From the NCBI GenBank assembly GCA_030682375.1, contig JAUXOL010000015.1, positions 62,001 to 126,000 of the forward strand: a stretch of 64,000 bases of DNA. The letters are read 5' to 3'. The position numbers were made by a program, and so were the translations under genes. Under the pieces are notes generated by a model. It saw nothing but the letters and a program-made list of their open reading frames with translations, did no database searches and was not told the origin of the DNA. Below, in pieces: positions 1-64,000 of the stretch. Position 1 is the first letter of the stretch. Each line of letters opens with the position of its first letter. Source of the DNA: Gallionella sp. GTDB taxonomy: Bacteria > Pseudomonadota > Gammaproteobacteria > Burkholderiales > Gallionellaceae.

Positions 1-1047
1 CAGCACAACCAGACCAAGCAGGAGCTGGCGGAGGAGCTGCAGCATATCGAGCAGGCGACCGCCGCATTGCCGGAAGGCGTGGTGATCCTGAACGACGCCA
101 ACCGCATCGAGTGGTGCAACCCGCTCGCCCAGCAGCATTTCGGCCTCGATGCCGAACACGACTTCATGCAGGACATCACTTACCTGATGCGCCAGCCGGA
201 GTTCGTCGAATACCTCGCGGCATCGAACTTCAGCGAGCCGCTGGTGATGACCCCGGCGCGCCACGACGACATGGTGCTGTCAATCAAGCTGATCCCTTAC
301 GGCGGCGACAAGCGATTGATGATCAGCCGCGACATCACCCAGCTCGAGCGCATCGAAGCGATGCGCCGCGATTTCGTCGCCAACGTCTCTCACGAACTGC
401 GTACGCCGCTGACGGTGGTGAACGGCTATGTCGAGAATCTGCAGGACATGCCTAACCTCAATCGCGAGGACGCGCAGCGCGCCTTGCAACTGATGGCCGA
501 GCAGACCCGGCGCATGGAGAATCTGGTCTCCGACCTGCTCACGCTGTCGCGGCTGGAGAGCGAGCGCAATCTGCTGCGCGAGGAGGTCGTGAACATGGTC
601 GGCCTGCTCGACGAGGTCTATCAGGAGGGGATGCTGCTCAGCAACGGCCGCCATGCGCTGCGCCTGGAAGTGGCGCGCACCATCGACCTCACCGGGAATC
701 GCGAGGAGTTGCACAGCGCGTTCGGCAACCTGGTCAGCAACGCGATCCGCTATACCCCGGCGGGCGGCGAGATCCTGTTGCGCTGGGGCGAGCGCAGCGG
801 CCAGCCGGTGTTCTCGGTGCAGGACAGCGGTATCGGCATCGCGCCGCAGCATATCCCGCGTCTGACGGAGCGCTTCTATCGCGTGGATCGCAGCAGGTCG
901 CGCGAGACCGGGGGGACGGGGCTGGGGCTGGCGATCGTCAAGCATATCGCGATGCGCCACCAAGCCAAGTTCGAGGTATTGAGCGACGAGGGCAAGGGCA
1001 GCACCTTCTCCCTGGTGTTTCCGACCGGACGCGCCGCACGTCCGTGA
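1..1047 (+). CDS. phoR: Sensor histidine kinase PhoR (C-terminal part, start outside window)
   Basis: The frame is open from the first base, so the N-terminus lies upstream. The visible 348 residues hold a PAS domain (PEGVVILNDANRIEWCNPLA onward), then a HisKA dimerisation helix whose phospho-accepting His is in VSHELRTPL (about codon 131). The HATPase region follows, with N box NLVSNAIRYTP, G1 DSGIGI and G2 GGTGLGLAIV, so the catalytic core looks complete. PhoR autophosphorylates and transfers phosphate to PhoB in phosphate-limitation signalling. The PhoR assignment rests on the PAS-HisKA-HATPase order and similarity of the core; the phoB partner would be upstream and is not seen. A related PAS kinase is possible. 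Confidence 0.85.
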   Translation, partial: QHNQTKQELAEELQHIEQATAALPEGVVILNDANRIEWCNPLAQQHFGLDAEHDFMQDITYLMRQPEFVEYLAASNFSEPLVMTPARHDDMVLSIKLIPYGGDKRLMISRDITQLERIEAMRRDFVANVSHELRTPLTVVNGYVENLQDMPNLNREDAQRALQLMAEQTRRMENLVSDLLTLSRLESERNLLREEVVNMVGLLDEVYQEGMLLSNGRHALRLEVARTIDLTGNREELHSAFGNLVSNAIRYTPAGGEILLRWGERSGQPVFSVQDSGIGIAPQHIPRLTERFYRVDRSRSRETGGTGLGLAIVKHIAMRHQAKFEVLSDEGKGSTFSLVFPTGRAARP

Positions 1048-1074
1048 TCGACGGGCCGGGATGCCAGCCCGGGT

Positions 1075-1311
1075 TTACTTCGACTTTCTGCCTGGCGTGG
1101 CCGGACGGATATATCCGGTCAGCCTGCAGATCATCTCTTCTATCTCCTTGCCTTGTTCGAACCGGATGGAACGGCACGCCATGATGGCCCGTTGGCTGAC
1201 AAGCGCCGACAAATGGATGCGCACATCGGTCAATGGAATCCCCGTCGCTCCGGCAATCTCGGTGTCTGCGCATTCGCCATGGATAGTCAGGTATCGAATA
1301 ATCTCGTTCAT
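1075..1311 (-). CDS. Small winged-helix-like DNA-binding protein, 78 aa
   Basis: The 78-residue product reads as a compact helix-turn-helix: a first helix (NEIIRYLTIHGE), then the alternation ADTEIAGATGIPLTDVRIHL typical of FeoC/ArsR-style winged helices, then a basic C-terminus. Two Cys occur near the end (MACRS, EEMICRL), without an obvious metal-binding cluster. It stands alone, convergent with the PhoR-like gene and downstream of the cyclase gene on the same strand. A strong terminator-like hairpin lies just upstream of its start, so it probably has its own promoter or depends on readthrough. Its targets are unknown; the call is structural, from sequence pattern only. Confidence 0.6.
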   Translation of the reverse strand: MNEIIRYLTIHGECADTEIAGATGIPLTDVRIHLSALVSQRAIMACRSIRFEQGKEIEEMICRLTGYIRPATPGRKSK

Positions 1312-1335
1312 GTTTCCGCTCGCCGCAAATCTTCG

Positions 1336-1364
1336 AAAAAAAACGGGTGATCGACGATCACCCG
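1336..1364 (-). terminator. Rho-independent terminator-like hairpin (minus strand)
   Basis: CGGGTGATCGACGATCACCCG (1344-1364) is a near-perfect 10-bp inverted repeat. Read on the minus strand it is followed by eight T residues (A8 at 1336-1343 on plus). It lies about 150 bp after the cyclase stop codon and 25 bp before the ATG of the 78-aa gene. It could end the cyclase operon, or act as an attenuator or operator for the small regulator. Confidence 0.75.
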
Positions 1365-1517
1365 AAATGGAGAGAGAGTATGGAATGAAAAAGAAGGACT
1401 CTTTTTCACTTAACTCTGCGGTAATTCTATCTATTCGACGGTAAATGTATATAGACCGGAATGCCTAGATATTCAGGCCTAGGGATTTCCTTAGTCGGCA
1501 TTGGCCCCGCTTCCGGT

Positions 1518-3815
1518 CTATTTCGATTCCATCACCCATACCCCGTTCCAGTCGTCGCCGGGGGGGTGTTCCATGAAATAGCGCGAGCGTTCGATGTAGA
1601 GCCGGGCGGGTTTGTCGTTCGGGTTGATGGTGAGCACTTCCTCGAACAGGCGGACGGCATCTTCCCATTTGCGCTGGCGGTAGCGGGTCAGCCCGTTGCG
1701 GAAGTGGCCCAGCGCGTCGATCAGGTTAGGGTAGGTCTCGTCGGTGTGGTAGTCGAGGATCTCGTAGATCGCAACCGGCTGGGTCTTGCCCTTGACCACG
1801 ACCAGGTCGAGCTCGCGCGTCTGGTAGGTGCCGCGCAATCGCTTGTGGGTGGAGTCGCTGACCAGGATGCGCGTGCCGTACTGCTTGCAGGCGGATTCGA
1901 GGCGCGAAGCCAGATTGACGCCGTCCCCGATGATGGTGAAGTCCATGCGCTTCTTCGAACCGATGTTGCCGGACACCACGCGGTCGGTGTTCATGCCGAC
2001 GCCGATGTTGACGGGCGGTTTGCCGTGGGCCTGGCGCTCCCTGTTCCACTCGCCCAGCCGGGCGATCATCGCGATCGCGGCGCGCACCGCACGGTCGGCA
2101 TCGTCGGCATGCCCTTCGGGGATGCCGAACGCCGCCATGATGGCGTCGCCGATGAACTTGTCGAGCATGCCTTCCTCGCGCTGGATGCATTCGACCATCA
2201 GCGTGAAATATTCGTTGAGCAAGGCCACCGTGTCCTGCGCGCCCAGCTCCTCGGTCAGCGTCGTGAAGCCGCGTATGTCCGAGAACATCACGGTGCATTC
2301 GACGTCCTTGCCGCCCAGCACCTCAGCACCTGCGGCGACCAGCCGGTCGGCGATGCCGGGATCCATATAGCGCGACATCGTGGATTTGATGCGCTTCTCG
2401 CTGGTGATGTCCTCGATCACGAACATCGAGCCGATGCGCTTCTGGTCGATGTTCAGCAGCGGTTGCACCGTGAGGTTGATCGACAGGGTCTCGCCGTTCA
2501 CCTGCAACGCCGCATCCATCGTCGTCTGCTGCATGCCGCTCTCGTCCACCTGTCGCAGCTTGTCCAGCACCCAAGCATTGGCATCCGCGAAGAACTCCTG
2601 CACCGGCTTGTGCAGCATGTCCTCCAGCTTCGCCTTGAGGATGTGCAGGCCCGCGGTGTTGCAGGTGGCGATGCGCTCGTTCTCGTCCAGCGTGATCAGG
2701 CCGTTGCTCATCGATTCCAGCATGGCTTCGTTGTAGTTCTTCATCGACTGCACGTCGGCGAACAGCTTGGCGTTCTCCAGCGCGATGGATATCTGCGCGG
2801 TGAAGGCGCGCAGGCGCGATTCGTCGTCGGCGGTGAACGGTCCGCCGCGCCGGTTCAGCACTTGGGTCACGCCTATGGTCTTGCCGTGCTTGTTGACGAT
2901 GGGCACGCACAGGATGGAACGGGTGAAAAAGCCGGTCTTCTTGTCGAACTCGGGATTGAAGCGCAGGTCGGCGTAGGCGTAAGGGATGTTGATCGACTTG
3001 CCGGAGGTGAACACCGCGCCGGCGATGCCGAGGTGGTTGGGCAATCGTATCTGCATCGACTCCAGTCCCTGCCCGACCTCAGACCACAGCTGGCTGGTCT
3101 TCTCGTCGTTGAGGAACAGCGTGGAGCGTTCGGCGTTCAGCATGCGCGTGGCTTCGCTCATCACCCGTTGCAGCAGCGAGCCCAGCTTGATGTCGGCGGT
3201 GACCTCGGAGACGATGTCGATGAACTCCATCTCCTGTTTGTGCACCGCCTTCATCTTCTCGATGAACTGCGCGCTCTGCAGCGCGAGCGTTCCCTGGCTG
3301 GTCATCGCTTCGAGCAGGTGCAGGTCGCGCGTGGTGAATCTGCCCTTGCGCTTGTTCAGCGTTTGCGCGACGCCGATGACTTCGCCTTTCACCGTCTTGA
3401 TCGGAACGCACAGGATATTGTGCGTGACGAAGCCGGTCTGCTCGTCGATGGAGCGGTTGAAGCGAGGGTCGGAATAGGCGTCGTGGATGATCAGCGGCTT
3501 GCCTTCGGTGAACACGTAACCGGCGATGCCGCTGTTGTTCAGCAAACGGATCTCGCGCTGGATGTTCCCCTGGGCGACGCGGGAATAAAGCTCGTTGCTG
3601 TTGGGGTCGTTGAGGAACAGCGAGCCGCGTTCGGCATTGAGTTCGGCAGTGGCGATCTCCACCAGCGCGTTGAGCACACCGTCCAGCGTGTCGAACTCCG
3701 CCATCCTGTGCGACACGTTGAGCAGCAGCTCGGCGTTGCGCAGCTTGCTGCGCTGTTGTGCGGTGTCGTCGGAAGCTCTCGGTCTTCCGGGAGCGGCGTT
3801 GTCAGGCTTTGGCAT
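1518..3815 (-). CDS. Class III adenylate cyclase with tandem GAF, PAS and C-terminal TPR-like segment
   Basis: The start MPKPDNAAPG was chosen because the upstream in-frame residues look non-coding and this ATG overlaps the preceding gene by 14 nt. The 765-aa product has two GAF domains (about residues 45-185 and 215-365, each with a conserved LCVPI strand), a PAS-like segment (about 375-495), then a class III cyclase domain. Both metal aspartates are present (FSDIRGFT and GDAIMAAFG). The substrate pair is Lys in DKFIGD and Asp in KRMDFTIIGD, the ATP-specifying combination. The transition-state Asn and Arg are in NLASRLES. So cAMP is the likely product. The last 70 residues resemble a TPR repeat. 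No transmembrane segment is seen. What the GAF domains bind is unknown. Confidence 0.9.
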   Translation of the reverse strand: MPKPDNAAPGRPRASDDTAQQRSKLRNAELLLNVSHRMAEFDTLDGVLNALVEIATAELNAERGSLFLNDPNSNELYSRVAQGNIQREIRLLNNSGIAGYVFTEGKPLIIHDAYSDPRFNRSIDEQTGFVTHNILCVPIKTVKGEVIGVAQTLNKRKGRFTTRDLHLLEAMTSQGTLALQSAQFIEKMKAVHKQEMEFIDIVSEVTADIKLGSLLQRVMSEATRMLNAERSTLFLNDEKTSQLWSEVGQGLESMQIRLPNHLGIAGAVFTSGKSINIPYAYADLRFNPEFDKKTGFFTRSILCVPIVNKHGKTIGVTQVLNRRGGPFTADDESRLRAFTAQISIALENAKLFADVQSMKNYNEAMLESMSNGLITLDENERIATCNTAGLHILKAKLEDMLHKPVQEFFADANAWVLDKLRQVDESGMQQTTMDAALQVNGETLSINLTVQPLLNIDQKRIGSMFVIEDITSEKRIKSTMSRYMDPGIADRLVAAGAEVLGGKDVECTVMFSDIRGFTTLTEELGAQDTVALLNEYFTLMVECIQREEGMLDKFIGDAIMAAFGIPEGHADDADRAVRAAIAMIARLGEWNRERQAHGKPPVNIGVGMNTDRVVSGNIGSKKRMDFTIIGDGVNLASRLESACKQYGTRILVSDSTHKRLRGTYQTRELDLVVVKGKTQPVAIYEILDYHTDETYPNLIDALGHFRNGLTRYRQRKWEDAVRLFEEVLTINPNDKPARLYIERSRYFMEHPPGDDWNGVWVMESK

Positions 3816-4263
3816 TTTCGGCTCTTCGATCTGGTTGGGTCGGTCGCGATTCGAGTTGGCCGCGCAGCGACCGTATGGTGTCGTGCAGCTCGGCAATCTC
3901 GGCATTGGCGCCGACTATGGCCTGGCTGATGCCGCTCGCCTTGTCGAGGCGAGCGGCCTCGAGTTCGCCGCGCAGTGCGGTGCAGGTCGCCTTCAGCTGC
4001 AGTATCTCGTCATGGCTGACCGCGGCGGCATGCTGCACCGCGACCTTGCGTTCCGCATGCGCCTTCTCCAGCTCGTCGCGCAACGCGCTCACGGTGTTCT
4101 TCAACTGGGCGATCTCGGCGGCGGCGGCCAGCGCTGAATTGTGCAGCCGTTCCTCCGTTTCCGCGCGGGCTTTCTCCAGCTCCTGGCGCAGCGCCAGAAC
4201 GCTGCGCTGGGTGTCGCGCAGTTCGGATTGCACCATGATCAATTCATCGCTGTCCTGAGTCAT
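3802..4263 (-). CDS. Coiled-coil protein coupled to the adenylate cyclase
   Basis: Start MTQDSDELIM was preferred over an upstream Arg-rich extension that looks non-coding. The 153-aa product is almost wholly heptad-like: repeated blocks such as RQELEKARAETEE, RDELEKAHAERK and RGELEAARLDK separated by hydrophobic I/L/V positions predict a long parallel coiled coil. There is no signal peptide or membrane segment. Its stop codon lies inside the start of the cyclase gene (14-nt overlap), so the two are probably translationally coupled. This suggests a scaffold or dimerisation partner for the cyclase, but that is inference. No family was recognised. Confidence 0.75.
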   Translation of the reverse strand: MTQDSDELIMVQSELRDTQRSVLALRQELEKARAETEERLHNSALAAAAEIAQLKNTVSALRDELEKAHAERKVAVQHAAAVSHDEILQLKATCTALRGELEAARLDKASGISQAIVGANAEIAELHDTIRSLRGQLESRPTQPDRRAENAKA

Positions 4264-4368
4264 TCTGGTGATGCCCGCATCGGTTGTCCTTCGGTCTCGC
4301 GATCGGCTGGCCGGTTCTTTCTCTTCGCTTCGGGAGCGACGCAGCCGTCTGGACAAATGTTACCACCG

Positions 4369-4394
4369 CCGAAATCCGGGATGGAGGATTTCGG
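4369..4394 (-). terminator. Weak hairpin downstream of the 540-aa gene
   Basis: CCGAAATCC (4369-4377) and GGATTTCGG (4386-4394) form a perfect 9-bp stem with an 8-nt loop, about 27 bp after the stop of the upstream minus-strand gene. The following T-tract is poor, so it may be a weak terminator or an RNA-stabilising hairpin between that gene and the coiled-coil gene. Confidence 0.4.
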
Positions 4395-4420
4395 CAGGGG
4401 CTGTGCGAGGGATGCGAGCG

Positions 4421-6043
4421 TTATGCCAGCGTGAAGCTGACGCGCTCGTAGTCGAGGCCGCGCTCGACGCTGAAGCCCATCTTGACGTCTTGTGCTTCGT
4501 CGTTCAGATGCAGCACCTCGACGACGCGATCCGGCTGGAACCAGTCGCGCGGGATGACGAGGCTGGCCGGGATCTTGAGCGCATTGATCGCCGGCAGGAT
4601 GAAGGCCGGGACATAGCGGTTCGAGACGGTCTGGTTGATGCCGGTCGCCTTGATGCTCACCGGCTCCGCAGCTCCCGGCAGATAGCGCACGCCGATCTGC
4701 AGCTTGCCGTCGCGCGTCACGTTGGCCCAGGCCACCGCGCCCAGGATCAGCGTCTCGGCGTCGCTGGGACGCAGGCCTAGCAGCTGGTTGTAGCTCAGGC
4801 GTCCGCCGAATGTGTCCTCGCGCGTCAGACGCGCGCCCGAGATGCTCTCGTTCTCGAACTGCCAGGTCTCCAGCGGGAAGCCCATCTCCAGCAGCTCCTT
4901 GTTGTGCGCATCCTGCAGCACGCGGCCGAATGCCTCGATCTGCCGGCGCCCGGTATTGCCGATGGTGGCGTCGCGGCCCGGCTGCTTGAAGGGCCTGCCG
5001 GACAGGTGGGCGTAGATGCCTTCCATCTTGTAGCAGACCTGCGCGTGCTGGGCGACCGGACGGCGCTCGCCGAAGCGGGTGTTGTGGTTCTCGCACCAGC
5101 ACATGTGCAGGTGGGTCAGGAACTCGATGCAGTCGTTGCTGCTGCAGTGGTCGCACAGGTTGACCTGGCGCGGGGTCTGGCCCTGTTGCAACAGGACGGT
5201 CTTGACGCGCAGCAGCTTGGACAGCGGCACCATCGCCAGATAGCGCATCGAATCGCTGTGCGTGCTGTGGGCGACCGCATGCAGTCCGCGCGTGCTGGCA
5301 AGATCCACCGCCAGCGGCTGGGCGTCGCCCTTGCTGGTGGTGTAGCTGCGTTCCACGGTCACCGTCCCGCTCCATTGCGTCAGCCAGTTGTCCAGCAACA
5401 GCAGTTGCGAGCGGGTCAGTTCAGCAGGGCGGGCGTAGCAGGACAGCAGCGTTTTGGCGTAGATACTGCGGCAGCTGCTGCGGGGGAATTTCGGGTTCAG
5501 CGGATCGGTGACTTCGTCCGCCTGGAAGCCTTGTTCTTCGGCGAAGTCATACAGCGCATGCAGCTGATGCCACAGCTTGGCGTCGAACTCATAGCCGGTG
5601 CGCAGGTGTTCCAGGATCTCCAGGCCGCTGTACAACAGACAGCGCTGGCACAGCAGCGCGCCGTGCTTGGCGAGCTGCTTGTCTCCCGCGATGTAGGCCT
5701 GCAGGCAGCGCTGGTAGCCCAGCACCATCGCCTGCCACAGCTGCACGATCGCGACGAACACCATCAGTTCGCTCTCGTTCAGCGGCAGGGGTTTGGCGAT
5801 CAGTTTCTTGGCGTAGTCGTCCTGCACATAGCCTATGGTCTCGCGCAGCAGCTCCAGCGTGTTGAGCCGTTCCAGTCCGCGCATCGGATAGCGGTTGAGT
5901 TCGCCGATCTGGGTGTACAGCAGGCTGTGCGCGAGCTGCAGGTTGGTCAGTTGCAGCTGGCCCAGCCACTTGGCGCACCCCGCCGCATCCTTGAAGATCG
6001 GATCGGCGCGGTCGTCGGTCGGGTCGAGTGGCAGGGTCAGCAT
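4421..6043 (-). CDS. Conserved 540-aa protein of unknown function, Cys/His-rich centre, possible PilZ-like C-terminus
   Basis: A soluble 540-aa protein without signal peptide. The N-terminal 200 residues look all-helical (for example ELMVFVAIVQLWQAMVLGYQ). The centre carries a striking Cys/His cluster (NLCDHCSSNDCIEF, LHMCWCENHNTRF, QVCYKM) that could bind metal. The last 120 residues look beta-rich (LRPSDAETLILGAVAW, KLQIGVRYLPGAAEPVSI) and resemble the barrels of PilZ-like c-di-GMP-binding proteins, but I do not see a convincing RxxxR plus D/NxSxxG signature. It lies 79 bp after the giant flavoprotein gene. It is certainly a real gene with good codon use throughout; function is not recognised. 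Confidence 0.8.
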   Translation of the reverse strand: MLTLPLDPTDDRADPIFKDAAGCAKWLGQLQLTNLQLAHSLLYTQIGELNRYPMRGLERLNTLELLRETIGYVQDDYAKKLIAKPLPLNESELMVFVAIVQLWQAMVLGYQRCLQAYIAGDKQLAKHGALLCQRCLLYSGLEILEHLRTGYEFDAKLWHQLHALYDFAEEQGFQADEVTDPLNPKFPRSSCRSIYAKTLLSCYARPAELTRSQLLLLDNWLTQWSGTVTVERSYTTSKGDAQPLAVDLASTRGLHAVAHSTHSDSMRYLAMVPLSKLLRVKTVLLQQGQTPRQVNLCDHCSSNDCIEFLTHLHMCWCENHNTRFGERRPVAQHAQVCYKMEGIYAHLSGRPFKQPGRDATIGNTGRRQIEAFGRVLQDAHNKELLEMGFPLETWQFENESISGARLTREDTFGGRLSYNQLLGLRPSDAETLILGAVAWANVTRDGKLQIGVRYLPGAAEPVSIKATGINQTVSNRYVPAFILPAINALKIPASLVIPRDWFQPDRVVEVLHLNDEAQDVKMGFSVERGLDYERVSFTLA

Positions 6044-6122
6044 GTCTTGTTAATCTGGTGTCAGGCCGCTACTTTCCATGAGGCATGCATTCCCGTCAAG
6101 CGCGAGACGGCTAGCCGCCGGC

Positions 6123-9100
6123 TCACAACAGCACCCGCTCAATGCCGCCGTCGTTCGCGCGGGCGACATACTCCTCCAGCCAGTCCGGGCCGAGCAGGTG
6201 GCGCGCCATCTCGATCACGATGTATTCGGACGAGGTGCCGCAATCGTCGTCGTAGCGCGACAGCCCCTGATGGCAGGACGGGCAGGAGGTGAGTATCTTC
6301 ACCTCGCCGTCGTAGCCGTCGGCGCGCAACGCATCTGTGCCCTTGCGCAGTTCCTCTTCCTTGCGGAAGCGCACTTGGGTGGAGATGTCCGGGCGCGTCA
6401 CCGCGAACGTGCCGGACTCGCCGCAGCAGCGGTCGGTCAGCGGAATGGCGGTCGCCATCAGTTCGTTCACCACCTTCAGCGGCTGATGCGTCTTCATCGG
6501 CGTATGGCAGGGGTCGTGGTACATATAGCGCAGCCCGGTCGGCGTCCCCAGCTTCACGCCGCGTTCGAGCAGGTATTCGTGGATGTCGAGCAGGCGGCAG
6601 CCGGGGAATATCTTGTCGAACTGGTATTGCAGCAACTGGTCCATGCAAGTGCCGCAGGACACCACGACGGTCTTGATGTCGAGATAGTTCAGCGTGTTGG
6701 CGACGCGATGGAACAGCACGCGGTTGTCGGTGGTGATCTGCGCCGCCTTGTCGCCCTGTCCGGTCGAGTTCTGCGGATAGCCGCAGCACAGGTAGCCCGG
6801 CGGCAGCACCGTGGTTACGCCGAGGTCGTACAGCATCGCCTGCGTCGCCAGGCCCACCTGACCGAACAGGCGCTCCGAACCGCAGCCGGGGAAGTAGAAC
6901 ACCGCTTCCGATTCCTCTCCGGCCTTGCGCGGGTCGCGGATGATGGGCACGACGCTGCTGTCTTCGATGTCCAGCAGCGCGCGCGCGGTCTTGCTCGGCA
7001 CCTTCGCGGGCAGCGGCTTGTTCAGGATATGGATCACCTGCGCCTTGATCGGTGCGCGGCCCAGCGTCGCGGGCGGGCGTTTGGTCTGGTTGCCCAGCAG
7101 GCCGAAGCGCTTGGCCAACTGATGGCCGAGCCGCTGGCCCTTGTAGCCCCACTCTATCATCAGCTTGCGGATCGCCTTGATCGTCGAGGGATCGGTCGCG
7201 TTCAGGAAGGCCATCGCCGCAGCGGTGCCCGGATTGAATTTCTTCTTGTTCTGCTTGCGCAAGAAGTTGCGCATCGCCATCGACACGTCGCCGAAGTCGA
7301 TGTCCACCGGGCAGGGTGTCTTGCAGCGGTGGCACACGGTGCAGTGGTCGGCCACGTCGCTGAACTCGTCGAAATGCTGGATGGACACGCCGCGGCGCGT
7401 CTGTTCCTCGTACAGGAAGGCCTCGATCAGCAGCGACGTCGCCAGTATCTTGTTGCGCGGCGAATACAGCAGGTTCGCGCGCGGCACATGGGTGCTGCAT
7501 ACCGGCTTGCACTTGCCGCAGCGCAGACAGTCCTTGATCGAGTCGGATATCTCGGACAGCTCGCTCTTCTCCAGGATCAGGCTTTCCAGCTCCATCAGGT
7601 TGAAGCTGGGCGTGTAGGCGCGTTCGAGGTTGCTGCCCGCGAGCAGCTTGCCCTTGTTGAAGCGGCCGTCCGGATCGATCCTGCGCTTGTATTCGGTGAA
7701 CGGGGCGATCTCCTGCGGCTCGAGGAAGTCGAACTTGGTGATGCCGATGCCGTGATCGCCGGAGATCACGCCGCCCAGGTCCTTCGCCAGCCGCATGATG
7801 CGATCGACTGCGCCGTTGGCTTCCTGCAGCATCGCGTAGTCGTCGGAGTTCACCGGGATGTTGGTGTGCACGTTGCCGTCGCCCGCATGCATGTGCAGCG
7901 CGACGAACACGCGGCTCTTCAGCACGCCCTGATGGATCGCATTGCAGCGTTCGAGTATCGGCAAATAGGTGCTGCCGCTGAACATCTGGCGCAGCGGCTC
8001 GCGCAGTTCGCGTTTCCACGAGGCACGGATGGAGTGGTTTTGCAGGGCTTGAAAGACTGAGCCTGTAGCTGGTAGCTGGTGGCTTGTAGCAGAGCCGGCG
8101 GTTTGGCTACCGGCTACTGGCCACTCGCTACAAGCTCCGTCTAGATTATCCAGCAGCCACTGCCAGCGCGCGCGCACTTCGGCGAGCAATTGCTGTGCGG
8201 CTTGCGAACGGTTGCCGAGCAGTTCGGCGTCGCCCAGCTGCTCGTCGTCCTGGTAGCGCAGCGGCAGTTCGCCGCCGAAAAACTCGTCCAGCGCATCCAG
8301 CAGCTTCAGCTTGTTCTTCAGCGACAGCTCGATATTGATGCGCTCCACACCGTCGCAGTAGTCGCCCATGCGCGGCAGCGGGATCACCACGTCCTCGTTC
8401 ACCTTGAATGCGTTGGTGTGCTTGGCGATCGCGGCGGTGCGCGCGCGATCCAGCCAGAACTTTTTGCGCGCCTCGGCGGACACGGCGATGAAGCCCTCGC
8501 CGTGGCGCAGGTTCGCCAGCCGCACGATCTCCGAGGCGGCTCTCGCCGCGGCATCGGCGTCGTCGCTGACGACATCGGCGACCAGCACCATCTTCGGGCG
8601 CGTGCCGCGCTTCGACTTGGTGGCGTAGCCGACCGCTTTCAGATAGCGTTCGTCGAGGTGCTCCAGTCCGGCGAGGAATACCTGCGAGCCGGCACGATTG
8701 TTCAGCAGCGTGGTGATCTCGACGATGGCCGGTACCGCCTCGCGCACCTGGCCGAAGAACTCAAGGCAGACGGTGCGCGTGTGTTCGTGGGCGCGATGCA
8801 GGATGAAGGTCGCCGAGGTGATGATGCCGTCGCAGCCTTCCTTCTGGATGCCGGGCAGGCCGGACAGGAACTTGTCGGTGACGTCCTTGCCCAGCCCTTC
8901 CTTGCGGAACGCGCTGCCGGGTATCGTCAGGATCTCGGGCTCGCCGTGCGGCGTCCTTCTGATGGGGGTTTGGCCGTCGGCCTCGAAGCGGTTGATGCGG
9001 AAGCGTACGCTTTCGGCATCGTGGATCTTGCCGAGGTTGTGCTCCAGGCGCTCGACCAGCATCCACAGTCCGTCCGGCGTGACCATTTTCCACGAGGCGA

Positions 9101-9983
9101 GGTTGTCCAGCGCGGTGCCCCACAGCACGGCCTTCTTGCCGCCCGCGTTCATCGCGACGTTGCCGCCTATGCAGGAGGCATCCGCCGAGGTCGGATCGAC
9201 CGCGAACACCAGCCCGTCGGCTTCCGCCGCTTCCATCACGCGTCGCGTCACTACGCCCGCGCCGCAATGTACGGTGGCATAAGGCTCGGAAAGTCCCGGC
9301 AGCGTCAGGCGCACGACCGGCGACAGCGTGTCCAGCTTCTCGGTGTTGATGACCGCGGAATGCTTGTCCAGCGGCACGGCGCCGCCGGTGTAGCCGGTGC
9401 CGCCGCCGCGCGGGATGATGGTCAGCTCGAGCTCGATGCAGGCGCGCACCAGATGCGCGACCTCCGCCTCGGTGTCCGGCGCCAGAACCACGAACGGGTA
9501 TTCCACGCGCCAGTCGGTCGCGTCGGTGACATGCGAGACGCGTGCCAGTCCGTCGAACTGGATGTTGTCGCGGCGGGTGATGCGGGAGAGTACGCGCAGC
9601 GCGCGGCGGCGCAGCTGCAGGGTGTGCTCGAATTCGGCCGCGAAACGGTCCACCGCCGCGTCGGCGAGTTCGAGTAGCCGTTTTACCTTCTGGTTATCTC
9701 CCCTGCGCTCTTCGATTGCGTTCAGCCGGTGGCGCAGCGCGCCGACCAGCGCCTCGCGGCGTTTGCGGTTGGCGAGCAGGTCGTCTTCCAGGTAGGGGTT
9801 GCGCGTCAGCACCCAGATGTCGCCCAGCACCTCGTACAGCATCTGCGCGGAGCGGCCGGTACGGCGTTCTTCGCGCAGCGTGTTGATGATGTCCCACGCC
9901 TCGCTGCCCAGAATGCGCAGCACGATCTCGCGGTCGGAGAACGAGGTGTAGTTGTAGGGGATTTCGCGCAAACGTGCCGTCAT
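6123..9983 (-). CDS. Giant FAD-linked oxidase / Fe-S oxidoreductase (D-lactate/2-hydroxyacid dehydrogenase type, DUF3683 family)
   Basis: A 1286-aa fusion. After an N-terminal helical region (about 1-160) comes an FAD-binding PCMH domain with [14 protein letters not shown], then an FAD-oxidase C-terminal domain. Two [4Fe-4S] motifs follow, [12 protein letters not shown] and [15 protein letters not shown], and then two CCG domains ([34 protein letters not shown]). The order matches the large flavin/iron-sulfur dehydrogenases of betaproteobacteria related to D-2-hydroxyglutarate/D-lactate dehydrogenases (YdiJ, GlcD/GlcF), which pass electrons to the quinone pool. The substrate cannot be read from sequence. 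A palindromic repeat lies in frame at residues about 617-640 and adds a Ser/Ala/Thr-rich stretch. No transmembrane helix is evident. Confidence 0.9.
8065..8132. repeat. Imperfect palindromic repeat inside the flavoprotein gene
   Basis: Left arm 8065-8090 (GTAGCTGGTAGCTGGTGGCT...) and right arm 8106-8132 are inverted copies with 18 of 26 positions matching and a 15-nt loop. Within each arm GTAGC/GTGGC units recur. The reading frame runs through it without a stop, encoding a low-complexity Ser/Ala/Gly/Thr stretch unlike the surrounding protein. It looks like a REP-type intergenic element that landed in a gene. Confidence 0.7.
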
Positions 9984-10089
9984 GGTGAACTCTGGTGAAC
10001 GAGGGGCGCATTCTACCGCAACCCATGGTTGTTCTCGACCCCGCAGGGAGCAGGGGGTTCGTGCGATGCGGCAAGAATCGCGGGATCGC

Positions 10090-13000
10090 CTATTGAGTCC
10101 GGTGCGGCTGCGGATGGTTCTTGGCGACGTAGGCGGCGAATTCGTCCGCCGGCATGGGGCGGCCGATGTGGTAGCCCTGCGCCTCGTCGCAATGGTGGGC
10201 GCGCAGGTAGTCGTACATGGGCTGCTCCTCGATGCCCTCGGCGATGGTGCGCAAACCCAGGCTGCGCGCCATCTGGATGATGGCGCGAACGATGGCCGCG
10301 TCGCTTGGGCTGGTGGTCAGGCCGCGCACGAAGGATTGGTCGATCTTCACCTTGTCCACCGCGAAGCGGCTCAGGTAGGACAGGCTGGAGTAGCCGGTGC
10401 CGAAATCGTCGATGGACAGTTTGACGCCCAGCAATTTGAGCTGGCGCACCGTTTGCAGCACGTTCTCGGTGTCGCGGATCAGGATGGATTCGGTGAGCTC
10501 CAGTTCGAGGAACGGCGGCTCGAGGCCGGATTCGGTGAGCGCCGCGATCACGATCTGTTCCAGATTGCTGCGCTTGAACTGCACGGCAGAGAGATTGACC
10601 GCTATCGTGAAGTCGCTCATGCCGGATTTCTGCCAGGCCACCGCCTGGCGGCAGGCCTCGCGCAGTACCCATTCGCCGATGGGGACGATCAGCCCGCAGT
10701 CCTCGGCGATGGGGATGAAGCGGGCGGGCGGAACGAGGCCGAGTTCCGGATGGTTCCAGCGCAGCAAGGCTTCTGCGCCGAGCAGCGAGCCGTCGGCGAG
10801 ATGGACCTGCGGTTGGTAGTGGACGACGAACTCGCCGCGTTCCAGTGCCAGGCCGAGGCTGGATCGCATGGCGAGCAGCTCGTCCGCGGCGATGTTCATC
10901 TGCGCATCGAAGAAATAGCAGGCATTGCGACCGGCTTCCTTGGCGTGATACATCGCGGTGTCGGCCTTCTTCAGCAGCGTGTCGAAATCGCGGCCGTCGT
11001 CGGGATAGACGACCGCGCCGATCGAAACCGAGCTGGACAGGTTGTGCCGGTCGATGCTGAACGGCAGCGCCAGTTGTTCGAGCATCTTGGTCGAAAAGAA
11101 CGTGATGGCGTCGGTGTCGTGGACCTCGGTGAGCACGATCAGGAACTCGTCGCCGCCCTGGCGGCTGACGGTGTCGGTATCGCGCACGCACAGGCGCAGC
11201 CGTGCGGAGACTTCCTTGAGCAGCGCGTCGCCCACGACATGGCCCAGCGCATCGTTGATCGTCTTGAAATGGTCGAGGTCGAGGAACAGCATCGCCACCT
11301 TGCTGTCGCTGCGTTCCGCATGTGCCGCAGCCTGCTCGAAGCGATCGCGCGCCAGCAGCCGGTTGGGCAGGCCGGTCAGCTGGTCGTGATAGGCGAGATG
11401 CTCGATCTTCGATTCGGCTGCTTTGCGTTCGGTGATGTCGCGGATGATGCCGAATAACTTTATCGGCCTGCCTGCGGCGTCGAGTTCGAGTTCGCCCATG
11501 CCGTGCACCCAGCGTTCCGCCCGGTCGTTCGCGCGCACGATGCGGTACTCCTTGTCGAAGGCGCTCCTGGATTCCAGCAGGTGCGTCAGGTAATCGGCCA
11601 TCTCGGTGCGTTGCGACGGGTGCACCAGCTGCAGCCAGCCTTCCGCATTCCTGGCGTAATGCGCATCGATGCCGAAGATGCTGTCCAGTTCTTCCGAGCT
11701 GCTCCAGAGGTCGACTTCCGTGTCGAAGACATAATGGCCGACCGAGGCCATGCGTTGCGATTGCCGGAGCAGGGCTTCGCTCTTGCTCAATGCTTCCTGC
11801 GCTGCGCGGGATTCGGTGATGTCGCGGCTGATGCCCAGTACGCCCAGCACTCTGCCATTCTCGTCGCGCACCGGTGCCTTGGTGGTTTCCAGCAGGGCGC
11901 GCTTGCCGTCGGCGGCATAGGTGACCCATTCCTCGTTGATGCGGGGCTTGCCTGCCGCCATCGCATCGAGATCGTTCTGGTGGAAGAAGTCGGCCAGTTC
12001 CGTATCGAAGAAGTCGTAGTCGGTCTTGCCCGCGATATCGGCCTCCTTCGCGCCGAACAGGCGTTCGAGCGCCGGGTTGCATAGCAGGTAAATGCCTTCG
12101 TTGTCCTTCATCCAGACTAGCTCCGGGATGGTCTGGATCAGAGAACGCAGGCGAGAGTGCTCGTTTCTCAGTTGCTCTTCCGTTTGTTTGCGCCCGGTGA
12201 TGTCGGCGCAGATGGCGCCGAGCGCATAGACTCTGCCGCTGGTATCGTGCAACGGGAATTTGGTCGAGAAGAAAGTATGCAGTCCGTCGCCGAATTGCGC
12301 GCTTTCGTCGAAGGTCAGCGGCGCGCCGGCAAGGATCGCCTTGCGGTCGTTATTGGCGAAGGTTTCCGCTTCCGCCTCCGGAAAGACTTCCGCTACGCTG
12401 CGGCCGAGCAATTGTTCGCGCGGCAGGCCGAGCATCTGTTCGGTGTAACGATTGACCATCAGGAAGCGGCCGTCGAGGTCCTTGAGCCAGACGATAGCTT
12501 GGGCATTGTCGAAGAAACTGCGCAGCCGTTCCTCGCTTTCCAGCAATGCGGCGTCCGCCTGTTTGCGTTCGGTGATGTCGCGAGCCACCGACAGGATATG
12601 GATTCTGTCGCCTATCTCCACGCGCCGCAGGTTGATCTCCAGCCAGAACTGGCTGCCGTCGCGCCGTCTGGCGCGCCATTCGAAGGTCGGCGTTTCGCCC
12701 TGTCTTGCGCGGGCGAGCCAGTTCATCGCGTTCTTCTGGGTATAGGGCGGAACGTCGGCGCTGATATCGGCGATGCTGAGCCTGCGCAGTTCTTCCCGGT
12801 TGTAACCGAGCTGTTCGAGCGCCTTGGCGTTGGCTTCGACGATCCTTCCGGTATCGGCGTCGCGCAGCAGGATGATGTCGTTGACGTTGTCGAAGATGGT
12901 CTGGAAACGCGCTTCGCTGTCGTGCAGGGATGTCTCGGCGGCGGACTGGCGGCGCAGGGCCTGCGCTACCAGCAGGTAGGCCAGCAGTGCGGTGATCAGC

Positions 13001-13152
13001 ACATAGAACCAGCCCTTGTAGGTCTGGTATTGCGTGAGCAGTTCAGCGTCGGTTATCTGGACGCCCAGAAAATTATCGCTGATGTATATCCACAGCGATC
13101 CGAACAGCAGGTAGATGATGGCGATGCGCAGTGCCGGCATTTGGATTCCCAT
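10090..13152 (-). CDS. Membrane-anchored diguanylate cyclase/phosphodiesterase with four PAS domains
   Basis: Start [12 protein letters not shown] (13152; the second ATG at 13140 is equally possible) was chosen because upstream codons overlap the divergent thpR region and are Arg/Pro-rich non-coding sequence. The roughly 1020-aa product has two N-terminal transmembrane helices ([16 protein letters not shown] and [18 protein letters not shown]), four consecutive PAS/PAC units, then GGDEF and EAL. GGDEF is intact (SRQGGDEF), preceded by an RDTD inhibitory site. EAL is intact ([29 protein letters not shown]). It can in principle both make and degrade c-di-GMP at the inner membrane. The ligands of the PAS domains are unknown. 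It stands 106 bp upstream of the giant flavoprotein gene on the same strand. Confidence 0.93.
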
Positions 13153-13247
13153 CGCATTTGATCCGGCGTTCACCCTACACCAGCCCATGTCCAGAGGCAA
13201 ATCCCTGGGGAAAATCGTCGATCCCGGATGTGGTGTAATCTGCCCGT

Positions 13248-13802
13248 ATGAGCGATGCGTCTTTTTCCCGTTTGCGGGTGTTCTTCGCGCTCTGGCCCGG
13301 TGCGCCGGAGCGTGCCGCGCTGGCTGACTGGCAGCCGCCGTTGCGCGAACTGTGCGGCGGCAAGGCGATGCGCGCCGATACCCTGCACGCGACGCTGGTG
13401 TTCCTCGGCGATGTCTCCGTCCACAGCCTGGAGGCACTGAGGCTGGCGGCGAAGGAGGTTGAGGGAACGGCCTTCGATCTTCGCCTCGATAACGCGCGCT
13501 ATTGGGGGCACAACCACATCGCCTATGCCGCGCCATCGGCCGTTCCTCCGGCGTTGTCGGCGCTGGTGGGCGAGCTGGAGCAGCGGCTGCGCGCCCATCG
13601 CTTCCGCTTCGATTCCCATGCCTGGAAGCCGCATGTCACGCTGTTGCGCCACGCCCAGTGGAGCGACGATCCGCTGCCGGTCATGCCCGAGGTGGTCTGG
13701 CGGGCTCATGACTTCGTGCTGGTGCAGTCGCTGCGCGACGAGCAGGGCCCACGCTACGAGGTGCTGGCGCGATTCCCGTTGGCGCCCCGCCGGGTGATAT
13801 GA
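13248..13802 (+). CDS. thpR: RNA 2',3'-cyclic phosphodiesterase (2'-5' RNA ligase family)
   Basis: The 184-aa protein has the two HxTx motifs of the 2H phosphoesterase superfamily: LHATLVFLG (about residue 47) and KPHVTLLRHA (about residue 125), together with the N-terminal RVFFALWP strand typical of ThpR/LigT. The family opens 2',3'-cyclic phosphates on RNA ends, and can reversibly ligate 2'-5' bonds in vitro. It is divergent from the upstream GGDEF-EAL gene, with about 95 bp between the starts. Length is normal for the family. Confidence 0.92.
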   Translation: MSDASFSRLRVFFALWPGAPERAALADWQPPLRELCGGKAMRADTLHATLVFLGDVSVHSLEALRLAAKEVEGTAFDLRLDNARYWGHNHIAYAAPSAVPPALSALVGELEQRLRAHRFRFDSHAWKPHVTLLRHAQWSDDPLPVMPEVVWRAHDFVLVQSLRDEQGPRYEVLARFPLAPRRVI

Positions 13803-13855
13803 TTTGCCCGTAACCATAAGAGCGGCGATATTGCCGCCAGGACCAGGAGGAGCAA

Positions 13856-14080
13856 GTGAAGGAAGCCAAGCGTCACACGGCGATGCATCGCTGCGAAAGT
13901 TGCGCGAAGACGATCAAACTCAGGCACGGCACTAACCATGTGGCTTGTACGGCACATCTGACGGTCTTGCCTGCCGATCATGCCGCCGATTGCGACGAGT
14001 ATGAGCCGATCACCGAGCAGCCGACATCCGTTGGAGCAGAGGCTCACGCTACCCCGGAAGACAGCCCGAAAGCGCCATGA
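13856..14080 (+). CDS. Small Cys-containing protein, 74 aa, coupled to the truncated haemoglobin
   Basis: Starts at GTG with a strong Shine-Dalgarno AGGAGG 6 bp upstream, which decides the start. The product has CxxC (HRCESCAKTI) and further Cys at ACTAH and ADCDEY, so it may form a small zinc ribbon or a redox site. The C-terminal third is Ala/Pro/Glu-rich and probably disordered. The stop overlaps the start of the next gene (ATGA), implying translational coupling with the globin. No family recognised; a role with the globin is inferred only from coupling. Confidence 0.7.
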   Translation: MKEAKRHTAMHRCESCAKTIKLRHGTNHVACTAHLTVLPADHAADCDEYEPITEQPTSVGAEAHATPEDSPKAP

Positions 14081-14475
14081 CTACAGAGCTCAGAATACTC
14101 ACGCATTACGAACGCATCGGCGGCGAGCCGCAAGTGCGCGCGCTGGTGCAGCGCTTCTACGAGCTGATGGACGAGCTGCCTGAAGCCTACGGCATCCGCA
14201 AGATGCATGCGGAAAGCCTGGATGGCGCATCCGATAAGCTGTTCAAGTTCCTCTCCGGCTGGATGGGCGGCCCGCAGCTGTTCGTGCAGGAATTCGGCGA
14301 ACCTTTTTTGCGCCGCCGGCATTTTCCTTTCGCGATCGGTGAGTCGGAACGCGACCAGTGGCTGATGTGCATGGATCAGGCATTGAACGATGTCGTCGCA
14401 GACGCCGAATTGCGGGGCGAGCTCTCCGCCGCCTTCGCCAAGGTGGCGGATCACATGCGCAACCGCGCCGGATAG
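14077..14475 (+). CDS. Group II truncated haemoglobin (trHbO-like)
   Basis: 132 aa, the usual length of group II truncated globins. Recognisable are LTHYERIGGEPQVRALVQRF (helices A-B), the region LFKFLSGWMGGPQLF before the proximal side, and RRRHFPFAIGESERDQWL, which carries the proximal His and the conserved Trp. These globins bind O2/NO and are linked to oxidative and nitrosative stress or terminal oxidase support. The gene is coupled by a 4-nt overlap to the small Cys protein upstream and is followed 21 bp later by corA. Confidence 0.92.
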   Translation: MTTELRILTHYERIGGEPQVRALVQRFYELMDELPEAYGIRKMHAESLDGASDKLFKFLSGWMGGPQLFVQEFGEPFLRRRHFPFAIGESERDQWLMCMDQALNDVVADAELRGELSAAFAKVADHMRNRAG

Positions 14476-14496
14476 AATTTTTCACAGGGTCTGACG

Positions 14497-15459
14497 ATGC
14501 TGCATGCCTTCACGCTGAACAGCGGCCGCCTGAGTCGCATCCATTTCGAGGAAGACGACGACCTGCGCACCGACCAGCCGATCTGGATCGATGTCGTCGC
14601 GCCGACCGAGGAGGAGCGTGACTGGCTGGAACAGACCTACCGGCTGACGCTGCCGAAGCCGACTCATCTGCGCGACATCGAGGCCAGCGCGCGTTTCTAC
14701 GAGGAGGGCGGCGAGCTGCATCTGCGTTCGGATTTCCTCTACGGCAAGGAGAGCGGTTCGCGCAGCGTGACCGTGGCCTTCGTGCTGACCGGCACCACGC
14801 TCATCAGCGTGCACGCCGAAGACCTGCCGCTGTTTCGCCTGATGCGCATCCGCACCCACGGACAGTCGGGCGAGATCGAGGATAGCCGCGATGTGCTGAT
14901 CGACCTGTATGCGATGGATGTGGAGCTGTCGGCGGACGCGCTCGAAGAAGTGTATGCCGATCTTGGCGGAGTCAGCGGCAGGGTGCTGGGCGACAAGGCG
15001 CTCAGCGACCGCGAGGCCGCCGAGGTGCTGGCCAGCATCGCGCACGGCGAGCACATCAACGGCCGCATCCGTCGCAACGTGATGGATACCCGTCGTGCGA
15101 TCTCCTTCCTGCTGCGCAGCAAGCGGCTTTCACTGGCCCAGCAGGACGAGGCGCACCAGATCGTGCAGGACATCGACTCGCTCGACGGCCATACCGCGTT
15201 CCTGTTCGACAAGATCAACTTCCTGATGGACGCCACGGTCGGCTTCATCAACATCAACCAGAACAAGATCGTGCGCCTGTTCTCGGTTGCCTCGGTGGGC
15301 CTGCTGCCGCCGACGCTGATCGCGTCCATCTACGGCATGAATTTCACCATCATGCCGGAGCTGTCCTGGAAGCTGGGCTACCCGTTTGCACTGCTGCTGA
15401 TGCTGCTATCGGTCGCGGTGCCGTTCGCGATATTCCACCGCAAGGGCTGGCTGAAATAA
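14497..15459 (+). CDS. corA: CorA-type magnesium/cobalt transporter
   Basis: 320 aa with a large cytosolic N-terminal domain and the signature YGMNF (about residue 281) before the second transmembrane helix (YPFALLLMLLSVAVPFAIF), ending in the basic tail HRKGWLK. This is the pentameric CorA family that admits Mg2+ (and Co2+, Ni2+). It follows the globin gene closely and is convergent with tcdA, with one base between stop codons. Confidence 0.92.
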   Translation: MLHAFTLNSGRLSRIHFEEDDDLRTDQPIWIDVVAPTEEERDWLEQTYRLTLPKPTHLRDIEASARFYEEGGELHLRSDFLYGKESGSRSVTVAFVLTGTTLISVHAEDLPLFRLMRIRTHGQSGEIEDSRDVLIDLYAMDVELSADALEEVYADLGGVSGRVLGDKALSDREAAEVLASIAHGEHINGRIRRNVMDTRRAISFLLRSKRLSLAQQDEAHQIVQDIDSLDGHTAFLFDKINFLMDATVGFININQNKIVRLFSVASVGLLPPTLIASIYGMNFTIMPELSWKLGYPFALLLMLLSVAVPFAIFHRKGWLK

Positions 15460-15460
15460 C

Positions 15461-16228
15461 CTAATTCGAGGGAGTCGATACGATGCGCTCGACGCACCAC
15501 GACGCGGCGGCGAAGCCCATCGCGGCGGTGACCGTCACCGACGAGCCGTAGCCGGAGCAGCTCAGGTCTCCGGTGGCGCAGACGGTGCTGCGCTTGGACG
15601 GCTCTTCCAGATACACGCAGGCCGCGCCGAACTTGCCGTTCTTCTTCGGCTGGATGTTGTAATCCTTGCGCAACATGTTGCGGATGCGCGCCAGCAGCGC
15701 GTCCTGGGTGGTGCGGCCGAGGTCGTCGCAGCGCAGCTTCAGCGGATCGCGCTTGCCGCCCGCCGCACCGCACACCACCAGCGGAATCTTGTTGAAACGC
15801 GCATGCACGATCAGCGCGGCCTTCACCTTCGCCTCGTCGCAGGCGTCGATCACCGCATCGAACGCGTCCGCCGGGATCAGTTGCGTCATGTTCTCTGCGG
15901 TCAGAAAGTCGTCCACCGGCGTCACCCGGCAATCGGGATTGATGTCGCGTATCCGCGTTTCCAGCGCGGCCACCTTGGCTTCGCCCAGCGTGCTGGTCAG
16001 CGCCTGAACCTGGCGGTTCACGTTGGACACCGCGACATGGTCGAAGTCGATCAGCGTGATGTTGCCTATCCCGCTGCGCGCCAGCGCCTCCGCCGTCCAG
16101 GAGCCGACGCCGCCGACACCGACCACCGCGACGCGGGCGCGGTGCAGCGCGATGCGCGAGCCAGCGCCGTATAGCCGGTCGAGTCCGCCGAAGCGGCGGT
16201 CGTGCGAGTCGTCGAGGAGATGTGTCAT
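15461..16228 (-). CDS. tcdA: tRNA threonylcarbamoyladenosine dehydratase
   Basis: 255 aa of the E1/MoeB/ThiF superfamily: RFGGLDRLYG at the N-terminus, nucleotide-binding VVGVGGVGSWTAEALARSG, and the acidic turn LIDFDHVAVSNVNRQ. The run of residues ACVYLEEPSKR and SYGSSV-like C-terminal part fit TcdA (CsdL), which cyclises t6A to ct6A at position 37 of ANN-decoding tRNAs using ATP. No CxxC zinc pair is evident, as expected for TcdA versus MoeB. Confidence 0.92.
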   Translation of the reverse strand: MTHLLDDSHDRRFGGLDRLYGAGSRIALHRARVAVVGVGGVGSWTAEALARSGIGNITLIDFDHVAVSNVNRQVQALTSTLGEAKVAALETRIRDINPDCRVTPVDDFLTAENMTQLIPADAFDAVIDACDEAKVKAALIVHARFNKIPLVVCGAAGGKRDPLKLRCDDLGRTTQDALLARIRNMLRKDYNIQPKKNGKFGAACVYLEEPSKRSTVCATGDLSCSGYGSSVTVTAAMGFAAASWCVERIVSTPSN

Positions 16229-16288
16229 GGCGCGGATTATATCGTCGTAGAGGCGCGATTGAGCGTGTGCTGTTGGGGCTTTATCCCC

Positions 16289-17092
16289 TTACAGCCAAGG
16301 CCTGCCCCTTGCGGGTGCATCGCGCAGATTGGCCAGTTTCGGCAGAACCTCCAATGCATTCTCCGTGGTGGCCTGCGCAATCTCTTCGATGCTCATGCCG
16401 CGCAACTCCGCCAGCGTCTGTGCGATGCGCGGGATGTATTCAGGCTTGTTCGGCTGACCGCGTTCGAGGAAGTCCGGCGGGATATCCGGTGCATCGGTCT
16501 CCAGCACGATGGCCTCCAGCGGAAGCGTCGCCGCGAACTCGCGCAGACGCGTCGCGCGCGAGTAGGTCATCGCGCCGCCGAAACCGAGCTTGAAGCCCAG
16601 CTTGATGAACTCGTCCGCCTGCTGCCTGCTGCCGTTGAAGGCATGCGCGATGCCATGCACTTTATGCTGGCGCAGATGTTTCAGCACGATGTCCTGTGCC
16701 CGGCGGATGTGCAGCAGCACGGGCAGGTTGAACTCCTGCGCGAGCTTCAGTTGTTCCGCGAAAAAATATTCTTGCTGTGCGCGGTCGTAATGGTCGATGA
16801 AGAAATCCAGCCCGATCTCGCCGACCGCGACGGTATCCGGCCGCACCAGATACTCGCGCAGTTCGGTCAGGTCCTGCGGCAGCGCGCCGTCGGTGTACAT
16901 AGGATGGATGCCATAAGCGGGTGCGCAGCCCGGATAGCGTTCGCACAGCTCGCGCACGATGCCGAAGTTCGCGCGTGCGACCGAGGGCACGACGATGCGG
17001 CTCACACCCGCCCTATCGGCGGCTTGCACGACGTCGGTCTGAGCGTCGCCGAGTTCGTCGGCGTCGAGATGGCAGTGGGTGTCGATGAACAT
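16289..17092 (-). CDS. TatD-family metal-dependent hydrolase (DNase)
   Basis: 267 aa. The metal-binding THCHLD motif is at residues 5-10, followed by AYGIHPMY, VGEIGLDFF, LPVLLHIRRA, HAFNGS and the late LETDAPDIPP, the full TatD signature set. The family contains 3'-5' DNases with roles in repair or tRNA quality control. It lies one base after the oxidoreductase gene on the same strand, so they may be cotranscribed. TatD, YcfH and YjjV types cannot be separated with confidence. Confidence 0.9.
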   Translation of the reverse strand: MFIDTHCHLDADELGDAQTDVVQAADRAGVSRIVVPSVARANFGIVRELCERYPGCAPAYGIHPMYTDGALPQDLTELREYLVRPDTVAVGEIGLDFFIDHYDRAQQEYFFAEQLKLAQEFNLPVLLHIRRAQDIVLKHLRQHKVHGIAHAFNGSRQQADEFIKLGFKLGFGGAMTYSRATRLREFAATLPLEAIVLETDAPDIPPDFLERGQPNKPEYIPRIAQTLAELRGMSIEEIAQATTENALEVLPKLANLRDAPARGRPWL

Positions 17093-17093
17093 G

Positions 17094-18095
17094 TCAGTCC
17101 ATCGTCAGCACGATCTTGCCTGTCATGCCTCCGGCCTCGATCAGCCGGTGCGCCTCGGCGGCCTGTTCCAGCGGCAGCCTGTGCGTGACCAGCACGCCGA
17201 GCTGGCCAGCCTCGACCAGTTTCGCACCTTCCTCCAGTATCTTGCGCTGGCGCACGCGCTCGTCGTGCAAATTTAGCGCCTGCGGCGTGAGCATCAGTTC
17301 GAAGCCCAGCGACAGGTTGCGCAGCCGCGCGAGCTGCACGTCGGCCGCGGCGAGCGGTGTGGCGAGCACGCTGACGACTTTGCCGCCGATGCGCGCTGCG
17401 TTCAGCGAGCGGATATAAGTCTCGCCGCCGACGGTGTCGAACACTACGTCCACGCCCTTCCCTTCGGTGCAGGCCAGCGTCTCCTGAACGAAGTCCTGCT
17501 CGCGGTAGTTGATGATCTTGTCGGCATGGAGGCCGCGCGCCAGACCGGCCTTGCGCTCGTCGCCGACAGTGACGACGAGGTGCGCGCCGAGGTGATGCGC
17601 CAGTTGCAACGCGACATGTCCGACGCCGCCCGCGGCGGCATGGATGAGTATCGTCTGTTTTGCTTGCAGGTTGGCGCGCTCGACCAGCGCCTCCCAGGCG
17701 GTGATCAGCACCAGCGGCAGCGCGGCGCTGTCCTGCAAGCTGAGGTTCGCGGGTTTCGCCGCGCAGTATTCCTCGTGCAGCGTGGTGTATTCGGCGTAGT
17801 TGCCCGGCTCGTCGCCCAGCCCGCCGTTGCAGAAATACACTTCGTCGCCGACCTTGAAGCGCGTTACTTCGCTGCCGATCGCCTCGACGACGCCTGCGCC
17901 GTCGCAACCGAGGATCGCGGGCAGCTTGTCCGGATGATAGGCGGGTTTCGCGCGCAGCTTGGTGTCCACCGGGTTCACGCCTGCTGCGGCAAGCTTCACG
18001 CGCAGGTGGTGCGGCGAGGGGAGCTCCGGTTTCGGGATGTCGCGCAGTTGCAGCACGTCGGTGCCGCCGGGAGCGGTGGCGAGTATGGCTTTCAT
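17094..18095 (-). CDS. NADPH:quinone reductase-like medium-chain oxidoreductase
   Basis: 333 aa of the MDR superfamily. GroES-like N-terminal domain with LAAAGVNPVDTKLRA and GCDGAGVVEAIGSEVTRFKVGDEV; Rossmann domain with HAAAGGVGHVALQLAHHLGA and VDVVFDTVGGETY. Catalytic-zinc ligands of alcohol dehydrogenases are lacking, so a quinone or enone reductase is likely. Divergent from aroC, with 70 bp between starts. Physiological substrate unknown. Confidence 0.88.
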   Translation of the reverse strand: MKAILATAPGGTDVLQLRDIPKPELPSPHHLRVKLAAAGVNPVDTKLRAKPAYHPDKLPAILGCDGAGVVEAIGSEVTRFKVGDEVYFCNGGLGDEPGNYAEYTTLHEEYCAAKPANLSLQDSAALPLVLITAWEALVERANLQAKQTILIHAAAGGVGHVALQLAHHLGAHLVVTVGDERKAGLARGLHADKIINYREQDFVQETLACTEGKGVDVVFDTVGGETYIRSLNAARIGGKVVSVLATPLAAADVQLARLRNLSLGFELMLTPQALNLHDERVRQRKILEEGAKLVEAGQLGVLVTHRLPLEQAAEAHRLIEAGGMTGKIVLTMD

Positions 18096-18165
18096 CGGCT
18101 TCTCAAAGGTAAGCGGGGATAAGCGCTATGTTAAACTTGCGCAATCAATTTAGCGAGACGACACC

Positions 18166-19254
18166 ATGTCCGGCAACACTTTTGGAACGCTCTTTACAGT
18201 CACATCCTTCGGCGAATCGCACGGGGCGGCCATCGGCTGCATCGTCGATGGCTGCCCGCCGGGGCTCTCCTTGTGCGAAGCCGACATTCAGCATGACCTC
18301 GACCGCCGCAAGCCGGGCACCTCGCGCCATGTGACGCAACGCCGCGAATCCGACACTGTGGAAATCCTGTCCGGTGTGTTCGAGGGCAAGACCACCGGCA
18401 CGCCCATCGCGCTGCTGATCCGCAACGAAGACCAGCGCAGCAAGGACTATGGCAGTATCGCCGAGACCTTCCGCCCCGGCCACGCCGACTACACCTATTG
18501 GCAGAAATACGGCATTCGCGACTACCGCGGCGGCGGCCGCTCGTCCGCGCGCGAGACCGCGGCGCGCGTCGCGGCGGGCGTGATCGCGAAGAAGTGGCTG
18601 AACGAAAGATTCGGCGTGACCGTGCGCGGCTACCTTGCGCAGCTCGGCGAGATCGCCGTGCCGTTCAGGAGCTGGGACGACGTGCCGAACAACCCGTTCT
18701 TCGCGCCAGACGTGAGCGTGGTTCCCGCGCTGGAAGACTACATGGATGCGTTGCGCAAATCCGGCGACTCCATCGGCGCGAAGCTCGCCGTCGTCGCTAA
18801 CAACGTCCCGGTCGGCTGGGGCGAGCCGGTGTTCGACCGACTCGATGCCGACATCGCGCATGCGCTGATGGGCATCAATGCGGTCAAGGGCGTGGAGATC
18901 GGCGCGGGCTTCGCCTGCGTTGCGCAGAAGGGCAGCGAACACGGCGACGAACTCACCCCGGACGGTTTCCGTTCCAATAATGCCGGCGGCGTCCTTGGCG
19001 GCATCTCGACCGGCCAGGACATCGTCGCGCACTACGCGATCAAGCCGACCTCCAGCATCCGCATAGAGCGCGACTCCATCGACAAGGCCGGTAACCCGGC
19101 GAAGGTCTCCACCGAAGGCCGCCACGACCCCTGCGTCGGCATTCGCGCGACCCCTATCGCCGAAGCGATGGTGGCGCTGGTGCTGATGGATCATGCGTTG
19201 AGGCATCGGGCGCAGAATGGGGATGTGGTTTGTGAGACGCCGAAGATACGTTGA
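18166..19254 (+). CDS. aroC: Chorismate synthase
   Basis: 362 aa, full length. Signatures: [11 protein letters not shown] near the N-terminus, [18 protein letters not shown], and [18 protein letters not shown] in the middle. The enzyme converts EPSP to chorismate with reduced FMN, the last common step of aromatic amino-acid synthesis. No other aro gene is adjacent. Its end is 10 bp from the AT-rich orphan gene. Confidence 0.97.
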
Positions 19255-19263
19255 AAGGCAAGC

Positions 19264-19692
19264 ATGGATGATTCTATTTGGGTCGCGCTTATCGCTGCGT
19301 GTGCCAGCATACTTGTGGCAGCATCTACTTTTTATTTTACTAAGATGCATGAACGAGAAGCCAATTTGCGAAACGAGAAACTGAATCATTACAAAGTGCT
19401 TTTCTCTTCGCTGTCTGATCTTGCAGTTGATGGAACTGACAAGAGCGATGCGGGGAAGCGTTTTTCATTAGCGGTCAATACTATTGCATTGGCTGCTCCA
19501 CAAAACGTAATAAATGCTCTCATGTCGTTTCACAACGAGGTGAGTTCTCCAAACAGAAATATTGAGCGACACAATGAGCTTCTTAAAGAATTACTTCTCG
19601 CCGTTCGAAAAGATATTGGATTAGCAAAAGGTGATGATAAAAATACCTTCAATTTCCATTTGATTGGGGCTACCAAGGTCCGAGTGCCGTAG
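19264..19692 (+). CDS. Orphan membrane-anchored protein with atypical base composition
   Basis: 142 aa. Residues 5-23 (IWVALIAACASILVAASTF) form a signal-anchor helix, and the rest is a soluble, mostly helical region (HEREANLRNEKLNHYKVLF...). Codon use is clearly more A/T-rich than in all neighbours, suggesting horizontal origin. The Shine-Dalgarno is weak. The stop codon TAG is supplied by the first bases of a dispersed repeat (GTAGGTCGGG, 19689), so the natural C-terminus may have been lost. No homologous family recognised. Confidence 0.55.
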   Translation: MDDSIWVALIAACASILVAASTFYFTKMHEREANLRNEKLNHYKVLFSSLSDLAVDGTDKSDAGKRFSLAVNTIALAAPQNVINALMSFHNEVSSPNRNIERHNELLKELLLAVRKDIGLAKGDDKNTFNFHLIGATKVRVP

Positions 19693-19825
19693 GTCGGGTT
19701 AGCATCAGCGTAACCCGACATTGATGGGAGTGCGTCAGGGAATTGTCGGGTTACGGTCTGTGGCCTAACCCGACCTACTCGCCGCGTAGCAAGCGTAGGA
19801 TGGGTTGAGCGCAGCGATACCCATC
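19689..19825. repeat. Composite of REP-like inverted repeats
   Basis: 19689-19778 is bounded by GTAGGTCGGGTTAG and its inverse CTAACCCGACCTAC, and contains two internal hairpins built on TCGGGTTA/TAACCCGA. It is followed at 19788-19825 by a second type, with GATGGGT (19799-19805) pairing with ACCCATC (19819-19825). Nothing here looks coding. Such elements are widely dispersed between genes in proteobacteria. Confidence 0.75.
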
Positions 19826-19833
19826 AATCAAAG

Positions 19834-20379
19834 TCAAAACCGTCGGGGGTAGCCCGACAGCTAGTTACTTTCTTTTGCTTCGCCAAAAGAAAGTAACCAA
19901 AGAAAAGGCGCCCCCGGTTTGCCGCCGCTACGCGGTTCCCTGCGTTGCTCGAACGGCCGGGCCTCCTCATAAACTCGCACGACCCGCTGCGCGGTCACGT
20001 GCTCAAACATATTCGTCGGACTGCCCCCGTCCGTCCTGCGCTACTCGGCGGCGCACAGGGGAAAGACAAGTAAAGCGGTTTTGTGTGCGCTGCGCGCACG
20101 AATCTTTGGGTGGAGTGCGAGGAGGGCGCGCCCTCCTCGCGGGTTTTGATTTTGACTTTTTGAATTTTCTCCCCTGTGCGCCGCCGAGTAGCGGAGGCTG
20201 GTCAGGGGTAGTCGGCGAGGACTGTCTGAGCGCGAAGCGCGAGTTCCGCAGCCGCCTGACCAGTCGAGCAACGCAGGGAACCGCGCAGCGGCGGCAAGCT
20301 GGGGACGCCTTCTTTTGGTTACTTTTCTTGGCAAGACAAGAAAAGTGACTTGCTGTCGGGCAACCCCCGACGGTTTTGA
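19834..20379. repeat. Nested long inverted-repeat element, non-coding
   Basis: Outer arms of about 115-119 bp: 19834-19952 and 20264-20379 are inverted copies with small mismatches, both containing AACCGTCGGGGG, a run of A/T-rich GTTACTTTC-like sequence and GTTCCCTGCGTTGCTCGA. Inside are perfect 24-bp inverted arms, 20039-20062 and 20170-20193 (CGCTACTCGGCGGCGCACAG...). At the centre lies a perfect 24-bp palindrome, 20117-20140 (GCGAGGAGGGCG and its inverse). No transposase or convincing gene is encoded within. Together with 19689-19825 it explains the 790-bp stretch without a gene between 19692 and 20481. Confidence 0.85.
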
Positions 20380-20480
20380 TTTTGAATTTTCAAACTGGAT
20401 GGTCTAGCTCATCCCTCGATACGGCTACGCCTACTCGGGACGAATGGCCTTATGGTGAATTAACTCTTTGGGACGCAGCC

Positions 20481-21431
20481 TTGAATACGCAAACTGAAAA
20501 CACCAAGATCGTCGAAGTCTCCGCCGCCGTCCTCCAGCGCCCCGACAATTCCTTCCTTCTCGCCCAACGTCCCCCCGACAAAATCTGGGCCGGCTACTGG
20601 GAATTTCCCGGCGGCAAGGTCGAACCCGGCGAGACGCCGCGCCATGCGCTGGTGCGCGAATTGCGCGAAGAGTTGGGCATCGAAGTCGAGACTGCCTATC
20701 CCTGGATCACGCGCGTGTTCACCTACCCGCATGCGACCGTGCGGCTGAATTTCTTTCGCGTGACTTCCTGGAGCGGCGAGCTGCATCCGCACGAGGGGCA
20801 GCAGTTCGCGTGGCAGCATCCGCCAGAGGTGCTGGTCTCTCCTGTGCTTCCCGCTAACGCCCCCATCCTGCGCGCGCTGGAGTTGCCATCGCTGTATGCG
20901 ATCAGCAATGTTGCCGAACTGGGTGCGGAGGAATTTCTGCGTCGTTTGGAGATCGCGCTAGCGAATGGGCTGCGGCTGGTGCAATTGCGCGAGAAGAACC
21001 TCTCACGCGATGCGTTGCGCGAACTGGCGCGGCGCGTGGTGGGGCTAGCCCATGCACATGGCGCGAGGGTGTTGCTGAACGGCGATGTGGAACTGGCGCA
21101 GGAGGTCGGCGCGGATGGGGTGCAGCTGACCGGGACGCAACTCGCGCAATTGAGCGAGCGGCCGACGCTGGACTGGTGCGCCGCTTCCTGCCATAACGCG
21201 GAGGAGTTGCGACAAGCGGAGGCGCTGGGGTGCGATTTCGCGTTGTTGTCGCCGGTGCTGCCGACGAAATCCCATCCGGGGGCGCCGCATTTGGGCTGGG
21301 AAAATTTCGAGTCTATTGCGGCGGGTTCGACGATGCCGGTGTATGCGCTGGGCGGTTTGACGCATGACGACATGCAAATCTCGTGGCAGCATGGCGCGCA
21401 CGGGATAGCTTTGCTGCGTCAGGCCTGGTGA
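20481..21431 (+). CDS. Nudix hydrolase fused to a TMP-synthase/TenI-like domain
   Basis: TTG start proposed at 20481 ([17 protein letters not shown]), because the in-frame sequence further upstream is largely repeat-derived. Residues 10-135 form a Nudix domain with the box [20 protein letters not shown] followed by ELGIEVE, as in MutT 8-oxo-dGTP diphosphatases. The remainder is a TIM-barrel of the thiamine phosphate synthase/TenI type ([57 protein letters not shown]). This fusion is common in beta- and gammaproteobacteria, and the barrel is thought not to make thiamine. The 3' end overlaps yacG by 13 nt (convergent). Confidence 0.88.
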
Positions 21432-21604
21432 TCGGTCTCGGGTAAATCCTGTTCGCGTTGCTCGACGCGATATTCTTCGTTCGCCCACTTGCCGAGGTCT
21501 ATCATCTTGCAGCGTTCGCTGCAGAACGGGCGGAAGCGGTTTCCGGTGTCCCATTCCATTTCCTTGCCGCATTGCGGGCAGGCGACGACAGGTTTTCTGG
21601 ACAT
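21419..21604 (-). CDS. yacG: DNA gyrase inhibitor YacG (zinc-ribbon protein)
   Basis: 61 aa starting [15 protein letters not shown]. The four zinc ligands are CPQC and CSERC ([20 protein letters not shown]), followed by the conserved [10 protein letters not shown]. YacG binds GyrB and inhibits gyrase. The ATG overlaps the zapD stop (TAATG), so the two are coupled. The order pilD-coaE-zapD-yacG is conserved in many proteobacteria. Confidence 0.95.
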
Positions 21605-22365
21605 TACGACGACAGGCTGCAGAAGGTCAGTTCGAAGGGGACGTCCTGGTCGAACAGTGTGGTCTTCGCCGCATAGTCCGCGGCGATGAAGCGGATGTTG
21701 ATCGCGTATTTGTTCGCGCCCACTTCGGGGATGCATTCAAGGTCGCGGTCCAGGCTGACGCGCAGCATCTGGGCGATGCGTCCGCCCTGCATCTGCTGGA
21801 ATGTTCCCTGGTGGGCGGTGAAGCGCAGCACCTTGCCGCTCTCGCGCAGCAAGCGCAGCACGATGCTCATGCCGCCGGCGATGGGCATCAACGGTGCCAG
21901 CCAGGCCAGAAGGTCGCGGCGGCGCGATCTGGCGTCCTGTTCCTGCCAGTAGTGGTAGGAAGGCAGGTCGAATTCGCAGGTGCCGCCCGGCATGCAGGCG
22001 CGCTGCTTGATGCCCATCAGCCATTCGTTGTCGCGCAGGTGCTGGCCGATCTTGCCGTTCATCGTGAGCAGGTCGGTAGAGATGTGTTCGATTTCGCCCA
22101 GGATCGCATCCAGTGCGTCTTCGGAGATCGCGGGGTTGTTGTGCAGTGCGGCGAGCAGGCGTTTCTGGCGTTCCAGTTCCTGCAGCAGCTCCGATTTCAA
22201 GTCGGCGCGGCTGGAGACTTCGAGAATTTCGAACAAGGTGGTCAGCGCGGCATGGTGTTCCATGCTGCTGTCCTGCGCGGTGAAGTGCTCCATGCGGGCG
22301 AACAAGTCCTCGAGGCGCAGCAGGGTGCGCACCTTTTCGTTCAGAGGAAACTCGTAGCTGATCAC
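21604..22365 (-). CDS. zapD: Cell division protein ZapD
   Basis: 253 aa from a GTG start ([20 protein letters not shown]). The N-terminal helical domain and the C-terminal beta-rich domain ([28 protein letters not shown]) are characteristic of ZapD (YacF), which crosslinks FtsZ filaments at the Z ring. Length is normal. Sits between coaE and yacG. Confidence 0.95.
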
Positions 22366-22434
22366 GCTGTCGTCGCTCGGTGCATCGTAGTTGGGTTATT
22401 GGGGGCGAACGATATATTGATTTTCGTCATATCG

Positions 22435-23037
22435 TCAATCGTTGTTTTGCATATAGCTGCGATGCAGCGCGGCGACCTGTTCGGCCAGGCCTTCCAGATC
22501 GCCGTCATTGCGGATGATGTCGTCGGCCAGCGCCAGCCGTTCGGTGCGCGGCGTCTGCATGGCGATGATCGCGCGGACTTCCGCTTCGGGCAGTCCGCTG
22601 CGCCGGACGACGCGCCCCAGCTGGGTCGCCTCGTCGCAGTCCACCACCAGCAGGCGCTGTACCAGACGGCGAAATGCGGGGGCCTGCGGCAGTAGCGGCA
22701 CGACAAGGATGGCGTACGGAGCGGCGCTCGCCTGAGACAGTTCGGATTCGGCCAGGGAGAGTATTAGCGGGTGCAGCAGCTGTTCGAGCCGGGACTTGGC
22801 GGTCGGGTCGGAAAAGACCAGCGCACGCATCTCTGAGCGGTTCAGCGCCCCATCATCGCCGATATAACGCTCGCCGAATCCGGCGCGGATGGACGGGATG
22901 GCGATGCCGCCGCTCTGGGTCAGGCGATGCGAGATCGCGTCCGTGTCGATGATTGCTGCGCCATGGCTGGCGAACAGGTCGGCCACGGTGCTCTTGCCGC
23001 TGCCGATGCCGCCGGTGAGGCCGACGACCAGGCTCAT
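22435..23037 (-). CDS. coaE: Dephospho-CoA kinase
   Basis: 200 aa starting MSLVVGLTGGIGSGKSTVAD, with the P-loop GGIGSGKS at residues 9-16 and DTDAISHRLT next. It phosphorylates dephospho-CoA at the 3' ribose hydroxyl, the last step of CoA synthesis. The start overlaps the pilD stop by four bases (ATGA). The in-frame sequence further upstream is the antisense or shifted part of pilD and is excluded. Confidence 0.96.
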   Translation of the reverse strand: MSLVVGLTGGIGSGKSTVADLFASHGAAIIDTDAISHRLTQSGGIAIPSIRAGFGERYIGDDGALNRSEMRALVFSDPTAKSRLEQLLHPLILSLAESELSQASAAPYAILVVPLLPQAPAFRRLVQRLLVVDCDEATQLGRVVRRSGLPEAEVRAIIAMQTPRTERLALADDIIRNDGDLEGLAEQVAALHRSYMQNND

Positions 23038-23906
23038 GGAGCGGCGAGCAACTGCAGATAGTTCTGCGTCAGGGTTTGTCCCCAGAACATGGCGATCAGT
23101 CCGCCACCGGCCAGATAGGGGCCGAACGGGATGGGGATGTTGCGACCATGCTTTGTTGCGACGATCAGCGTGATGCCGACCACCGCGCCGACCAGCGAGG
23201 ACGACAGGATGATCAGCGGCAGCATCTGCCAGCCCAGCCAGGCACCCAGCGCGGCGAGCAGCTTGAAGTCGCCGTAGCCCATGCCCTCTTTGCCGGTGGC
23301 GAGTTTGAACAGCCAGTACACGCTCCACAGCGATAGGTAGCCGAAGATCGCGCCGAGCACGGCGCTGTGCAGGTTGGTGTACGTGCCGAAACTATTGAGC
23401 AGCAGGCCAATCCACAGCAGCGGCAGGGTGATGTCGTCCGGCAGCAGTTGGGTGTCGAAGTCGATCGCGGTGAGCGCCAGCAGCGCCCAGACCAGCAGCA
23501 GCGCGCCGGCCGCCGCCCAGCCGAAGCCGAAGTGCCATGCCGCGTAGGCGCTCAGCACGCCGCTGATGATTTCGATTATGGGGTAGCGCGGCGAGATCGC
23601 CGCGCCGCAGCCCTTGCACTTGCCGCGCAGCAGCAGGTAGCTGATCACGGGGATGTTTTCCAGTGCGCCGATCGCGTGATTGCAATGCGGGCAGGCAGAG
23701 CGCGGGACGACCAGGTTGTAGCGCGGCATCTCGGCGGGTTCTTCGCCGCGCAGTTCGGCGCACTGTTGTTGCCAGCCGAGTTCCATCATCTTCGGCAGGC
23801 GATGGATCACGACGTTCAGAAAACTGCCGACCATCAAGCCTAGAACAGCGCAGAGGCCTGTGAACACAGGAAGGGATGATTGAAGAAGCTGGAATAGTTC
23901 AGACAT
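23034..23906 (-). CDS. pilD: Type IV prepilin peptidase / N-methyltransferase PilD
   Basis: 290 aa, polytopic inner-membrane protein. The cytoplasmic zinc-binding loop has two CxxC pairs (SACPHCNHAIG and GKCKGCGAA), and the aspartyl protease motifs are AIDFDTQLLPD and EGMGYGDFKLL. It cleaves and N-methylates type IV pilins and type II secretion pseudopilins. Downstream of pilC and coupled to coaE. A diverged copy of its first 29 codons lies immediately upstream (see 23956-24042). Confidence 0.96.
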   Translation of the reverse strand: MSELFQLLQSSLPVFTGLCAVLGLMVGSFLNVVIHRLPKMMELGWQQQCAELRGEEPAEMPRYNLVVPRSACPHCNHAIGALENIPVISYLLLRGKCKGCGAAISPRYPIIEIISGVLSAYAAWHFGFGWAAAGALLLVWALLALTAIDFDTQLLPDDITLPLLWIGLLLNSFGTYTNLHSAVLGAIFGYLSLWSVYWLFKLATGKEGMGYGDFKLLAALGAWLGWQMLPLIILSSSLVGAVVGITLIVATKHGRNIPIPFGPYLAGGGLIAMFWGQTLTQNYLQLLAAP

Positions 23907-23927
23907 GTCGTCCGTTTCTGTGAAGAC

Positions 23928-23945
23928 TAACCCGCATGCGGGTTA
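23928..23945. other. Perfect 18-bp palindrome between pilD and the pilD fragment
   Basis: TAACCCGCATGCGGGTTA reads identically on both strands. It lies 22 bp upstream of the pilD ATG and 11 bp from the end of the pilD-like fragment, at the junction of the apparent duplication. It could be an operator, or a recombination scar. Confidence 0.7.
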
Positions 23946-23955
23946 TGTCGGAGCT

Positions 23956-24042
23956 AAAACTGCCGACCATCAATCCAAGCACGGCGCCGACGCCGATAAA
24001 TACGGGAGGGGAGGATTGGAGAAGGTCGAATAATTCGGTCAT
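23956..24042 (-). pseudogene. Diverged duplicate of the pilD 5' end (29 codons)
   Basis: From an ATG at 24042 the minus strand encodes MTELFDLLQSSPPVFIGVGA and then VLGLMVGSF. This matches the first 29 residues of the intact PilD (MSELFQLLQSSLPVFTGLCA, VLGLMVGSF) at 23 of 29 positions. Homology ends abruptly after GSF, where PilD continues LNVVIHRLP but the fragment continues into unrelated sequence. The differences are spread over codons, so the copy is old or came from a divergent allele by recombination. Confidence 0.85.
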
Positions 24043-24047
24043 GAATT

Positions 24048-24171
24048 GTAGGGGCGCGATTCATCGCGCCCTTCTTGTTGTGTTCGAGAGATTGAGGGGG
24101 CGATACAACAAAGTCAGGCAATCCACTACGCGGCAAGCTGCGTGTGGAATTGACACGATCGCACCCCCTAC
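24048..24171. repeat. REP-like inverted repeat between pilC and the pilD fragment
   Basis: Outer arms GTAGGGGCGCGAT (24048-24060) and ATCGCACCCCCTAC (24158-24171) are inverse copies. An inner perfect hairpin pairs GGGCGCGAT (24052-24060) with ATCGCGCCC (24063-24071). The element fills the gap between the pilC stop and the pilD fragment and contains no gene. It is related in sequence to the element at 46205. Confidence 0.7.
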
Positions 24172-24178
24172 GGTTTCG

Positions 24179-25396
24179 TTAAACCACCTGACCCATCTTG
24201 AAGATCGGCAGATACATCGCGACCACCATGCCGCCGATCAGCGTGCCGAGCACCACCATGATGATGGGCTCCATCAGGCTGGACAGCGCTTCGACGGCGT
24301 CGTCCACCTCGGCTTCGTAGAAATCGGCCACCTTGCTCAGCATGGCGTCGAGCGAACCGGCCTCTTCGCCGATGGCGACCATCTGCAGCACCATGCTGGG
24401 GAAGACCTCGGTATTTTGCATCGCCACCGTCAGGCTGTTGCCGGAGCTGACTTCGCGCTGGATGTATTTGGTCGCGTCGAAATAGACCGCATTGCCGGCC
24501 GCGCCGGCGACCGAGTCGAACGCTTCGACCAGCGGCACGCCGGCGGCGAACATCGTCGCCAGCGTACGGCTCCAGCGGGCGATGCTGGCCTTGCGGATCA
24601 GTTCGCCGAAGATCGGCAGCTTGAGCATGATTCTATCCATCACGGCCTGCATCTTCTTGCTGCGTTTCCAGAAATAGAAAAAAGTATAAAAGCCGCCGCC
24701 GATGCCGCCGAAAATCAGCCACCAGTAAGTGACGAAGAAATCCGAGATCGCCATGATGAACAGGGTCGGAGCAGGCAAGTCCGCGCCGAAGCTGGAGAAC
24801 AATTCCTTGAATGCCGGAATCACAAAAATCATGATCACCGCGGTGATGATGAAGGCGACTACGATGATAGAAACCGGGTAGAACAGCGCCGATTTGATCT
24901 TGCTCTTGATTGCCTGGATCTTTTCCTTATAGGTAGCCAGCCTATCCAGCAAGGTATCCAGAATACCGGCCGCTTCGCCCGCGCCGATCAGGTTGCAGTA
25001 GAGTTCGTCGAAATACAGCGGATATTTCTTGAAGGCCTGCTGCAGGCTGCTGCCGGTCTCGACATCGGTCTTGATGTCGAACAGCAGTCGCGCCACCGAC
25101 GGGTTGCTGTGGCCTTTGCCGACGATGTCGAAGGCTTGCAGCAACGGCACGCCGGACTTCATCATCGTGGCGAGTTGGCGGGTGAATAGTGAGATGTCCT
25201 TCTCATTGACGGGTTTCCCGCTGCTGCGCAGCTTCTTGATCTTGACGACCTGGATGCCCTGGCGGCGCAGATGGGCCGATACGGTGGCTTCGCCGGGCGC
25301 GCGCATCTCGCCCTTGATCAGTTTTCCGGTCTTGTCCTTGCCTTCCCACAGGTAGGAATATTCTTTTGCTTTATCTGTCTTGCTGGCGACTGCCAT
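24179..25396 (-). CDS. pilC: Type IV pilus inner-membrane platform protein PilC
   Basis: 405 aa of the GspF/PilC family: an N-terminal ZRD-like segment (YSYLWEGKDKTGKLIKGEM), two repeated T2SSF domains (FTRQLATMMKSGVPLLQAFD and WSRTLATMFAAGVPLVEAFD), and three hydrophobic helices including VSIIVVAFIITAVIMIFVIP and the C-terminal VLGTLIGGMVVAMYLPIF. PilC recruits the extension and retraction ATPases. Usually pilB precedes it; here a CNNM transporter gene does, so pilB must be elsewhere. Confidence 0.96.
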   Translation of the reverse strand: MAVASKTDKAKEYSYLWEGKDKTGKLIKGEMRAPGEATVSAHLRRQGIQVVKIKKLRSSGKPVNEKDISLFTRQLATMMKSGVPLLQAFDIVGKGHSNPSVARLLFDIKTDVETGSSLQQAFKKYPLYFDELYCNLIGAGEAAGILDTLLDRLATYKEKIQAIKSKIKSALFYPVSIIVVAFIITAVIMIFVIPAFKELFSSFGADLPAPTLFIMAISDFFVTYWWLIFGGIGGGFYTFFYFWKRSKKMQAVMDRIMLKLPIFGELIRKASIARWSRTLATMFAAGVPLVEAFDSVAGAAGNAVYFDATKYIQREVSSGNSLTVAMQNTEVFPSMVLQMVAIGEEAGSLDAMLSKVADFYEAEVDDAVEALSSLMEPIIMVVLGTLIGGMVVAMYLPIFKMGQVV

Positions 25397-25472
25397 AGCG
25401 TTTCCCTCGGGGCACTATTCAACATTGACGGGCATGATGCCGAGCTTTCCGCCGCTTGTAAAGCCGCGTTCC

Positions 25473-26756
25473 TTATTGGTGTTCTTGCTGAACCGGCGGG
25501 AAGATGCGCGCCACTTTCACACTGCGATCCTGGGTCTGGATGATTTCTATCGGGTAGTCGGCGATCTTCAGGCTGGTGCCAGCTTCCGGGATGTCTTCCA
25601 GATGTTCGAGTATCAGCCCGTTGAGCGTCTTCGCGCCGCTTTCCAGCGGCAGATGCAACCCGAGCTTGCGATTCAGTTCGCGCAGGCTGCTGCCGCCCTC
25701 CAGCAGGATGCTGCCATCGTCCTGGCGCAGGAACTTGCCGGTCTGGGTCGGGGACTGGGTAGTGAATTCGCCGACGATCTCCTCCAGGATGTTTTCCAGC
25801 GTCACCAGCCCCAGCAGTTCGCCGTATTCGTCCACCACCAGGCCGAGGCGCGCCTGGCGTTCCTGAAAGTGCTGCAATTGCTTGAGCAGCGGCGTATCCG
25901 ACGGGATGAAGTAGGGCTCGTACAGCGTCTCGCGCAGTTGTTCCAAATCCAATGTCGCGTCCTGCAGCAGGGCGGGTACGCGCTTGAGATGCAGGATGCC
26001 GATGATGTTGCCGGGGGTGTCGGCATATACCGGCAGCAACGTGTGGTGGCAGGTGATGATCTGCTGGCGCAGTTCGTCCGGGGGGGCATTGATGTCCAGC
26101 GCTTCGATCTGGTTGCGCGGGATCATCACGTCGTTGACGGTGATGCGCTCCAGATCGACCAGGTTCAGCAGCATCTTCTGATGCTTGCGCGGCAGGAAGT
26201 GCTCGGCATCGAGCACCAGTCCGCGCAATTCCTCCAGCGACATCTTCTGTTTGCTCTGATCGGTTTCTATCTTGATGCGCAGCAGCCAGAGCATGCCCTT
26301 TACCAGCGAGGTCGCCACCGTGACCACCGGATGAAACAGGGTGATAAGCGGCGTGAGCACATAGCTGGCGGGCAGCGCGATGCGTTCCGGGTGGCTGGCC
26401 GCGATGATCTTGGGCATGATCTCGCTGAATACCACGATCACGAAGGTGAGCGTCAGCGTACCCAGCAGGATCGCTAGGTCGTTTTGTCCGAACAGGCGCA
26501 GGATGATGATGTTGGCGACGGCCGCCGCGGCGACGTTGACCAGCGTGTTGCCCAGCAGGATGGAACCCAGCAACTTGTCTATCTGGCCGAGCAGCCGGTT
26601 GGCCAACTTGGCGCTGCGGTTTCCCTTGCGCACCAGACTGTTCAGCCGATAGCGGTTGATCGCCATCATGCCGGTTTCCGAGCCGGAGAAGAACGCGCTG
26701 CAAATCAGCAGCAGCAGCAGGATGCCGAGCAGTGCGTTTAGGGATATGTCGTCCAA
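25473..26756 (-). CDS. CNNM/HlyC-CorC family membrane protein (DUF21-CBS-CorC_HlyC)
   Basis: 427 aa. The N-terminal DUF21 domain has several transmembrane helices (ALLGILLLLLICSAFFSGSE, with the ETGMMAINRYRL motif). A paired CBS region follows (NDVMIPRNQIEALD, ETLYEPYFIPSDTPL), then a C-terminal CorC/HlyC transporter-associated domain. The family is implicated in Mg2+ or other divalent-cation efflux. It lies between lgt and pilC in the same direction with short gaps. Confidence 0.92.
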   Translation of the reverse strand: MDDISLNALLGILLLLLICSAFFSGSETGMMAINRYRLNSLVRKGNRSAKLANRLLGQIDKLLGSILLGNTLVNVAAAAVANIIILRLFGQNDLAILLGTLTLTFVIVVFSEIMPKIIAASHPERIALPASYVLTPLITLFHPVVTVATSLVKGMLWLLRIKIETDQSKQKMSLEELRGLVLDAEHFLPRKHQKMLLNLVDLERITVNDVMIPRNQIEALDINAPPDELRQQIITCHHTLLPVYADTPGNIIGILHLKRVPALLQDATLDLEQLRETLYEPYFIPSDTPLLKQLQHFQERQARLGLVVDEYGELLGLVTLENILEEIVGEFTTQSPTQTGKFLRQDDGSILLEGGSSLRELNRKLGLHLPLESGAKTLNGLILEHLEDIPEAGTSLKIADYPIEIIQTQDRSVKVARIFPPVQQEHQ

Positions 26757-26814
26757 GGTCGGTGTGGGATCCGGAATGCGATGGCGAAAATGGTGGGCGA
26801 GCGGTTGGTGGGTG

Positions 26815-27597
26815 TCAAGCGCCGCGCCGCTGGCTGTAACGCACCAGCAGGATGCCGGCGATCACCATCGGCAGGCTCAGCCACTGCCCCATGCTCATGC
26901 CCATGGACAGCAGACCCAGATGACCGTCGGGTTCACGGGTGAATTCGACCAGGAAGCGGAAGCTGCCGTAGCCGATCAGGAACATGCCGGACAACGCGCC
27001 GACCGGGCGCGGTTTGCGCGCGTACAGCCACAGCAGCACGAACAGCAGCACGCCCTCCAGCGCGAATTCATATAGTTGCGATGGGTGGCGCGGCAGATCG
27101 TCGACATTGGGGAAGATCATTGCCCAGGGCATGTCGCTGGGGCGGCCCCACAGCTCGCCGTTGATGAAGTTGCCGAGTCGGCCGAATGCGAGTCCGGGAG
27201 GCACCAATGGGGCGATGAAGTCGGTCAGCTGGAACCAGCGCAGCCTGTTCTTGTGCGCGAACCATGTCAGCGCGACCAGCACGCCGAGGAATCCGCCGTG
27301 GAACGACATGCCGCCTTGCCACAGCGCGAATATCTCCAGCGGATGTCCGGCGTAATAGGAGAACTTGTAGAACAGCACATAGCCCAGCCGTCCGCCGAGG
27401 ATCACGCCGAGCACGCCGTAGAACAGCAGGTCGTCGAGTTGTTTGGCATCAACCGGGGGGTGAAGCAGCATAGCGATGCGCTTGCGGCCTAGCCACAGGA
27501 AGGTCATGAAGCCGGCGAGGTACATCAGGCCGTACCAGTGGATGCCGAGCGGGCCGAGCTGCAGGGCGACGGGGTCGAATTGCGGGTGAGTCAACAT
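26815..27597 (-). CDS. lgt: Prolipoprotein diacylglyceryl transferase
   Basis: 260 aa with start [20 protein letters not shown], the typical Lgt beginning; upstream in-frame residues are rejected. The Lgt signature [13 protein letters not shown] is present, as are HGG (SFHGGFLGV) and the conserved HPSQLYE. Seven hydrophobic segments. It transfers diacylglycerol to the lipobox cysteine of prolipoproteins, such as the cytochrome lipoprotein at 34045. Confidence 0.97.
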
Positions 27598-27758
27598 GGC
27601 GCGCAATTTACCACAGGTCGGGGCGGCGATTCTTCGGGAATAGCGCATTATTTGCGAGTGCCGATCAAGGGTTGCTTTTCCCCGGCTGGGGATTGTCGGT
27701 GCGGCCGCCGGAGAGCATCGTTCGATTCCTGATTACACGGCGACCTTAAAGTGAGAAC

Positions 27759-30700
27759 ATGTCGCCTCGTTCTCTATCGCAGAAAATGCCGCATATGAAA
27801 CGCATATCCTTAATGGTGTTCGCGCTTGCCCTAGCCGGGCTGGCGGCTTGGCAATGGAGTATCAGCCAGGATTCGAAGCCGGAGCGCCGGACGGTAACGG
27901 TCGGTCTCTACGAGAACGCGCCGAAAGTCTATACCGGGGAGAATGGTCGTCCGGCGGGCTTGTTCGTTGAGCTGCTCAACGAGGTGGCGCGCGATGAGGG
28001 TTGGAATCTGCATTATGTTTCCTGCGAATGGGCTGACTGTCTGGAGAAGTTGGCGCAGGGCAGCCTGGACTTGATGCCCGATGTAGCCTTCTCGGCCGAG
28101 CGTGCGCAGCGCTTCGACTTTCACAATTCGTCGGTTGCCAGCGGCTGGTCGCAGATATACAGCCATCCGCAACTCAAGGTGCTGTCGCTCGGCGATCTGG
28201 TCGGCAAGCGTGTGGCAATGCTGCAGGGCGGCATTCAGCAATCCTACTTCGCGCAACTGATGATCGGCAGCGATTATGGTTATGTGCCGGTGCCGGTGCA
28301 GTCGCTGGATGATGGGTATGCGGCCGTGGAGGCGGGTAAGGCGGAGGCCGTAGTGACCAATAGTTTCTTTGCGGCACGTAACGGCGGCAAATACAAACTG
28401 CAGGAAACGCCTATCGTCTTTCTGCCAAGCAATCTGTATTTCGCTGCGGGCAAGGGGCGCAATGCCGATCTGCTGGTGGCCCTCGACAATCACCTGACCA
28501 GTTGGCGGCGCGATCCGGATTCGATCTACTTCGCGGCATTGCATCGGGCGATGGCCGTGCATCATGAGGTGCTGTTGCCTCACTGGGCGTTATGGTCGCT
28601 GGCCGGTGGCGGGGCAGTCATGTTGCTGCTGCTGGCGCTCAGTCTGTTGTTGCGCTGGCAAGTGGCGCAACGCACCGCCGCCTTGCAGGAAAACACGCGC
28701 CATCTGCAGGCCACGCTGGATGCGATTCCGGATATGTTGTTCGAGGTCGATACGGCGGAGCGCTATCTGGAGGTGCATGCTCCGCGCGCCGATTTGCTTG
28801 CAGTTCCGCGCGAGCAGCTGCTCGGCAAAATACTGTCCGAGGTCTTGCCTCCCGATGCGGTTGATGTCTGCCGTAGCGCCTTGCAGGAAGCCGGTTCGGT
28901 CGGCTGGTCAAACGGCAAGCAATTCGAGTTGAGCCTGCCGCAAGGCAAGCGCTGGTTCGAGTTGTCGGTTTCCAGGAAGACGCCGGCCAATGAGCCGGAA
29001 GCTCGCTTTATCGTCTTGTCGCGCGACGTCACGGAACGGGTGAGTAGTCGCGAGCAACTTCGCCTGTCTGCCATCGTGTTCGACAATGCGGCTGAAGGCA
29101 TGATGGTCACCGATGCTGAAAACAACATCGTCAGCGTCAATCGTGCCTTTGTCGAGGTGACCGGCTACTCAGCCGAGGAGGTGATGGGAAAGAATCCGCG
29201 CCTGCTCCGATCGGATCGTCATGGCCCCGAGTTCTTTCGCGATCTCTGGGGTGCGCTGGAGGCCGACGGCGGTTGGCAGGGCGAGATATGGAACCGGCGC
29301 AAGGACGGCACGCTGTATCCGGCATTGGCCAGTATCAATGTGGTGCGCGATCCGCACGGCAAGCTGACGCATTACATCGGGCTGTTCTCCGATCTCAGTC
29401 ATCTCAAAAACACCGAGCAGAAGCTGGATTACCTGGCCTACCACGATCCGCTGACGGCGTTGCCCAATCGCACGCTGTTCAATCAGCTGCTGGTGCATGC
29501 AACGCAGCATGCCGATCGCGACGGCACGCAGTTCGCGCTGCTCGCGCTCGATCTGGATAATTTCAAGACCATCAACGACAGCCTGGGGCATGCCGTCGGC
29601 GATCAGTTGCTGATCGAATCCGCCAGGCGCATCAAGGAATTGTTGCGCGGCGTGGATGCGTTGTCGCGTATCGGCGGGGACGAATTCAACGTCATTCTCG
29701 ATCCGATCGAGAATCCGCAGAGTGCAGACTTGCTTGCCCAGCGCATGATGGAAGCGCTAAGCGCACCCTTTATGGCCGAAGGGGTCTGCGTGTATGTCGG
29801 CGCCAGCGTCGGCATCGCGCTGTATCCGGGCGATGGCGACGATGCGGAAACATTGTCGCGCAATGCCGATGCCGCGCTGAATCAGGCCAAGGCAGAAGGG
29901 CGCAACAGTCTGCGTTTCTTCTCTTCCGGTCTGTCCGACCGTGCACACGAGCGCTTGCTGCTGGAGTCCGATTTGCGCCAAGCGCTGGAGAATCATGAGC
30001 TGCGCTTGTATTACCAGCCGCAGATCGATCTATCCAGCGGGCAGGTGAGCGGTCTGGAAGCCTTGGTACGCTGGCAGCATCCGACGCGCGGGCTGGTTTC
30101 ACCCGGGGAGTTCATCCCGCTGGCGGAGGAAAGCGGGCTCATCGTCCCTTTGGGCGAATGGGTGCTGATGACGGCCTGCCGTCAGATCAAGGCTTGGGCG
30201 GATAGTCGGCTGACGCTGGCGCATACGTCCGTCAATGTGTCGGCGGTGCAGCTGGGCCGCAGCAATCTGCTCGATGCCGTCAAGCATGCACTGAGTGAAA
30301 CCGGCATCGCGCCGGATTCGCTGGAGCTGGAGATCACCGAAAGCTTCGTCATGACAGATCTGGCCGGTGCGATGAAGACACTGGCGGAAATCAAGGCGCT
30401 CGGCGTGCGCCTGTCGATCGATGATTTCGGTACTGGTTATTCCTCGCTGTCCTATTTGCAGCAATTGAATGTCGACAAGCTCAAGATCGATATTTCTTTT
30501 ATCCGCGACATGACCACGAACGGCGGAAAAGCGGCCATCGTGCAATCGATCATCGCGCTGGGGCACGGGCTGGGGCTGCATATCATCGCGGAAGGTGTGG
30601 AAGAGGAAGGCCAAGCCAGCTATCTGCGCGGATTGCAGTGCGACGGCATGCAGGGTTATCTGGTCAGCCGTCCGCTGACCGGAGAGGATATGACCCGGTT

Positions 30701-31139
30701 CCTTAACGCCTATCTTCCCGCGCCGGCTCCGGTCAGCAATGAAGGTATGCATACGCTGCTGGTAGTTGACGATGAAAGCAACATGGTGTCCGCACTCAAA
30801 CGCATGCTGCGCCATGAGAACTATCGAATTCTCTCCGCCAGCAACGGCGAAGAGGCGTTGGCGGTGCTGGCGGAGAATCAGGTGGGCGTCATCCTCAGCG
30901 ACCAGCTGATGCCGGGCATGAAGGGCACCGAATTGCTGGCGCAGGTGCGCCTGATGCATCCGAACACCGTGCGGATATTGCTGAGCGGGCATACCGGTGT
31001 CGATAACCTCACCGAGGCGATCAATCGAGGCGAAATATTCCGCTTCATCGCCAAGCCTTGGGAGGAGGCCGATCTGCTGGAGACCATCCGGGTCGCGTTC
31101 CGGCATTATGGCGAGGCCGTCAGTGCGCAGAAGCGTTGA
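27759..31139 (+). CDS. Periplasmic-sensor diguanylate cyclase/phosphodiesterase with C-terminal receiver domain
   Basis: 1126 aa (ATGs at 27786 and 27795 are alternative starts). Order: signal-anchor helix; periplasmic SBP_bac_3-like binding domain ([20 protein letters not shown] to about residue 265); second transmembrane helix ([18 protein letters not shown]); two PAS domains; GGDEF (LSRIGGDEF with RGVD I-site); EAL ([25 protein letters not shown]); then a phosphoacceptor receiver ([18 protein letters not shown], phospho-Asp in [10 protein letters not shown], Lys in IAKPW). The C-terminal receiver after EAL is unusual and resembles RpfG-type receivers. It suggests c-di-GMP turnover controlled by a small periplasmic ligand and by a histidine kinase. 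No kinase gene is adjacent. Confidence 0.93.
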
Positions 31140-31213
31140 GTCTGATTCTCCAGCGTAGCGCTGGCTGTCTGGTTTAGAATTCGTTCCTATCGTCAATTCA
31201 CGGAAACTGCATC

Positions 31214-33061
31214 ATGCCTCAATACCGTTCCCGCACCTCCACCCACGGCCGCAACATGGCCGGCGCTCGCTCGCTGTGGCGCGCAACCGGCATGACCGAC
31301 GGCGACTTCGGCAAGCCGATCATCGCTATCGCCAATTCGTTCACCCAGTTCGTGCCCGGCCACGTCCACCTGAAGGATATGGGGCAGCTGGTGGCGCGCG
31401 AGATCGAGAAGGCGGGCGGTATCGCCAAGGAGTTCAACACCATCGCCGTGGACGACGGCATCGCAATGGGCCACGACGGCATGCTGTATTCGCTGCCTTC
31501 GCGCGACCTGATTGCCGACTCGGTGGAATACATGGTCAACGCGCATTGCGCCGATGCGCTGGTGTGCATCTCCAACTGCGACAAGATCACGCCCGGTATG
31601 CTGATGGCCGCGATGCGCCTGAACATTCCGGTGGTGTTCGTGTCCGGCGGGCCGATGGAAGCGGGCAAGGTGAACTGGCAGGGCAAGGTCAAAGGCCTCG
31701 ACCTGGTCGATGCGATGGTCGCCGCCGCCGATAGCCATTGCAGCGACGAGGAAGTGGATGCCATTGAGCGTTCCGCCTGCCCGACCTGCGGCTCCTGCTC
31801 CGGCATGTTCACCGCGAACTCGATGAATTGCCTGACGGAAGCGCTGGGTCTCAGCCTGCCGGGCAACGGCTCGCTGGTGGCGACGCATGCCCAGCGCAAG
31901 GAACTGTTCCTGAGCGCGGGCCGGTTGATTGTCGAGTTGTGCAAACGCTATTACGAACAGGACGATGCATCGGTGCTGCCGCGCAGCATCGCGACCTTCG
32001 ATGCGTTCGAAAACGCGATGACGCTGGACATCGCGATGGGCGGCTCGACCAACACCGTGCTGCATCTGCTCGCCATCGCGCGCGAGGCTGGCGTGGACTT
32101 TACGATGAAGGACATGGATCGCTTGTCGCTGCATGTGCCGACGCTGTGCAAGGTCGCACCATCGAGCGAATACCACATGGAAGACGTGCACAGGGCTGGC
32201 GGCATCGCGGCGATACTCGGCGAGCTGGACAGGGCCGGTCTGCTGCACGGCGATGCAGGCACGGTGCACAGCAAGACGCTGCGCGACGGGTTGAAGCAAT
32301 GGGATATCGTGCAGACGCAGAGCGAAGAAGTGAAGAAGTTCTTCCGCGCCGCGCCCGGCGGTATAGTCACCACTATCGCGTTCTCGCAGTCCATGCTGTA
32401 TCCCGAGCTGGATGCGGACAGAGCCAACGGCTGCATCCGCGATAGGGCCCATGCGTACTCGAAGGACGGCGGGCTGGCGGTGTTGCACGGCAACATCGCG
32501 CTGGACGGCTGCATCGTGAAGACCGCAGGCGTGGACGACAGCATCCTGAAGTTCACCGGGCGCGCGCGCGTGTTCGAGAGCCAGGACGCTTCCGTAGCTG
32601 CGATCCTCGCCGACCAGATCGTCGCGGGCGACGTGGTGGTGATCCGTTACGAAGGGCCGAAGGGCGGGCCGGGTATGCAGGAGATGCTGTATCCGACCTC
32701 GTACCTGAAGTCGAAGGGGCTGGGCAAGGCCTGCGCATTGTTGACCGACGGGCGTTTCTCCGGCGGCACCTCCGGGTTGTCCATCGGTCACGTTTCGCCG
32801 GAAGCCGCCAGCGGCGGCGCAATCGGTCTGGTGCAGGAAGGCGACACCATAGAAATCGACATCCCCAATCGCCGCATTGATCTGGCGATCTCCGAGGCCG
32901 AGCTGGCGCAGCGTCGCGCGGCGATGGAAGCCAAGGGCGGCAAGGCATGGAAGCCTGCGGCCGAGCGTCAGCGCAAGGTGTCGGCGGCATTGCGCGCCTA
33001 CGCGGCGATGGTGACTTCGGCAGATAAAGGCGCGGTGCGCGACGTGTCGCAGATCGAATAA
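31214..33061 (+). CDS. ilvD: Dihydroxy-acid dehydratase
   Basis: 615 aa, full length. Iron-sulfur ligands lie in [11 protein letters not shown] and [16 protein letters not shown], and the C-terminal signature is [19 protein letters not shown]. It dehydrates 2,3-dihydroxy acids in isoleucine, valine and pantothenate synthesis. A TAGAAT -10-like box is at 31175-31180 but no good -35 was found. Followed 42 bp later by the mutarotase gene. Confidence 0.97.
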
Positions 33062-33103
33062 TTCCGCTAGTTCGAACGACAAGATAACCAAAAAGGAAAA
33101 AGC

Positions 33104-34015
33104 ATGACAACAGCACAACAATTGAATACACAATTCGGCATCAAGGGGCAGTTGTCCTTTCGCGAGGATGCGAGCGGCTTGATCGTTGCCGAGATCGACA
33201 ACGCACAGGGGATCGCGTTGCTGTGCCTGCAGGGCGCGCATCTGATGAACTGGCGGCCCAAGAGCCAGTCCGTGCCGGTGGTTTGGCTGTCGCGCGATGC
33301 GAAGCTGGCGGCGGGCAAGTCCATCCGCGGCGGCGCGCCGGTGTGCTGGCCGTGGTTCGGTGCACATGCTTCGGAGAGCGCCTTCCCCGGTCACGGTTTC
33401 GCACGCACCGTGCCGTGGAGCGTGGTCGAGTCCGGTACAGAACCTTGCGGCGCGACGCGCCTGACTCTGCGTCTGGTGACAAGCGACAAGACGCGCGCGC
33501 AGTGGCCGCACGACTGTACGCTGGATCTGACCGTGATCGTCGGCGACACGTTGCGCATGGAAATGACCACGGAGAATACGGGTTCGAGTGATTTCGTGAT
33601 CGGCGAGGCGCTGCACACCTATTTCCAGATTGGCGACATCGGCGCGGTGCGCGTCACCGGCTTGGAAGACTGCGACTACTGGGACAAGGTCGGCGGCTCC
33701 ACGCTGCGCAAGCAGGACGGCGCGATCTCGTTCTCCGGCGAGACCGACCGCGTGTACATCGACACTGCGGCCGAATGCGTGATCGAGGACGACAAGCTGA
33801 AGCGCCGCATCCATGTCGCCAAGTCCGGCAGCCTGTCCACCGTGGTGTGGACGCCGTGGACGGAAAAGGCCAACAAGATGGGCGACATGGGGCAGCCGGA
33901 CGGCTGGCGCGAAATGGTCTGCGTGGAATCGGTGAATGCGATCGAGAACGTGGTGACGGTCGCCGCAGGAACCCGGCACACCCTGATAGTCGAATACCGT
34001 GCCGAATCGTTGTGA
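33104..34015 (+). CDS. D-hexose-6-phosphate mutarotase (YeaD-like aldose epimerase family)
   Basis: 303 aa. Typical YeaD features: LLCLQGAHLMNWRPK, GKSIRGGAPVCWPWFG with the substrate-binding Arg, GHGFARTVPWSV with catalytic His, GEALHTYFQIGD with the second His, and VCVESVN with the catalytic Glu. The family equilibrates anomers of glucose 6-phosphate and similar sugars. Preceded by an AAGGA ribosome-binding site. Confidence 0.92.
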   Translation: MTTAQQLNTQFGIKGQLSFREDASGLIVAEIDNAQGIALLCLQGAHLMNWRPKSQSVPVVWLSRDAKLAAGKSIRGGAPVCWPWFGAHASESAFPGHGFARTVPWSVVESGTEPCGATRLTLRLVTSDKTRAQWPHDCTLDLTVIVGDTLRMEMTTENTGSSDFVIGEALHTYFQIGDIGAVRVTGLEDCDYWDKVGGSTLRKQDGAISFSGETDRVYIDTAAECVIEDDKLKRRIHVAKSGSLSTVVWTPWTEKANKMGDMGQPDGWREMVCVESVNAIENVVTVAAGTRHTLIVEYRAESL

Positions 34016-34044
34016 GTCTTAATCAACCCCTGATGGAGGTCGTT

Positions 34045-34620
34045 ATGCGTACAAGGAATATGTTGCTGGTTTCGTTGTTGGCCGCGCTGGCAGGATGCCA
34101 GCAGGAGTCTTCCGTGTCGCAGGATACCGCAGCGCCAGCCGCTCCGGCGCCTGTCGTCGAGGCCCCCGCGGTATCCGCGGTGGCTCCGGTTGTAAGCGAG
34201 GTCGTTGCGGTGTCGCCGGCTCCTGCCGCGACGGCGGCGGCCAATGTGCCGGGCAAGGCACCGGCGGTGCCGCAGAAGCCGGCCGAAGTCGCTGTGGAAA
34301 AGCCTGCGGCCCTCGCCGCTCTGGTCGCCAAACCCGAGCCAGTGGTGCAGGCCGCTGCGCTTTCGGAGGCGGAAGGTCTGGCGCTTGCGAAAAAGAGCAA
34401 CTGCCTGACTTGCCATGCGATAGACAAGAAGGTGGTCGGCCCGGCCTGGAAGGATGTTGCGGCCAAGTATCGCGGCGATGCCGGTGCAGAGGAGCGGCTC
34501 GCAAACGTGATCGCCAAGGGCGGACGGGGAAACTGGGGCGGGATGGCGATGCCAGCGAATCCGCAAGTGAGCGAGGCCGACAGGCGCTCATTGGCGAGAT
34601 TCGTGCTGTCGCTCAAATAA
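34045..34620 (+). CDS. Lipoprotein c-type cytochrome
   Basis: 191 aa; the start is fixed by GGAGGT just upstream. The lipobox LAALAGC puts lipidated Cys at residue 18. An Ala/Pro/Val-rich linker (about 25-115) follows, then a class I cytochrome c domain with heme motif CLTCH and Met ligand near GMAMP. The core CHAIDKKVVGPAWKDVAAK is nearly identical to that of the soluble cytochrome at 34766, so the two are paralogues. Likely anchored to a membrane and facing the periplasm as an electron carrier. Confidence 0.9.
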   Translation: MRTRNMLLVSLLAALAGCQQESSVSQDTAAPAAPAPVVEAPAVSAVAPVVSEVVAVSPAPAATAAANVPGKAPAVPQKPAEVAVEKPAALAALVAKPEPVVQAAALSEAEGLALAKKSNCLTCHAIDKKVVGPAWKDVAAKYRGDAGAEERLANVIAKGGRGNWGGMAMPANPQVSEADRRSLARFVLSLK

Positions 34621-34677
34621 GCTGTCAACGCAGAAAGGCCGCCGGGCGTTACTGGTTCACTGCCCCAAGATTTAGGT

Positions 34678-34705
34678 TTGCAAGGCAGGCGGAGTTGTTT
34701 AGAAT
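34678..34705 (+). promoter_or_regulatory. Sigma70-like promoter of the soluble cytochrome gene
   Basis: TTGCAA (34678-34683) and TAGAAT (34700-34705) are separated by 16 bp, about 60 bp upstream of the ATG at 34766. Inferred from pattern only. Confidence 0.5.
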
Positions 34706-34765
34706 CGGCGCCGAAGGTAAAACCTTCGCACTGTTCAGGTGTTTTAATCAATAAACGGAGAGAAC

Positions 34766-35065
34766 ATGAAATCTATCGTCGTAAGCATGATCGCAGCAGC
34801 TGGTCTGATGGTTGCAGGCAGCGCAATGGCAACCGATATGCCGGCAGTGGCAAAGAAGAACAACTGCACCGCTTGCCACGCTGTGGACAAGAAGGTGGTT
34901 GGCCCGGCTTGGAAGGATGTCGCAGCCAAGTCTGACCAAGCTACGATGGCCGCGTCCATCACCAAGGGCAGCAAGGGCAAGTACGGTGCGATGCCTATGC
35001 CTCCGCAGAAGGTCAGCGACGCAGATCTGAAAGAGATCACCGCTTTCATCGCAGGTCTGAAGTAA
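34766..35065 (+). CDS. Soluble periplasmic class I cytochrome c
   Basis: 99 aa with signal peptide MKSIVVSMIAAAGLMVAGSA (cleavage near AMA/TD), heme motif CTACH and Met ligand in AMPMPPQ. Small c5/c551/c552-type electron carrier of the periplasm, probably serving a terminal oxidase or bc1. A strong ribosome-binding site GGAGAG precedes it and a strong terminator follows. It shares CHAVDKKVVGPAWKDVAAK with the lipoprotein cytochrome 145 bp upstream. Confidence 0.95.
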   Translation: MKSIVVSMIAAAGLMVAGSAMATDMPAVAKKNNCTACHAVDKKVVGPAWKDVAAKSDQATMAASITKGSKGKYGAMPMPPQKVSDADLKEITAFIAGLK

Positions 35066-35081
35066 TAGTTCTGTGATCGAC

Positions 35082-35110
35082 AAAAAAGCCGGCGCAAGCC
35101 GGCTTTTTTA
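35082..35110 (+). terminator. Rho-independent terminator after the cytochrome gene
   Basis: GCCGGC and its inverse form a stem with a GCAA tetraloop, flanked by A6 and T6-7, 16 bp after the stop codon. The A/T symmetry could make it bidirectional. Confidence 0.93.
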
Positions 35111-35132
35111 TCGCCTTGATTTCGCTTCAAGC

Positions 35133-35161
35133 TTGAGTTCGCAGTCTGTTCGGGGTTTAAT
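35133..35161 (+). promoter_or_regulatory. Sigma70-like promoter of the symporter gene
   Basis: TTGAGT (35133-35138), 17-bp spacer, TTTAAT (35156-35161), 34 bp before the ATG at 35196. Pattern match only. Confidence 0.5.
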
Positions 35162-35195
35162 CCGCCCCGATATCAATAAAAAATCAGGGAGAGTC

Positions 35196-36713
35196 ATGAA
35201 ATACCCAAATCCGGCCTGGTGGGCGCTGTTGCTGTTGCCGCAGCAGGCTTGGGCTGACGATGCGGCTATCGATGCGGTCTTCGGCTCGATCAATGGATTT
35301 CTCGCGCAGATCATCTTCTTCGATGTGTTCCCGGGCGAGCCGGTTATGCCGTTCATCGTCGCTTGGCTGATCGTTGCGGCGGTGTTCCTGACGTTGCGCT
35401 TCAATTTCGTCAATCTGCGGATGATGCGCCATGCCTATCGCGTCATTCGCGGCAAATACCGTACGGTGGACGACAAGGGCGAAGTGACGCCATTCCAGGC
35501 GCTGTCCACAGCGCTTTCCGCGACTGTCGGGCTAGGCAACATCGCCGGTGTGGCGATCGCGATCTCCATCGGTGGCCCCGGTGCGACGTTCTGGATGATA
35601 GTTGCCGGTTTTCTCGGCATGACCACCAAGTTCACCGAAGCCAGCCTCGCGCAGATGTATCGCGAGGTGCGTCCGGACGGCAAGCTGATGGGTGGTGCGA
35701 TGGAATACCTGTCGAAGGGGCTGGCCGAACATGGCGCTCCGACGACAGGCAAGGTGCTGGCGGTGATGTTCGCGATTTTCACCATCCTCGGCTCGTTCGG
35801 CGCGGGCAGTGCATTCCAGGTCAGTCAGTCTATGGGCGCGGTGCAAGCGCAGATCCCGTTCTTCCGCGAGGTGCCGATAGCCTACGGCTTGCTGATGGGG
35901 GGCGCGGTCGGCCTGGTCATCGTCGGCGGCCTGCGGCGCATCGCCCATGTCGCCGAGGCGGTGGTGCCGACCATGGTCATCATCTATATGAGCGCGTGCC
36001 TGTGGATTATAGGTAGCAACGCGGAGCTGGTGCCGGAGGCGCTGGGCAAGATATTCACCGAGGCGTTCTCGCCCATCGCGGTGGCGGGCGGCATCGTCGG
36101 TGCGATTGTGCAGGGCTTCAAGCGCGCAGCGTTTTCCAGCGAGGCCGGGCTGGGATCTGCCGCGATTGCCCACTCGACTGCATCGGTGAAGTATCCGGTG
36201 CGTCAGGGGCTGGTCGCGCTGTACGAGCCGTTCATCGACACCGTGATAATTTGCACGATGACCGCGCTGGTGATCGTCATCACTGGCGTGTACAACGCAC
36301 CGGAATACGAGGCGTTGCGCGCCGCCAGCCAGGGAGCGGCGCTCACCTCGGCGGCCTTCGCGACGGTGTCGGACTGGTTTCCGATGATATTGGCGCTGTC
36401 GGTGGTGCTGTTTGCCTACAGCACCGCGATCTCGTGGTCTTATTATGGGGAACGCTGCTGGGTGTACGTATTCGGCGAGCGTTATTCCATCCTGTACAAG
36501 GGCATCTTCATCGGCTTCCTGGTCGTCGCCTCGATCGCTAACGCAGCCAACCTGGTGGACTTCACCGATCTGCTGGTGTTGGCGATGGCCTTTCCCAACC
36601 TGATCGGTCTATATCTGCTGAGCGGCAAGGTGAAGGTCGCACTGGGCGAGTATCAGGCGAAGCTGGCCAGCGGCGAGCTGGATCGCGAGGCGGGAATCAA
36701 GCTGCGACGTTGA
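35196..36713 (+). CDS. Alanine/glycine:cation symporter (AGCS family)
   Basis: 505 aa. Start MKYPNPAWWALLLLP was chosen because CAGGGAGAG lies just upstream; the longer reading frame runs into the preceding terminator. AGCS signature: FQALSTALSATVGLGNIAGV, GPGATFWMIVAGFLGM and the FSSEAGLGSAAIAHSTA motif. About ten hydrophobic helices. Imports Na+- or H+-coupled alanine or glycine into the cytoplasm. The last 17 nt overlap the convergent TauE-like gene. Confidence 0.93.
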   Translation: MKYPNPAWWALLLLPQQAWADDAAIDAVFGSINGFLAQIIFFDVFPGEPVMPFIVAWLIVAAVFLTLRFNFVNLRMMRHAYRVIRGKYRTVDDKGEVTPFQALSTALSATVGLGNIAGVAIAISIGGPGATFWMIVAGFLGMTTKFTEASLAQMYREVRPDGKLMGGAMEYLSKGLAEHGAPTTGKVLAVMFAIFTILGSFGAGSAFQVSQSMGAVQAQIPFFREVPIAYGLLMGGAVGLVIVGGLRRIAHVAEAVVPTMVIIYMSACLWIIGSNAELVPEALGKIFTEAFSPIAVAGGIVGAIVQGFKRAAFSSEAGLGSAAIAHSTASVKYPVRQGLVALYEPFIDTVIICTMTALVIVITGVYNAPEYEALRAASQGAALTSAAFATVSDWFPMILALSVVLFAYSTAISWSYYGERCWVYVFGERYSILYKGIFIGFLVVASIANAANLVDFTDLLVLAMAFPNLIGLYLLSGKVKVALGEYQAKLASGELDREAGIKLRR

Positions 36714-37491
36714 ACAGCAGTTTGGTCGCCAGTGCGAGCAGCAACAGCGCGAACAGTTTGCGCAGAATGGCCACATTGGTCTTGTGTGCGGTCTTTGCAC
36801 CCAGCGGTGCGGTGATCACGCTGGCGAACGCGCAGCCCAGTACCGCGGGAAGATACACATAGCCCAGATGGGGTGAGGGTAGCGTGCTTTGCCAGCCGGT
36901 GACGATGTAGCCCAGCGTGCCGCCGACGGCGATGGGGAAGCCGATCGCGGCGGCGGTGCCTATCGCGTGGCGCAGCGGCACGTTGCACCAGATCAGAAAC
37001 GGAACGACGATGATGCCGCCGCCGACCGATACCAGCGTACTCAGCCAGCCGGTGAAGGTTCCGGCCAGCGACAGCCCTGTTTTGCCGGGCAATTGGCGCG
37101 AGGCATGCGGGCGTACGTCGAGCAGGATTTGCGTTGCCGCAAAATAAACAAACAGCGTGAAGAAGATTGCCAGGAAGCGCGGCGAGACACTGGAGGCGAA
37201 TAGCGCACCGAGGGCGGCCCCCAGCAAGATGCCGGGCGTGATGCCGAAGACCACGCGCCAGTTCACCGCGCCGTGCTGGTGGTGTTTACGCATGCTGGCG
37301 GCTGCGGTGAACAGGATGATCGCCATGCTGCTGCCCAGCGCGAGATGCATCGAGATTTCAGGCGAAAAATGCTGCGCCTCGAACAGCATCAGCAGCACCG
37401 GAACCAATATTGTGCCGCCGCCGATGCCGAACATGCCGCCGAGGAATCCCGCGACGGCACCCAGCGCCAGATAGGCGATGTACCATTCCAT
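36697..37491 (-). CDS. TauE/SafE-family (TSUP) membrane transporter
   Basis: 264 aa with about eight hydrophobic helices. The duplicated family motif is visible: GAVAGFLGGMFGIGGGTILVPVLL near the N-terminus and LAGTFTGWLSTLVSVGGGIIVVPFLI in the middle. TSUP proteins move sulfite, sulfoacetate or other anions across the inner membrane; the substrate is not readable. Convergent with the AGCS gene, overlapping 17 nt. Confidence 0.9.
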   Translation of the reverse strand: MEWYIAYLALGAVAGFLGGMFGIGGGTILVPVLLMLFEAQHFSPEISMHLALGSSMAIILFTAAASMRKHHQHGAVNWRVVFGITPGILLGAALGALFASSVSPRFLAIFFTLFVYFAATQILLDVRPHASRQLPGKTGLSLAGTFTGWLSTLVSVGGGIIVVPFLIWCNVPLRHAIGTAAAIGFPIAVGGTLGYIVTGWQSTLPSPHLGYVYLPAVLGCAFASVITAPLGAKTAHKTNVAILRKLFALLLLALATKLLFNVAA

Positions 37492-37503
37492 ATTATCGAG
37501 GGA

Positions 37504-37551
37504 CTCGCGAAGCGAGCCATTGTCTCCCTCTCTCGCAGGCGGGAGAGGGAG
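37504..37551. repeat. Two adjacent hairpins, REP-like
   Basis: CTCGC-GAA-GCGAG (about 37504-37516) and CTCCCTCTC (37524-37532) pairing with GAGAGGGAG (37543-37551). They fill the 100-bp gap between the TauE-like gene and the EVE-domain gene, and may stabilise or end transcripts. Confidence 0.6.
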
Positions 37552-37593
37552 CGGGCTGGTCGAATCGCCGGTTCATCGGATTCGCCATGCCCG

Positions 37594-38058
37594 CTATTCG
37601 CGCACCAGCCGGTTTACGATGAACGTCCACTCCGCCGGATCGAGCGGGGTGATCGACAGGCGGTTGCCGCGCTGCAGCGTGCGCATATCGGCCAGTTCCG
37701 GATGGCGGCGCAATTCGTCCAGCGGGATCAGCGGGATCTTCTTCACCAGCTGCACGTCGACATTGAACCAGCGCGGCTGTTCATGCGTGGCCTTGGGGTC
37801 GAAGTATTTGCTCTTGGGATCGAACTGCGTCGCGTCGGGATAGGCGAGCGCACCGACCTGTGCGATGCCGGCGATGCCCGGCTCTTTGCAATTGGAGTGG
37901 TAGAACAGCACGCCGTCGCCTATGCCCATCTGGTTGCGCATGAAGTTGCGCGCCTGATAGTTGCGCACGCCATACCAGGCTACGCTCCGGTTCGGCATCT
38001 CGGCGAGGTCGTCGATGCTGACATCGGAGGGTTCGGATTTCATCAGCCAGTAACGCAT
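37594..38058 (-). CDS. EVE-domain protein
   Basis: 154 aa of the EVE/PUA-like superfamily (THYN1-like): starts MRYWLMKSEPSDVSIDDLAE, with AWYGVRNYQARNFMRNQMG, GDGVLFYHSNCKEPGIAG and the C-terminal ADMRTLQRGNRLSITPL. EVE domains read modified bases (5-methylcytosine in DNA) or act in RNA metabolism. In betaproteobacteria the gene is typically downstream of zapA and 6S RNA, as here. Confidence 0.93.
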   Translation of the reverse strand: MRYWLMKSEPSDVSIDDLAEMPNRSVAWYGVRNYQARNFMRNQMGIGDGVLFYHSNCKEPGIAGIAQVGALAYPDATQFDPKSKYFDPKATHEQPRWFNVDVQLVKKIPLIPLDELRRHPELADMRTLQRGNRLSITPLDPAEWTFIVNRLVRE

Positions 38059-38073
38059 GATTTTTCTCGCGGG

Positions 38074-38102
38074 AAAAAGAAATGCGGCCGTAGCCGCATT
38101 TC
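38074..38102 (-). terminator. Rho-independent terminator after 6S RNA
   Basis: On the minus strand GAAATGCGGC, a 4-nt loop and GCCGCATTTC form a perfect 10-bp stem followed by T5. It lies directly after the 6S RNA 3' end and 16 bp before the EVE start. Confidence 0.9.
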
Positions 38103-38103
38103 G

Positions 38104-38287
38104 AATAAAGCCCCCCGCCTGTGCCGTTGACCCAATTATCTTGAACCTGGGTCCAAGAGGGCCGCGCTCCGGTTACATCAGGTACATCCACTAGGGACGC
38201 GCACAACAGTAACGATTTGGATTGCGACCTTACGCTGTGCGTATTGGTTCTAAGAAATTATGAGCCTGACGAGCACCGCAGGGGACA
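38104..38287 (-). ncRNA. ssrS: 6S RNA
   Basis: Between zapA and the EVE gene, in the conserved position. On the minus strand the 5' part reads TTGTCCCCTGCGGTGCTCGT and the 3' part contains CCCAGGTTCAAG and AACGGCACAGGCGGGG, analogous to the 3' segment of Escherichia coli 6S RNA. The ends pair as a closing stem (CCCCTGCGGTGC with GCACAGGCGGGG, imperfect). Length is about 184 nt; ends are estimated. 6S RNA mimics an open promoter and sequesters sigma70-RNA polymerase in stationary phase. Confidence 0.85.
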
Positions 38288-38289
38288 AC

Positions 38290-38601
38290 TCAGAACAGCG
38301 CATCTTGTTCGGCTAACGCCTGATCGATTGCTGTCTCCATGCGATTCATTCTACGCTTAAATTCCGCCATATCAAAACCGCGTCCGACCTTGGTGGTCAG
38401 CAATTCGTGGGTGATGTTCAGCGCGGCCATCAGCGCGATGCGCTCGACGCTGGCGACCTTGCCGGTGTCGCGGATTTCGCGCATCTTCTTGTCCAGATAG
38501 GCGACCGCATCCAGCAGCTCGCCGCGCTCGTCCTCGGGGCAGGCAACGCGCAGTTCGCGATCGAGGATCTTAACGTCCAGTGTCTTTGTCGTGCCGTTCA
38601 T
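38290..38601 (-). CDS. zapA: Cell division protein ZapA
   Basis: 103 aa starting MNGTTKTLDVKILDRELRVA. The N-terminal beta-strand domain (CPEDERGELLDAVAYLDKKMREIRD), VERIALMAALNITHELL and the C-terminal coiled coil fit ZapA, which bundles FtsZ filaments. The start overlaps the zapB-like stop (ATGA), and 6S RNA follows directly. Confidence 0.95.
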   Translation of the reverse strand: MNGTTKTLDVKILDRELRVACPEDERGELLDAVAYLDKKMREIRDTGKVASVERIALMAALNITHELLTTKVGRGFDMAEFKRRMNRMETAIDQALAEQDALF

Positions 38602-38798
38602 GGGGTCTCTTCGGGCAGGGTGGACAGTAGTTTTTCGAGGCGCTCCTTTGCGCTGTCGATCTTGTCGCTGCATAGTCGATTGTCGCTGAGAGCGTGCGCC
38701 AACTCCTGGCGCAGCTGATGATTTTCTGCGCGCAACTTCCCGCTGACCTGTATCAGCTGGGCAAGCTTGTTCTCCAGCGCGTTCAATTCTGTTTCCAT
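38598..38798 (-). CDS. Small coiled-coil protein, ZapB/TIGR02449-like
   Basis: 66 aa from METELNALENKLAQLIQVSG (an upstream ATG at 38834 is less likely). Entirely coiled coil with leucine heptads. A short coiled-coil gene directly before zapA is usual in beta- and gammaproteobacteria and is assumed to act in cell division like ZapB. Coupled to zapA by ATGA. Confidence 0.82.
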   Translation of the reverse strand: METELNALENKLAQLIQVSGKLRAENHQLRQELAHALSDNRLCSDKIDSAKERLEKLLSTLPEETP

Positions 38799-38877
38799 AC
38801 GGCGACTATAGTTTGGAAAGTGCTGGTTAGTCAAATGCTAAGCGCAACTTGTGCAAGCGTTTTGTGAGTCTGGGGTT

Positions 38878-38906
38878 TTGTGGAGAGCAGCGCGCTGTGG
38901 TAGAGT
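38878..38906 (+). promoter_or_regulatory. Sigma70-like promoter upstream of the cobalamin riboswitch
   Basis: TTGTGG (38878-38883), 17-bp spacer, TAGAGT (38901-38906). Placed just before the first paired element of the riboswitch. Pattern inference. Confidence 0.5.
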
Positions 38907-38914
38907 TCGCGCCG

Positions 38915-39075
38915 CTTCGAGGTGCTCGTCTGCTGGCGGACGAGTTAAACGGGAAACAGGTGCGATGCCTGTGCTGCCCCCGCAACGGTAAGCGAGTGAG
39001 GATGCGTCAACATGCCACTGTGAGTAATCATGGGAAGGCGACGTATCAAGACTTGCGAGCCCGGATACCGGCCCC
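38915..39075 (+). promoter_or_regulatory. Cobalamin (adenosylcobalamin) riboswitch
   Basis: The conserved blocks occur in order: GAGGTGCTCG; GGGAAACAGGTGCGATGCCTG; GCTGCCCCCGCAACGGTAAG (38974-38993); the B12 box GCCACTG...GGGAAGGC (39013-39039); and the final GCCCGGATACCGGCC. This is the class I cobalamin element. It lies in the btuB leader with a terminator directly after it, so B12 binding should stop transcription of uptake genes. Confidence 0.97.
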
Positions 39076-39085
39076 GGACAAGGTT

Positions 39086-39163
39086 CAGGAAATGCTGCGG
39101 GAGGCGCATGGACGGTATCTGCGCGGCATCGCCGCCGCCTACTCTTCCGCACATTTCCTGTTT
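39086..39163 (+). terminator. Terminator hairpin of the riboswitch expression platform
   Basis: CAGGAAATGCTGCGG (39086-39100) pairs with CCGCACATTTCCTG (39145-39158), one bulged base, with a 44-nt internal region, followed directly by T5 (39159-39163). It lies 11 bp after the aptamer and 48 bp before the btuB ATG, and fits premature termination when cobalamin is bound. Confidence 0.85.
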
Positions 39164-39211
39164 TTATCACGTTCCAACGGGGCTCCTTGGAACTGACTCA
39201 GGAAAATCATC

Positions 39212-41056
39212 ATGAAACAAAAGCAACTCATCGCCGCACTGTTGTGTGCGGTCACTCCTTTGGCATACGCCGAAACTGCAGGAACTTTGGACGAGGTGGT
39301 TGTCACCGCGACACGCACCGCACAGTCGGCGGATGCGACGCTGGCTTCCGTCACGGTCATCACTCGTCAGGATATCGCGCGCCTGCAGGCGCAGTCGCTG
39401 CCGGACGTGCTGCGCGGCGCGGCGGGATTGACTCTCAGCAACAGCGGCGGTGCGGGCAAGGCGACCGCGGTCCACTTGCGCGGTTCCAATGCGGATCATG
39501 TGCTGGTGCTGGTGGACGGGATCAAGATCGGCTCGGTGACGACCGGCACGGCCTCGTTCCAGGATATTCCCGTCGCGCAGATCGAACGCATCGAGATAGT
39601 GCGCGGTCCGCGCGCCAGCCTGTACGGTTCGGAAGCGATCGGCGGCGTGATCCAGATTTTCACCCGCAAGGGTGGGGGTGCGTTGACGCCGTTGCTCAGC
39701 GTCACGGCAGGCAGCTACGATACGCTCAACGGCGTGCTCGATTTGCGTGGCGGCGGGGAGCAAGGCTGGCTTGGAGCCAGACTGAATCAACAAGGCACGG
39801 GTGGATTCAATGCCTGCAACGGCAAGCCAGCTCCCGGTGCTGCCGGTTGCCGCGTGAGCGAACCGGACAGGGACGGTTACCGAAACTCATCGCTGAGCCT
39901 GAACGGCGGATATCGCTTCGACAATGGCGTGGAAGCTGATTTCAATGCGCTTCAGGCGAATAGCTTCAGCAAGTCGGACGGCAGCATTCTGGCCGGCAAC
40001 GAAACCGGCGCAGTGCAGCAGGTGCTGGGCGGTTCGCTGGCGTTCTCGCCGATGTCGGCCTGGAACGTGACCCTGCGCGGCGGACTCAGTCAGGACAATT
40101 CCGATCTGTTTTTCAACGGTGCGTACATCGACCGTTACAACACGCAACGCGACAGCCTGTCCTGGCAGAACGATTTTGCACTGGGCGCGGATCAGATGTT
40201 CACCGCTGGGCTGGATTATCAGCAGGATCGCGTCGGGAGCAGTCGTGTCTACACGCAAGCTGCACGCCGCAACCGGGCGCTGTTCGGTCAATATCAGGGC
40301 GAGTTCGGCGCACATGGAGTGCAGGCCAGTCTGCGCCGAGACGACAACCAGCAGTTCGGCGGGCACAACACCGGCGGGCTGGGCTACGGTTATGCGCTGA
40401 GCGACACGATGCGCCTGACGGCTTCTTATGGCACCGCATTCAAGTCGCCCACGTTCAACCAGCTGTATTACCCCGGCTTCGGCAGCGCGACATTGCGCCC
40501 CGAGCTGGCGCGCAGCATCGAGTTCGGGTTGGCGCAGCGCGTGGCGTCGGGCAGGTGGTCGTTGCGCGCCTATCGGACTGACGTTTCCGACATGATCGGA
40601 TTCGATGCTGTCACCTTTGCCCCGGTCAACATCAACACCGCGCGCCTGACCGGCCTGGAAGGCCAGGCGCAAGTGCGGCTGGTCGAGTGGGATGTCAGCG
40701 GCACGCTGACCTTGCAAGACCCGCATCAGACCTCGGGAGCGAACCAGGGCAAGTTGCTGAACCGCCGCGCGACCGAGGCGATGCGTCTCGAAGTCGCCCG
40801 TGAATTCGGCGCATATCGCCTGGCAGGTTCGCTGTATGCGGAAGGTCGCCGCTACGACGACCTGGCCAACACCGGCAACAAACGATTGGGCGGCTACGGC
40901 TTGCTCGATGTGCGCGCCGAATATCGCGTCGCGGCGGACTGGCTGCTGCAGGGGCGCATCGAGAACCTGCTGGACAAGCGATACGAGACCGCGCAGTACT
41001 TCAATCAGCCGGGGCGCGGGTTATACTTCACACTGAATTACCAGCCCGGCAATTAA
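39212..41056 (+). CDS. btuB: TonB-dependent vitamin B12 outer-membrane receptor
   Basis: 614 aa. Signal peptide MKQKQLIAALLCAVTPLAYA, TonB box LDEVVVTATRT, plug domain (LPDVLRGAAGLTLSNSGGAG, LVLVDGIKIGS, RIEIVRGPRASLYGSEAIGG), then a 22-strand-type beta-barrel ending in LYFTLNYQPGN. The size is that of BtuB. Its leader is a cobalamin riboswitch, which supports the substrate. A terminator follows, then btuM. Confidence 0.95.
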   Translation: MKQKQLIAALLCAVTPLAYAETAGTLDEVVVTATRTAQSADATLASVTVITRQDIARLQAQSLPDVLRGAAGLTLSNSGGAGKATAVHLRGSNADHVLVLVDGIKIGSVTTGTASFQDIPVAQIERIEIVRGPRASLYGSEAIGGVIQIFTRKGGGALTPLLSVTAGSYDTLNGVLDLRGGGEQGWLGARLNQQGTGGFNACNGKPAPGAAGCRVSEPDRDGYRNSSLSLNGGYRFDNGVEADFNALQANSFSKSDGSILAGNETGAVQQVLGGSLAFSPMSAWNVTLRGGLSQDNSDLFFNGAYIDRYNTQRDSLSWQNDFALGADQMFTAGLDYQQDRVGSSRVYTQAARRNRALFGQYQGEFGAHGVQASLRRDDNQQFGGHNTGGLGYGYALSDTMRLTASYGTAFKSPTFNQLYYPGFGSATLRPELARSIEFGLAQRVASGRWSLRAYRTDVSDMIGFDAVTFAPVNINTARLTGLEGQAQVRLVEWDVSGTLTLQDPHQTSGANQGKLLNRRATEAMRLEVAREFGAYRLAGSLYAEGRRYDDLANTGNKRLGGYGLLDVRAEYRVAADWLLQGRIENLLDKRYETAQYFNQPGRGLYFTLNYQPGN

Positions 41057-41065
41057 TCGCAGCAT

Positions 41066-41100
41066 CGCCATCCCGGAGCAAGTGCGGGATGGCGGTTTTT
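41066..41100 (+). terminator. Rho-independent terminator after btuB
   Basis: CGCCATCCCG (41066-41075) and CGGGATGGCG (41085-41094) form a perfect 10-bp stem, followed by T5. It separates btuB from the cob genes, so those depend on readthrough or on an unseen promoter. Confidence 0.9.
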
Positions 41101-41134
41101 ACAGATCGTTCCGTCATTCTTTAAGGAGAGCAAT

Positions 41135-41707
41135 ATGAAACAGATATCCCGACGCCCGTTGTTGATCGGCCTGGCCCTGGTCGCATTGATGGCTGCCACG
41201 CGTATGCACCATTTCGGCAGCCCGTTGCATCTGCCGGACGCCTCGCTGGCGGTGTTCCTGTTGGCCGGCTTCCTCATCGCCAGTCCGCTGTTGTTCGCCG
41301 GCCTGTTGGTCGAGGCAGGCGCGCTGGATTACGTCGCAATCACCCATCTGGGCGTCAGCGATTACTGCGTGACTCCGGCCTACTGGTTCCTGATCCCGAC
41401 CTATGCGGTGCTGTGGTATGCGGGCCGTTTCCTTGCGCGTAGCCATCAGTACAACCTGCGCGGCTTGGGTATGTTCGCCGGGATTTCCTTCCTCGCGGTC
41501 AACGCGGCATTCGTGATCTCCAACGGTGCGTTCTACCTGTTCTCGGGACGCTTCCCCGAGTCGAATTTCGCGGAATATGCCGGGCGCGTGACGCAATACT
41601 ATCTGCCGTACCTGTCGGGCGCGGCGGTGTATCTGGTTCCCGCAGTTCTGCTGTATGTGCTGCTCGCGCGTCGCGACGGCGCCGCTCGCATGCGTCATGC
41701 CGGATAG
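41135..41707 (+). CDS. btuM: BtuM-type cobalamin permease (solitary ECF S-component-like)
   Basis: 190 aa, about six hydrophobic helices. It contains HHFGSPLHLPDASLAVF near the first loop and SDYCVTPAYWFLIPTYAVLWYAGR, placing a conserved Cys at residue 78. In the characterised BtuM of Thiobacillus denitrificans a Cys at about this position binds cobalt and decyanates vitamin B12. No ECF ATPases are encoded nearby, as expected for solitary BtuM. The location between btuB and cobO supports the call. AAGGAGAG ribosome-binding site precedes the ATG. Confidence 0.85.
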   Translation: MKQISRRPLLIGLALVALMAATRMHHFGSPLHLPDASLAVFLLAGFLIASPLLFAGLLVEAGALDYVAITHLGVSDYCVTPAYWFLIPTYAVLWYAGRFLARSHQYNLRGLGMFAGISFLAVNAAFVISNGAFYLFSGRFPESNFAEYAGRVTQYYLPYLSGAAVYLVPAVLLYVLLARRDGAARMRHAG

Positions 41708-42296
41708 CGGTTCGCGGCATCGGCAACGCATGACGCGCAAGAAAGCCGTGGTGGATGCGGCGATCGCGCGCGCCGGGCAGGATAAGGGCCTGTTGCTGAT
41801 GTTGACCGGCAACGGCAAAGGCAAGTCCAGTTCCGCATTCGGCATGGTGGCGCGCACGCTGGGCTACGGCCTCAAGGCCGGCGTGGTGCAATTCATCAAG
41901 AGCCGACGCGACACCGGCGAAGAGAAATTCCTGGGTGGCCAGCCCGACGTGCAATGGCATGTCGTCGGCGACGGTTTTACCTGGGAGACGCAGAATCGCG
42001 ATGCGGACATCGCGACGGCGCAGCGCGGATGGGCCGTCGCACAAGGCCTGCTGCGCGATGCCTCGCTGCATCTGGTGGTGCTGGACGAGCTGACCTATCT
42101 GCTGAACTACGGCTATCTGGATGCGCAGCAGGTGTGCGCCGATCTGGCCGCCCGCCCGGCGATGCAGCATGTCGTCGTCACCGGCCGCGCCGCTCCGCAA
42201 TGCCTATTGGACATCGCGGACACCGTGAGTGAGATACAGGACACCAAGCATGCCTTTCGCGCGGGCGTGCGCGCCCAGCCCGGCATCGATCTCTAA
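41697..42296 (+). CDS. cobO: Cob(I)yrinic acid a,c-diamide adenosyltransferase
   Basis: 199 aa from the ATG at 41697 (MPDSGSRHRQRMTRKKAVVD; CobO proteins typically begin with a similar basic run), overlapping the btuM stop. P-loop GNGKGKSSSAFGM and downstream VVQFIKSRRDTGEEKF, VLDELTYLLNYGYLD are diagnostic of the CobO/BtuR family. It adenosylates reduced corrinoids to the coenzyme form. Confidence 0.95.
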   Translation: MPDSGSRHRQRMTRKKAVVDAAIARAGQDKGLLLMLTGNGKGKSSSAFGMVARTLGYGLKAGVVQFIKSRRDTGEEKFLGGQPDVQWHVVGDGFTWETQNRDADIATAQRGWAVAQGLLRDASLHLVVLDELTYLLNYGYLDAQQVCADLAARPAMQHVVVTGRAAPQCLLDIADTVSEIQDTKHAFRAGVRAQPGIDL

Positions 42297-42299
42297 GTA

Positions 42300-43256
42300 A
42301 TGACGGAATACCTGTACGATCTGAGCGTTCCGTTGACGGTGTTGGCGGCGGTGTCGCTCGACCGACTGCTGGGCGAACCGCGCCGTTTCCATCCGTTATC
42401 GGGCTTCGGCAGCCTGGCAAAATTCGCCGAGAAGTTTTTTTACGGTGCTGCGGATGCATCGGCGGGAGCGCGTTACTTGCGCGGCATCGTTGCGATCTGC
42501 GTGCTGCTGGTCCCGCTCGTACTGATCTCCGCATGGTTGCAACAGCTCGCGATATTCGGTGTGCTGTTCTCCGTTGTGTTGCTGTATTTCGCGATCGCAC
42601 CGCGTAGCTTGGGCGAACATGCCGAGCGCGTGGCCGATGCGTTTGCTGTCGGCGATCTTCCCGCCGCGCGACAGGCCGTCGGCATGCTGGTCAGTCGCGA
42701 CACCAGCCGACTGGACGAGGAAGGCGTGGCGCGCGCGACCGTGGAGTCGGTGCTGGAGAACGGCAACGATGCGATCTTCGGCGCGCTGTTCTGGTTCGTC
42801 GTCGCGGGTGCGCCGGGCGCGCTGCTGTACCGGTTGAGCAACACGCTGGATGCGATGTGGGGCTACCGTAACGAACGCTACAACGAGTTCGGCTGGGCGG
42901 CGGCGCGGCTGGACGATGTGCTGAACTTCATTCCCGCCCGGCTGACAGCAGCTAGCTACGCGCTGCTCGGTCACACGCGCAGCGCGCTGAGCTGCTGGCG
43001 GCAACAGGCAAGCATGTGGAGCAGTCCGAACGCCGGGCCGGTGATGGCCTCCGGTGCGGGCGCGCTGCAGGTGCGGCTCGGTGGTGCGGCGATCTATCAC
43101 GGCCAACTGGAGCAGCGTCCGGCGCTGGGCTGCGGTAGCGCGGCGGGTGCTGTGGACATCGCGCGCGCGGTGCGACTGGTGCGCCACACGCTGTACCTCT
43201 GGCTGGCCGTTATCGCATCGGGTGCGCTATCGATCGCGGGGTGGCAGCATGCTTGA
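42300..43256 (+). CDS. cbiB: Adenosylcobinamide-phosphate synthase (CbiB/CobD family)
   Basis: 318 aa integral membrane protein: starts with SVPLTVLAAVSLDRLLGEP, has FHPLSGFGSLAKFAEKFFY, and the conserved RDTSRLDEEGVARATVESVLENGNDAIFG region. It joins aminopropanol phosphate (or aminopropanol) to cobyric acid. Overlaps the next gene by 8 nt. Confidence 0.94.
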   Translation: MTEYLYDLSVPLTVLAAVSLDRLLGEPRRFHPLSGFGSLAKFAEKFFYGAADASAGARYLRGIVAICVLLVPLVLISAWLQQLAIFGVLFSVVLLYFAIAPRSLGEHAERVADAFAVGDLPAARQAVGMLVSRDTSRLDEEGVARATVESVLENGNDAIFGALFWFVVAGAPGALLYRLSNTLDAMWGYRNERYNEFGWAAARLDDVLNFIPARLTAASYALLGHTRSALSCWRQQASMWSSPNAGPVMASGAGALQVRLGGAAIYHGQLEQRPALGCGSAAGAVDIARAVRLVRHTLYLWLAVIASGALSIAGWQHA

Positions 43257-44226
43257 GCACGGCGGCCGGCTGCGCGCGGCGGCGCAGCGTTATGGCATCC
43301 CGGAAGGCGACTGGCTGGATCTGTCGACCGGCATCAACCCGAACGGCTGGCCGGTTCCTCCGTTGCCTGCGGACGTCTGGCAGCGTCTGCCGCAGGACGA
43401 CGACGGGCTGGCTGATGCCGCATGCGCTTATTACGGCACGACGAGCCTGCTCGCGGTATCCGGTTCGCAGGCCGCGATTCAGGCCCTGCCTTCGCTGCGT
43501 GCGCCTTCGAAGGTCGTACTGGTCGCGCCCAGCTATGCCGAGCATGCGCATGCCTGGCGACGGCATGGACACCAAGTCGTCGGCATTCCTGCCGAAGAGA
43601 TGTTGCAGGCCGATGCGGACGTGAAAGTCATCGTCAACCCGAACAACCCCACCGGCAAGCTCTTCACTCGCACCGAGTTGCTGGACCTGCGTGCGCAACT
43701 TGCCGCGCGCGGCGGATGGCTGGTGGTGGACGAGGCTTTCATCGATGCCGCGCCCGAGCATAGCCTCGCGTCGGTCTGCCCGTTGCCGGGGCTGATCGTG
43801 TTGCGTTCGCTGGGCAAGTTCTTCGGCCTGGCTGGTGCGCGCGTCGGCTTCGTGCTGGCAGAAGAAAATCTGTTGCAGCAACTCGCGGAGTCGCTGGGAC
43901 CTTGGCCCATCGCAGCACCCTCGCGCCATGTCGCCATGCTCGCGTTGCGCGATACGGAATGGCAACTCGCGGCGCGCGAGTCGCTGCCGCAAGCGGCGCA
44001 GCGTCTGGCCGAACTGTTGCGTACGCATGGTCTGGAGCTGTCCGGCGGATGCAGTCTGTTCCAGTGGGTCTGCCGTGAAGATGCTGCGAACATGCACGAG
44101 CAACTGGCGCGACAGGGAATATTGACACGCTTGTTCGAACATCCCGTCAGCCTGCGTTTCGGGCTGCCGTGCGACGAGGCGCAGTGGGTGCGGTCGGCCG
44201 ATGCGTTGAGCGAGATTAATCGATGA
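43249..44226 (+). CDS. cobD: L-threonine-O-3-phosphate decarboxylase
   Basis: 325 aa PLP enzyme of fold type I. Starts [20 protein letters not shown]; has [45 protein letters not shown] and the PLP lysine in [17 protein letters not shown]. It makes (R)-1-aminopropan-2-yl phosphate for the nucleotide loop. Longer upstream in-frame sequence lies inside cbiB and is excluded. Named cobC in the Pseudomonas scheme. Confidence 0.95.
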
Positions 44227-45692
44227 AGAGCATCACCGTGATGGTGCAGGGCACCACCTCCGACGCCGGCAAGAGCACGCTGGTCGCCGCGCTGTGCCGC
44301 TGGCTGGTGCGGCAGGAGGTTTCGGTCGCGCCGTTCAAACCGCAAAACATGGCGTTGAATAGCGCGGTCACCGCAGACGGCGGCGAGATCGGTCGCGCGC
44401 AGGCGGTGCAGGCGCAGGCCGCGCGCATAGCACCCCACACCGACATGAACCCCGTGCTGCTTAAGCCGAACAGCGACACCGGCGCGCAGGTCATCATTCA
44501 CGGTCACGCCATCGGCAACATGGAGGCGCTGGTTTATCACGACTACAAGAGCACAGCGCGCGCGGCGGTGCTGGAATCGCACCGGCGGCTAAGCGCACAG
44601 TATCCGGTCATCGTGGTCGAAGGTGCGGGCAGCCCCGCCGAGATCAACCTGCGCGAGAACGACATCGCCAACATGGGCTTCGCCGAAGCGGTGGATTGCC
44701 CGGTGATCCTGATCGCCGACATCGACCGCGGCGGCGTGTTCGCGCACCTGATCGGCACGCTGGAACTACTGTCGGAAAGCGAGCAGGCGCGCGTGGCCGG
44801 CTTCGTCATCAACCGCTTTCGCGGCGATATTTCTTTGTTGCAATCCGGGCTGGACTGGCTGGAGGCATGCACCGGCAAGCCTGTGCTCGGCGTGCTGCCA
44901 TATCTGCACGGCTTTCATCTCGAAGCGGAAGATGCGGTGCCGCTCAATGCAAATGAGGAACACGCGGAGGGCAAACTGCGCGTGATCGTCCCCATCCTCC
45001 CCCACATCAGCAACCACACCGACTTCGACCCGCTGCGTCTGCATCCCCAGGTCGAGTTCCGCTACGTCGCGATGGGCGAGACTATGCCCGCCGCCGACCT
45101 GATAATCCTGCCCGGTAGCAAGTCGGTGCGCAGCGACCTGGACAGCCTGCGCCGCGCGGGATGGGAGGCGGCCATAGCCCGGCATCTACGCTACGGCGGC
45201 AAGCTAATCGGTATCTGCGGCGGCCTGCAGATGATGGGGAAGTGCATACACGACCCGCTCGGCATCGAGGGGGAGCCCGGCAGCAGCGCAGGTCTGGAGC
45301 TGCTGGAGTTCGATACGACGCTGGCGGCGGAGAAACAACTGCGCAACGTAGTCGGCACGCTGATGTTGGGAGATGCGCCGGTTGCCGGCTACGAGATCCA
45401 TGCCGGTATCTCGGCAGGTCCCGCGCTGCAACATCCCGCGCTGCGGCTCGAACACGGCTTGGACGGTGCGATTTCTGAAGATGGACAGATACTCGCGACC
45501 TATCTGCACGGCCTGTTCGAATCGCGTCAGGCGACCGATGCGCTGTTGCGCTGGGCCGGACTGGGCGACGCGAGCACGCCCGATTACCACGCGCGCCGCG
45601 AAGCCGACATCGACAGGCTCGCGGAGGCGGTCGAACAACATCTGGACGGCAAGCGATTGCGCGCCTTGTTCGGATTGGGAGAGAGCACATGA
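44223..45692 (+). CDS. cobQ: Cobyric acid synthase
   Basis: 489 aa, ATGA overlap with the previous gene. N-terminal dethiobiotin-synthetase-like ATP domain ([31 protein letters not shown]) and a C-terminal glutamine amidotransferase-like domain with the nucleophile Cys in [11 protein letters not shown] and the His in [10 protein letters not shown]. It amidates b, d, e and g carboxyls of the corrin ring. Also called cbiP. Confidence 0.96.
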
Positions 45693-46198
45693 AAGAACTG
45701 ATACTGGGCGGCGTGCGTTCCGGCAAGAGCCGTTTGGCGGAGCAGCGCGCCAACGATTCCGGGCTGGAGGTCGTGTATGTCGCGACCGCGCAGGTGCGCG
45801 ACGAAGAGATGCGGCGGCGCATCGCGGAACATCAGGCGCGCAGACCGGGCGACTGGCGCTCGGTCGAGGCCGGGCCTGACCTCGCCGAGGTGCTGCGCCG
45901 TGAGGCGAGGGTAGACCGCTGCGTGCTGGTCGATTGCCTGACGCTGTGGCTGACGCAGTTGCTGTGCGATGCCGACGAGACGCTGCTGCGCCGCGAAGTC
46001 GATGCGCTGCTGGAAGCCCTGCCCGCGCTGCCCGGACACATCGTCATGGTCGGCAACGAGACCAACATGGGCGTCGTGCCTATGGGCGAACTGTCGCGCC
46101 GTTATTGCGACGAAGCGGGGCGTTTGCACCAGCGCGTCGCCGCGTTATGCGACCGCGTGACGCTGACCGTCGCAGGCCTGCCGCTTGCCGTGAAGTGA
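45689..46198 (+). CDS. cobU: Bifunctional adenosylcobinamide kinase / guanylyltransferase
   Basis: 169 aa, coupled by ATGA to cobQ. P-loop [17 protein letters not shown], then [20 protein letters not shown] with the GMP-accepting His, [15 protein letters not shown] and [13 protein letters not shown], all typical CobU/CobP. It phosphorylates and guanylylates adenosylcobinamide. Confidence 0.95.
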
Positions 46199-46204
46199 TA
46201 ACAC

Positions 46205-46227
46205 GTAGGGGCAAGGCGTGCCGTGCC
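46205..46227. repeat. REP-like hairpin between cobU and cobT
   Basis: GTAGGGGCAAGGCGTGCCGT plus GCCC; GGGCA-GGC pairs with GCC-TGCCC. It shares the start GTAGGGGC with the element at 24048. It lies within the operon, 30 bp before the cobT ribosome-binding site, and may affect mRNA decay. Confidence 0.55.
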
Positions 46228-46257
46228 CGAATACCGGAATATGAAAAGGAGAGAAAG

Positions 46258-47334
46258 ATGACCATCCGCTGGATGGCGCAACCCTGCGCAACTCTGAACG
46301 AGACCGCCCGCAGCGCCGCCTTGGCGCGCCAGGGACAACTCACCAAGCCCCCCGGCGCACTGGGGCAACTGGAGGACGTTGCGGTGCGCCTGGCCTCGAT
46401 GCAGGGCGTAGCACGCCCCGCGGTGGATCGTGCGGCCATCGTGATCTACGCCTCCGACCACGGCGTCGCGGCGGAGAACGTCTCGGCTTTTCCGCAGGCG
46501 GTGACCGGCGAGATGGTGAAGAACTTCGCGCGCGGCGGAGCTGCGATCAGCGTGCTGGCGCGGACGCTGGACGCCACGCTGGAAGTGGTTAATCTCGGCA
46601 CGGTCAACGATCCCGGCGAATGGCCCAACGTGGTGCGCGCCTTCGTCGCGCCGTCGACGGCGAATTTTGCGGTCGAACGCGCGATGAGCGAAGAACAACT
46701 GGCGCAAGCCTTGCAGGCCGGATGCGACAGCGTGTTGCGCGTGCGGGAGCAGGGCACACAGCTATTCATCGGCGGCGAAATGGGCATCGCCAATACCACC
46801 GCGGCGGCAGCCATCGCCTGCGCGCTGCTGGGCGCAACGCCCAAGGAGTTGGCAGGCCCCGGCACCGGCCTCGACCATGCGGGCGTCGCGCATAAGGCCG
46901 AAGTGATCCAGCGCGCGCTGGAACTGCATGGCTTGCTTCCAGCTAACCACGAAAAATGGGTGGGCGAAAACGCGTTGTCGGTGTTGCGCTGCGTCGGCGG
47001 ATTCGAGATCGCCGCGCTGACCGGAGCCTACCTGGCCGCTGCACAGAACGGCATCCCCGTGCTGGTGGACGGCTACATCAGCACGGTTGCCGCGCTGGTC
47101 GCCGTGCGCTTCAATCCGTCAGTGGGCGATTGGCTGCTGTACGCGCATGCCTCCGCCGAGCCGGGACATAGCCGCGTGCTCGCGGCGCTCGATGCGCGGC
47201 CATTGCTGAATCTGGGGATGAGGTTAGGCGAGGGTAGCGGCGCGGCTACCGCCTTGCCGCTGCTGCGCCTGGCTTGCGTACTGCACAACGGCATGGCGAC
47301 GTTCGTCGAGGCGGCGGTGTCGGAGAAGATCTGA
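46258..47334 (+). CDS. cobT: Nicotinate-nucleotide--dimethylbenzimidazole phosphoribosyltransferase
   Basis: 358 aa; the start is set by AAAGGAGAG 5 bp upstream. Signatures: [74 protein letters not shown] and [12 protein letters not shown]. It makes alpha-ribazole phosphate, the lower ligand precursor. The catalytic Glu lies near the C-terminus ([19 protein letters not shown] region). Last plus-strand gene of the module. Confidence 0.95.
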
Positions 47335-47347
47335 TGTGACTGAAAAT

Positions 47348-47382
47348 GCGGGGCGCATGATGCTTTGCGGCTAACGCCCCGC
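47348..47382. terminator. Hairpin between cobT and the convergent small gene
   Basis: GCGGGGC (47348-47354) pairs with GCCCCGC (47376-47382) across a 21-nt loop. On the minus strand it is followed by ATTTTC, so it may terminate the 120-aa gene and possibly also cobT. Confidence 0.5.
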
Positions 47383-47394
47383 GCGGGTCAGGTG

Positions 47395-47757
47395 TTATCG
47401 GCCGCCGCGGCCGCCACCCCCGCCCATTCCTCCGCGACCGCTGCCATTGCCTTGCCCGCCGCCCTGGCCGCGGGCATATGGTTCGTCCGGGATCGTTTTC
47501 CCCTGTTCGGCTGCGCGTTCCTTCATCTTCTCGTGTTGTTCCGCGCGGATCTTTTCGCGCTCCTCAGCTGTCGTGGTTTTACGCATCATGTTTCGTTGTG
47601 CGTCGCGCTCTTCTTGACTCATCAAGTCCTTGCCCAGCATTTGCCGGTTTTGTGCCTGAGTCTCTGCCGGTGCCTTGGCCGCCTCTTCTGCGATGGCGAT
47701 TCCACTTCCGAGAAGAGCGGCTACGGCGATTGCTTGCAATACGGTCAGTTTTTTCAT
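47395..47757 (-). CDS. Small exported protein with Gly-rich C-terminus
   Basis: 120 aa from MKKLTVLQAIAVAALLGSGI, a clear Sec signal peptide (cleavage near AIAEE). The mature part is helical and charged (EERDAQRNMMRKTTTAEERE, KIRAEQHEKMKERAAEQGK), then ends in a Gly/Arg tail (GQGGGQGNGSGRGG and more). It resembles small periplasmic Lys/Glu-rich proteins seen near metal genes, but no function is recognised. Faces the cob genes convergently. Confidence 0.75.
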   Translation of the reverse strand: MKKLTVLQAIAVAALLGSGIAIAEEAAKAPAETQAQNRQMLGKDLMSQEERDAQRNMMRKTTTAEEREKIRAEQHEKMKERAAEQGKTIPDEPYARGQGGGQGNGSGRGGMGGGGGRGGR

Positions 47758-47860
47758 GTTGAACCTCCGGAGAATAGGATTGGATCGGGCTGCATTGATG
47801 CGATTGCAGTATCGACCTGATGCATCAACATCTCTGTGACTTTTATCACCGATCGGAAGT

Positions 47861-48412
47861 TCATTTTGTAACAGTTTGTTTTCGGCGCACGCAAACCACC
47901 GCCCCATACTCCATAGCCCAGTTCAGCGTATCCGTCAGCGGAATTTCCGCGATCAGTGCCAGCAGCGCGCGGATGCTGCCGCCGTGCGCGACCAGTGCGA
48001 TGTTTTGCTGGGGCAGTTGCGCCAGGTCGCGCATGAATTCCTGCACGCGTTGCATCAATTGCTGCGCCGATTCGCCGCCCGGCGGAGCGTAGCTCATCAC
48101 GTTTTCCGCCCAGGCGTCGATCTCTTGGCGCGGGATGTCGTCCCAGTATTTCCCTTCCCATGCACCGAAGTGTTTTTCCATCAGGCGCGCGTCGCTGCGC
48201 AATTCGCATTGCTGTTCTAGCGCGAGAAATTCGCCCAGTCGTTTGGTGCGCAGCAGCGGCGAGGCGATGACGAGTTCCAGTTTCGGCAGGCAGCGCAGGA
48301 TGTCGTTCGCTTCTGTTTCGAAGCTGCCGGCCACGTCGAGGTCGAGCTGGCCGTAGCAGATGCCGGGCGCGATGTCCGGTTTGGTGTGGCGGATGAGGTA
48401 GAGCGTTTGCAT
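47861..48412 (-). CDS. cobC: Alpha-ribazole-5'-phosphate phosphatase (histidine phosphatase family)
   Basis: 183 aa, MQTLYLIRHTKPDIAPGICY: the RHT catalytic motif and YGQLDLDV are typical for CobC. Later SPLLRTKRLGEFLAL and VAHGGSIRALLALIAEIPL complete the fold. It removes the phosphate from alpha-ribazole or cobalamin phosphate at the end of the pathway. Start overlaps the cobS stop by one base. Confidence 0.9.
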   Translation of the reverse strand: MQTLYLIRHTKPDIAPGICYGQLDLDVAGSFETEANDILRCLPKLELVIASPLLRTKRLGEFLALEQQCELRSDARLMEKHFGAWEGKYWDDIPRQEIDAWAENVMSYAPPGGESAQQLMQRVQEFMRDLAQLPQQNIALVAHGGSIRALLALIAEIPLTDTLNWAMEYGAVVCVRRKQTVTK

Positions 48413-49188
48413 CAGAGGGCGGCGAGCAGGCCCAGGTAGAACGCGATCTCTGTCAGTTGTTGCACCGCGCCCAGGCAGTCGCCGGTGTAGCCGCCCAGCC
48501 GTTGTTGCAATCGCCACGCGAGGTATGCGCGCATCAGCAGGGCGGCGACTGCGGCGGCAAATATGGTGGTGACGGTCGCGCCTGCGGCGTACAGGATAGC
48601 GAGTGCGGCGATGCCGGTGAGCAGCGCGACGGCGAAGCTGGCGCGGCCGAGTTGCGCGGCGGGTCTGGCGCGTGCGCTGTCGTCGTCGCGGACGTATTGC
48701 TGGGTGAGCATGATGCTGGCTGCCATCAGGCGGCTGACGGCATGTGCGGCGATCAGCGCGGTGGCGGCGAATGTCAGCGAGTGTTTGCCGCACAGTTCGA
48801 CCAGCGCCTGATATTTCAGCAGCAGCGCCAGCACGATGGCGATCGCGCCGTAAGCGCCGACGCGCGAGTCCTTCATGATCGCCAGCATCTTCTCTTTCGT
48901 GTGGCCGCCGCCGAAGCCGTCGGCGAAGTCGGAGAGGCCGTCTTCGTGGAACGCACCGGTGACGAGGATGCTTGCGACCATGCTCAGTCCCACCGCCAGC
49001 GACAGCGGCAGCGCTTGCGCGGCCAGATACAGCACGGCGGCGGCGATCGCGCCGACGAGCATGCCGACCAGCGGCAGGTAGCGCGCGGCCTGTTCGAGTT
49101 GCTGGGTGGAATGGCCCACCCACGTGGGGACGGGGAGGCGCGTGAAGAACTGGACGGCGGTGAGGATCAGGCGCAGTTGTCGCAACAT
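48412..49188 (-). CDS. cobS: Adenosylcobinamide-GDP ribazoletransferase (cobalamin synthase)
   Basis: 258 aa integral membrane enzyme: FFTRLPVPTWVGHSTQQLEQ and YLPLVGMLVGAIAAAVLYLA at the N-terminus, then the active-site TGAFHEDGLSDFADGFGGGH with acidic metal ligands. It joins adenosylcobinamide-GDP to alpha-ribazole(-phosphate). Coupled to cobC, on the strand opposite to the main cob operon. Confidence 0.95.
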   Translation of the reverse strand: MLRQLRLILTAVQFFTRLPVPTWVGHSTQQLEQAARYLPLVGMLVGAIAAAVLYLAAQALPLSLAVGLSMVASILVTGAFHEDGLSDFADGFGGGHTKEKMLAIMKDSRVGAYGAIAIVLALLLKYQALVELCGKHSLTFAATALIAAHAVSRLMAASIMLTQQYVRDDDSARARPAAQLGRASFAVALLTGIAALAILYAAGATVTTIFAAAVAALLMRAYLAWRLQQRLGGYTGDCLGAVQQLTEIAFYLGLLAAL

Positions 49189-49272
49189 GGCTGGCAGGTG
49201 TGATGAGAGCCCGCGCAGCCTAGCAGCGGGCGCGCGGGCTGTCCAGCTGAGGTCTCCCGGCAGAAACCGGTA

Positions 49273-49668
49273 TTACATGCGAACCACTTCCAGTCCGTCG
49301 CTTTCCCATCCCTGGATACCGCCGGCGATGTTGCTGACCTTGCTGTACCCGGCTTCCTTCAGCAGCTCGACCGCCTTGGCGGAACGGCGTCCCGAGCGGC
49401 AGATCACCACGACGGGTTTGTCCTTGTAAGCCGAGATTTCCTGCATGCGCGCGGGCAGCTCGCCCAGCGGGATCAGTTGCGCGTTCGGGGCGTGGATGGC
49501 GGAGAACTCCTCGGGCTGGCGCACGTCCAGCAGCAACGCGCCCTGTTGCATCATGGCTTGCGCCTGTTTCGCATCGATGCCGTTGTTCGCGCTCAATTGC
49601 TGCGAGACGAATACCGCGCCCAACGCGAGCGCGACCACCCAGAATAGCTTGTCCGAAATTTTTTTCAT
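49273..49668 (-). CDS. Membrane-anchored rhodanese-like protein
   Basis: 131 aa. N-terminal helix LFWVVALALGAVFVSQQL anchors the protein; the rhodanese domain follows (LLLDVRQPEEFSAIHAPNAQ) with the active-site Cys in VVICRSGRRSAKAVELLKEAG. Single-domain sulfurtransferase or carrier facing the periplasm by prediction. Directly after a second, soluble rhodanese with 8 bp between them. Confidence 0.88.
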   Translation of the reverse strand: MKKISDKLFWVVALALGAVFVSQQLSANNGIDAKQAQAMMQQGALLLDVRQPEEFSAIHAPNAQLIPLGELPARMQEISAYKDKPVVVICRSGRRSAKAVELLKEAGYSKVSNIAGGIQGWESDGLEVVRM

Positions 49669-49676
49669 GTGTGCGC

Positions 49677-50006
49677 TCAGCCGAGCTGGTGGGCCGGGAA
49701 GCCGCTCTGCACCCAGCGCATCATGCCGCCGCGCAGGTTGTATACGTTGGCATAGCCTTGCTGCTGCAGGAACTGGCAGGCCTGTGCCGAGCGTGCGCCG
49801 CTGCGGCAGATTATCACCAGCTTTTCCGACGGCGACAGTTCGTTCAGCCTCATCGGCAGCGTGTGCAGCGGCAGGGACTCCGCCTTCGGAACGGTGCCCA
49901 TCGCGATCTCTTCCATCTGGCGCACGTCGATCACGCGAAGTTTGTGGCTGGCGTCGTTCACCCACTGGGCGAGTTCGGAAGCGTCGATTTCCTTGATATT
50001 GAACAT
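49677..50006 (-). CDS. Soluble rhodanese-like protein
   Basis: 109 aa from MFNIKEIDASELAQWVNDAS, with CGGAGAAAAC upstream of the ATG. Rhodanese fold with VIDVRQMEEIAMGTVPKAES and active-site LVIICRSGARSAQACQFLQQ. GlpE/PspE-like size. Divergent from dnaE with a 180-bp shared upstream region. Confidence 0.88.
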   Translation of the reverse strand: MFNIKEIDASELAQWVNDASHKLRVIDVRQMEEIAMGTVPKAESLPLHTLPMRLNELSPSEKLVIICRSGARSAQACQFLQQQGYANVYNLRGGMMRWVQSGFPAHQLG

Positions 50007-50188
50007 GGTTTTCTCCGAAATGAACAAAGCAAGCATATTAGCATATTCTAATCATTGTCGCGGTGGCCGCCCGGTCGCGAGGCGAACGTTCGATAGCGGT
50101 CGGATAAATCGATGTGTCGGTCGCAATATCGAAAATAGATGGCCTTGGCGATGCTAAAATCCGCCTCTGATTTTTGATCGTTTCCGTC

Positions 50189-53100
50189 ATGCCGCAACCA
50201 GCCTTCGTCCATCTCCGTCTGCACAGCGAATATTCGATTTCGGATGGCATGCTGCGCGTCGACGAAGCGGTGTCTGCCGCCAAGGGCGACGCGATGCCCG
50301 CGCTGGCGCTGACCGACCTGAACAACGTGTTCGGGCTGATCAAGTTCTACAAGTCCGCGCGCGGTTCGGGAATCAAGCCGGTGGTCGGCTGTGACGTGTT
50401 CGTCACCAACGACGCCGACCGCGACCGCCCCCATCGCCTGTTGCTGCTGTGCCAGTCGAGCGAGGGCTACCTGCTGCTGTGCCGTTTGCTGTCGCGCGCT
50501 TATCTGGAGAACCAGTATCGCGGCCGCGCCGAGGTCAGGCGCGAATGGTTCCACGAGGGCACGGCCGGGCTGATCGCGCTGTCCGGCGCGCACCTGGGCG
50601 ATGTCGGTTCGTCGCTGCTGAACGGCAATGCGACGCAGGCGAAGCAATATGCGCAGGAATGGGCGGCGCTGTTCGTCAATCGCTATTACATCGAGGTGCA
50701 GCGCTGCGGCTTCCCCGACGAGGAGCTGCATATCCACGGTGCGACGCGGCTCGCCGCCGAACTTGCGCTGCCGGTGGTGGCGACGCATCCGGTGCAGTTT
50801 CTCGAAGCGTCCGACTTCAAGGCGCATGAGGCGCGCGTGTGCATCGCCGAAGGCTATGTGCTCAACGACAAGCGCCGCGCGAAGGATTTCACCGACCAGC
50901 AGTATTTCAAGACGCAGGCCGAGATGGCCGAGCTGTTCGCCGACCTGCCCGAGGCGTTGCAGAACAGCGTCGAGATCGCCCGCCGCTGCAACCTGTCGCT
51001 GACCTTGGGCAAGCCGCGCCTGCCCGACTTCCCGACGCCGAACGGCGAGAGCCTGGACGACTTCCTGCGCAGCGAATCCGAGCGCGGCCTGATGCAGCGC
51101 ATGGCCGCACTCTACCCGGACGAGGCGGAGCGCGCCGCGAAGCTGCCGCAATATCTGGATCGTCTGAAGTTCGAGACCGAGACCATCATCCATATGGGCT
51201 TCCCCGGCTACTTCCTGATCGTCGCGGACTTCATCCGCTGGGCCAAGGCCTACCGCTCGAAGGAGTTTCCGAACGGCGTGCCGGTCGGTCCGGGCCGGGG
51301 TTCCGGCGCGGGCTCGCTGGTGGCCTACTGCCTGCTGATTACCGACCTCGATCCGCTGCGCTACGAGTTACTGTTCGAGCGCTTCCTGAATCCGGAGCGC
51401 GTGTCCATGCCCGACTTCGACGTGGACTTTTGCCAGGACGGGCGCGAGCTCGTCATCAAGTATGTGAAGGACAAGTACGGCGCGCAGTGCGTGTCGCAGA
51501 TCGCCACCTTCGGCACGATGGCGTCCAAGGGCGTGATCCGCGACGTCGGTCGTGTGCTGGATTTCCCCTACGGCCTGTGCGACCGCCTGTCCAAGCTGAT
51601 CCCGCTGGACGGGCCGAAGCCGGTGTCGCTCGCGAAGGCGCGCGAGATGGAGCCGGAGATCGGCACCATCATCGCCGAAGAAGAGGGCGTGGACGAGCTG
51701 ATGGAGCTGGCCGAGAGTCTGGAAGACATGACGCGCAACATCGGCATGCATGCCGGCGGCGTGCTGATCGCGCCGGGCCAGCTCACCGACTTCTGTCCGC
51801 TGTATTGCGCCGATTCCGAGGCCAGCGTGGTCAGCCAGTTCGACAAGGACGACGTCGAAGCCGTCGGCTTGGTGAAGTTCGACTTCCTCGGTCTTCGCAC
51901 CCTGACGATCATCGACTGGGCGGTGCGCCACATCAACAAGCTGGCGCAACGGGACGACCCGAATGCGCCGCCGTTCGACATCGACAGGATCCCGCTGAAC
52001 GACGTGCCCACCTACGAGCGCATCTTCAAGAACGCCAACACCACTGCGGTGTTCCAGTTCGAATCGCGCGGCATGAAGGACACGCTGATCAAGGCGAGGC
52101 CCGACTGCATCGACGACCTGATCGCGCTGAATGCGCTGTACCGTCCCGGTCCGATGGACTTCATCCCCGACTACATCAACCGCAAACACGGCAAGGAACA
52201 GGTGATCCTGCCGCATCCGCTGCTGGAAAAAGTGGTCGGCAGCACCTACGGCATCATGGTTTACCAGGAGCAGGTGATGCAGTCGGCGCAATTTGTTGCG
52301 GGCTACACGCTGGGCGGCGCGGACATGTTGCGCCGCGCGATGGGCAAGAAGAAGGCCGAGGAGATGGCCGAGCAGCGCAGCATCTTCGTGGAAGGTGCGG
52401 CGAAGAACAACATCGACGAGAAGAAGGCGAACGAAATCTTCGACACGATGGAAAAGTTCGCGGGTTACGGCTTCAACAAGTCGCACGCTGCCGCCTATTC
52501 CGTGGTCGCCTACCAGACCGCGTATCTGAAGTGCCACCATGCGGCGTCGTTCATGGCCTCGACGATGACGTCCGAAATGGACAACACCGACAAGGTCAGT
52601 TTCTTCTATCAGGATACGCTGCAGCAGGGGCTGACCATACTGCTGCCGGACGTCAATTCGTCGGAATACCGCTTCGCGCCGGTGGACGAAAAGACCATCG
52701 CCTACGGCCTCGGCGCGATCAAGGGTACGGGCCAGGCGGCCATCGAAAACATCGTCCAGGCGCGCGAGCGCGGCCCGTTCAAGGATCTGTTCGACTTCTG
52801 CCGTCGCGTGGACAAGCGTGTGGTGAACCGCCGCACCATAGAGGCGCTGATCAAGGCTGGTGCGTTCGACAAGATCAGCGATCATAGAGCCTGCCTGATG
52901 GCGACACTGGATGCTGCAATGGCGAGCGCGGACCAGCAGGCGCGCGCGGCGAACCAGAACAGCCTGTTCGGCGACGACGAGGCCGATGCGGCGTTGACTG
53001 AGCAATACACCGACATCGCGCGCTGGACGCTGCGCGAGCAGCTCGGGCACGAGAAGATCAGTCTGGGCTTCTATCTGGGCGGGCATCCGTATCAGGAATA

Positions 53101-53701
53101 CGAGGCCGAGCTGGCGAACTTCATCAAGGTGAAGCTGGGCGACATCACGCCGGCCTTCGTCGGTAAGCCGTCCGGCGGCGGGGGCGGTTACAGCAAGGGG
53201 CCGCGCGGCGTCGCGGTGACGCTGGCTGGCATCGTCTCGGGACAGCGCATCATCCAGACCCGACGCGGCCGCATGGCGGTGATCACGCTGGACGACGGCA
53301 GCGCACAGATAGAGATGACGGTATTCGACGAGGTGTACGACCGCAGCCGCCCGTGGATCAAGGAAGACGAGTTGCTGGTAGTGAAGGGTCGCGCCAGTCT
53401 GGACGAGTACTCGGGCGGCATGCGCATCAGCGGCGAGGAATTGTTCGACTTCGCCTCTGCGCGCTCCAATTTCGCGCAACAACTGTCGTTGCGCTGCAAC
53501 GGCAAGGTCGGCATCGCGCAACTGAAGAAAATCTTCACCCCTTATCGCGATGGTCAGTGTCCGGTATTGATCAGCTACCGCAATCAGGACGCGGCCTGCC
53601 AATTGCGCCTGGGCGAATCATGGCAGGTCACGCTGGACGACAATCTGCTACGCGAATTGCGCGAGGCGCTGCAGCCGGAGAACGTGAAAGTGGTTTATTG
53701 A
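50189..53701 (+). CDS. dnaE: DNA polymerase III alpha subunit
   Basis: 1170 aa, start MPQPAFVHLRLHSEYSISDG (an upstream ATG gives five extra residues). PHP domain first; polymerase core with PVGPGRGSGAGSLVAYCLLI and the catalytic aspartates in MPDFDVDFCQDGRE; YGIMVYQEQVMQ; helix-hairpin-helix and a C-terminal OB domain (VTLAGIVSGQRIIQTRRGRM). Replicative polymerase catalytic subunit. The stop shares a base with the next start (TGATG). Confidence 0.97.
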   Translation: MPQPAFVHLRLHSEYSISDGMLRVDEAVSAAKGDAMPALALTDLNNVFGLIKFYKSARGSGIKPVVGCDVFVTNDADRDRPHRLLLLCQSSEGYLLLCRLLSRAYLENQYRGRAEVRREWFHEGTAGLIALSGAHLGDVGSSLLNGNATQAKQYAQEWAALFVNRYYIEVQRCGFPDEELHIHGATRLAAELALPVVATHPVQFLEASDFKAHEARVCIAEGYVLNDKRRAKDFTDQQYFKTQAEMAELFADLPEALQNSVEIARRCNLSLTLGKPRLPDFPTPNGESLDDFLRSESERGLMQRMAALYPDEAERAAKLPQYLDRLKFETETIIHMGFPGYFLIVADFIRWAKAYRSKEFPNGVPVGPGRGSGAGSLVAYCLLITDLDPLRYELLFERFLNPERVSMPDFDVDFCQDGRELVIKYVKDKYGAQCVSQIATFGTMASKGVIRDVGRVLDFPYGLCDRLSKLIPLDGPKPVSLAKAREMEPEIGTIIAEEEGVDELMELAESLEDMTRNIGMHAGGVLIAPGQLTDFCPLYCADSEASVVSQFDKDDVEAVGLVKFDFLGLRTLTIIDWAVRHINKLAQRDDPNAPPFDIDRIPLNDVPTYERIFKNANTTAVFQFESRGMKDTLIKARPDCIDDLIALNALYRPGPMDFIPDYINRKHGKEQVILPHPLLEKVVGSTYGIMVYQEQVMQSAQFVAGYTLGGADMLRRAMGKKKAEEMAEQRSIFVEGAAKNNIDEKKANEIFDTMEKFAGYGFNKSHAAAYSVVAYQTAYLKCHHAASFMASTMTSEMDNTDKVSFFYQDTLQQGLTILLPDVNSSEYRFAPVDEKTIAYGLGAIKGTGQAAIENIVQARERGPFKDLFDFCRRVDKRVVNRRTIEALIKAGAFDKISDHRACLMATLDAAMASADQQARAANQNSLFGDDEADAALTEQYTDIARWTLREQLGHEKISLGFYLGGHPYQEYEAELANFIKVKLGDITPAFVGKPSGGGGGYSKGPRGVAVTLAGIVSGQRIIQTRRGRMAVITLDDGSAQIEMTVFDEVYDRSRPWIKEDELLVVKGRASLDEYSGGMRISGEELFDFASARSNFAQQLSLRCNGKVGIAQLKKIFTPYRDGQCPVLISYRNQDAACQLRLGESWQVTLDDNLLRELREALQPENVKVVY

Positions 53702-53976
53702 TGAACACCATAATGCTGGTCCGGGTTCTGGTATCGACCACCCATCCGGAATATCGGCTGGTGCTTCCCGATGAGGAGTCCGCTACGCCTGTTGCACCGC
53801 ATGTCCAGTCCGCCATCGATCATCTGGGGCCATGGCGGGAAATATCGCAGGATAAGTTCGATTGCAGCGATCCGGAACATCTCGAGGCGGCGGAAGACAT
53901 CGTTGCGCAAGGCGCGTATCTGCGATTGATCACCGCCGATTACATCGGCAGGGTGGCGATCAGTCCGGCGTCGTGA
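53701..53976 (+). CDS. Hypothetical 91-aa protein coupled to dnaE
   Basis: Starts at the ATG overlapping the dnaE stop. A small soluble acidic protein (VRVLVSTTHPEYRLVLPDEE; FDCSDPEHLEAAEDIV) with no signal peptide, Cys cluster or recognised family. The coupling suggests cotranslation with dnaE, yet the gene is convergent with the monooxygenase-like gene 4 bp away. Moderately sure it is real: codon use matches the neighbours. Confidence 0.55.
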   Translation: MNTIMLVRVLVSTTHPEYRLVLPDEESATPVAPHVQSAIDHLGPWREISQDKFDCSDPEHLEAAEDIVAQGAYLRLITADYIGRVAISPAS

Positions 53977-53980
53977 TGCG

Positions 53981-54367
53981 CTATTCCGGCTCGCCCTGCC
54001 ACAGCATGTCGTAGCCCAGTTCCTTGCTGTCGGTGCACAGTTCGGCCAGCGCTTCGAATTTCGCCTTGAACACATGGTCGGCATGCGACTTCTCGTGTTC
54101 CTCGAACGAGCGCCAGTAGGTCACAATCGCCAGATGTTTGTCCCCGTCGCGCGATTCGCCCAGCGAGCCTTCGTCCGAGACGAAGCCGGAGAACTGGTAG
54201 ACCTGCCCGGCGATGAAGCCGCCCTTGTCGCCGCCGTAGGTATCCTTCACGACGTTGCACATCTCGGCCAGTGCGAGTTCGACATCCTCGAACTGCGTGT
54301 CGGGCTTTAGCCTGACGGTGTTGAACAGCATCTTCGCGCCGAAGGGGATGGTGACAGGAGAATACAT
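53981..54367 (-). CDS. Antibiotic-biosynthesis-monooxygenase (ABM)-like dimeric alpha/beta-barrel protein
   Basis: 128 aa, GGAGGT ribosome-binding site. Ferredoxin-like fold pattern: MLFNTVRLKPDTQFEDVELA, then GGFIAGQVYQFSGFVSDEGS, KHLAIVTYWRSFEEHEKSHA and KFEALAELC. The WRSFEEHEKSH segment is typical of ABM domains. Could be a heme- or quinone-modifying enzyme or a stress protein. Cotranscription with the downstream gene is not possible (convergent with 53701). Confidence 0.75.
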   Translation of the reverse strand: MYSPVTIPFGAKMLFNTVRLKPDTQFEDVELALAEMCNVVKDTYGGDKGGFIAGQVYQFSGFVSDEGSLGESRDGDKHLAIVTYWRSFEEHEKSHADHVFKAKFEALAELCTDSKELGYDMLWQGEPE

Positions 54368-54453
54368 GGTAGACCTCCATAGAGATGTCGCGCCGGCATT
54401 TCCCCTGATCTAGGCATCCCGTCCCGCGCCGGCATGGGGACGGTGCGATGTGT

Positions 54454-54747
54454 TTATACGCAGCCGGTGGGTTTGGGCATGCCGCCGTACTTGGTGATCG
54501 GCTTCATCGGGCCGGTCATCCACAGTTCGAACACATCCTTCTGGTCTTCATCGATGAACTTAGCGAACTTGCGGATAGGCGGCACCGAGCCGAATTCCTC
54601 GAAGTATTCGCGCGCCTTCATGATCTGTTGCCATTTCTTGTCGTTCAGCTCATAACCGTCCGCCTCGGCCATCAGGCGGCCGATCTCTTCTGTCCAGTCG
54701 TTCATGTCGACGAGATAACCGTCACCGTCGCGATTCGGGATTGCCAT
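54454..54747 (-). CDS. tusE: TusE/DsrC-family sulfur-relay protein
   Basis: 97 aa: RDGDGYLVDMNDWTEEIGRL, LNDKKWQQIMKAREYFEEFG and the C-terminal arm YGGMPKPTGCV. The reactive Cys is the penultimate residue. The second Cys ten residues earlier, required in DsrC for dissimilatory sulfur metabolism, is absent, so this is the TusE type that feeds 2-thiouridine synthesis in tRNA. Interesting with mnmC nearby (56626), which acts on the same wobble uridine. Confidence 0.92.
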   Translation of the reverse strand: MAIPNRDGDGYLVDMNDWTEEIGRLMAEADGYELNDKKWQQIMKAREYFEEFGSVPPIRKFAKFIDEDQKDVFELWMTGPMKPITKYGGMPKPTGCV

Positions 54748-54860
54748 GGTTAATGCCTTTCAGGTTAGTGGGTAATGTGGGTATTTAACTGTTCCATAGC
54801 GAAATAGTCAAGTATTAAGATGACCCAATACCATAAGCCGCTCGTGGCGCTAGCGTGCGC

Positions 54861-56534
54861 TTACTTAAGAAGAGCCTTCGCACGGATCAGTGCATCGTCC
54901 AGATTCGCCGTCACGTTCTCGACACCGATCCTGTCGAAGAACCCGGCCTGGTGCATCAGGAAATACGGCTGTGTATGCGGGCCGCACAGGATCAGGTGCT
55001 TGCCGTGTTTGCGCAGCTTGCCGAGCAAGTGCTCCAGCGTGTGCAGCGCACTGGCGTCCATGCTGATGACTTCGTTCATCTTCAGGATCAGCACTTCCGG
55101 TTCGGTGTGGGTCTCGGCGAGTATGGTCTCCAGTTTGTCCGCCGCGCCGAAGAACAGCGCGCCGAACACGCGGTAGACCATCACGCCGGGCGGCACGCCC
55201 TTGCGCATCAGCGTCGCTTCGCTGTCGTCCGCCTGCGGCGACTCCTCAGCGACGCTGACATGGGTGAGGTCGGTGATGCGCTTGATGAAGAACAGGATCG
55301 CGATGAACATGCCGACCTCGACCGCGACGGTGAGGTCGAAGATCACCGTCAGCAGGAAAGTGACGACCAGCACCGCGCTGTCGCTCTTGGGATATTTGTG
55401 CAGTGTGCGGAAGCCTTCCCATTCGCCCATGTTGATCGCGACGATCAGCAGGATCGCGGACAGCGTCGCGAGCGGGATGTAGACCGCCAGCGGGGCGGCG
55501 ATCAGCACGATCACCAGCAGCGTCAGCGCGTGCACGATACCGGACACCGGGCTGGTCGCGCCCGAACGCACGTTGGTCGCGGTGCGCGCGATCGCCCCGG
55601 TCGCGGGCAGGCCGCCGAAGAACGGCGTGACGATGTTGGCGATGCCCTGCGCGATCAGTTCCTGATTCGGGTCGTGCTTGTCGTCTATCATGCCGTCCGC
55701 CACCGCCGCCGACAGCAGCGACTCGATCGCACCGAGCAGTGCGATGGTCATCGCCGGGGCGAACAGGTGGCGCAGTGTGGCGAAGGTGAACTCGGGCGGA
55801 TCGAAGGTCGGCAATCCCTGCGGAATGCCGCCGAAGCGCGAGCCTATGGTCTCGACCGGCAAGTTGAACAGCGCGACCACGACGGTGCCGAGCACTAGTG
55901 CGACGATGGGCGAGGGCAGCTTTTGCGCCCATGCTTTGGGGTAGAACCAGATGAACAGCGCCGAGGTGGCGGCGAGCAACAGCGTGAGGAAGTCTACGGT
56001 GTTCGCCGCGTGATAGATCGCCTGCAGCTTGTGCGAGAACTCGGCCGGCATGGTCTCGATCTGCAGGCCGAAAAATTCCTTCACCTGGCTCAGGATGATC
56101 AGCACCGCGATGCCGCTGGTGAAGCCGATGATAAGCGGGCGCGGGAAGAACTTGATCAGGTTGCCCATGCGTAGCGCGCCCATCAGCACCAGCATCACGC
56201 CGGCCATCATCGTGCAGATCAGCAGGTTGGCGTAGCCGTACTGCATGATGATGCCGTACACGATGACGATGAACGCGCCGGTCGGCCCGCCGATCTGCAC
56301 GCGCGAACCGCCTAGGGCGGAGATGATGAAACCGGCGATGATCGCGGTGAAGATGCCCGCTTCGGGTTTTGCACCCGAGGCGATCGCGAACGCGATGGCC
56401 AGCGGCAGGGCGATGACGCCTACGGTGATGCCGGCGGTGATGTCGGTGGAGAAACGCGCCTTGTTGTAGTCGCGCATTGCGTCGATCAGACGCGGACGGA
56501 AATACTGCGATAGCTTCGGTAATAGACGACTCAT
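54861..56534 (-). CDS. SulP-family inorganic anion transporter with STAS domain
   Basis: 557 aa. About ten or more transmembrane helices (ITAGITVGVIALPLAIAFAI with the SulP motif, GPTGAFIVIVYGIIMQYG) and a C-terminal STAS domain (GVMVYRVFGALFFGAADKLE to the end; STAS loop EVISMDASALHTLE). SulP proteins carry sulfate, bicarbonate or similar anions; substrate not determined. No carbonic anhydrase gene adjacent. Confidence 0.92.
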   Translation of the reverse strand: MSRLLPKLSQYFRPRLIDAMRDYNKARFSTDITAGITVGVIALPLAIAFAIASGAKPEAGIFTAIIAGFIISALGGSRVQIGGPTGAFIVIVYGIIMQYGYANLLICTMMAGVMLVLMGALRMGNLIKFFPRPLIIGFTSGIAVLIILSQVKEFFGLQIETMPAEFSHKLQAIYHAANTVDFLTLLLAATSALFIWFYPKAWAQKLPSPIVALVLGTVVVALFNLPVETIGSRFGGIPQGLPTFDPPEFTFATLRHLFAPAMTIALLGAIESLLSAAVADGMIDDKHDPNQELIAQGIANIVTPFFGGLPATGAIARTATNVRSGATSPVSGIVHALTLLVIVLIAAPLAVYIPLATLSAILLIVAINMGEWEGFRTLHKYPKSDSAVLVVTFLLTVIFDLTVAVEVGMFIAILFFIKRITDLTHVSVAEESPQADDSEATLMRKGVPPGVMVYRVFGALFFGAADKLETILAETHTEPEVLILKMNEVISMDASALHTLEHLLGKLRKHGKHLILCGPHTQPYFLMHQAGFFDRIGVENVTANLDDALIRAKALLK

Positions 56535-56625
56535 ATAGGCTGTGCCAGCACCTCCCCACCGTTAATGAAAATAGGCGGGTGCGGACCCGCCGTGTCTTCG
56601 CGCCATGAGAATAACAGGAAACTCC

Positions 56626-58455
56626 TCAGAGTTCAGTATCGCGTCGGGCTGCGCGCTTGGCAGGAGAGAGTGCGGAGAGGATGGCGGTGGGCAGCGGCGG
56701 CAGTTGTCCGCAGGCTAGTGCCGCGATGATTTCGCCGGACAGTCCTGCGGTGAGCAGGCCGCGCGTGCCGTGCGCGAGGCTGCAATACAGGCCGGGTTGC
56801 GCCTCGCCGACCATCGGCGTCGCGCCCGGCGCGGAGCAGCGCACCGAGGCGCGGCCCTCCAGTTGCCCTGCATCGATCTCGCCCAGCGCATCATGCAAGG
56901 CTGGCGCGAACGATGCGAGTTTCGCCCGGTTGTCCGCATGGTCCGCCGCGCGCACATCGAGCGCTTCGTCGTCGAAGGCATGCGTTGCGCCGGTCACATG
57001 CACGCCGCCGACGGCGGGTGCGCAATAGCCGTCGCCGCATACCACCGTCTGCAACGCGCGGCTCGCATCGGTCGCGGGCAGCAGGCTGACTTGTCCGCGC
57101 ACCGGCGTCAGCGGAAACTGCGCGAACGGTTCCAGCGCCAGCGCCGAGTGCGCACAGCACACCACCGCAATCTCCGCCTCGACAGACCAATCCATTCCGG
57201 CGGCACGCCAGCCGGTGTCGGTCAGCATCAGCGACTCGACCGTATATCCATAGCGTCGCTCGATCAGCGCATGATCAGAGAGCCGCTCGCACAGCGCGGG
57301 CGGGACGACCCAGCCGCCGCCGGGGAACCACAGTCCGCCGTATGCCATCTCCATGCCCGCGAGTCGAGAGGCCGCATCGGCATCGACGAACTGCATCAGG
57401 TGTGGAGGAAATTCCTGTTCGGCCAGCTTGCCGATGCGCTTGTGTTCGCCGTCGTTGCAGGCAAGTTGCAGCAGGCCGCATTCGTCGCGCAGCTTGCCGT
57501 CTGCAGGCAGAGCCTCGTCGAACAGCGCCAGCGCATGGCCGTAAGACGCCTGCACGAAGCGGTGCAGTGCGTTCATGCCCGCACCGAAGCGCGCATGCAG
57601 GATGCCGCGCGGATTGCCCGAGGCCGCGCTCGCCAGATGCGGTGCGCGTTCCAGCAGCGTCACCTGTACGCCGCGAGCTGCCAGCGCATATGCGGTCGTA
57701 CAGCCCGCGATGCCGCCGCCGATGACGAGCGCGGTTCGCGGTGCGATTCTTTTTTGTGCGTCGGTGCGGGGAAGCGTAAGGCTGCCGCTCAGCATCTCGC
57801 GCTTGAAGCCGAAGCCCGGCGCGCGCGCCACGTCGAACCCGGCCTGCAGCAGTCCGCGCCGCACCCAGCCCGCGCTGGTGTAGGTCGAGACCGTCGCGCC
57901 GGTGCGCGAGGTGCGCGCGATGTCGTGCAGGACAGGGTCGCTCCACATCTCCGGATTCTTTGCCGGAGTGAAGCCGTCGAGGAACCACGCGTCCATCGCA
58001 TTTTCCGGCAGTTGCGGCAATGCCTTGGCGACGTCGTCTATGACTAGCGTCAGGCGTATGCGTCCGAACGACCAGCGGTTCCAGCCCGGCACACGCCGAT
58101 GCCAGCGCGCCAGCAGCGTCTCCGTGATTGCCTTCAATTCGGGCCATAGCGCCAGCGCGGCACGCAGCTCGTCGTCGTGTAGCGGAAAGCGTTCGACGCT
58201 GAAGAAATCCAGACTTGCGCCCGGCGGTGCCGTGCGTTCGAACAACCTCAACGCGCACAGAAAATTCAGCCCGGTGCCGAAGCCGGTCTCGCCGATGGCG
58301 AAGCTCTCGCCCGCGGACAGCGCGGCGAATCTTTCCGTCAGCCGGTTGGCATGCAGGAACACATGCTCCGTCTCCTCCAGGCCGGAGTCGGCGGAGAAAT
58401 ACACGTCGCCGAAACGAGAGGAGAACGGCAGTCCGTCTTGCCAGACCAGCTTCAT
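56626..58455 (-). CDS. mnmC: Bifunctional tRNA mnm5s2U34 methyltransferase / FAD-dependent demodification enzyme
   Basis: 609 aa. N-terminal methyltransferase domain (FSSRFGDVYFSADSGLEETE, SAM loop IGETGFGTGLNFL, DAWFLDGFTPAKNPEMW). The C-terminal DAO-type FAD domain begins LVIGGGIAGCTTAYALAARG. It converts cmnm5U to nm5U and then mnm5U at the tRNA wobble position. Full-length fused form, as in gamma- and betaproteobacteria. Divergent from the mgtC-like gene. Confidence 0.95.
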   Translation of the reverse strand: MKLVWQDGLPFSSRFGDVYFSADSGLEETEHVFLHANRLTERFAALSAGESFAIGETGFGTGLNFLCALRLFERTAPPGASLDFFSVERFPLHDDELRAALALWPELKAITETLLARWHRRVPGWNRWSFGRIRLTLVIDDVAKALPQLPENAMDAWFLDGFTPAKNPEMWSDPVLHDIARTSRTGATVSTYTSAGWVRRGLLQAGFDVARAPGFGFKREMLSGSLTLPRTDAQKRIAPRTALVIGGGIAGCTTAYALAARGVQVTLLERAPHLASAASGNPRGILHARFGAGMNALHRFVQASYGHALALFDEALPADGKLRDECGLLQLACNDGEHKRIGKLAEQEFPPHLMQFVDADAASRLAGMEMAYGGLWFPGGGWVVPPALCERLSDHALIERRYGYTVESLMLTDTGWRAAGMDWSVEAEIAVVCCAHSALALEPFAQFPLTPVRGQVSLLPATDASRALQTVVCGDGYCAPAVGGVHVTGATHAFDDEALDVRAADHADNRAKLASFAPALHDALGEIDAGQLEGRASVRCSAPGATPMVGEAQPGLYCSLAHGTRGLLTAGLSGEIIAALACGQLPPLPTAILSALSPAKRAARRDTEL

Positions 58456-58597
58456 GGCTTATGCGGGGGATGGAAAGCGGCGAAGTCTAGCAGACCGCCG
58501 GACATGAGGCGCCGGGATGGGTGCGAGAACCCGACGATAGGCGTCGCGCAAACGCTCTCCGCGATACAATGCGTACAGTCCAACCGGAGCTTATGTC

Positions 58598-59347
58598 ATG
58601 AGTCTGATCCCGCAGGAAATGCTGGCCGCCTACTGGTCGGAATCCGCAGTCACCACCAACGTCATCATATTCATGAACCTGCTCGGTGCGCTGGCGCTGG
58701 GTTTGATCGTCGGCTACGAGCGTTCCTATCACGGGCGTGCGGCGGGCATGCGCACCTATGGTCTGGTCTGCATGGCCTCGGCTGCAATCACCGTCATCGC
58801 GGGATATCCGGCTTTCTGGTACGGCGGGCAAGTCTCGGTTATCGTCGGCGCCGATCCCACGCGGGTGATACAGGGCATCGTCACCGGTGTTGGCTTCCTC
58901 GGCGCAGGGGTGATCATGCGCGAGGGATTCAACATCAGCGGCCTGACTACGGCCGCCTCGATCTGGGCGGCTGCCGCAATCGGCGTCATGGTCGGCGTCG
59001 GTTTTTATGCGGCGGCGATACTGCTGACACTGTTGTCTGCCGTCAGCATGTTGTGGGTCTCGCGTCTGGAAAGCTGGTTGCCGTCACGTCCGGCGATCGC
59101 GATCGTGATGCAGTTCAGGGAAGGCTACAAGCCACAGCTTGCGGTGTTGAAGCGGGTCGCCAACGAACGCGGCTACGACATCGCCGAAGGTTCGCTGACG
59201 ATCAATTTCAAGGACGGCAAGCCGGAATGGCATTTCGTCGCGGTCGCGAAAGGCAAGGACAAGGGCGCGACTATGACCGAATTGGCGCAGGAACTGACCG
59301 CGTTCGAGGGCGTGGAAAATTATTTCCTGTCGCATGCGCGCAACTGA
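58598..59347 (+). CDS. MgtC/SapB-family membrane protein
   Basis: 249 aa. Conserved NLLGALALGLIVGYERSYHG and GMRTYGLVCMASAAITVI helices, then GIVTGVGFLGAGVIMREGFN and TTAASIWAAAAIGVMVGVGF. These are the MgtC core motifs. The C-terminal ACT-like cytosolic extension (YDIAEGSLTINFKDGKPEWH) is normal for the family. MgtC proteins affect Mg2+ homeostasis and ATP synthase activity. Followed 32 bp later by yaeQ. Confidence 0.92.
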   Translation: MSLIPQEMLAAYWSESAVTTNVIIFMNLLGALALGLIVGYERSYHGRAAGMRTYGLVCMASAAITVIAGYPAFWYGGQVSVIVGADPTRVIQGIVTGVGFLGAGVIMREGFNISGLTTAASIWAAAAIGVMVGVGFYAAAILLTLLSAVSMLWVSRLESWLPSRPAIAIVMQFREGYKPQLAVLKRVANERGYDIAEGSLTINFKDGKPEWHFVAVAKGKDKGATMTELAQELTAFEGVENYFLSHARN

Positions 59348-59379
59348 TAACGGCAACATCGAGTAATAACAGGAAATTC

Positions 59380-59931
59380 ATGGCTATCAAGGCAACCATC
59401 TTCAAGGCCCATCTGCAGATCGCGGATATGGAACGGCACTACTACCAGGATCACTCCCTCACGCTGGCGCGCCATCCGTCCGAGACGGACGAGCGCATGA
59501 TGGTGCGATTGCTGGCGTTCGCGCTGCATGCGCACGAGTATCTGGAATTCGGGCAGGGTATGACCGACGACGATGAGGCCGATCTGTGGCGCAAGGACCT
59601 GACCGGCGCGATCGAACAATGGATAGACGTCGGCATCCCGGACGAGAAGCTGATCCGCAAGGCCTGCGGCCGTGCAGACGAAGTGTTGGTGTATTGCTAC
59701 GGTGGGCGCGTTGCCGACATGTGGTATGCGCAAAACAGCGCACAGTTCGCGCGCCAGAAGAACCTGACGATCATCAACCTGCCGCAGGAGAGCACGCAAG
59801 CGCTGGCGAAACTGGCTCGACGCACGATGGATCTGCAATGCACCATTCAGGATGGGCAGGTGTGGCTGGGCGATGGAAATGAAAGCATAGAGGTGGCGCG
59901 CGTGATTTTGAAAGCGCCTGCAACCGCATAA
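59380..59931 (+). CDS. yaeQ: YaeQ-family protein
   Basis: 183 aa from MAIKATIFKAHLQIADMERH, preceded by CAGGAAA. The YaeQ family (PD-(D/E)XK nuclease-like fold) shows YYQDHSLTLARHPSETDERM, IEQWIDVGIPDEKLIRKACG and VADMWYAQNS. YaeQ was once described as compensating for RfaH loss; its molecular role is unclear. Confidence 0.93.
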   Translation: MAIKATIFKAHLQIADMERHYYQDHSLTLARHPSETDERMMVRLLAFALHAHEYLEFGQGMTDDDEADLWRKDLTGAIEQWIDVGIPDEKLIRKACGRADEVLVYCYGGRVADMWYAQNSAQFARQKNLTIINLPQESTQALAKLARRTMDLQCTIQDGQVWLGDGNESIEVARVILKAPATA

Positions 59932-60158
59932 ACAAAGCCAATGCAACAAGCTGCCTGCTCGGTAATTGAGGCATGTGATGCACCTTCAGCTCGGTGTATT
60001 TTCCGGGATCGCTGCAAGACTTGCGTAGATTGATTCCACTAGCCGGGCACGACACCCGCCCCGGCTTTCGTGCTGTCAGGCCAAATTCCCCCCATCAGAC
60101 TCAGGGTGCTCAACTTGGACAGGAGGATGGCACGGTGATTGAAGTATGCCGCAGCAAG

Positions 60159-62981
60159 TCAGTGCGTCTGTCCATTCAAATATTGCTCAACCTCATCTGC
60201 CCTTATCGGCCTGCTGAAAAAATAGCCTTGATATTTCTCACAATTGAGCGATTTCAGGAAATCCAATTGTTCTGCGGTTTCGACACCCTCCGCAATAACT
60301 TGTATCTGCATTTCGTGAGACATGCTGAGCACCGCTCTTACAATAGCGGCATCATTTGTGTCGGTATGAATGTCGCGTATAAAAGACTGATCTATTTTGA
60401 GCATATCCAGGGGAAATGACTTAAGGCGACTTAGCGATGAATAACCCGTACCAAAATCGTCAAGTGACAAGCGCACGCCCAAGGCTTTAAGTTCGCTCAT
60501 GATCGTCATGCTGGCCTCACCTAGACTCATCAGTACGCTTTCGGTGATTTCGACCTCGAGTAGCTGGGGGCTGAATTTTGTTTCCTGCAGAATGGCTCGG
60601 ATTCGGTCGACGATCATCCCTCGTTTGAATTGCACCCCGGAAACATTCACCGCAATTGGCACCACTTCCAATCCCTTGGCTATCCAGATGCGGCCTTGCA
60701 TGCAGACCTCACGCAATACCCACTCTCCAATTTCGACGATCAATCCGGATTCTTCGGCGATGTGGATGAACCGAGATGGAGGCACTAGGCCCATCTTGGG
60801 ATGCTGCCAACGAATCAATGCTTCGAGCCCAACAACCTTGCCGCTGACAAGATCGATCTGCGGTTGATATGCCATGTACAGTTCATTGTTCTTGATGGCA
60901 TTACGCAGCTCCATTTCAAGCTGGAGTTTTTCGGTGATATTGATGGTCATTTCAGGGCGGTAGAACTGAAGCGTGTTTCTGCCCACTTCCTTGGCCCGAT
61001 ACATTGCCATGTCGGCGTTGCGCAACAACAACATGGCGTCGTGGCCATCATCCGGATACATACTGATGCCGATACTGGGCGTGATGACCAGATTGTGTTC
61101 GGCCACGACAAATGTTTTGCCAAATGCGTCGATCATCTTTTCTGCAACGAAAGCCGCCTCATCCTCGGATCCGAGTTCTGGCAATACGGCCACGAACTCA
61201 TCCCCGCCCAATCGCGCGATTGTGTCGGCGCGCCGCAAGCATTGCAGCATGCGGTCGGCGACTTTTTTTAGCAATTTATCGCCAATGTCATGCCCGAGGG
61301 AATCGTTGATGGTTTTGAAGTGATCCAGGTCGATAAAAAGCACGCCAACTTTCGAGCTATTTCTTTCGGCCATGCAAAGTGCCTGCGTGATGCGGTCGGT
61401 CAATAAAAAACGATTCGGTAGATTGGTGAGCGCATCATGACTGGCCAGGAATCCGATGCGCTCTTCTTCTTTTTTCCGCTCAGTGATATCGGAATAAATT
61501 GCAATGTGATTGATGACCTCGCCGGTTTCATCTCGCACCAGGCTCAAGATGAGCCATTCAGGAAAAATCTCGCCGTTTTTGCGCTTATTCCAGATTTCCC
61601 CAGACCAGCCATCATTCTTGAGCAGGTTCTCCCACATGCCCTGATAAAATTCGCGGGTCATTTTTCCGGAAGCGAACGTGCGGGGGTTTTTGCCGATAAC
61701 CGACTGTTCTTCAAAGCCGGAAATTCGCGTGAATGCATTATTGACCCGCACAATATTGTTGTGAGCGTCGGTAATGACAATCGCTTCCGAGTTGTTGGCA
61801 AACACGGCGGCAGACAATCTCAGTTGTTCCTCCGCACTTTTTCGTTCGATAATTTCCCATGTCAGGGTATTAACCATGGTGTGAATTGCTTTTGAAAGAT
61901 GCGCGACTTCGGCATTGCCGGCTTGTGACGGCGCCTCATAATGCAAATTCCCAGCCGCCACTTTATCTGCCGCAGCGGTAATCAGGGAAATAGGCTGTGC
62001 GATACGGCGTGCAAGGACTGCGCCGATAAATGTAAATAGCAGCCCCAAGGCAAAGCCGACAAATAGAATTCGTTGCTGCAATGCTCGGGCAGGGGCAAAG
62101 GCTGTCGCACTATCCTGACGTATCACTGCAGTCCAGCCCAAGCCGGGATATTCGCGATAACCGGAGTCGTGGGCGTAACCGACCAAGTACTCCTTGCCAT
62201 TACGCCACTCATCGAGGAGCGACCCTTTATCCTTTTCGCTGCTGATGGCATTCCATGTTGCAGGGGCAAGTTCCCCTAATTGGCTTCGGGCCTTTTCTGG
62301 GCCGGCCAGAACTAATCCGTCACGGCTTAACAGCAAGACTTCAATGTCTTTGGTTTGTTTGCTGTGCAGCGCTTCTTCAGCCCATTTCCAAAAAATGTGT
62401 CCGCACAATACGCCCTGAAAAGTGCCATCCGAGCTGACGATAGGCGCAGCTACGTCTATTAGGTAGAACATCTCTCCAGTGGGGTTGGGCAACAACTTGG
62501 CGAGAAGCAACGCATCGTGTACATCGCCAACATATGGCTTCTCCCGGGCTTGAGTGCACCATGGCCGCTTTATTAGATCCTTCCCTTCTAAATATTTGCC
62601 GGTTCCAACCGAGCCGATGCCATTTCTATCGCATATTCCCACCCAGGCATAGGAGTCAAAGGTTTGTTGCAACTTTTCGAGGACATTGCGTTTGCGCTCG
62701 ATGGAAACAGACGGGGCACTTATATCTTCAAGAGAAGCGACTATTTGAATTTCTCGGTAACGCTCAAACATGCCTCGATCTAGAACATCAACGATGCTTT
62801 TAGCTCTCCGCATAAAACTCTCGCCTTGCTCCCGTTCAATTTGCTGCCTGCTGATATCGGCAGCATAGAAACCGAGGACAATTGACAGGAGAATTGTGAT
62901 GGCCGCAGTTGCATAGCTAATCTGGGATACCAAACTGTGGCGTGGATTGAGTTTAGTGAGCCAATTGGATTTGATAGTCAT
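60159..62981 (-). CDS. Cache-HAMP-PAS-GGDEF-EAL membrane protein
   Basis: 940 aa. A transmembrane helix (YATAAITILLSIVLGFYAA), a periplasmic double-Cache-like sensor domain (about 35-300), a second helix (RILFVGFALGLLFTFIGAVL), HAMP (RRIAQPISLITAAADKVAAG), one PAS, GGDEF (IARLGGDEF with RRAD I-site) and EAL ([33 protein letters not shown]). Both catalytic motifs are intact. Third such protein in the window. The 227-bp gap downstream to yaeQ (59932-60158) shows no convincing gene or terminator. Confidence 0.93.
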   Translation of the reverse strand: MTIKSNWLTKLNPRHSLVSQISYATAAITILLSIVLGFYAADISRQQIEREQGESFMRRAKSIVDVLDRGMFERYREIQIVASLEDISAPSVSIERKRNVLEKLQQTFDSYAWVGICDRNGIGSVGTGKYLEGKDLIKRPWCTQAREKPYVGDVHDALLLAKLLPNPTGEMFYLIDVAAPIVSSDGTFQGVLCGHIFWKWAEEALHSKQTKDIEVLLLSRDGLVLAGPEKARSQLGELAPATWNAISSEKDKGSLLDEWRNGKEYLVGYAHDSGYREYPGLGWTAVIRQDSATAFAPARALQQRILFVGFALGLLFTFIGAVLARRIAQPISLITAAADKVAAGNLHYEAPSQAGNAEVAHLSKAIHTMVNTLTWEIIERKSAEEQLRLSAAVFANNSEAIVITDAHNNIVRVNNAFTRISGFEEQSVIGKNPRTFASGKMTREFYQGMWENLLKNDGWSGEIWNKRKNGEIFPEWLILSLVRDETGEVINHIAIYSDITERKKEEERIGFLASHDALTNLPNRFLLTDRITQALCMAERNSSKVGVLFIDLDHFKTINDSLGHDIGDKLLKKVADRMLQCLRRADTIARLGGDEFVAVLPELGSEDEAAFVAEKMIDAFGKTFVVAEHNLVITPSIGISMYPDDGHDAMLLLRNADMAMYRAKEVGRNTLQFYRPEMTINITEKLQLEMELRNAIKNNELYMAYQPQIDLVSGKVVGLEALIRWQHPKMGLVPPSRFIHIAEESGLIVEIGEWVLREVCMQGRIWIAKGLEVVPIAVNVSGVQFKRGMIVDRIRAILQETKFSPQLLEVEITESVLMSLGEASMTIMSELKALGVRLSLDDFGTGYSSLSRLKSFPLDMLKIDQSFIRDIHTDTNDAAIVRAVLSMSHEMQIQVIAEGVETAEQLDFLKSLNCEKYQGYFFSRPIRADEVEQYLNGQTH

Positions 62982-63051
62982 GCCTTTTCCCTGCGGTATT
63001 TCTTGATTGGCTTCTTATTGCCTGCGATTGGGCAAAGAGATTCTGATGGTG

Positions 63052-64000
63052 CTATACGTTTCTCTGCCTAAGCATTTCTCGCGTAATGAGTGTTATTCCA
63101 TTTGCGCTCACGTGGAAGAATTTGCGGTCTTCTTCCGGGTCAATTCCAACGACTAGTCCTGCTGGTATCTTGCAGTTCTTGTCGACGATGACGCGTTTTA
63201 GAATGGCACCCTCTCCAATCTCGACATTGGGCAGCAATACGGAATCCTCTACCGTGGAGTAGCAGCTGATTCGGACATTGGAAAAAAGTAGCGAACGATA
63301 GACCGTTGCACCGCTGATGATGCAGCCGCCAGATACAAGTGAATCGATAGCAGAGCCCCGCTTCCCGTCTTCGTCCAGAATGAATTTGGCTGGGGGCAAT
63401 TGTAGTTGCCGAGTCCAAATCGGCCACACCTCGTCGTACATATCCAAATCGGGAATAACCTTGGTCAGTTCCATGTTGGCTTCCCAGTATGAGTCGATGG
63501 TGCCAACATCGCGCCAGTATGGTGGGTTCCCGTTGTCTGAACCTACGCAGCATTGGGCGAAGCTTTGCGCATAGACGCGATACTTCGTTACCAGGTAGGG
63601 GATTATATCTTTGCCAAAGTCATGGCTTGACTTCGAATCGGCCGCGTCGCGGATCAATTGTTCAAAGAGGAATTTTGTGTTGAATACATAAATCCCCATG
63701 CTTGCTAGAGCGACTCCTGGCTTGTCTGGAATAGATGCGGGTTGTGTCGGCTTCTCTGTGAATTGGACGACGCGAGAATCTCCGTCAATATCCATAACGC
63801 CGAATGCGGTCGCATCCGCGAGCGGAACCTCGAGGCAGGCTACGGTCATGTCGGCGCACTTTTCTACATGGAAGGCTATCAGCTTGCCGTAGTCCATCTT
63901 GTATACGTGGTCGCCGGCCAGAATCAGAACGAACTCTGGATCATTCTCGCGCAGAATATCGAGATTCTGGTAGACCGCGTCGGCAGTTCCCTGATACCAG
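63052..64000 (-). CDS. glgC: Glucose-1-phosphate adenylyltransferase (C-terminal part, start outside window)
   Basis: The frame is open to the window edge (at least 315 residues). The visible beginning is WYQGTADAVYQNLDIL, then LILAGDHVYKMDYGKL (substrate Asp/Lys region), VVQFTEKPTQP, PYWRDVGTIDSYWEANMELT and a left-handed beta-helix C-terminus with regulatory-site residues (SGGCIISGATVYRSLLF, LPNVEIGEGAILKRVIVDKN). It makes ADP-glucose for glycogen synthesis. The N-terminal pyrophosphorylase motif lies upstream. Confidence 0.95.
   Translation of the reverse strand, partial: WYQGTADAVYQNLDILRENDPEFVLILAGDHVYKMDYGKLIAFHVEKCADMTVACLEVPLADATAFGVMDIDGDSRVVQFTEKPTQPASIPDKPGVALASMGIYVFNTKFLFEQLIRDAADSKSSHDFGKDIIPYLVTKYRVYAQSFAQCCVGSDNGNPPYWRDVGTIDSYWEANMELTKVIPDLDMYDEVWPIWTRQLQLPPAKFILDEDGKRGSAIDSLVSGGCIISGATVYRSLLFSNVRISCYSTVEDSVLLPNVEIGEGAILKRVIVDKNCKIPAGLVVGIDPEEDRKFFHVSANGITLITREMLRQRNV

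Follow-up and report, generated by a model that had tools for sequence, protein, structure and literature searches.

The nested palindrome at positions 19828-20385 of the window, as we call the whole 64,000-nucleotide stretch of Gallionella sp. DNA analysed here, is in our assessment, at a probability of roughly two in three, a gene-less member of a non-autonomous, mobile family of inverted-repeat gene cassettes of the Gallionellaceae, and the repeat unit of the family, termed here the arm, occurs across much of the order. A complete cassette of this kind would consist of an arm, a border hairpin, an optional promoter-like leader with usually one AT-rich gene, a second border hairpin and a second arm. 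The first-pass annotation, made from the letters alone, had proposed a MITE-like or a structured non-coding element. "MITE-like" is right in spirit, the element being mobile and non-autonomous, yet what it belongs to is a dispersed family of gene cassettes.

The element is a single structure, in which two inverted copies of the arm, 235 nt (left) and 216 nt (right) in length and 76% identical, surround a 107-bp centre. Its features are as follows.

19828..20062, minus strand: left arm, 235 nt, B-type variant, read outward; covariance model R1 E-value 9.4e-59 (arm in the training set)
19838..19862, minus strand: outer terminator-like hairpin of the left arm, pointing outward and followed by a T-rich tail (terminator scan)
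20039..20062, no strand: inner 24 bp of the left arm, a perfect match to the right arm
20063..20169, no strand: centre, 107 bp, gene-less, two hairpins and A/T-rich linkers
20085..20099, no strand: centre hairpin 1, GTGCGC-TGC-GCGCAC, identified by eye
20117..20140, no strand: centre hairpin 2, a perfect 24-bp palindrome with a terminator-like score on the plus strand
20170..20193, no strand: inner 24 bp of the right arm, a perfect match to the inner 24 bp of the left
20170..20385, plus strand: right arm, 216 nt, A-type variant, read outward; R1 E-value 8.3e-68 (arm in the training set)
20352..20374, plus strand: outer terminator-like hairpin of the right arm, pointing outward and followed by a T-rich tail (terminator scan)

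Both window arms were part of the R1 training set, so the E-values of 8e-68 and 9e-59 are not independent. The left arm has the sharp ends common to 76 aligned near-full arms (60 distinct), and the inner 24 bp is conserved among them. On re-check the perfect 24-bp inner arms and the perfect 24-bp central palindrome reported in the first-pass annotation were exact to the base. Its outer dyad (19834-19952/20264-20379) is real as well, only the arms are longer than the 115-119 bp assigned to them and run on into the inner dyad. The three concentric levels that it described therefore exist as dyads: two of them are different portions of the arm, its outer part and its inner end, and the third is one of the two centre hairpins. 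The dyads are not due to chance because the 558-nt strand folds at -380.3 kcal/mol, compared with -221.1 +/- 7.6 in 100 shuffles (z -21). Four terminator-like sites were scored in the stretch versus 1.2 +/- 1.2 in shuffles, and outward sites of this kind mark both outer ends in the window element and in cassette L032 of the same genome. No promoter-like site was found inside the window element by the promoter scan. A protein-like frame is likewise absent, as had been noted, and the 157-aa and 97-aa ORFs simply run along the palindromic sequence.

The arm itself has the marks of a structured RNA. Folding of both strands, a check suggested earlier, gave -101.5 kcal/mol (z -3.6) on the outward strand of 20170-20390 versus -83.7 kcal/mol (z -1.9) on the opposite strand. 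A consensus structure was derived from 43 arms on their outward strand, of which the genus, with the own genome, supplied 36 and other families the remaining 7. It contains 58 pairs, 29 of them with double compensatory changes. None of 500 shuffles matched the observed covariation on any of five measures, and slid structures scored far below the consensus. These data bear out the earlier suggestion of a structured non-coding element. G-U cells exceed A-C cells on the outward strand (161 versus 18, or 67 versus 18 without three G-U-rich positions), with the qualification that the consensus was derived on that strand and that folded single-stranded DNA could give a like asymmetry. RNA is the likelier reading of the arm on these sequence patterns, though not the sole one. 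From its inner to its outer end, an arm of this genus passes through a closed multibranch domain and a long hairpin to a terminator-like hairpin, after which the sequence turns T-rich; the 7 arms of other families have no such tail. The one long hairpin envisaged in the first-pass annotation is possible on paper, given the z-score of the whole strand, and the covariation and strand asymmetry favour each arm as its own outward-read structure. No Rfam 15 family matched the arms above its gathering score. Elsewhere in the window, the Rfam search placed a cobalamin riboswitch at 38903-39090 (plus strand) and a 6S RNA at 38108-38287 (minus strand).

Pairing of arms was analysed in 245 records, comprising the window and 244 loci fetched for holding arms, with neighbours taken within 3.5 kb. 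Neighbouring arms formed 112 pairs, of which 103 were inward, none outward and 9 in the same direction, and the 9 exceptions to the inward rule count against our main reading. There were no duplicate centres among the pairs; 16 of the 103 inward pairs came from other families. Between the arms of 63 inward pairs lie 624-2172 bp, mostly AT-rich and usually with one gene, and these are the cassettes. The remaining 40 have a gene-less centre of 14-391 bp (107-119 bp in 11 of them), a class that includes decayed or poorly aligned pairs; for 13 of the 40 the record is a short stretch from another family. In several short-centre pairs the centre resembles, by eye, the two-hairpin layout of the window element. 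Some arms are solo. In the 8 testable elements with 107-119-bp centres the partner arms are 74-81% alike, and 6 of the 8 combine unlike arm types, as the window element does with its B-type left and A-type right arm. Partner arms in 23 cassettes are 74-99.5% alike; L031 and L032, both from the own genome, also have arms of unlike type, and near-identical partners occur in L149 (99.5%), L150 (99.1%) and L159 (98.1%). A general homogenisation of partner arms was considered and rejected, partners being above the mean of other arms in only 19 of 31 elements, with a strong effect in a few cassettes. Two collapsed elements, L367 and L368, in which the outer arm parts are joined in the argJ-mutT gap of G020 and G008 (by eye), are likely deletion scars.

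The cassettes are polar. A leader, ATAGNCAAAACAATTCGACTCCGGTACATT (up to 6 mismatches of 29), lies no more than 260 nt from the arm on the 5' side of the gene in about half of them (35/63), as compared with 1/63 at the 3' end and 0/63 for the shuffled control, the consensus having been drawn from the same cassettes as were counted; in 28/63 the leader is below threshold. Its TAGNCA and TACATT elements are spaced 17 nt apart, a spacing by which the leader would resemble a sigma-70 promoter; it was not among the sites called in a generic promoter scan of L032, and this, like the 28 cassettes below threshold, weighs against our main reading. A GGGCAACAAGTTGCCC-type hairpin was found on the 5' side in 26/63 and on the 3' side in 6/63 cassettes, and a GGGCACTTCGTGCCC-type hairpin on the 5' side in 6/63 and on the 3' side in 23/63, contrasts inflated by one extra variant that was permitted on the favoured side of each. 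A motif resembling centre hairpin 1 of the window also stands at one border of some cassettes (L034, L192, L256, L295). Leader-like motifs away from arms were examined as candidate cassette leaders and set aside: many of those inspected read GGTACC or GGTACT, not GGTACA, and several adjoin the 3' ends of genes. They may represent another repeat; a few arm-less motifs do read GGTACATT. A AAAGGTACCGGAGTCGAATTGTTT-type motif (L305, L310, L312, L315-L317) is leader-like in reverse and often lies beside gene 3' ends without arms.

The genes carried in these related iron-oxidising bacteria are diverse and foreign-looking. Cargo has a median GC of 0.45 (63 pairs) versus 0.62 for the window, 19 of 22 listed cargoes contain just one ORF of 70 aa or more, and the main cargo proteins include 4 related pairs among 63 and are otherwise nearly all unrelated; L166, L171 and L181 (other families, GC 0.56-0.60) are doubtful members of the 63. 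The first 20 cargo proteins were searched one by one against Pfam: 10 matched at E 0.01, 8 passed a curated cut-off, and the other 10 gave no match at E 0.01. A larger set contained 58 proteins: two second genes and the 56 main ORFs left of the 63 once four near-duplicates and the three doubtful members had been removed. Of 36 families, the 25 listed include AAA_21/AAA_15, HEPN_RiboL-PSP, RloB, AbiJ_NTD4, Abi_alpha, RES and RelA_SpoT as well as HNH, T5orf172, Mrr_N, DUF4145 and KilA-N, each in one or two proteins, and no transposase family. Recognisable cargo includes GapS1-like, AbiL/RloB, OLD/AriA-like and Abi proteins, HEPN domains and nucleases. PADLOC matches include AbiLi/AbiLii, AriA/OLD-type ATPases, for which the models are broad, and PDC-S14; 4 of 10 cargo proteins scanned singly matched at E 0.01. 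The L031 cargo, with no Pfam match, has 107 relatives besides itself, seven of which are named GapS1 family protein by their source, and GAPS1 is termed a defence system in a passage of PMC12774648 citing Mahata et al. 2024. From these matches, which are raw counts among arm-bearing loci, we infer that the cargo is largely anti-phage. One odd fusion cargo, at 1180-1962 of L126, joins IF-2 N-terminal-like domains to DUF4145.

Self-comparison of the genome, another check proposed at the outset, revealed further copies, so the element is not single-copy. There were 71 matches to the query region, many of which fell on a small REP repeat that is separate from the element. Beside the gene-less window element, the inventory of the own genome comprises four cassettes (L031, L032, L034, L036), two solo arms and fragments. 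The window element was matched in 66 of 101 genomes (own included). In a sample of 200 genomes from the order, the arm model had matches at E 1e-5 in 74, and in 46 of 108 genera. Across the phylum it hit 25 of 299 genomes, 8 in the order, 12 elsewhere in the class and 5 elsewhere in the phylum; the best scores fell in the order, and the 17 matching genomes outside it had mostly weaker ones. The inner-end pattern gave at least 114 matches. Among the 80 named matches listed, most belong to Gallionella, Sideroxydans, Sideroxyarcus, Ferrigenium, Gallionellaceae, Gallionellales or Nitrosomonadales, and some are labelled Gammaproteobacteria or Proteobacteria. Plasmids contained arm sequence as short pieces only (3 records), and no arm match was found in phages.

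The window element lies between aroC with a small ORF and mutT-thiE (these names, as well as argJ, qor and sucB, were assigned by eye and denote what we take the genes to be). In relatives, aroC is often followed by its own small ORF and then by conserved genes, and mutT follows argJ where both are found close together; the arrangements are argJ-mutT and aroC-(c9)-c1 in relatives and argJ-c9-c1 in G000. Because relatives have aroC with the conserved genes, and argJ-mutT, in place of the window order, the window junction looks rearranged in its own lineage at or near the element. Crossing over between two elements, tried as the cause of the aroC/mutT junction, was not confirmed, since no arm is left at the second junction, argJ-c9-c1 of G000; such recombination is a possible cause.

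This locus is central to the alternative that survives best, a possibility that we hold at clearly less than even: that the gene-less aroC pair has been domesticated and retained at its site as a bidirectional terminator or RNA element, the gene cassettes being a separate, derived use of arms. aroC occurs in the fetched stretch of 12 of the 40 short-centre pairs, with 2 more showing only c1 (the gene after the aroC slot in relatives), the compact elements have partner arms unlike each other, outward terminator-like hairpins stand at both ends of the window element, and several short-centre pairs have similar two-hairpin centres. The compact gene-less class may indeed consist of older, domesticated elements and not of cassettes left unfilled. 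Against this, neither aroC nor c1 is in the fetched stretch of 26 of the 40 pairs (13 of the 40 being short stretches), arm sequence is present at only 22 of 49 fetched aroC sites, in some as fragments only, G050 has a gene between arms at the aroC slot, and some cassettes have a border hairpin like that of the gene-less centre.

Mobility, suggested as a possibility in the first-pass annotation along with non-autonomy, is supported by two comparisons of sequences. The elements L151 (G008) and L286 (another Gallionellaceae genome) are 91.6% identical over 1474 bp, from arm to arm, with no flank homology. The full L286 cargo was present in 1 of 76 genomes of the genus, and only its first 70-83 bases were present in 10 others. 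L194/L254 and L156/L219 have only part of their cargo in common, which suggests mosaics, and L152/L160 have the same cargo at the same site. The second comparison concerns the qor-sucB site, where occupancy varies. In G001, G002, G006 and G021, from four species, the site is empty, with flank alignments 14-45 bp apart; different cassettes occupy it in G008 and G020, and G007, G004 and G009 have other inserts containing arm sequence. The site holds a small REP-like repeat in G000 and 2.1 kb without arms in G014, and is incomplete in G010. The own-genome cassettes gave nothing usable as empty-site queries because their two flanks were not neighbours in the relatives listed.

Sharp outer ends, the whole-unit relocation of L151/L286, and genes between inverted repeats with no transposase among the cargo families listed are what one would expect if a conventional DDE transposase, working on the outer ends, moved a MITE or mobile insertion cassette in trans. 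We nevertheless consider this unlikely. Target duplication, sought in the comparison of flanks that had been recommended, was not detected in 48 elements (mean longest shared word 4.67 versus 4.60 +/- 0.14 for re-paired flanks, p 0.34), and no source IS emerged from the comparisons made here. In some elements the inverted symmetry also passes the arm end into further repeats; counted from 16 bp inside the arm end, it covers 76/81 bp in L150 and 66/69 in L149, the two elements whose arms are also the most alike. The MITE assignment in the narrow sense is further disfavoured by terminal repeats that are 216-235-nt structured units and by the 63 inward pairs that hold cargo.

A REP/BIME-type element moved by a RAYT (Y1) transposase is less probable again. 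Hairpins of the arm are strand-specific, REP-like repeats often adjoin arms, and G000 has three Y1 (PF01797) matches. G039, a one-contig genome with arm pairs, has none, so arms can exist without a Y1 transposase, and arms were absent from all 20 fetched Y1 loci. The window contains, at 19689-19778, a separate REP-like repeat of about 90 bp with many matches in the genome, and it is copies of this repeat, not the arm, that flank the Y1 (RAYT-like) gene at G000:C15:48543-48899. Least probable of all are scattered integron-like cassettes moved by IntI, which would fit units of usually one AT-rich gene with unrelated products and the IntI matches above cut-off in 5 of 8 genomes, whereas G000, G020 and G039 have cassettes or arm pairs with IntI below cut-off, so that IntI above the cut-off is not needed for arms, and the genes are flanked by long inverted pairs and have their own leader. 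No moving enzyme was found among these candidates, which, like the lack of target duplication, also weighs against the reading that we prefer.

On the cassette reading that we prefer, the arms likely terminate transcripts leaving the slot in both directions, which would insulate a cargo gene run from its own leader. The family would spread where arms or border hairpins recombine or are copied, and not through a target-duplicating transposase; DNA uptake with arm homology and hairpin-primed template switching are candidate routes. The outward symmetry of L150 and L149 would fit the unproven idea that the arm and its outer neighbour are copied to the other side of a gene when a cassette forms. 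With no gene in its slot, the window element would at present serve only to terminate transcripts in both directions or as an RNA element, and as a site at which cassettes could recombine. A fuller version, which we would back at a little short of even odds, is a so far undescribed, dispersed cassette system of Burkholderiales-type bacteria in which a pair of outward-read, structured RNA units flanks a slot that is polar (hairpin and promoter-like leader on the 5' side, terminator-like hairpin on the 3' side) and carries unrelated, largely anti-phage genes, and which moves without its own transposase or target duplication, possibly by copying the arm and outer repeat across the gene.

Integron gene cassettes are mostly single, diverse, mobile genes. 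The cargo described here is similar in these respects, and differs in being dispersed, in its inverted flanking pair and in its own promoter-like leader. The likeness to MITEs lies in multiple copies and in gene-less, palindromic, non-autonomous elements; the arms, unlike MITEs, show covarying RNA-like folds, and related members carry genes. In behaviour the family is closest to mobile insertion cassettes (MIC/mic, for example MIC231 and mic-qnrD), which, according to passages of PMC3913671, hold genes within inverted repeats without an internal transposase and move in trans. The cargo class shares the passenger gene between inverted repeats without a transposase; the window copy is gene-less. 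The same passages give repeats of 24-26 bp for mic-qnrD, in contrast to the structured arms of 216-235 nt, and call target duplication usual, whereas the present family fails in that test and has no identified source IS. It also differs in having one leader before many unrelated genes and an arm unit spread through an order. REPs flank rayt genes (PMC2817692); arms resemble REP/BIME in being palindromic repeats in inverted pairs, and differ in their length and in showing no RAYT linkage at the loci compared. A description of the arm or cassette family was not found in the open-access PMC literature searched. A Burkholderiales-1 motif is listed in PMC2864571.

If the cassette reading is true, the arm and leader would provide a sequence handle for candidate anti-phage genes that is independent of homology, the arms would make up a large family of structured, RNA-like elements that matches nothing in Rfam 15, and the cassettes would offer a testable case of single defence genes shuffled among sites outside integrons, islands and prophages.

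Beside the element, directly after aroC, the window contains an AT-rich (GC 0.42) 142-aa ORF at 19264-19692. In many relatives another small ORF occupies the position, and for that reason the 3' side of aroC looks like a hotspot for single genes.
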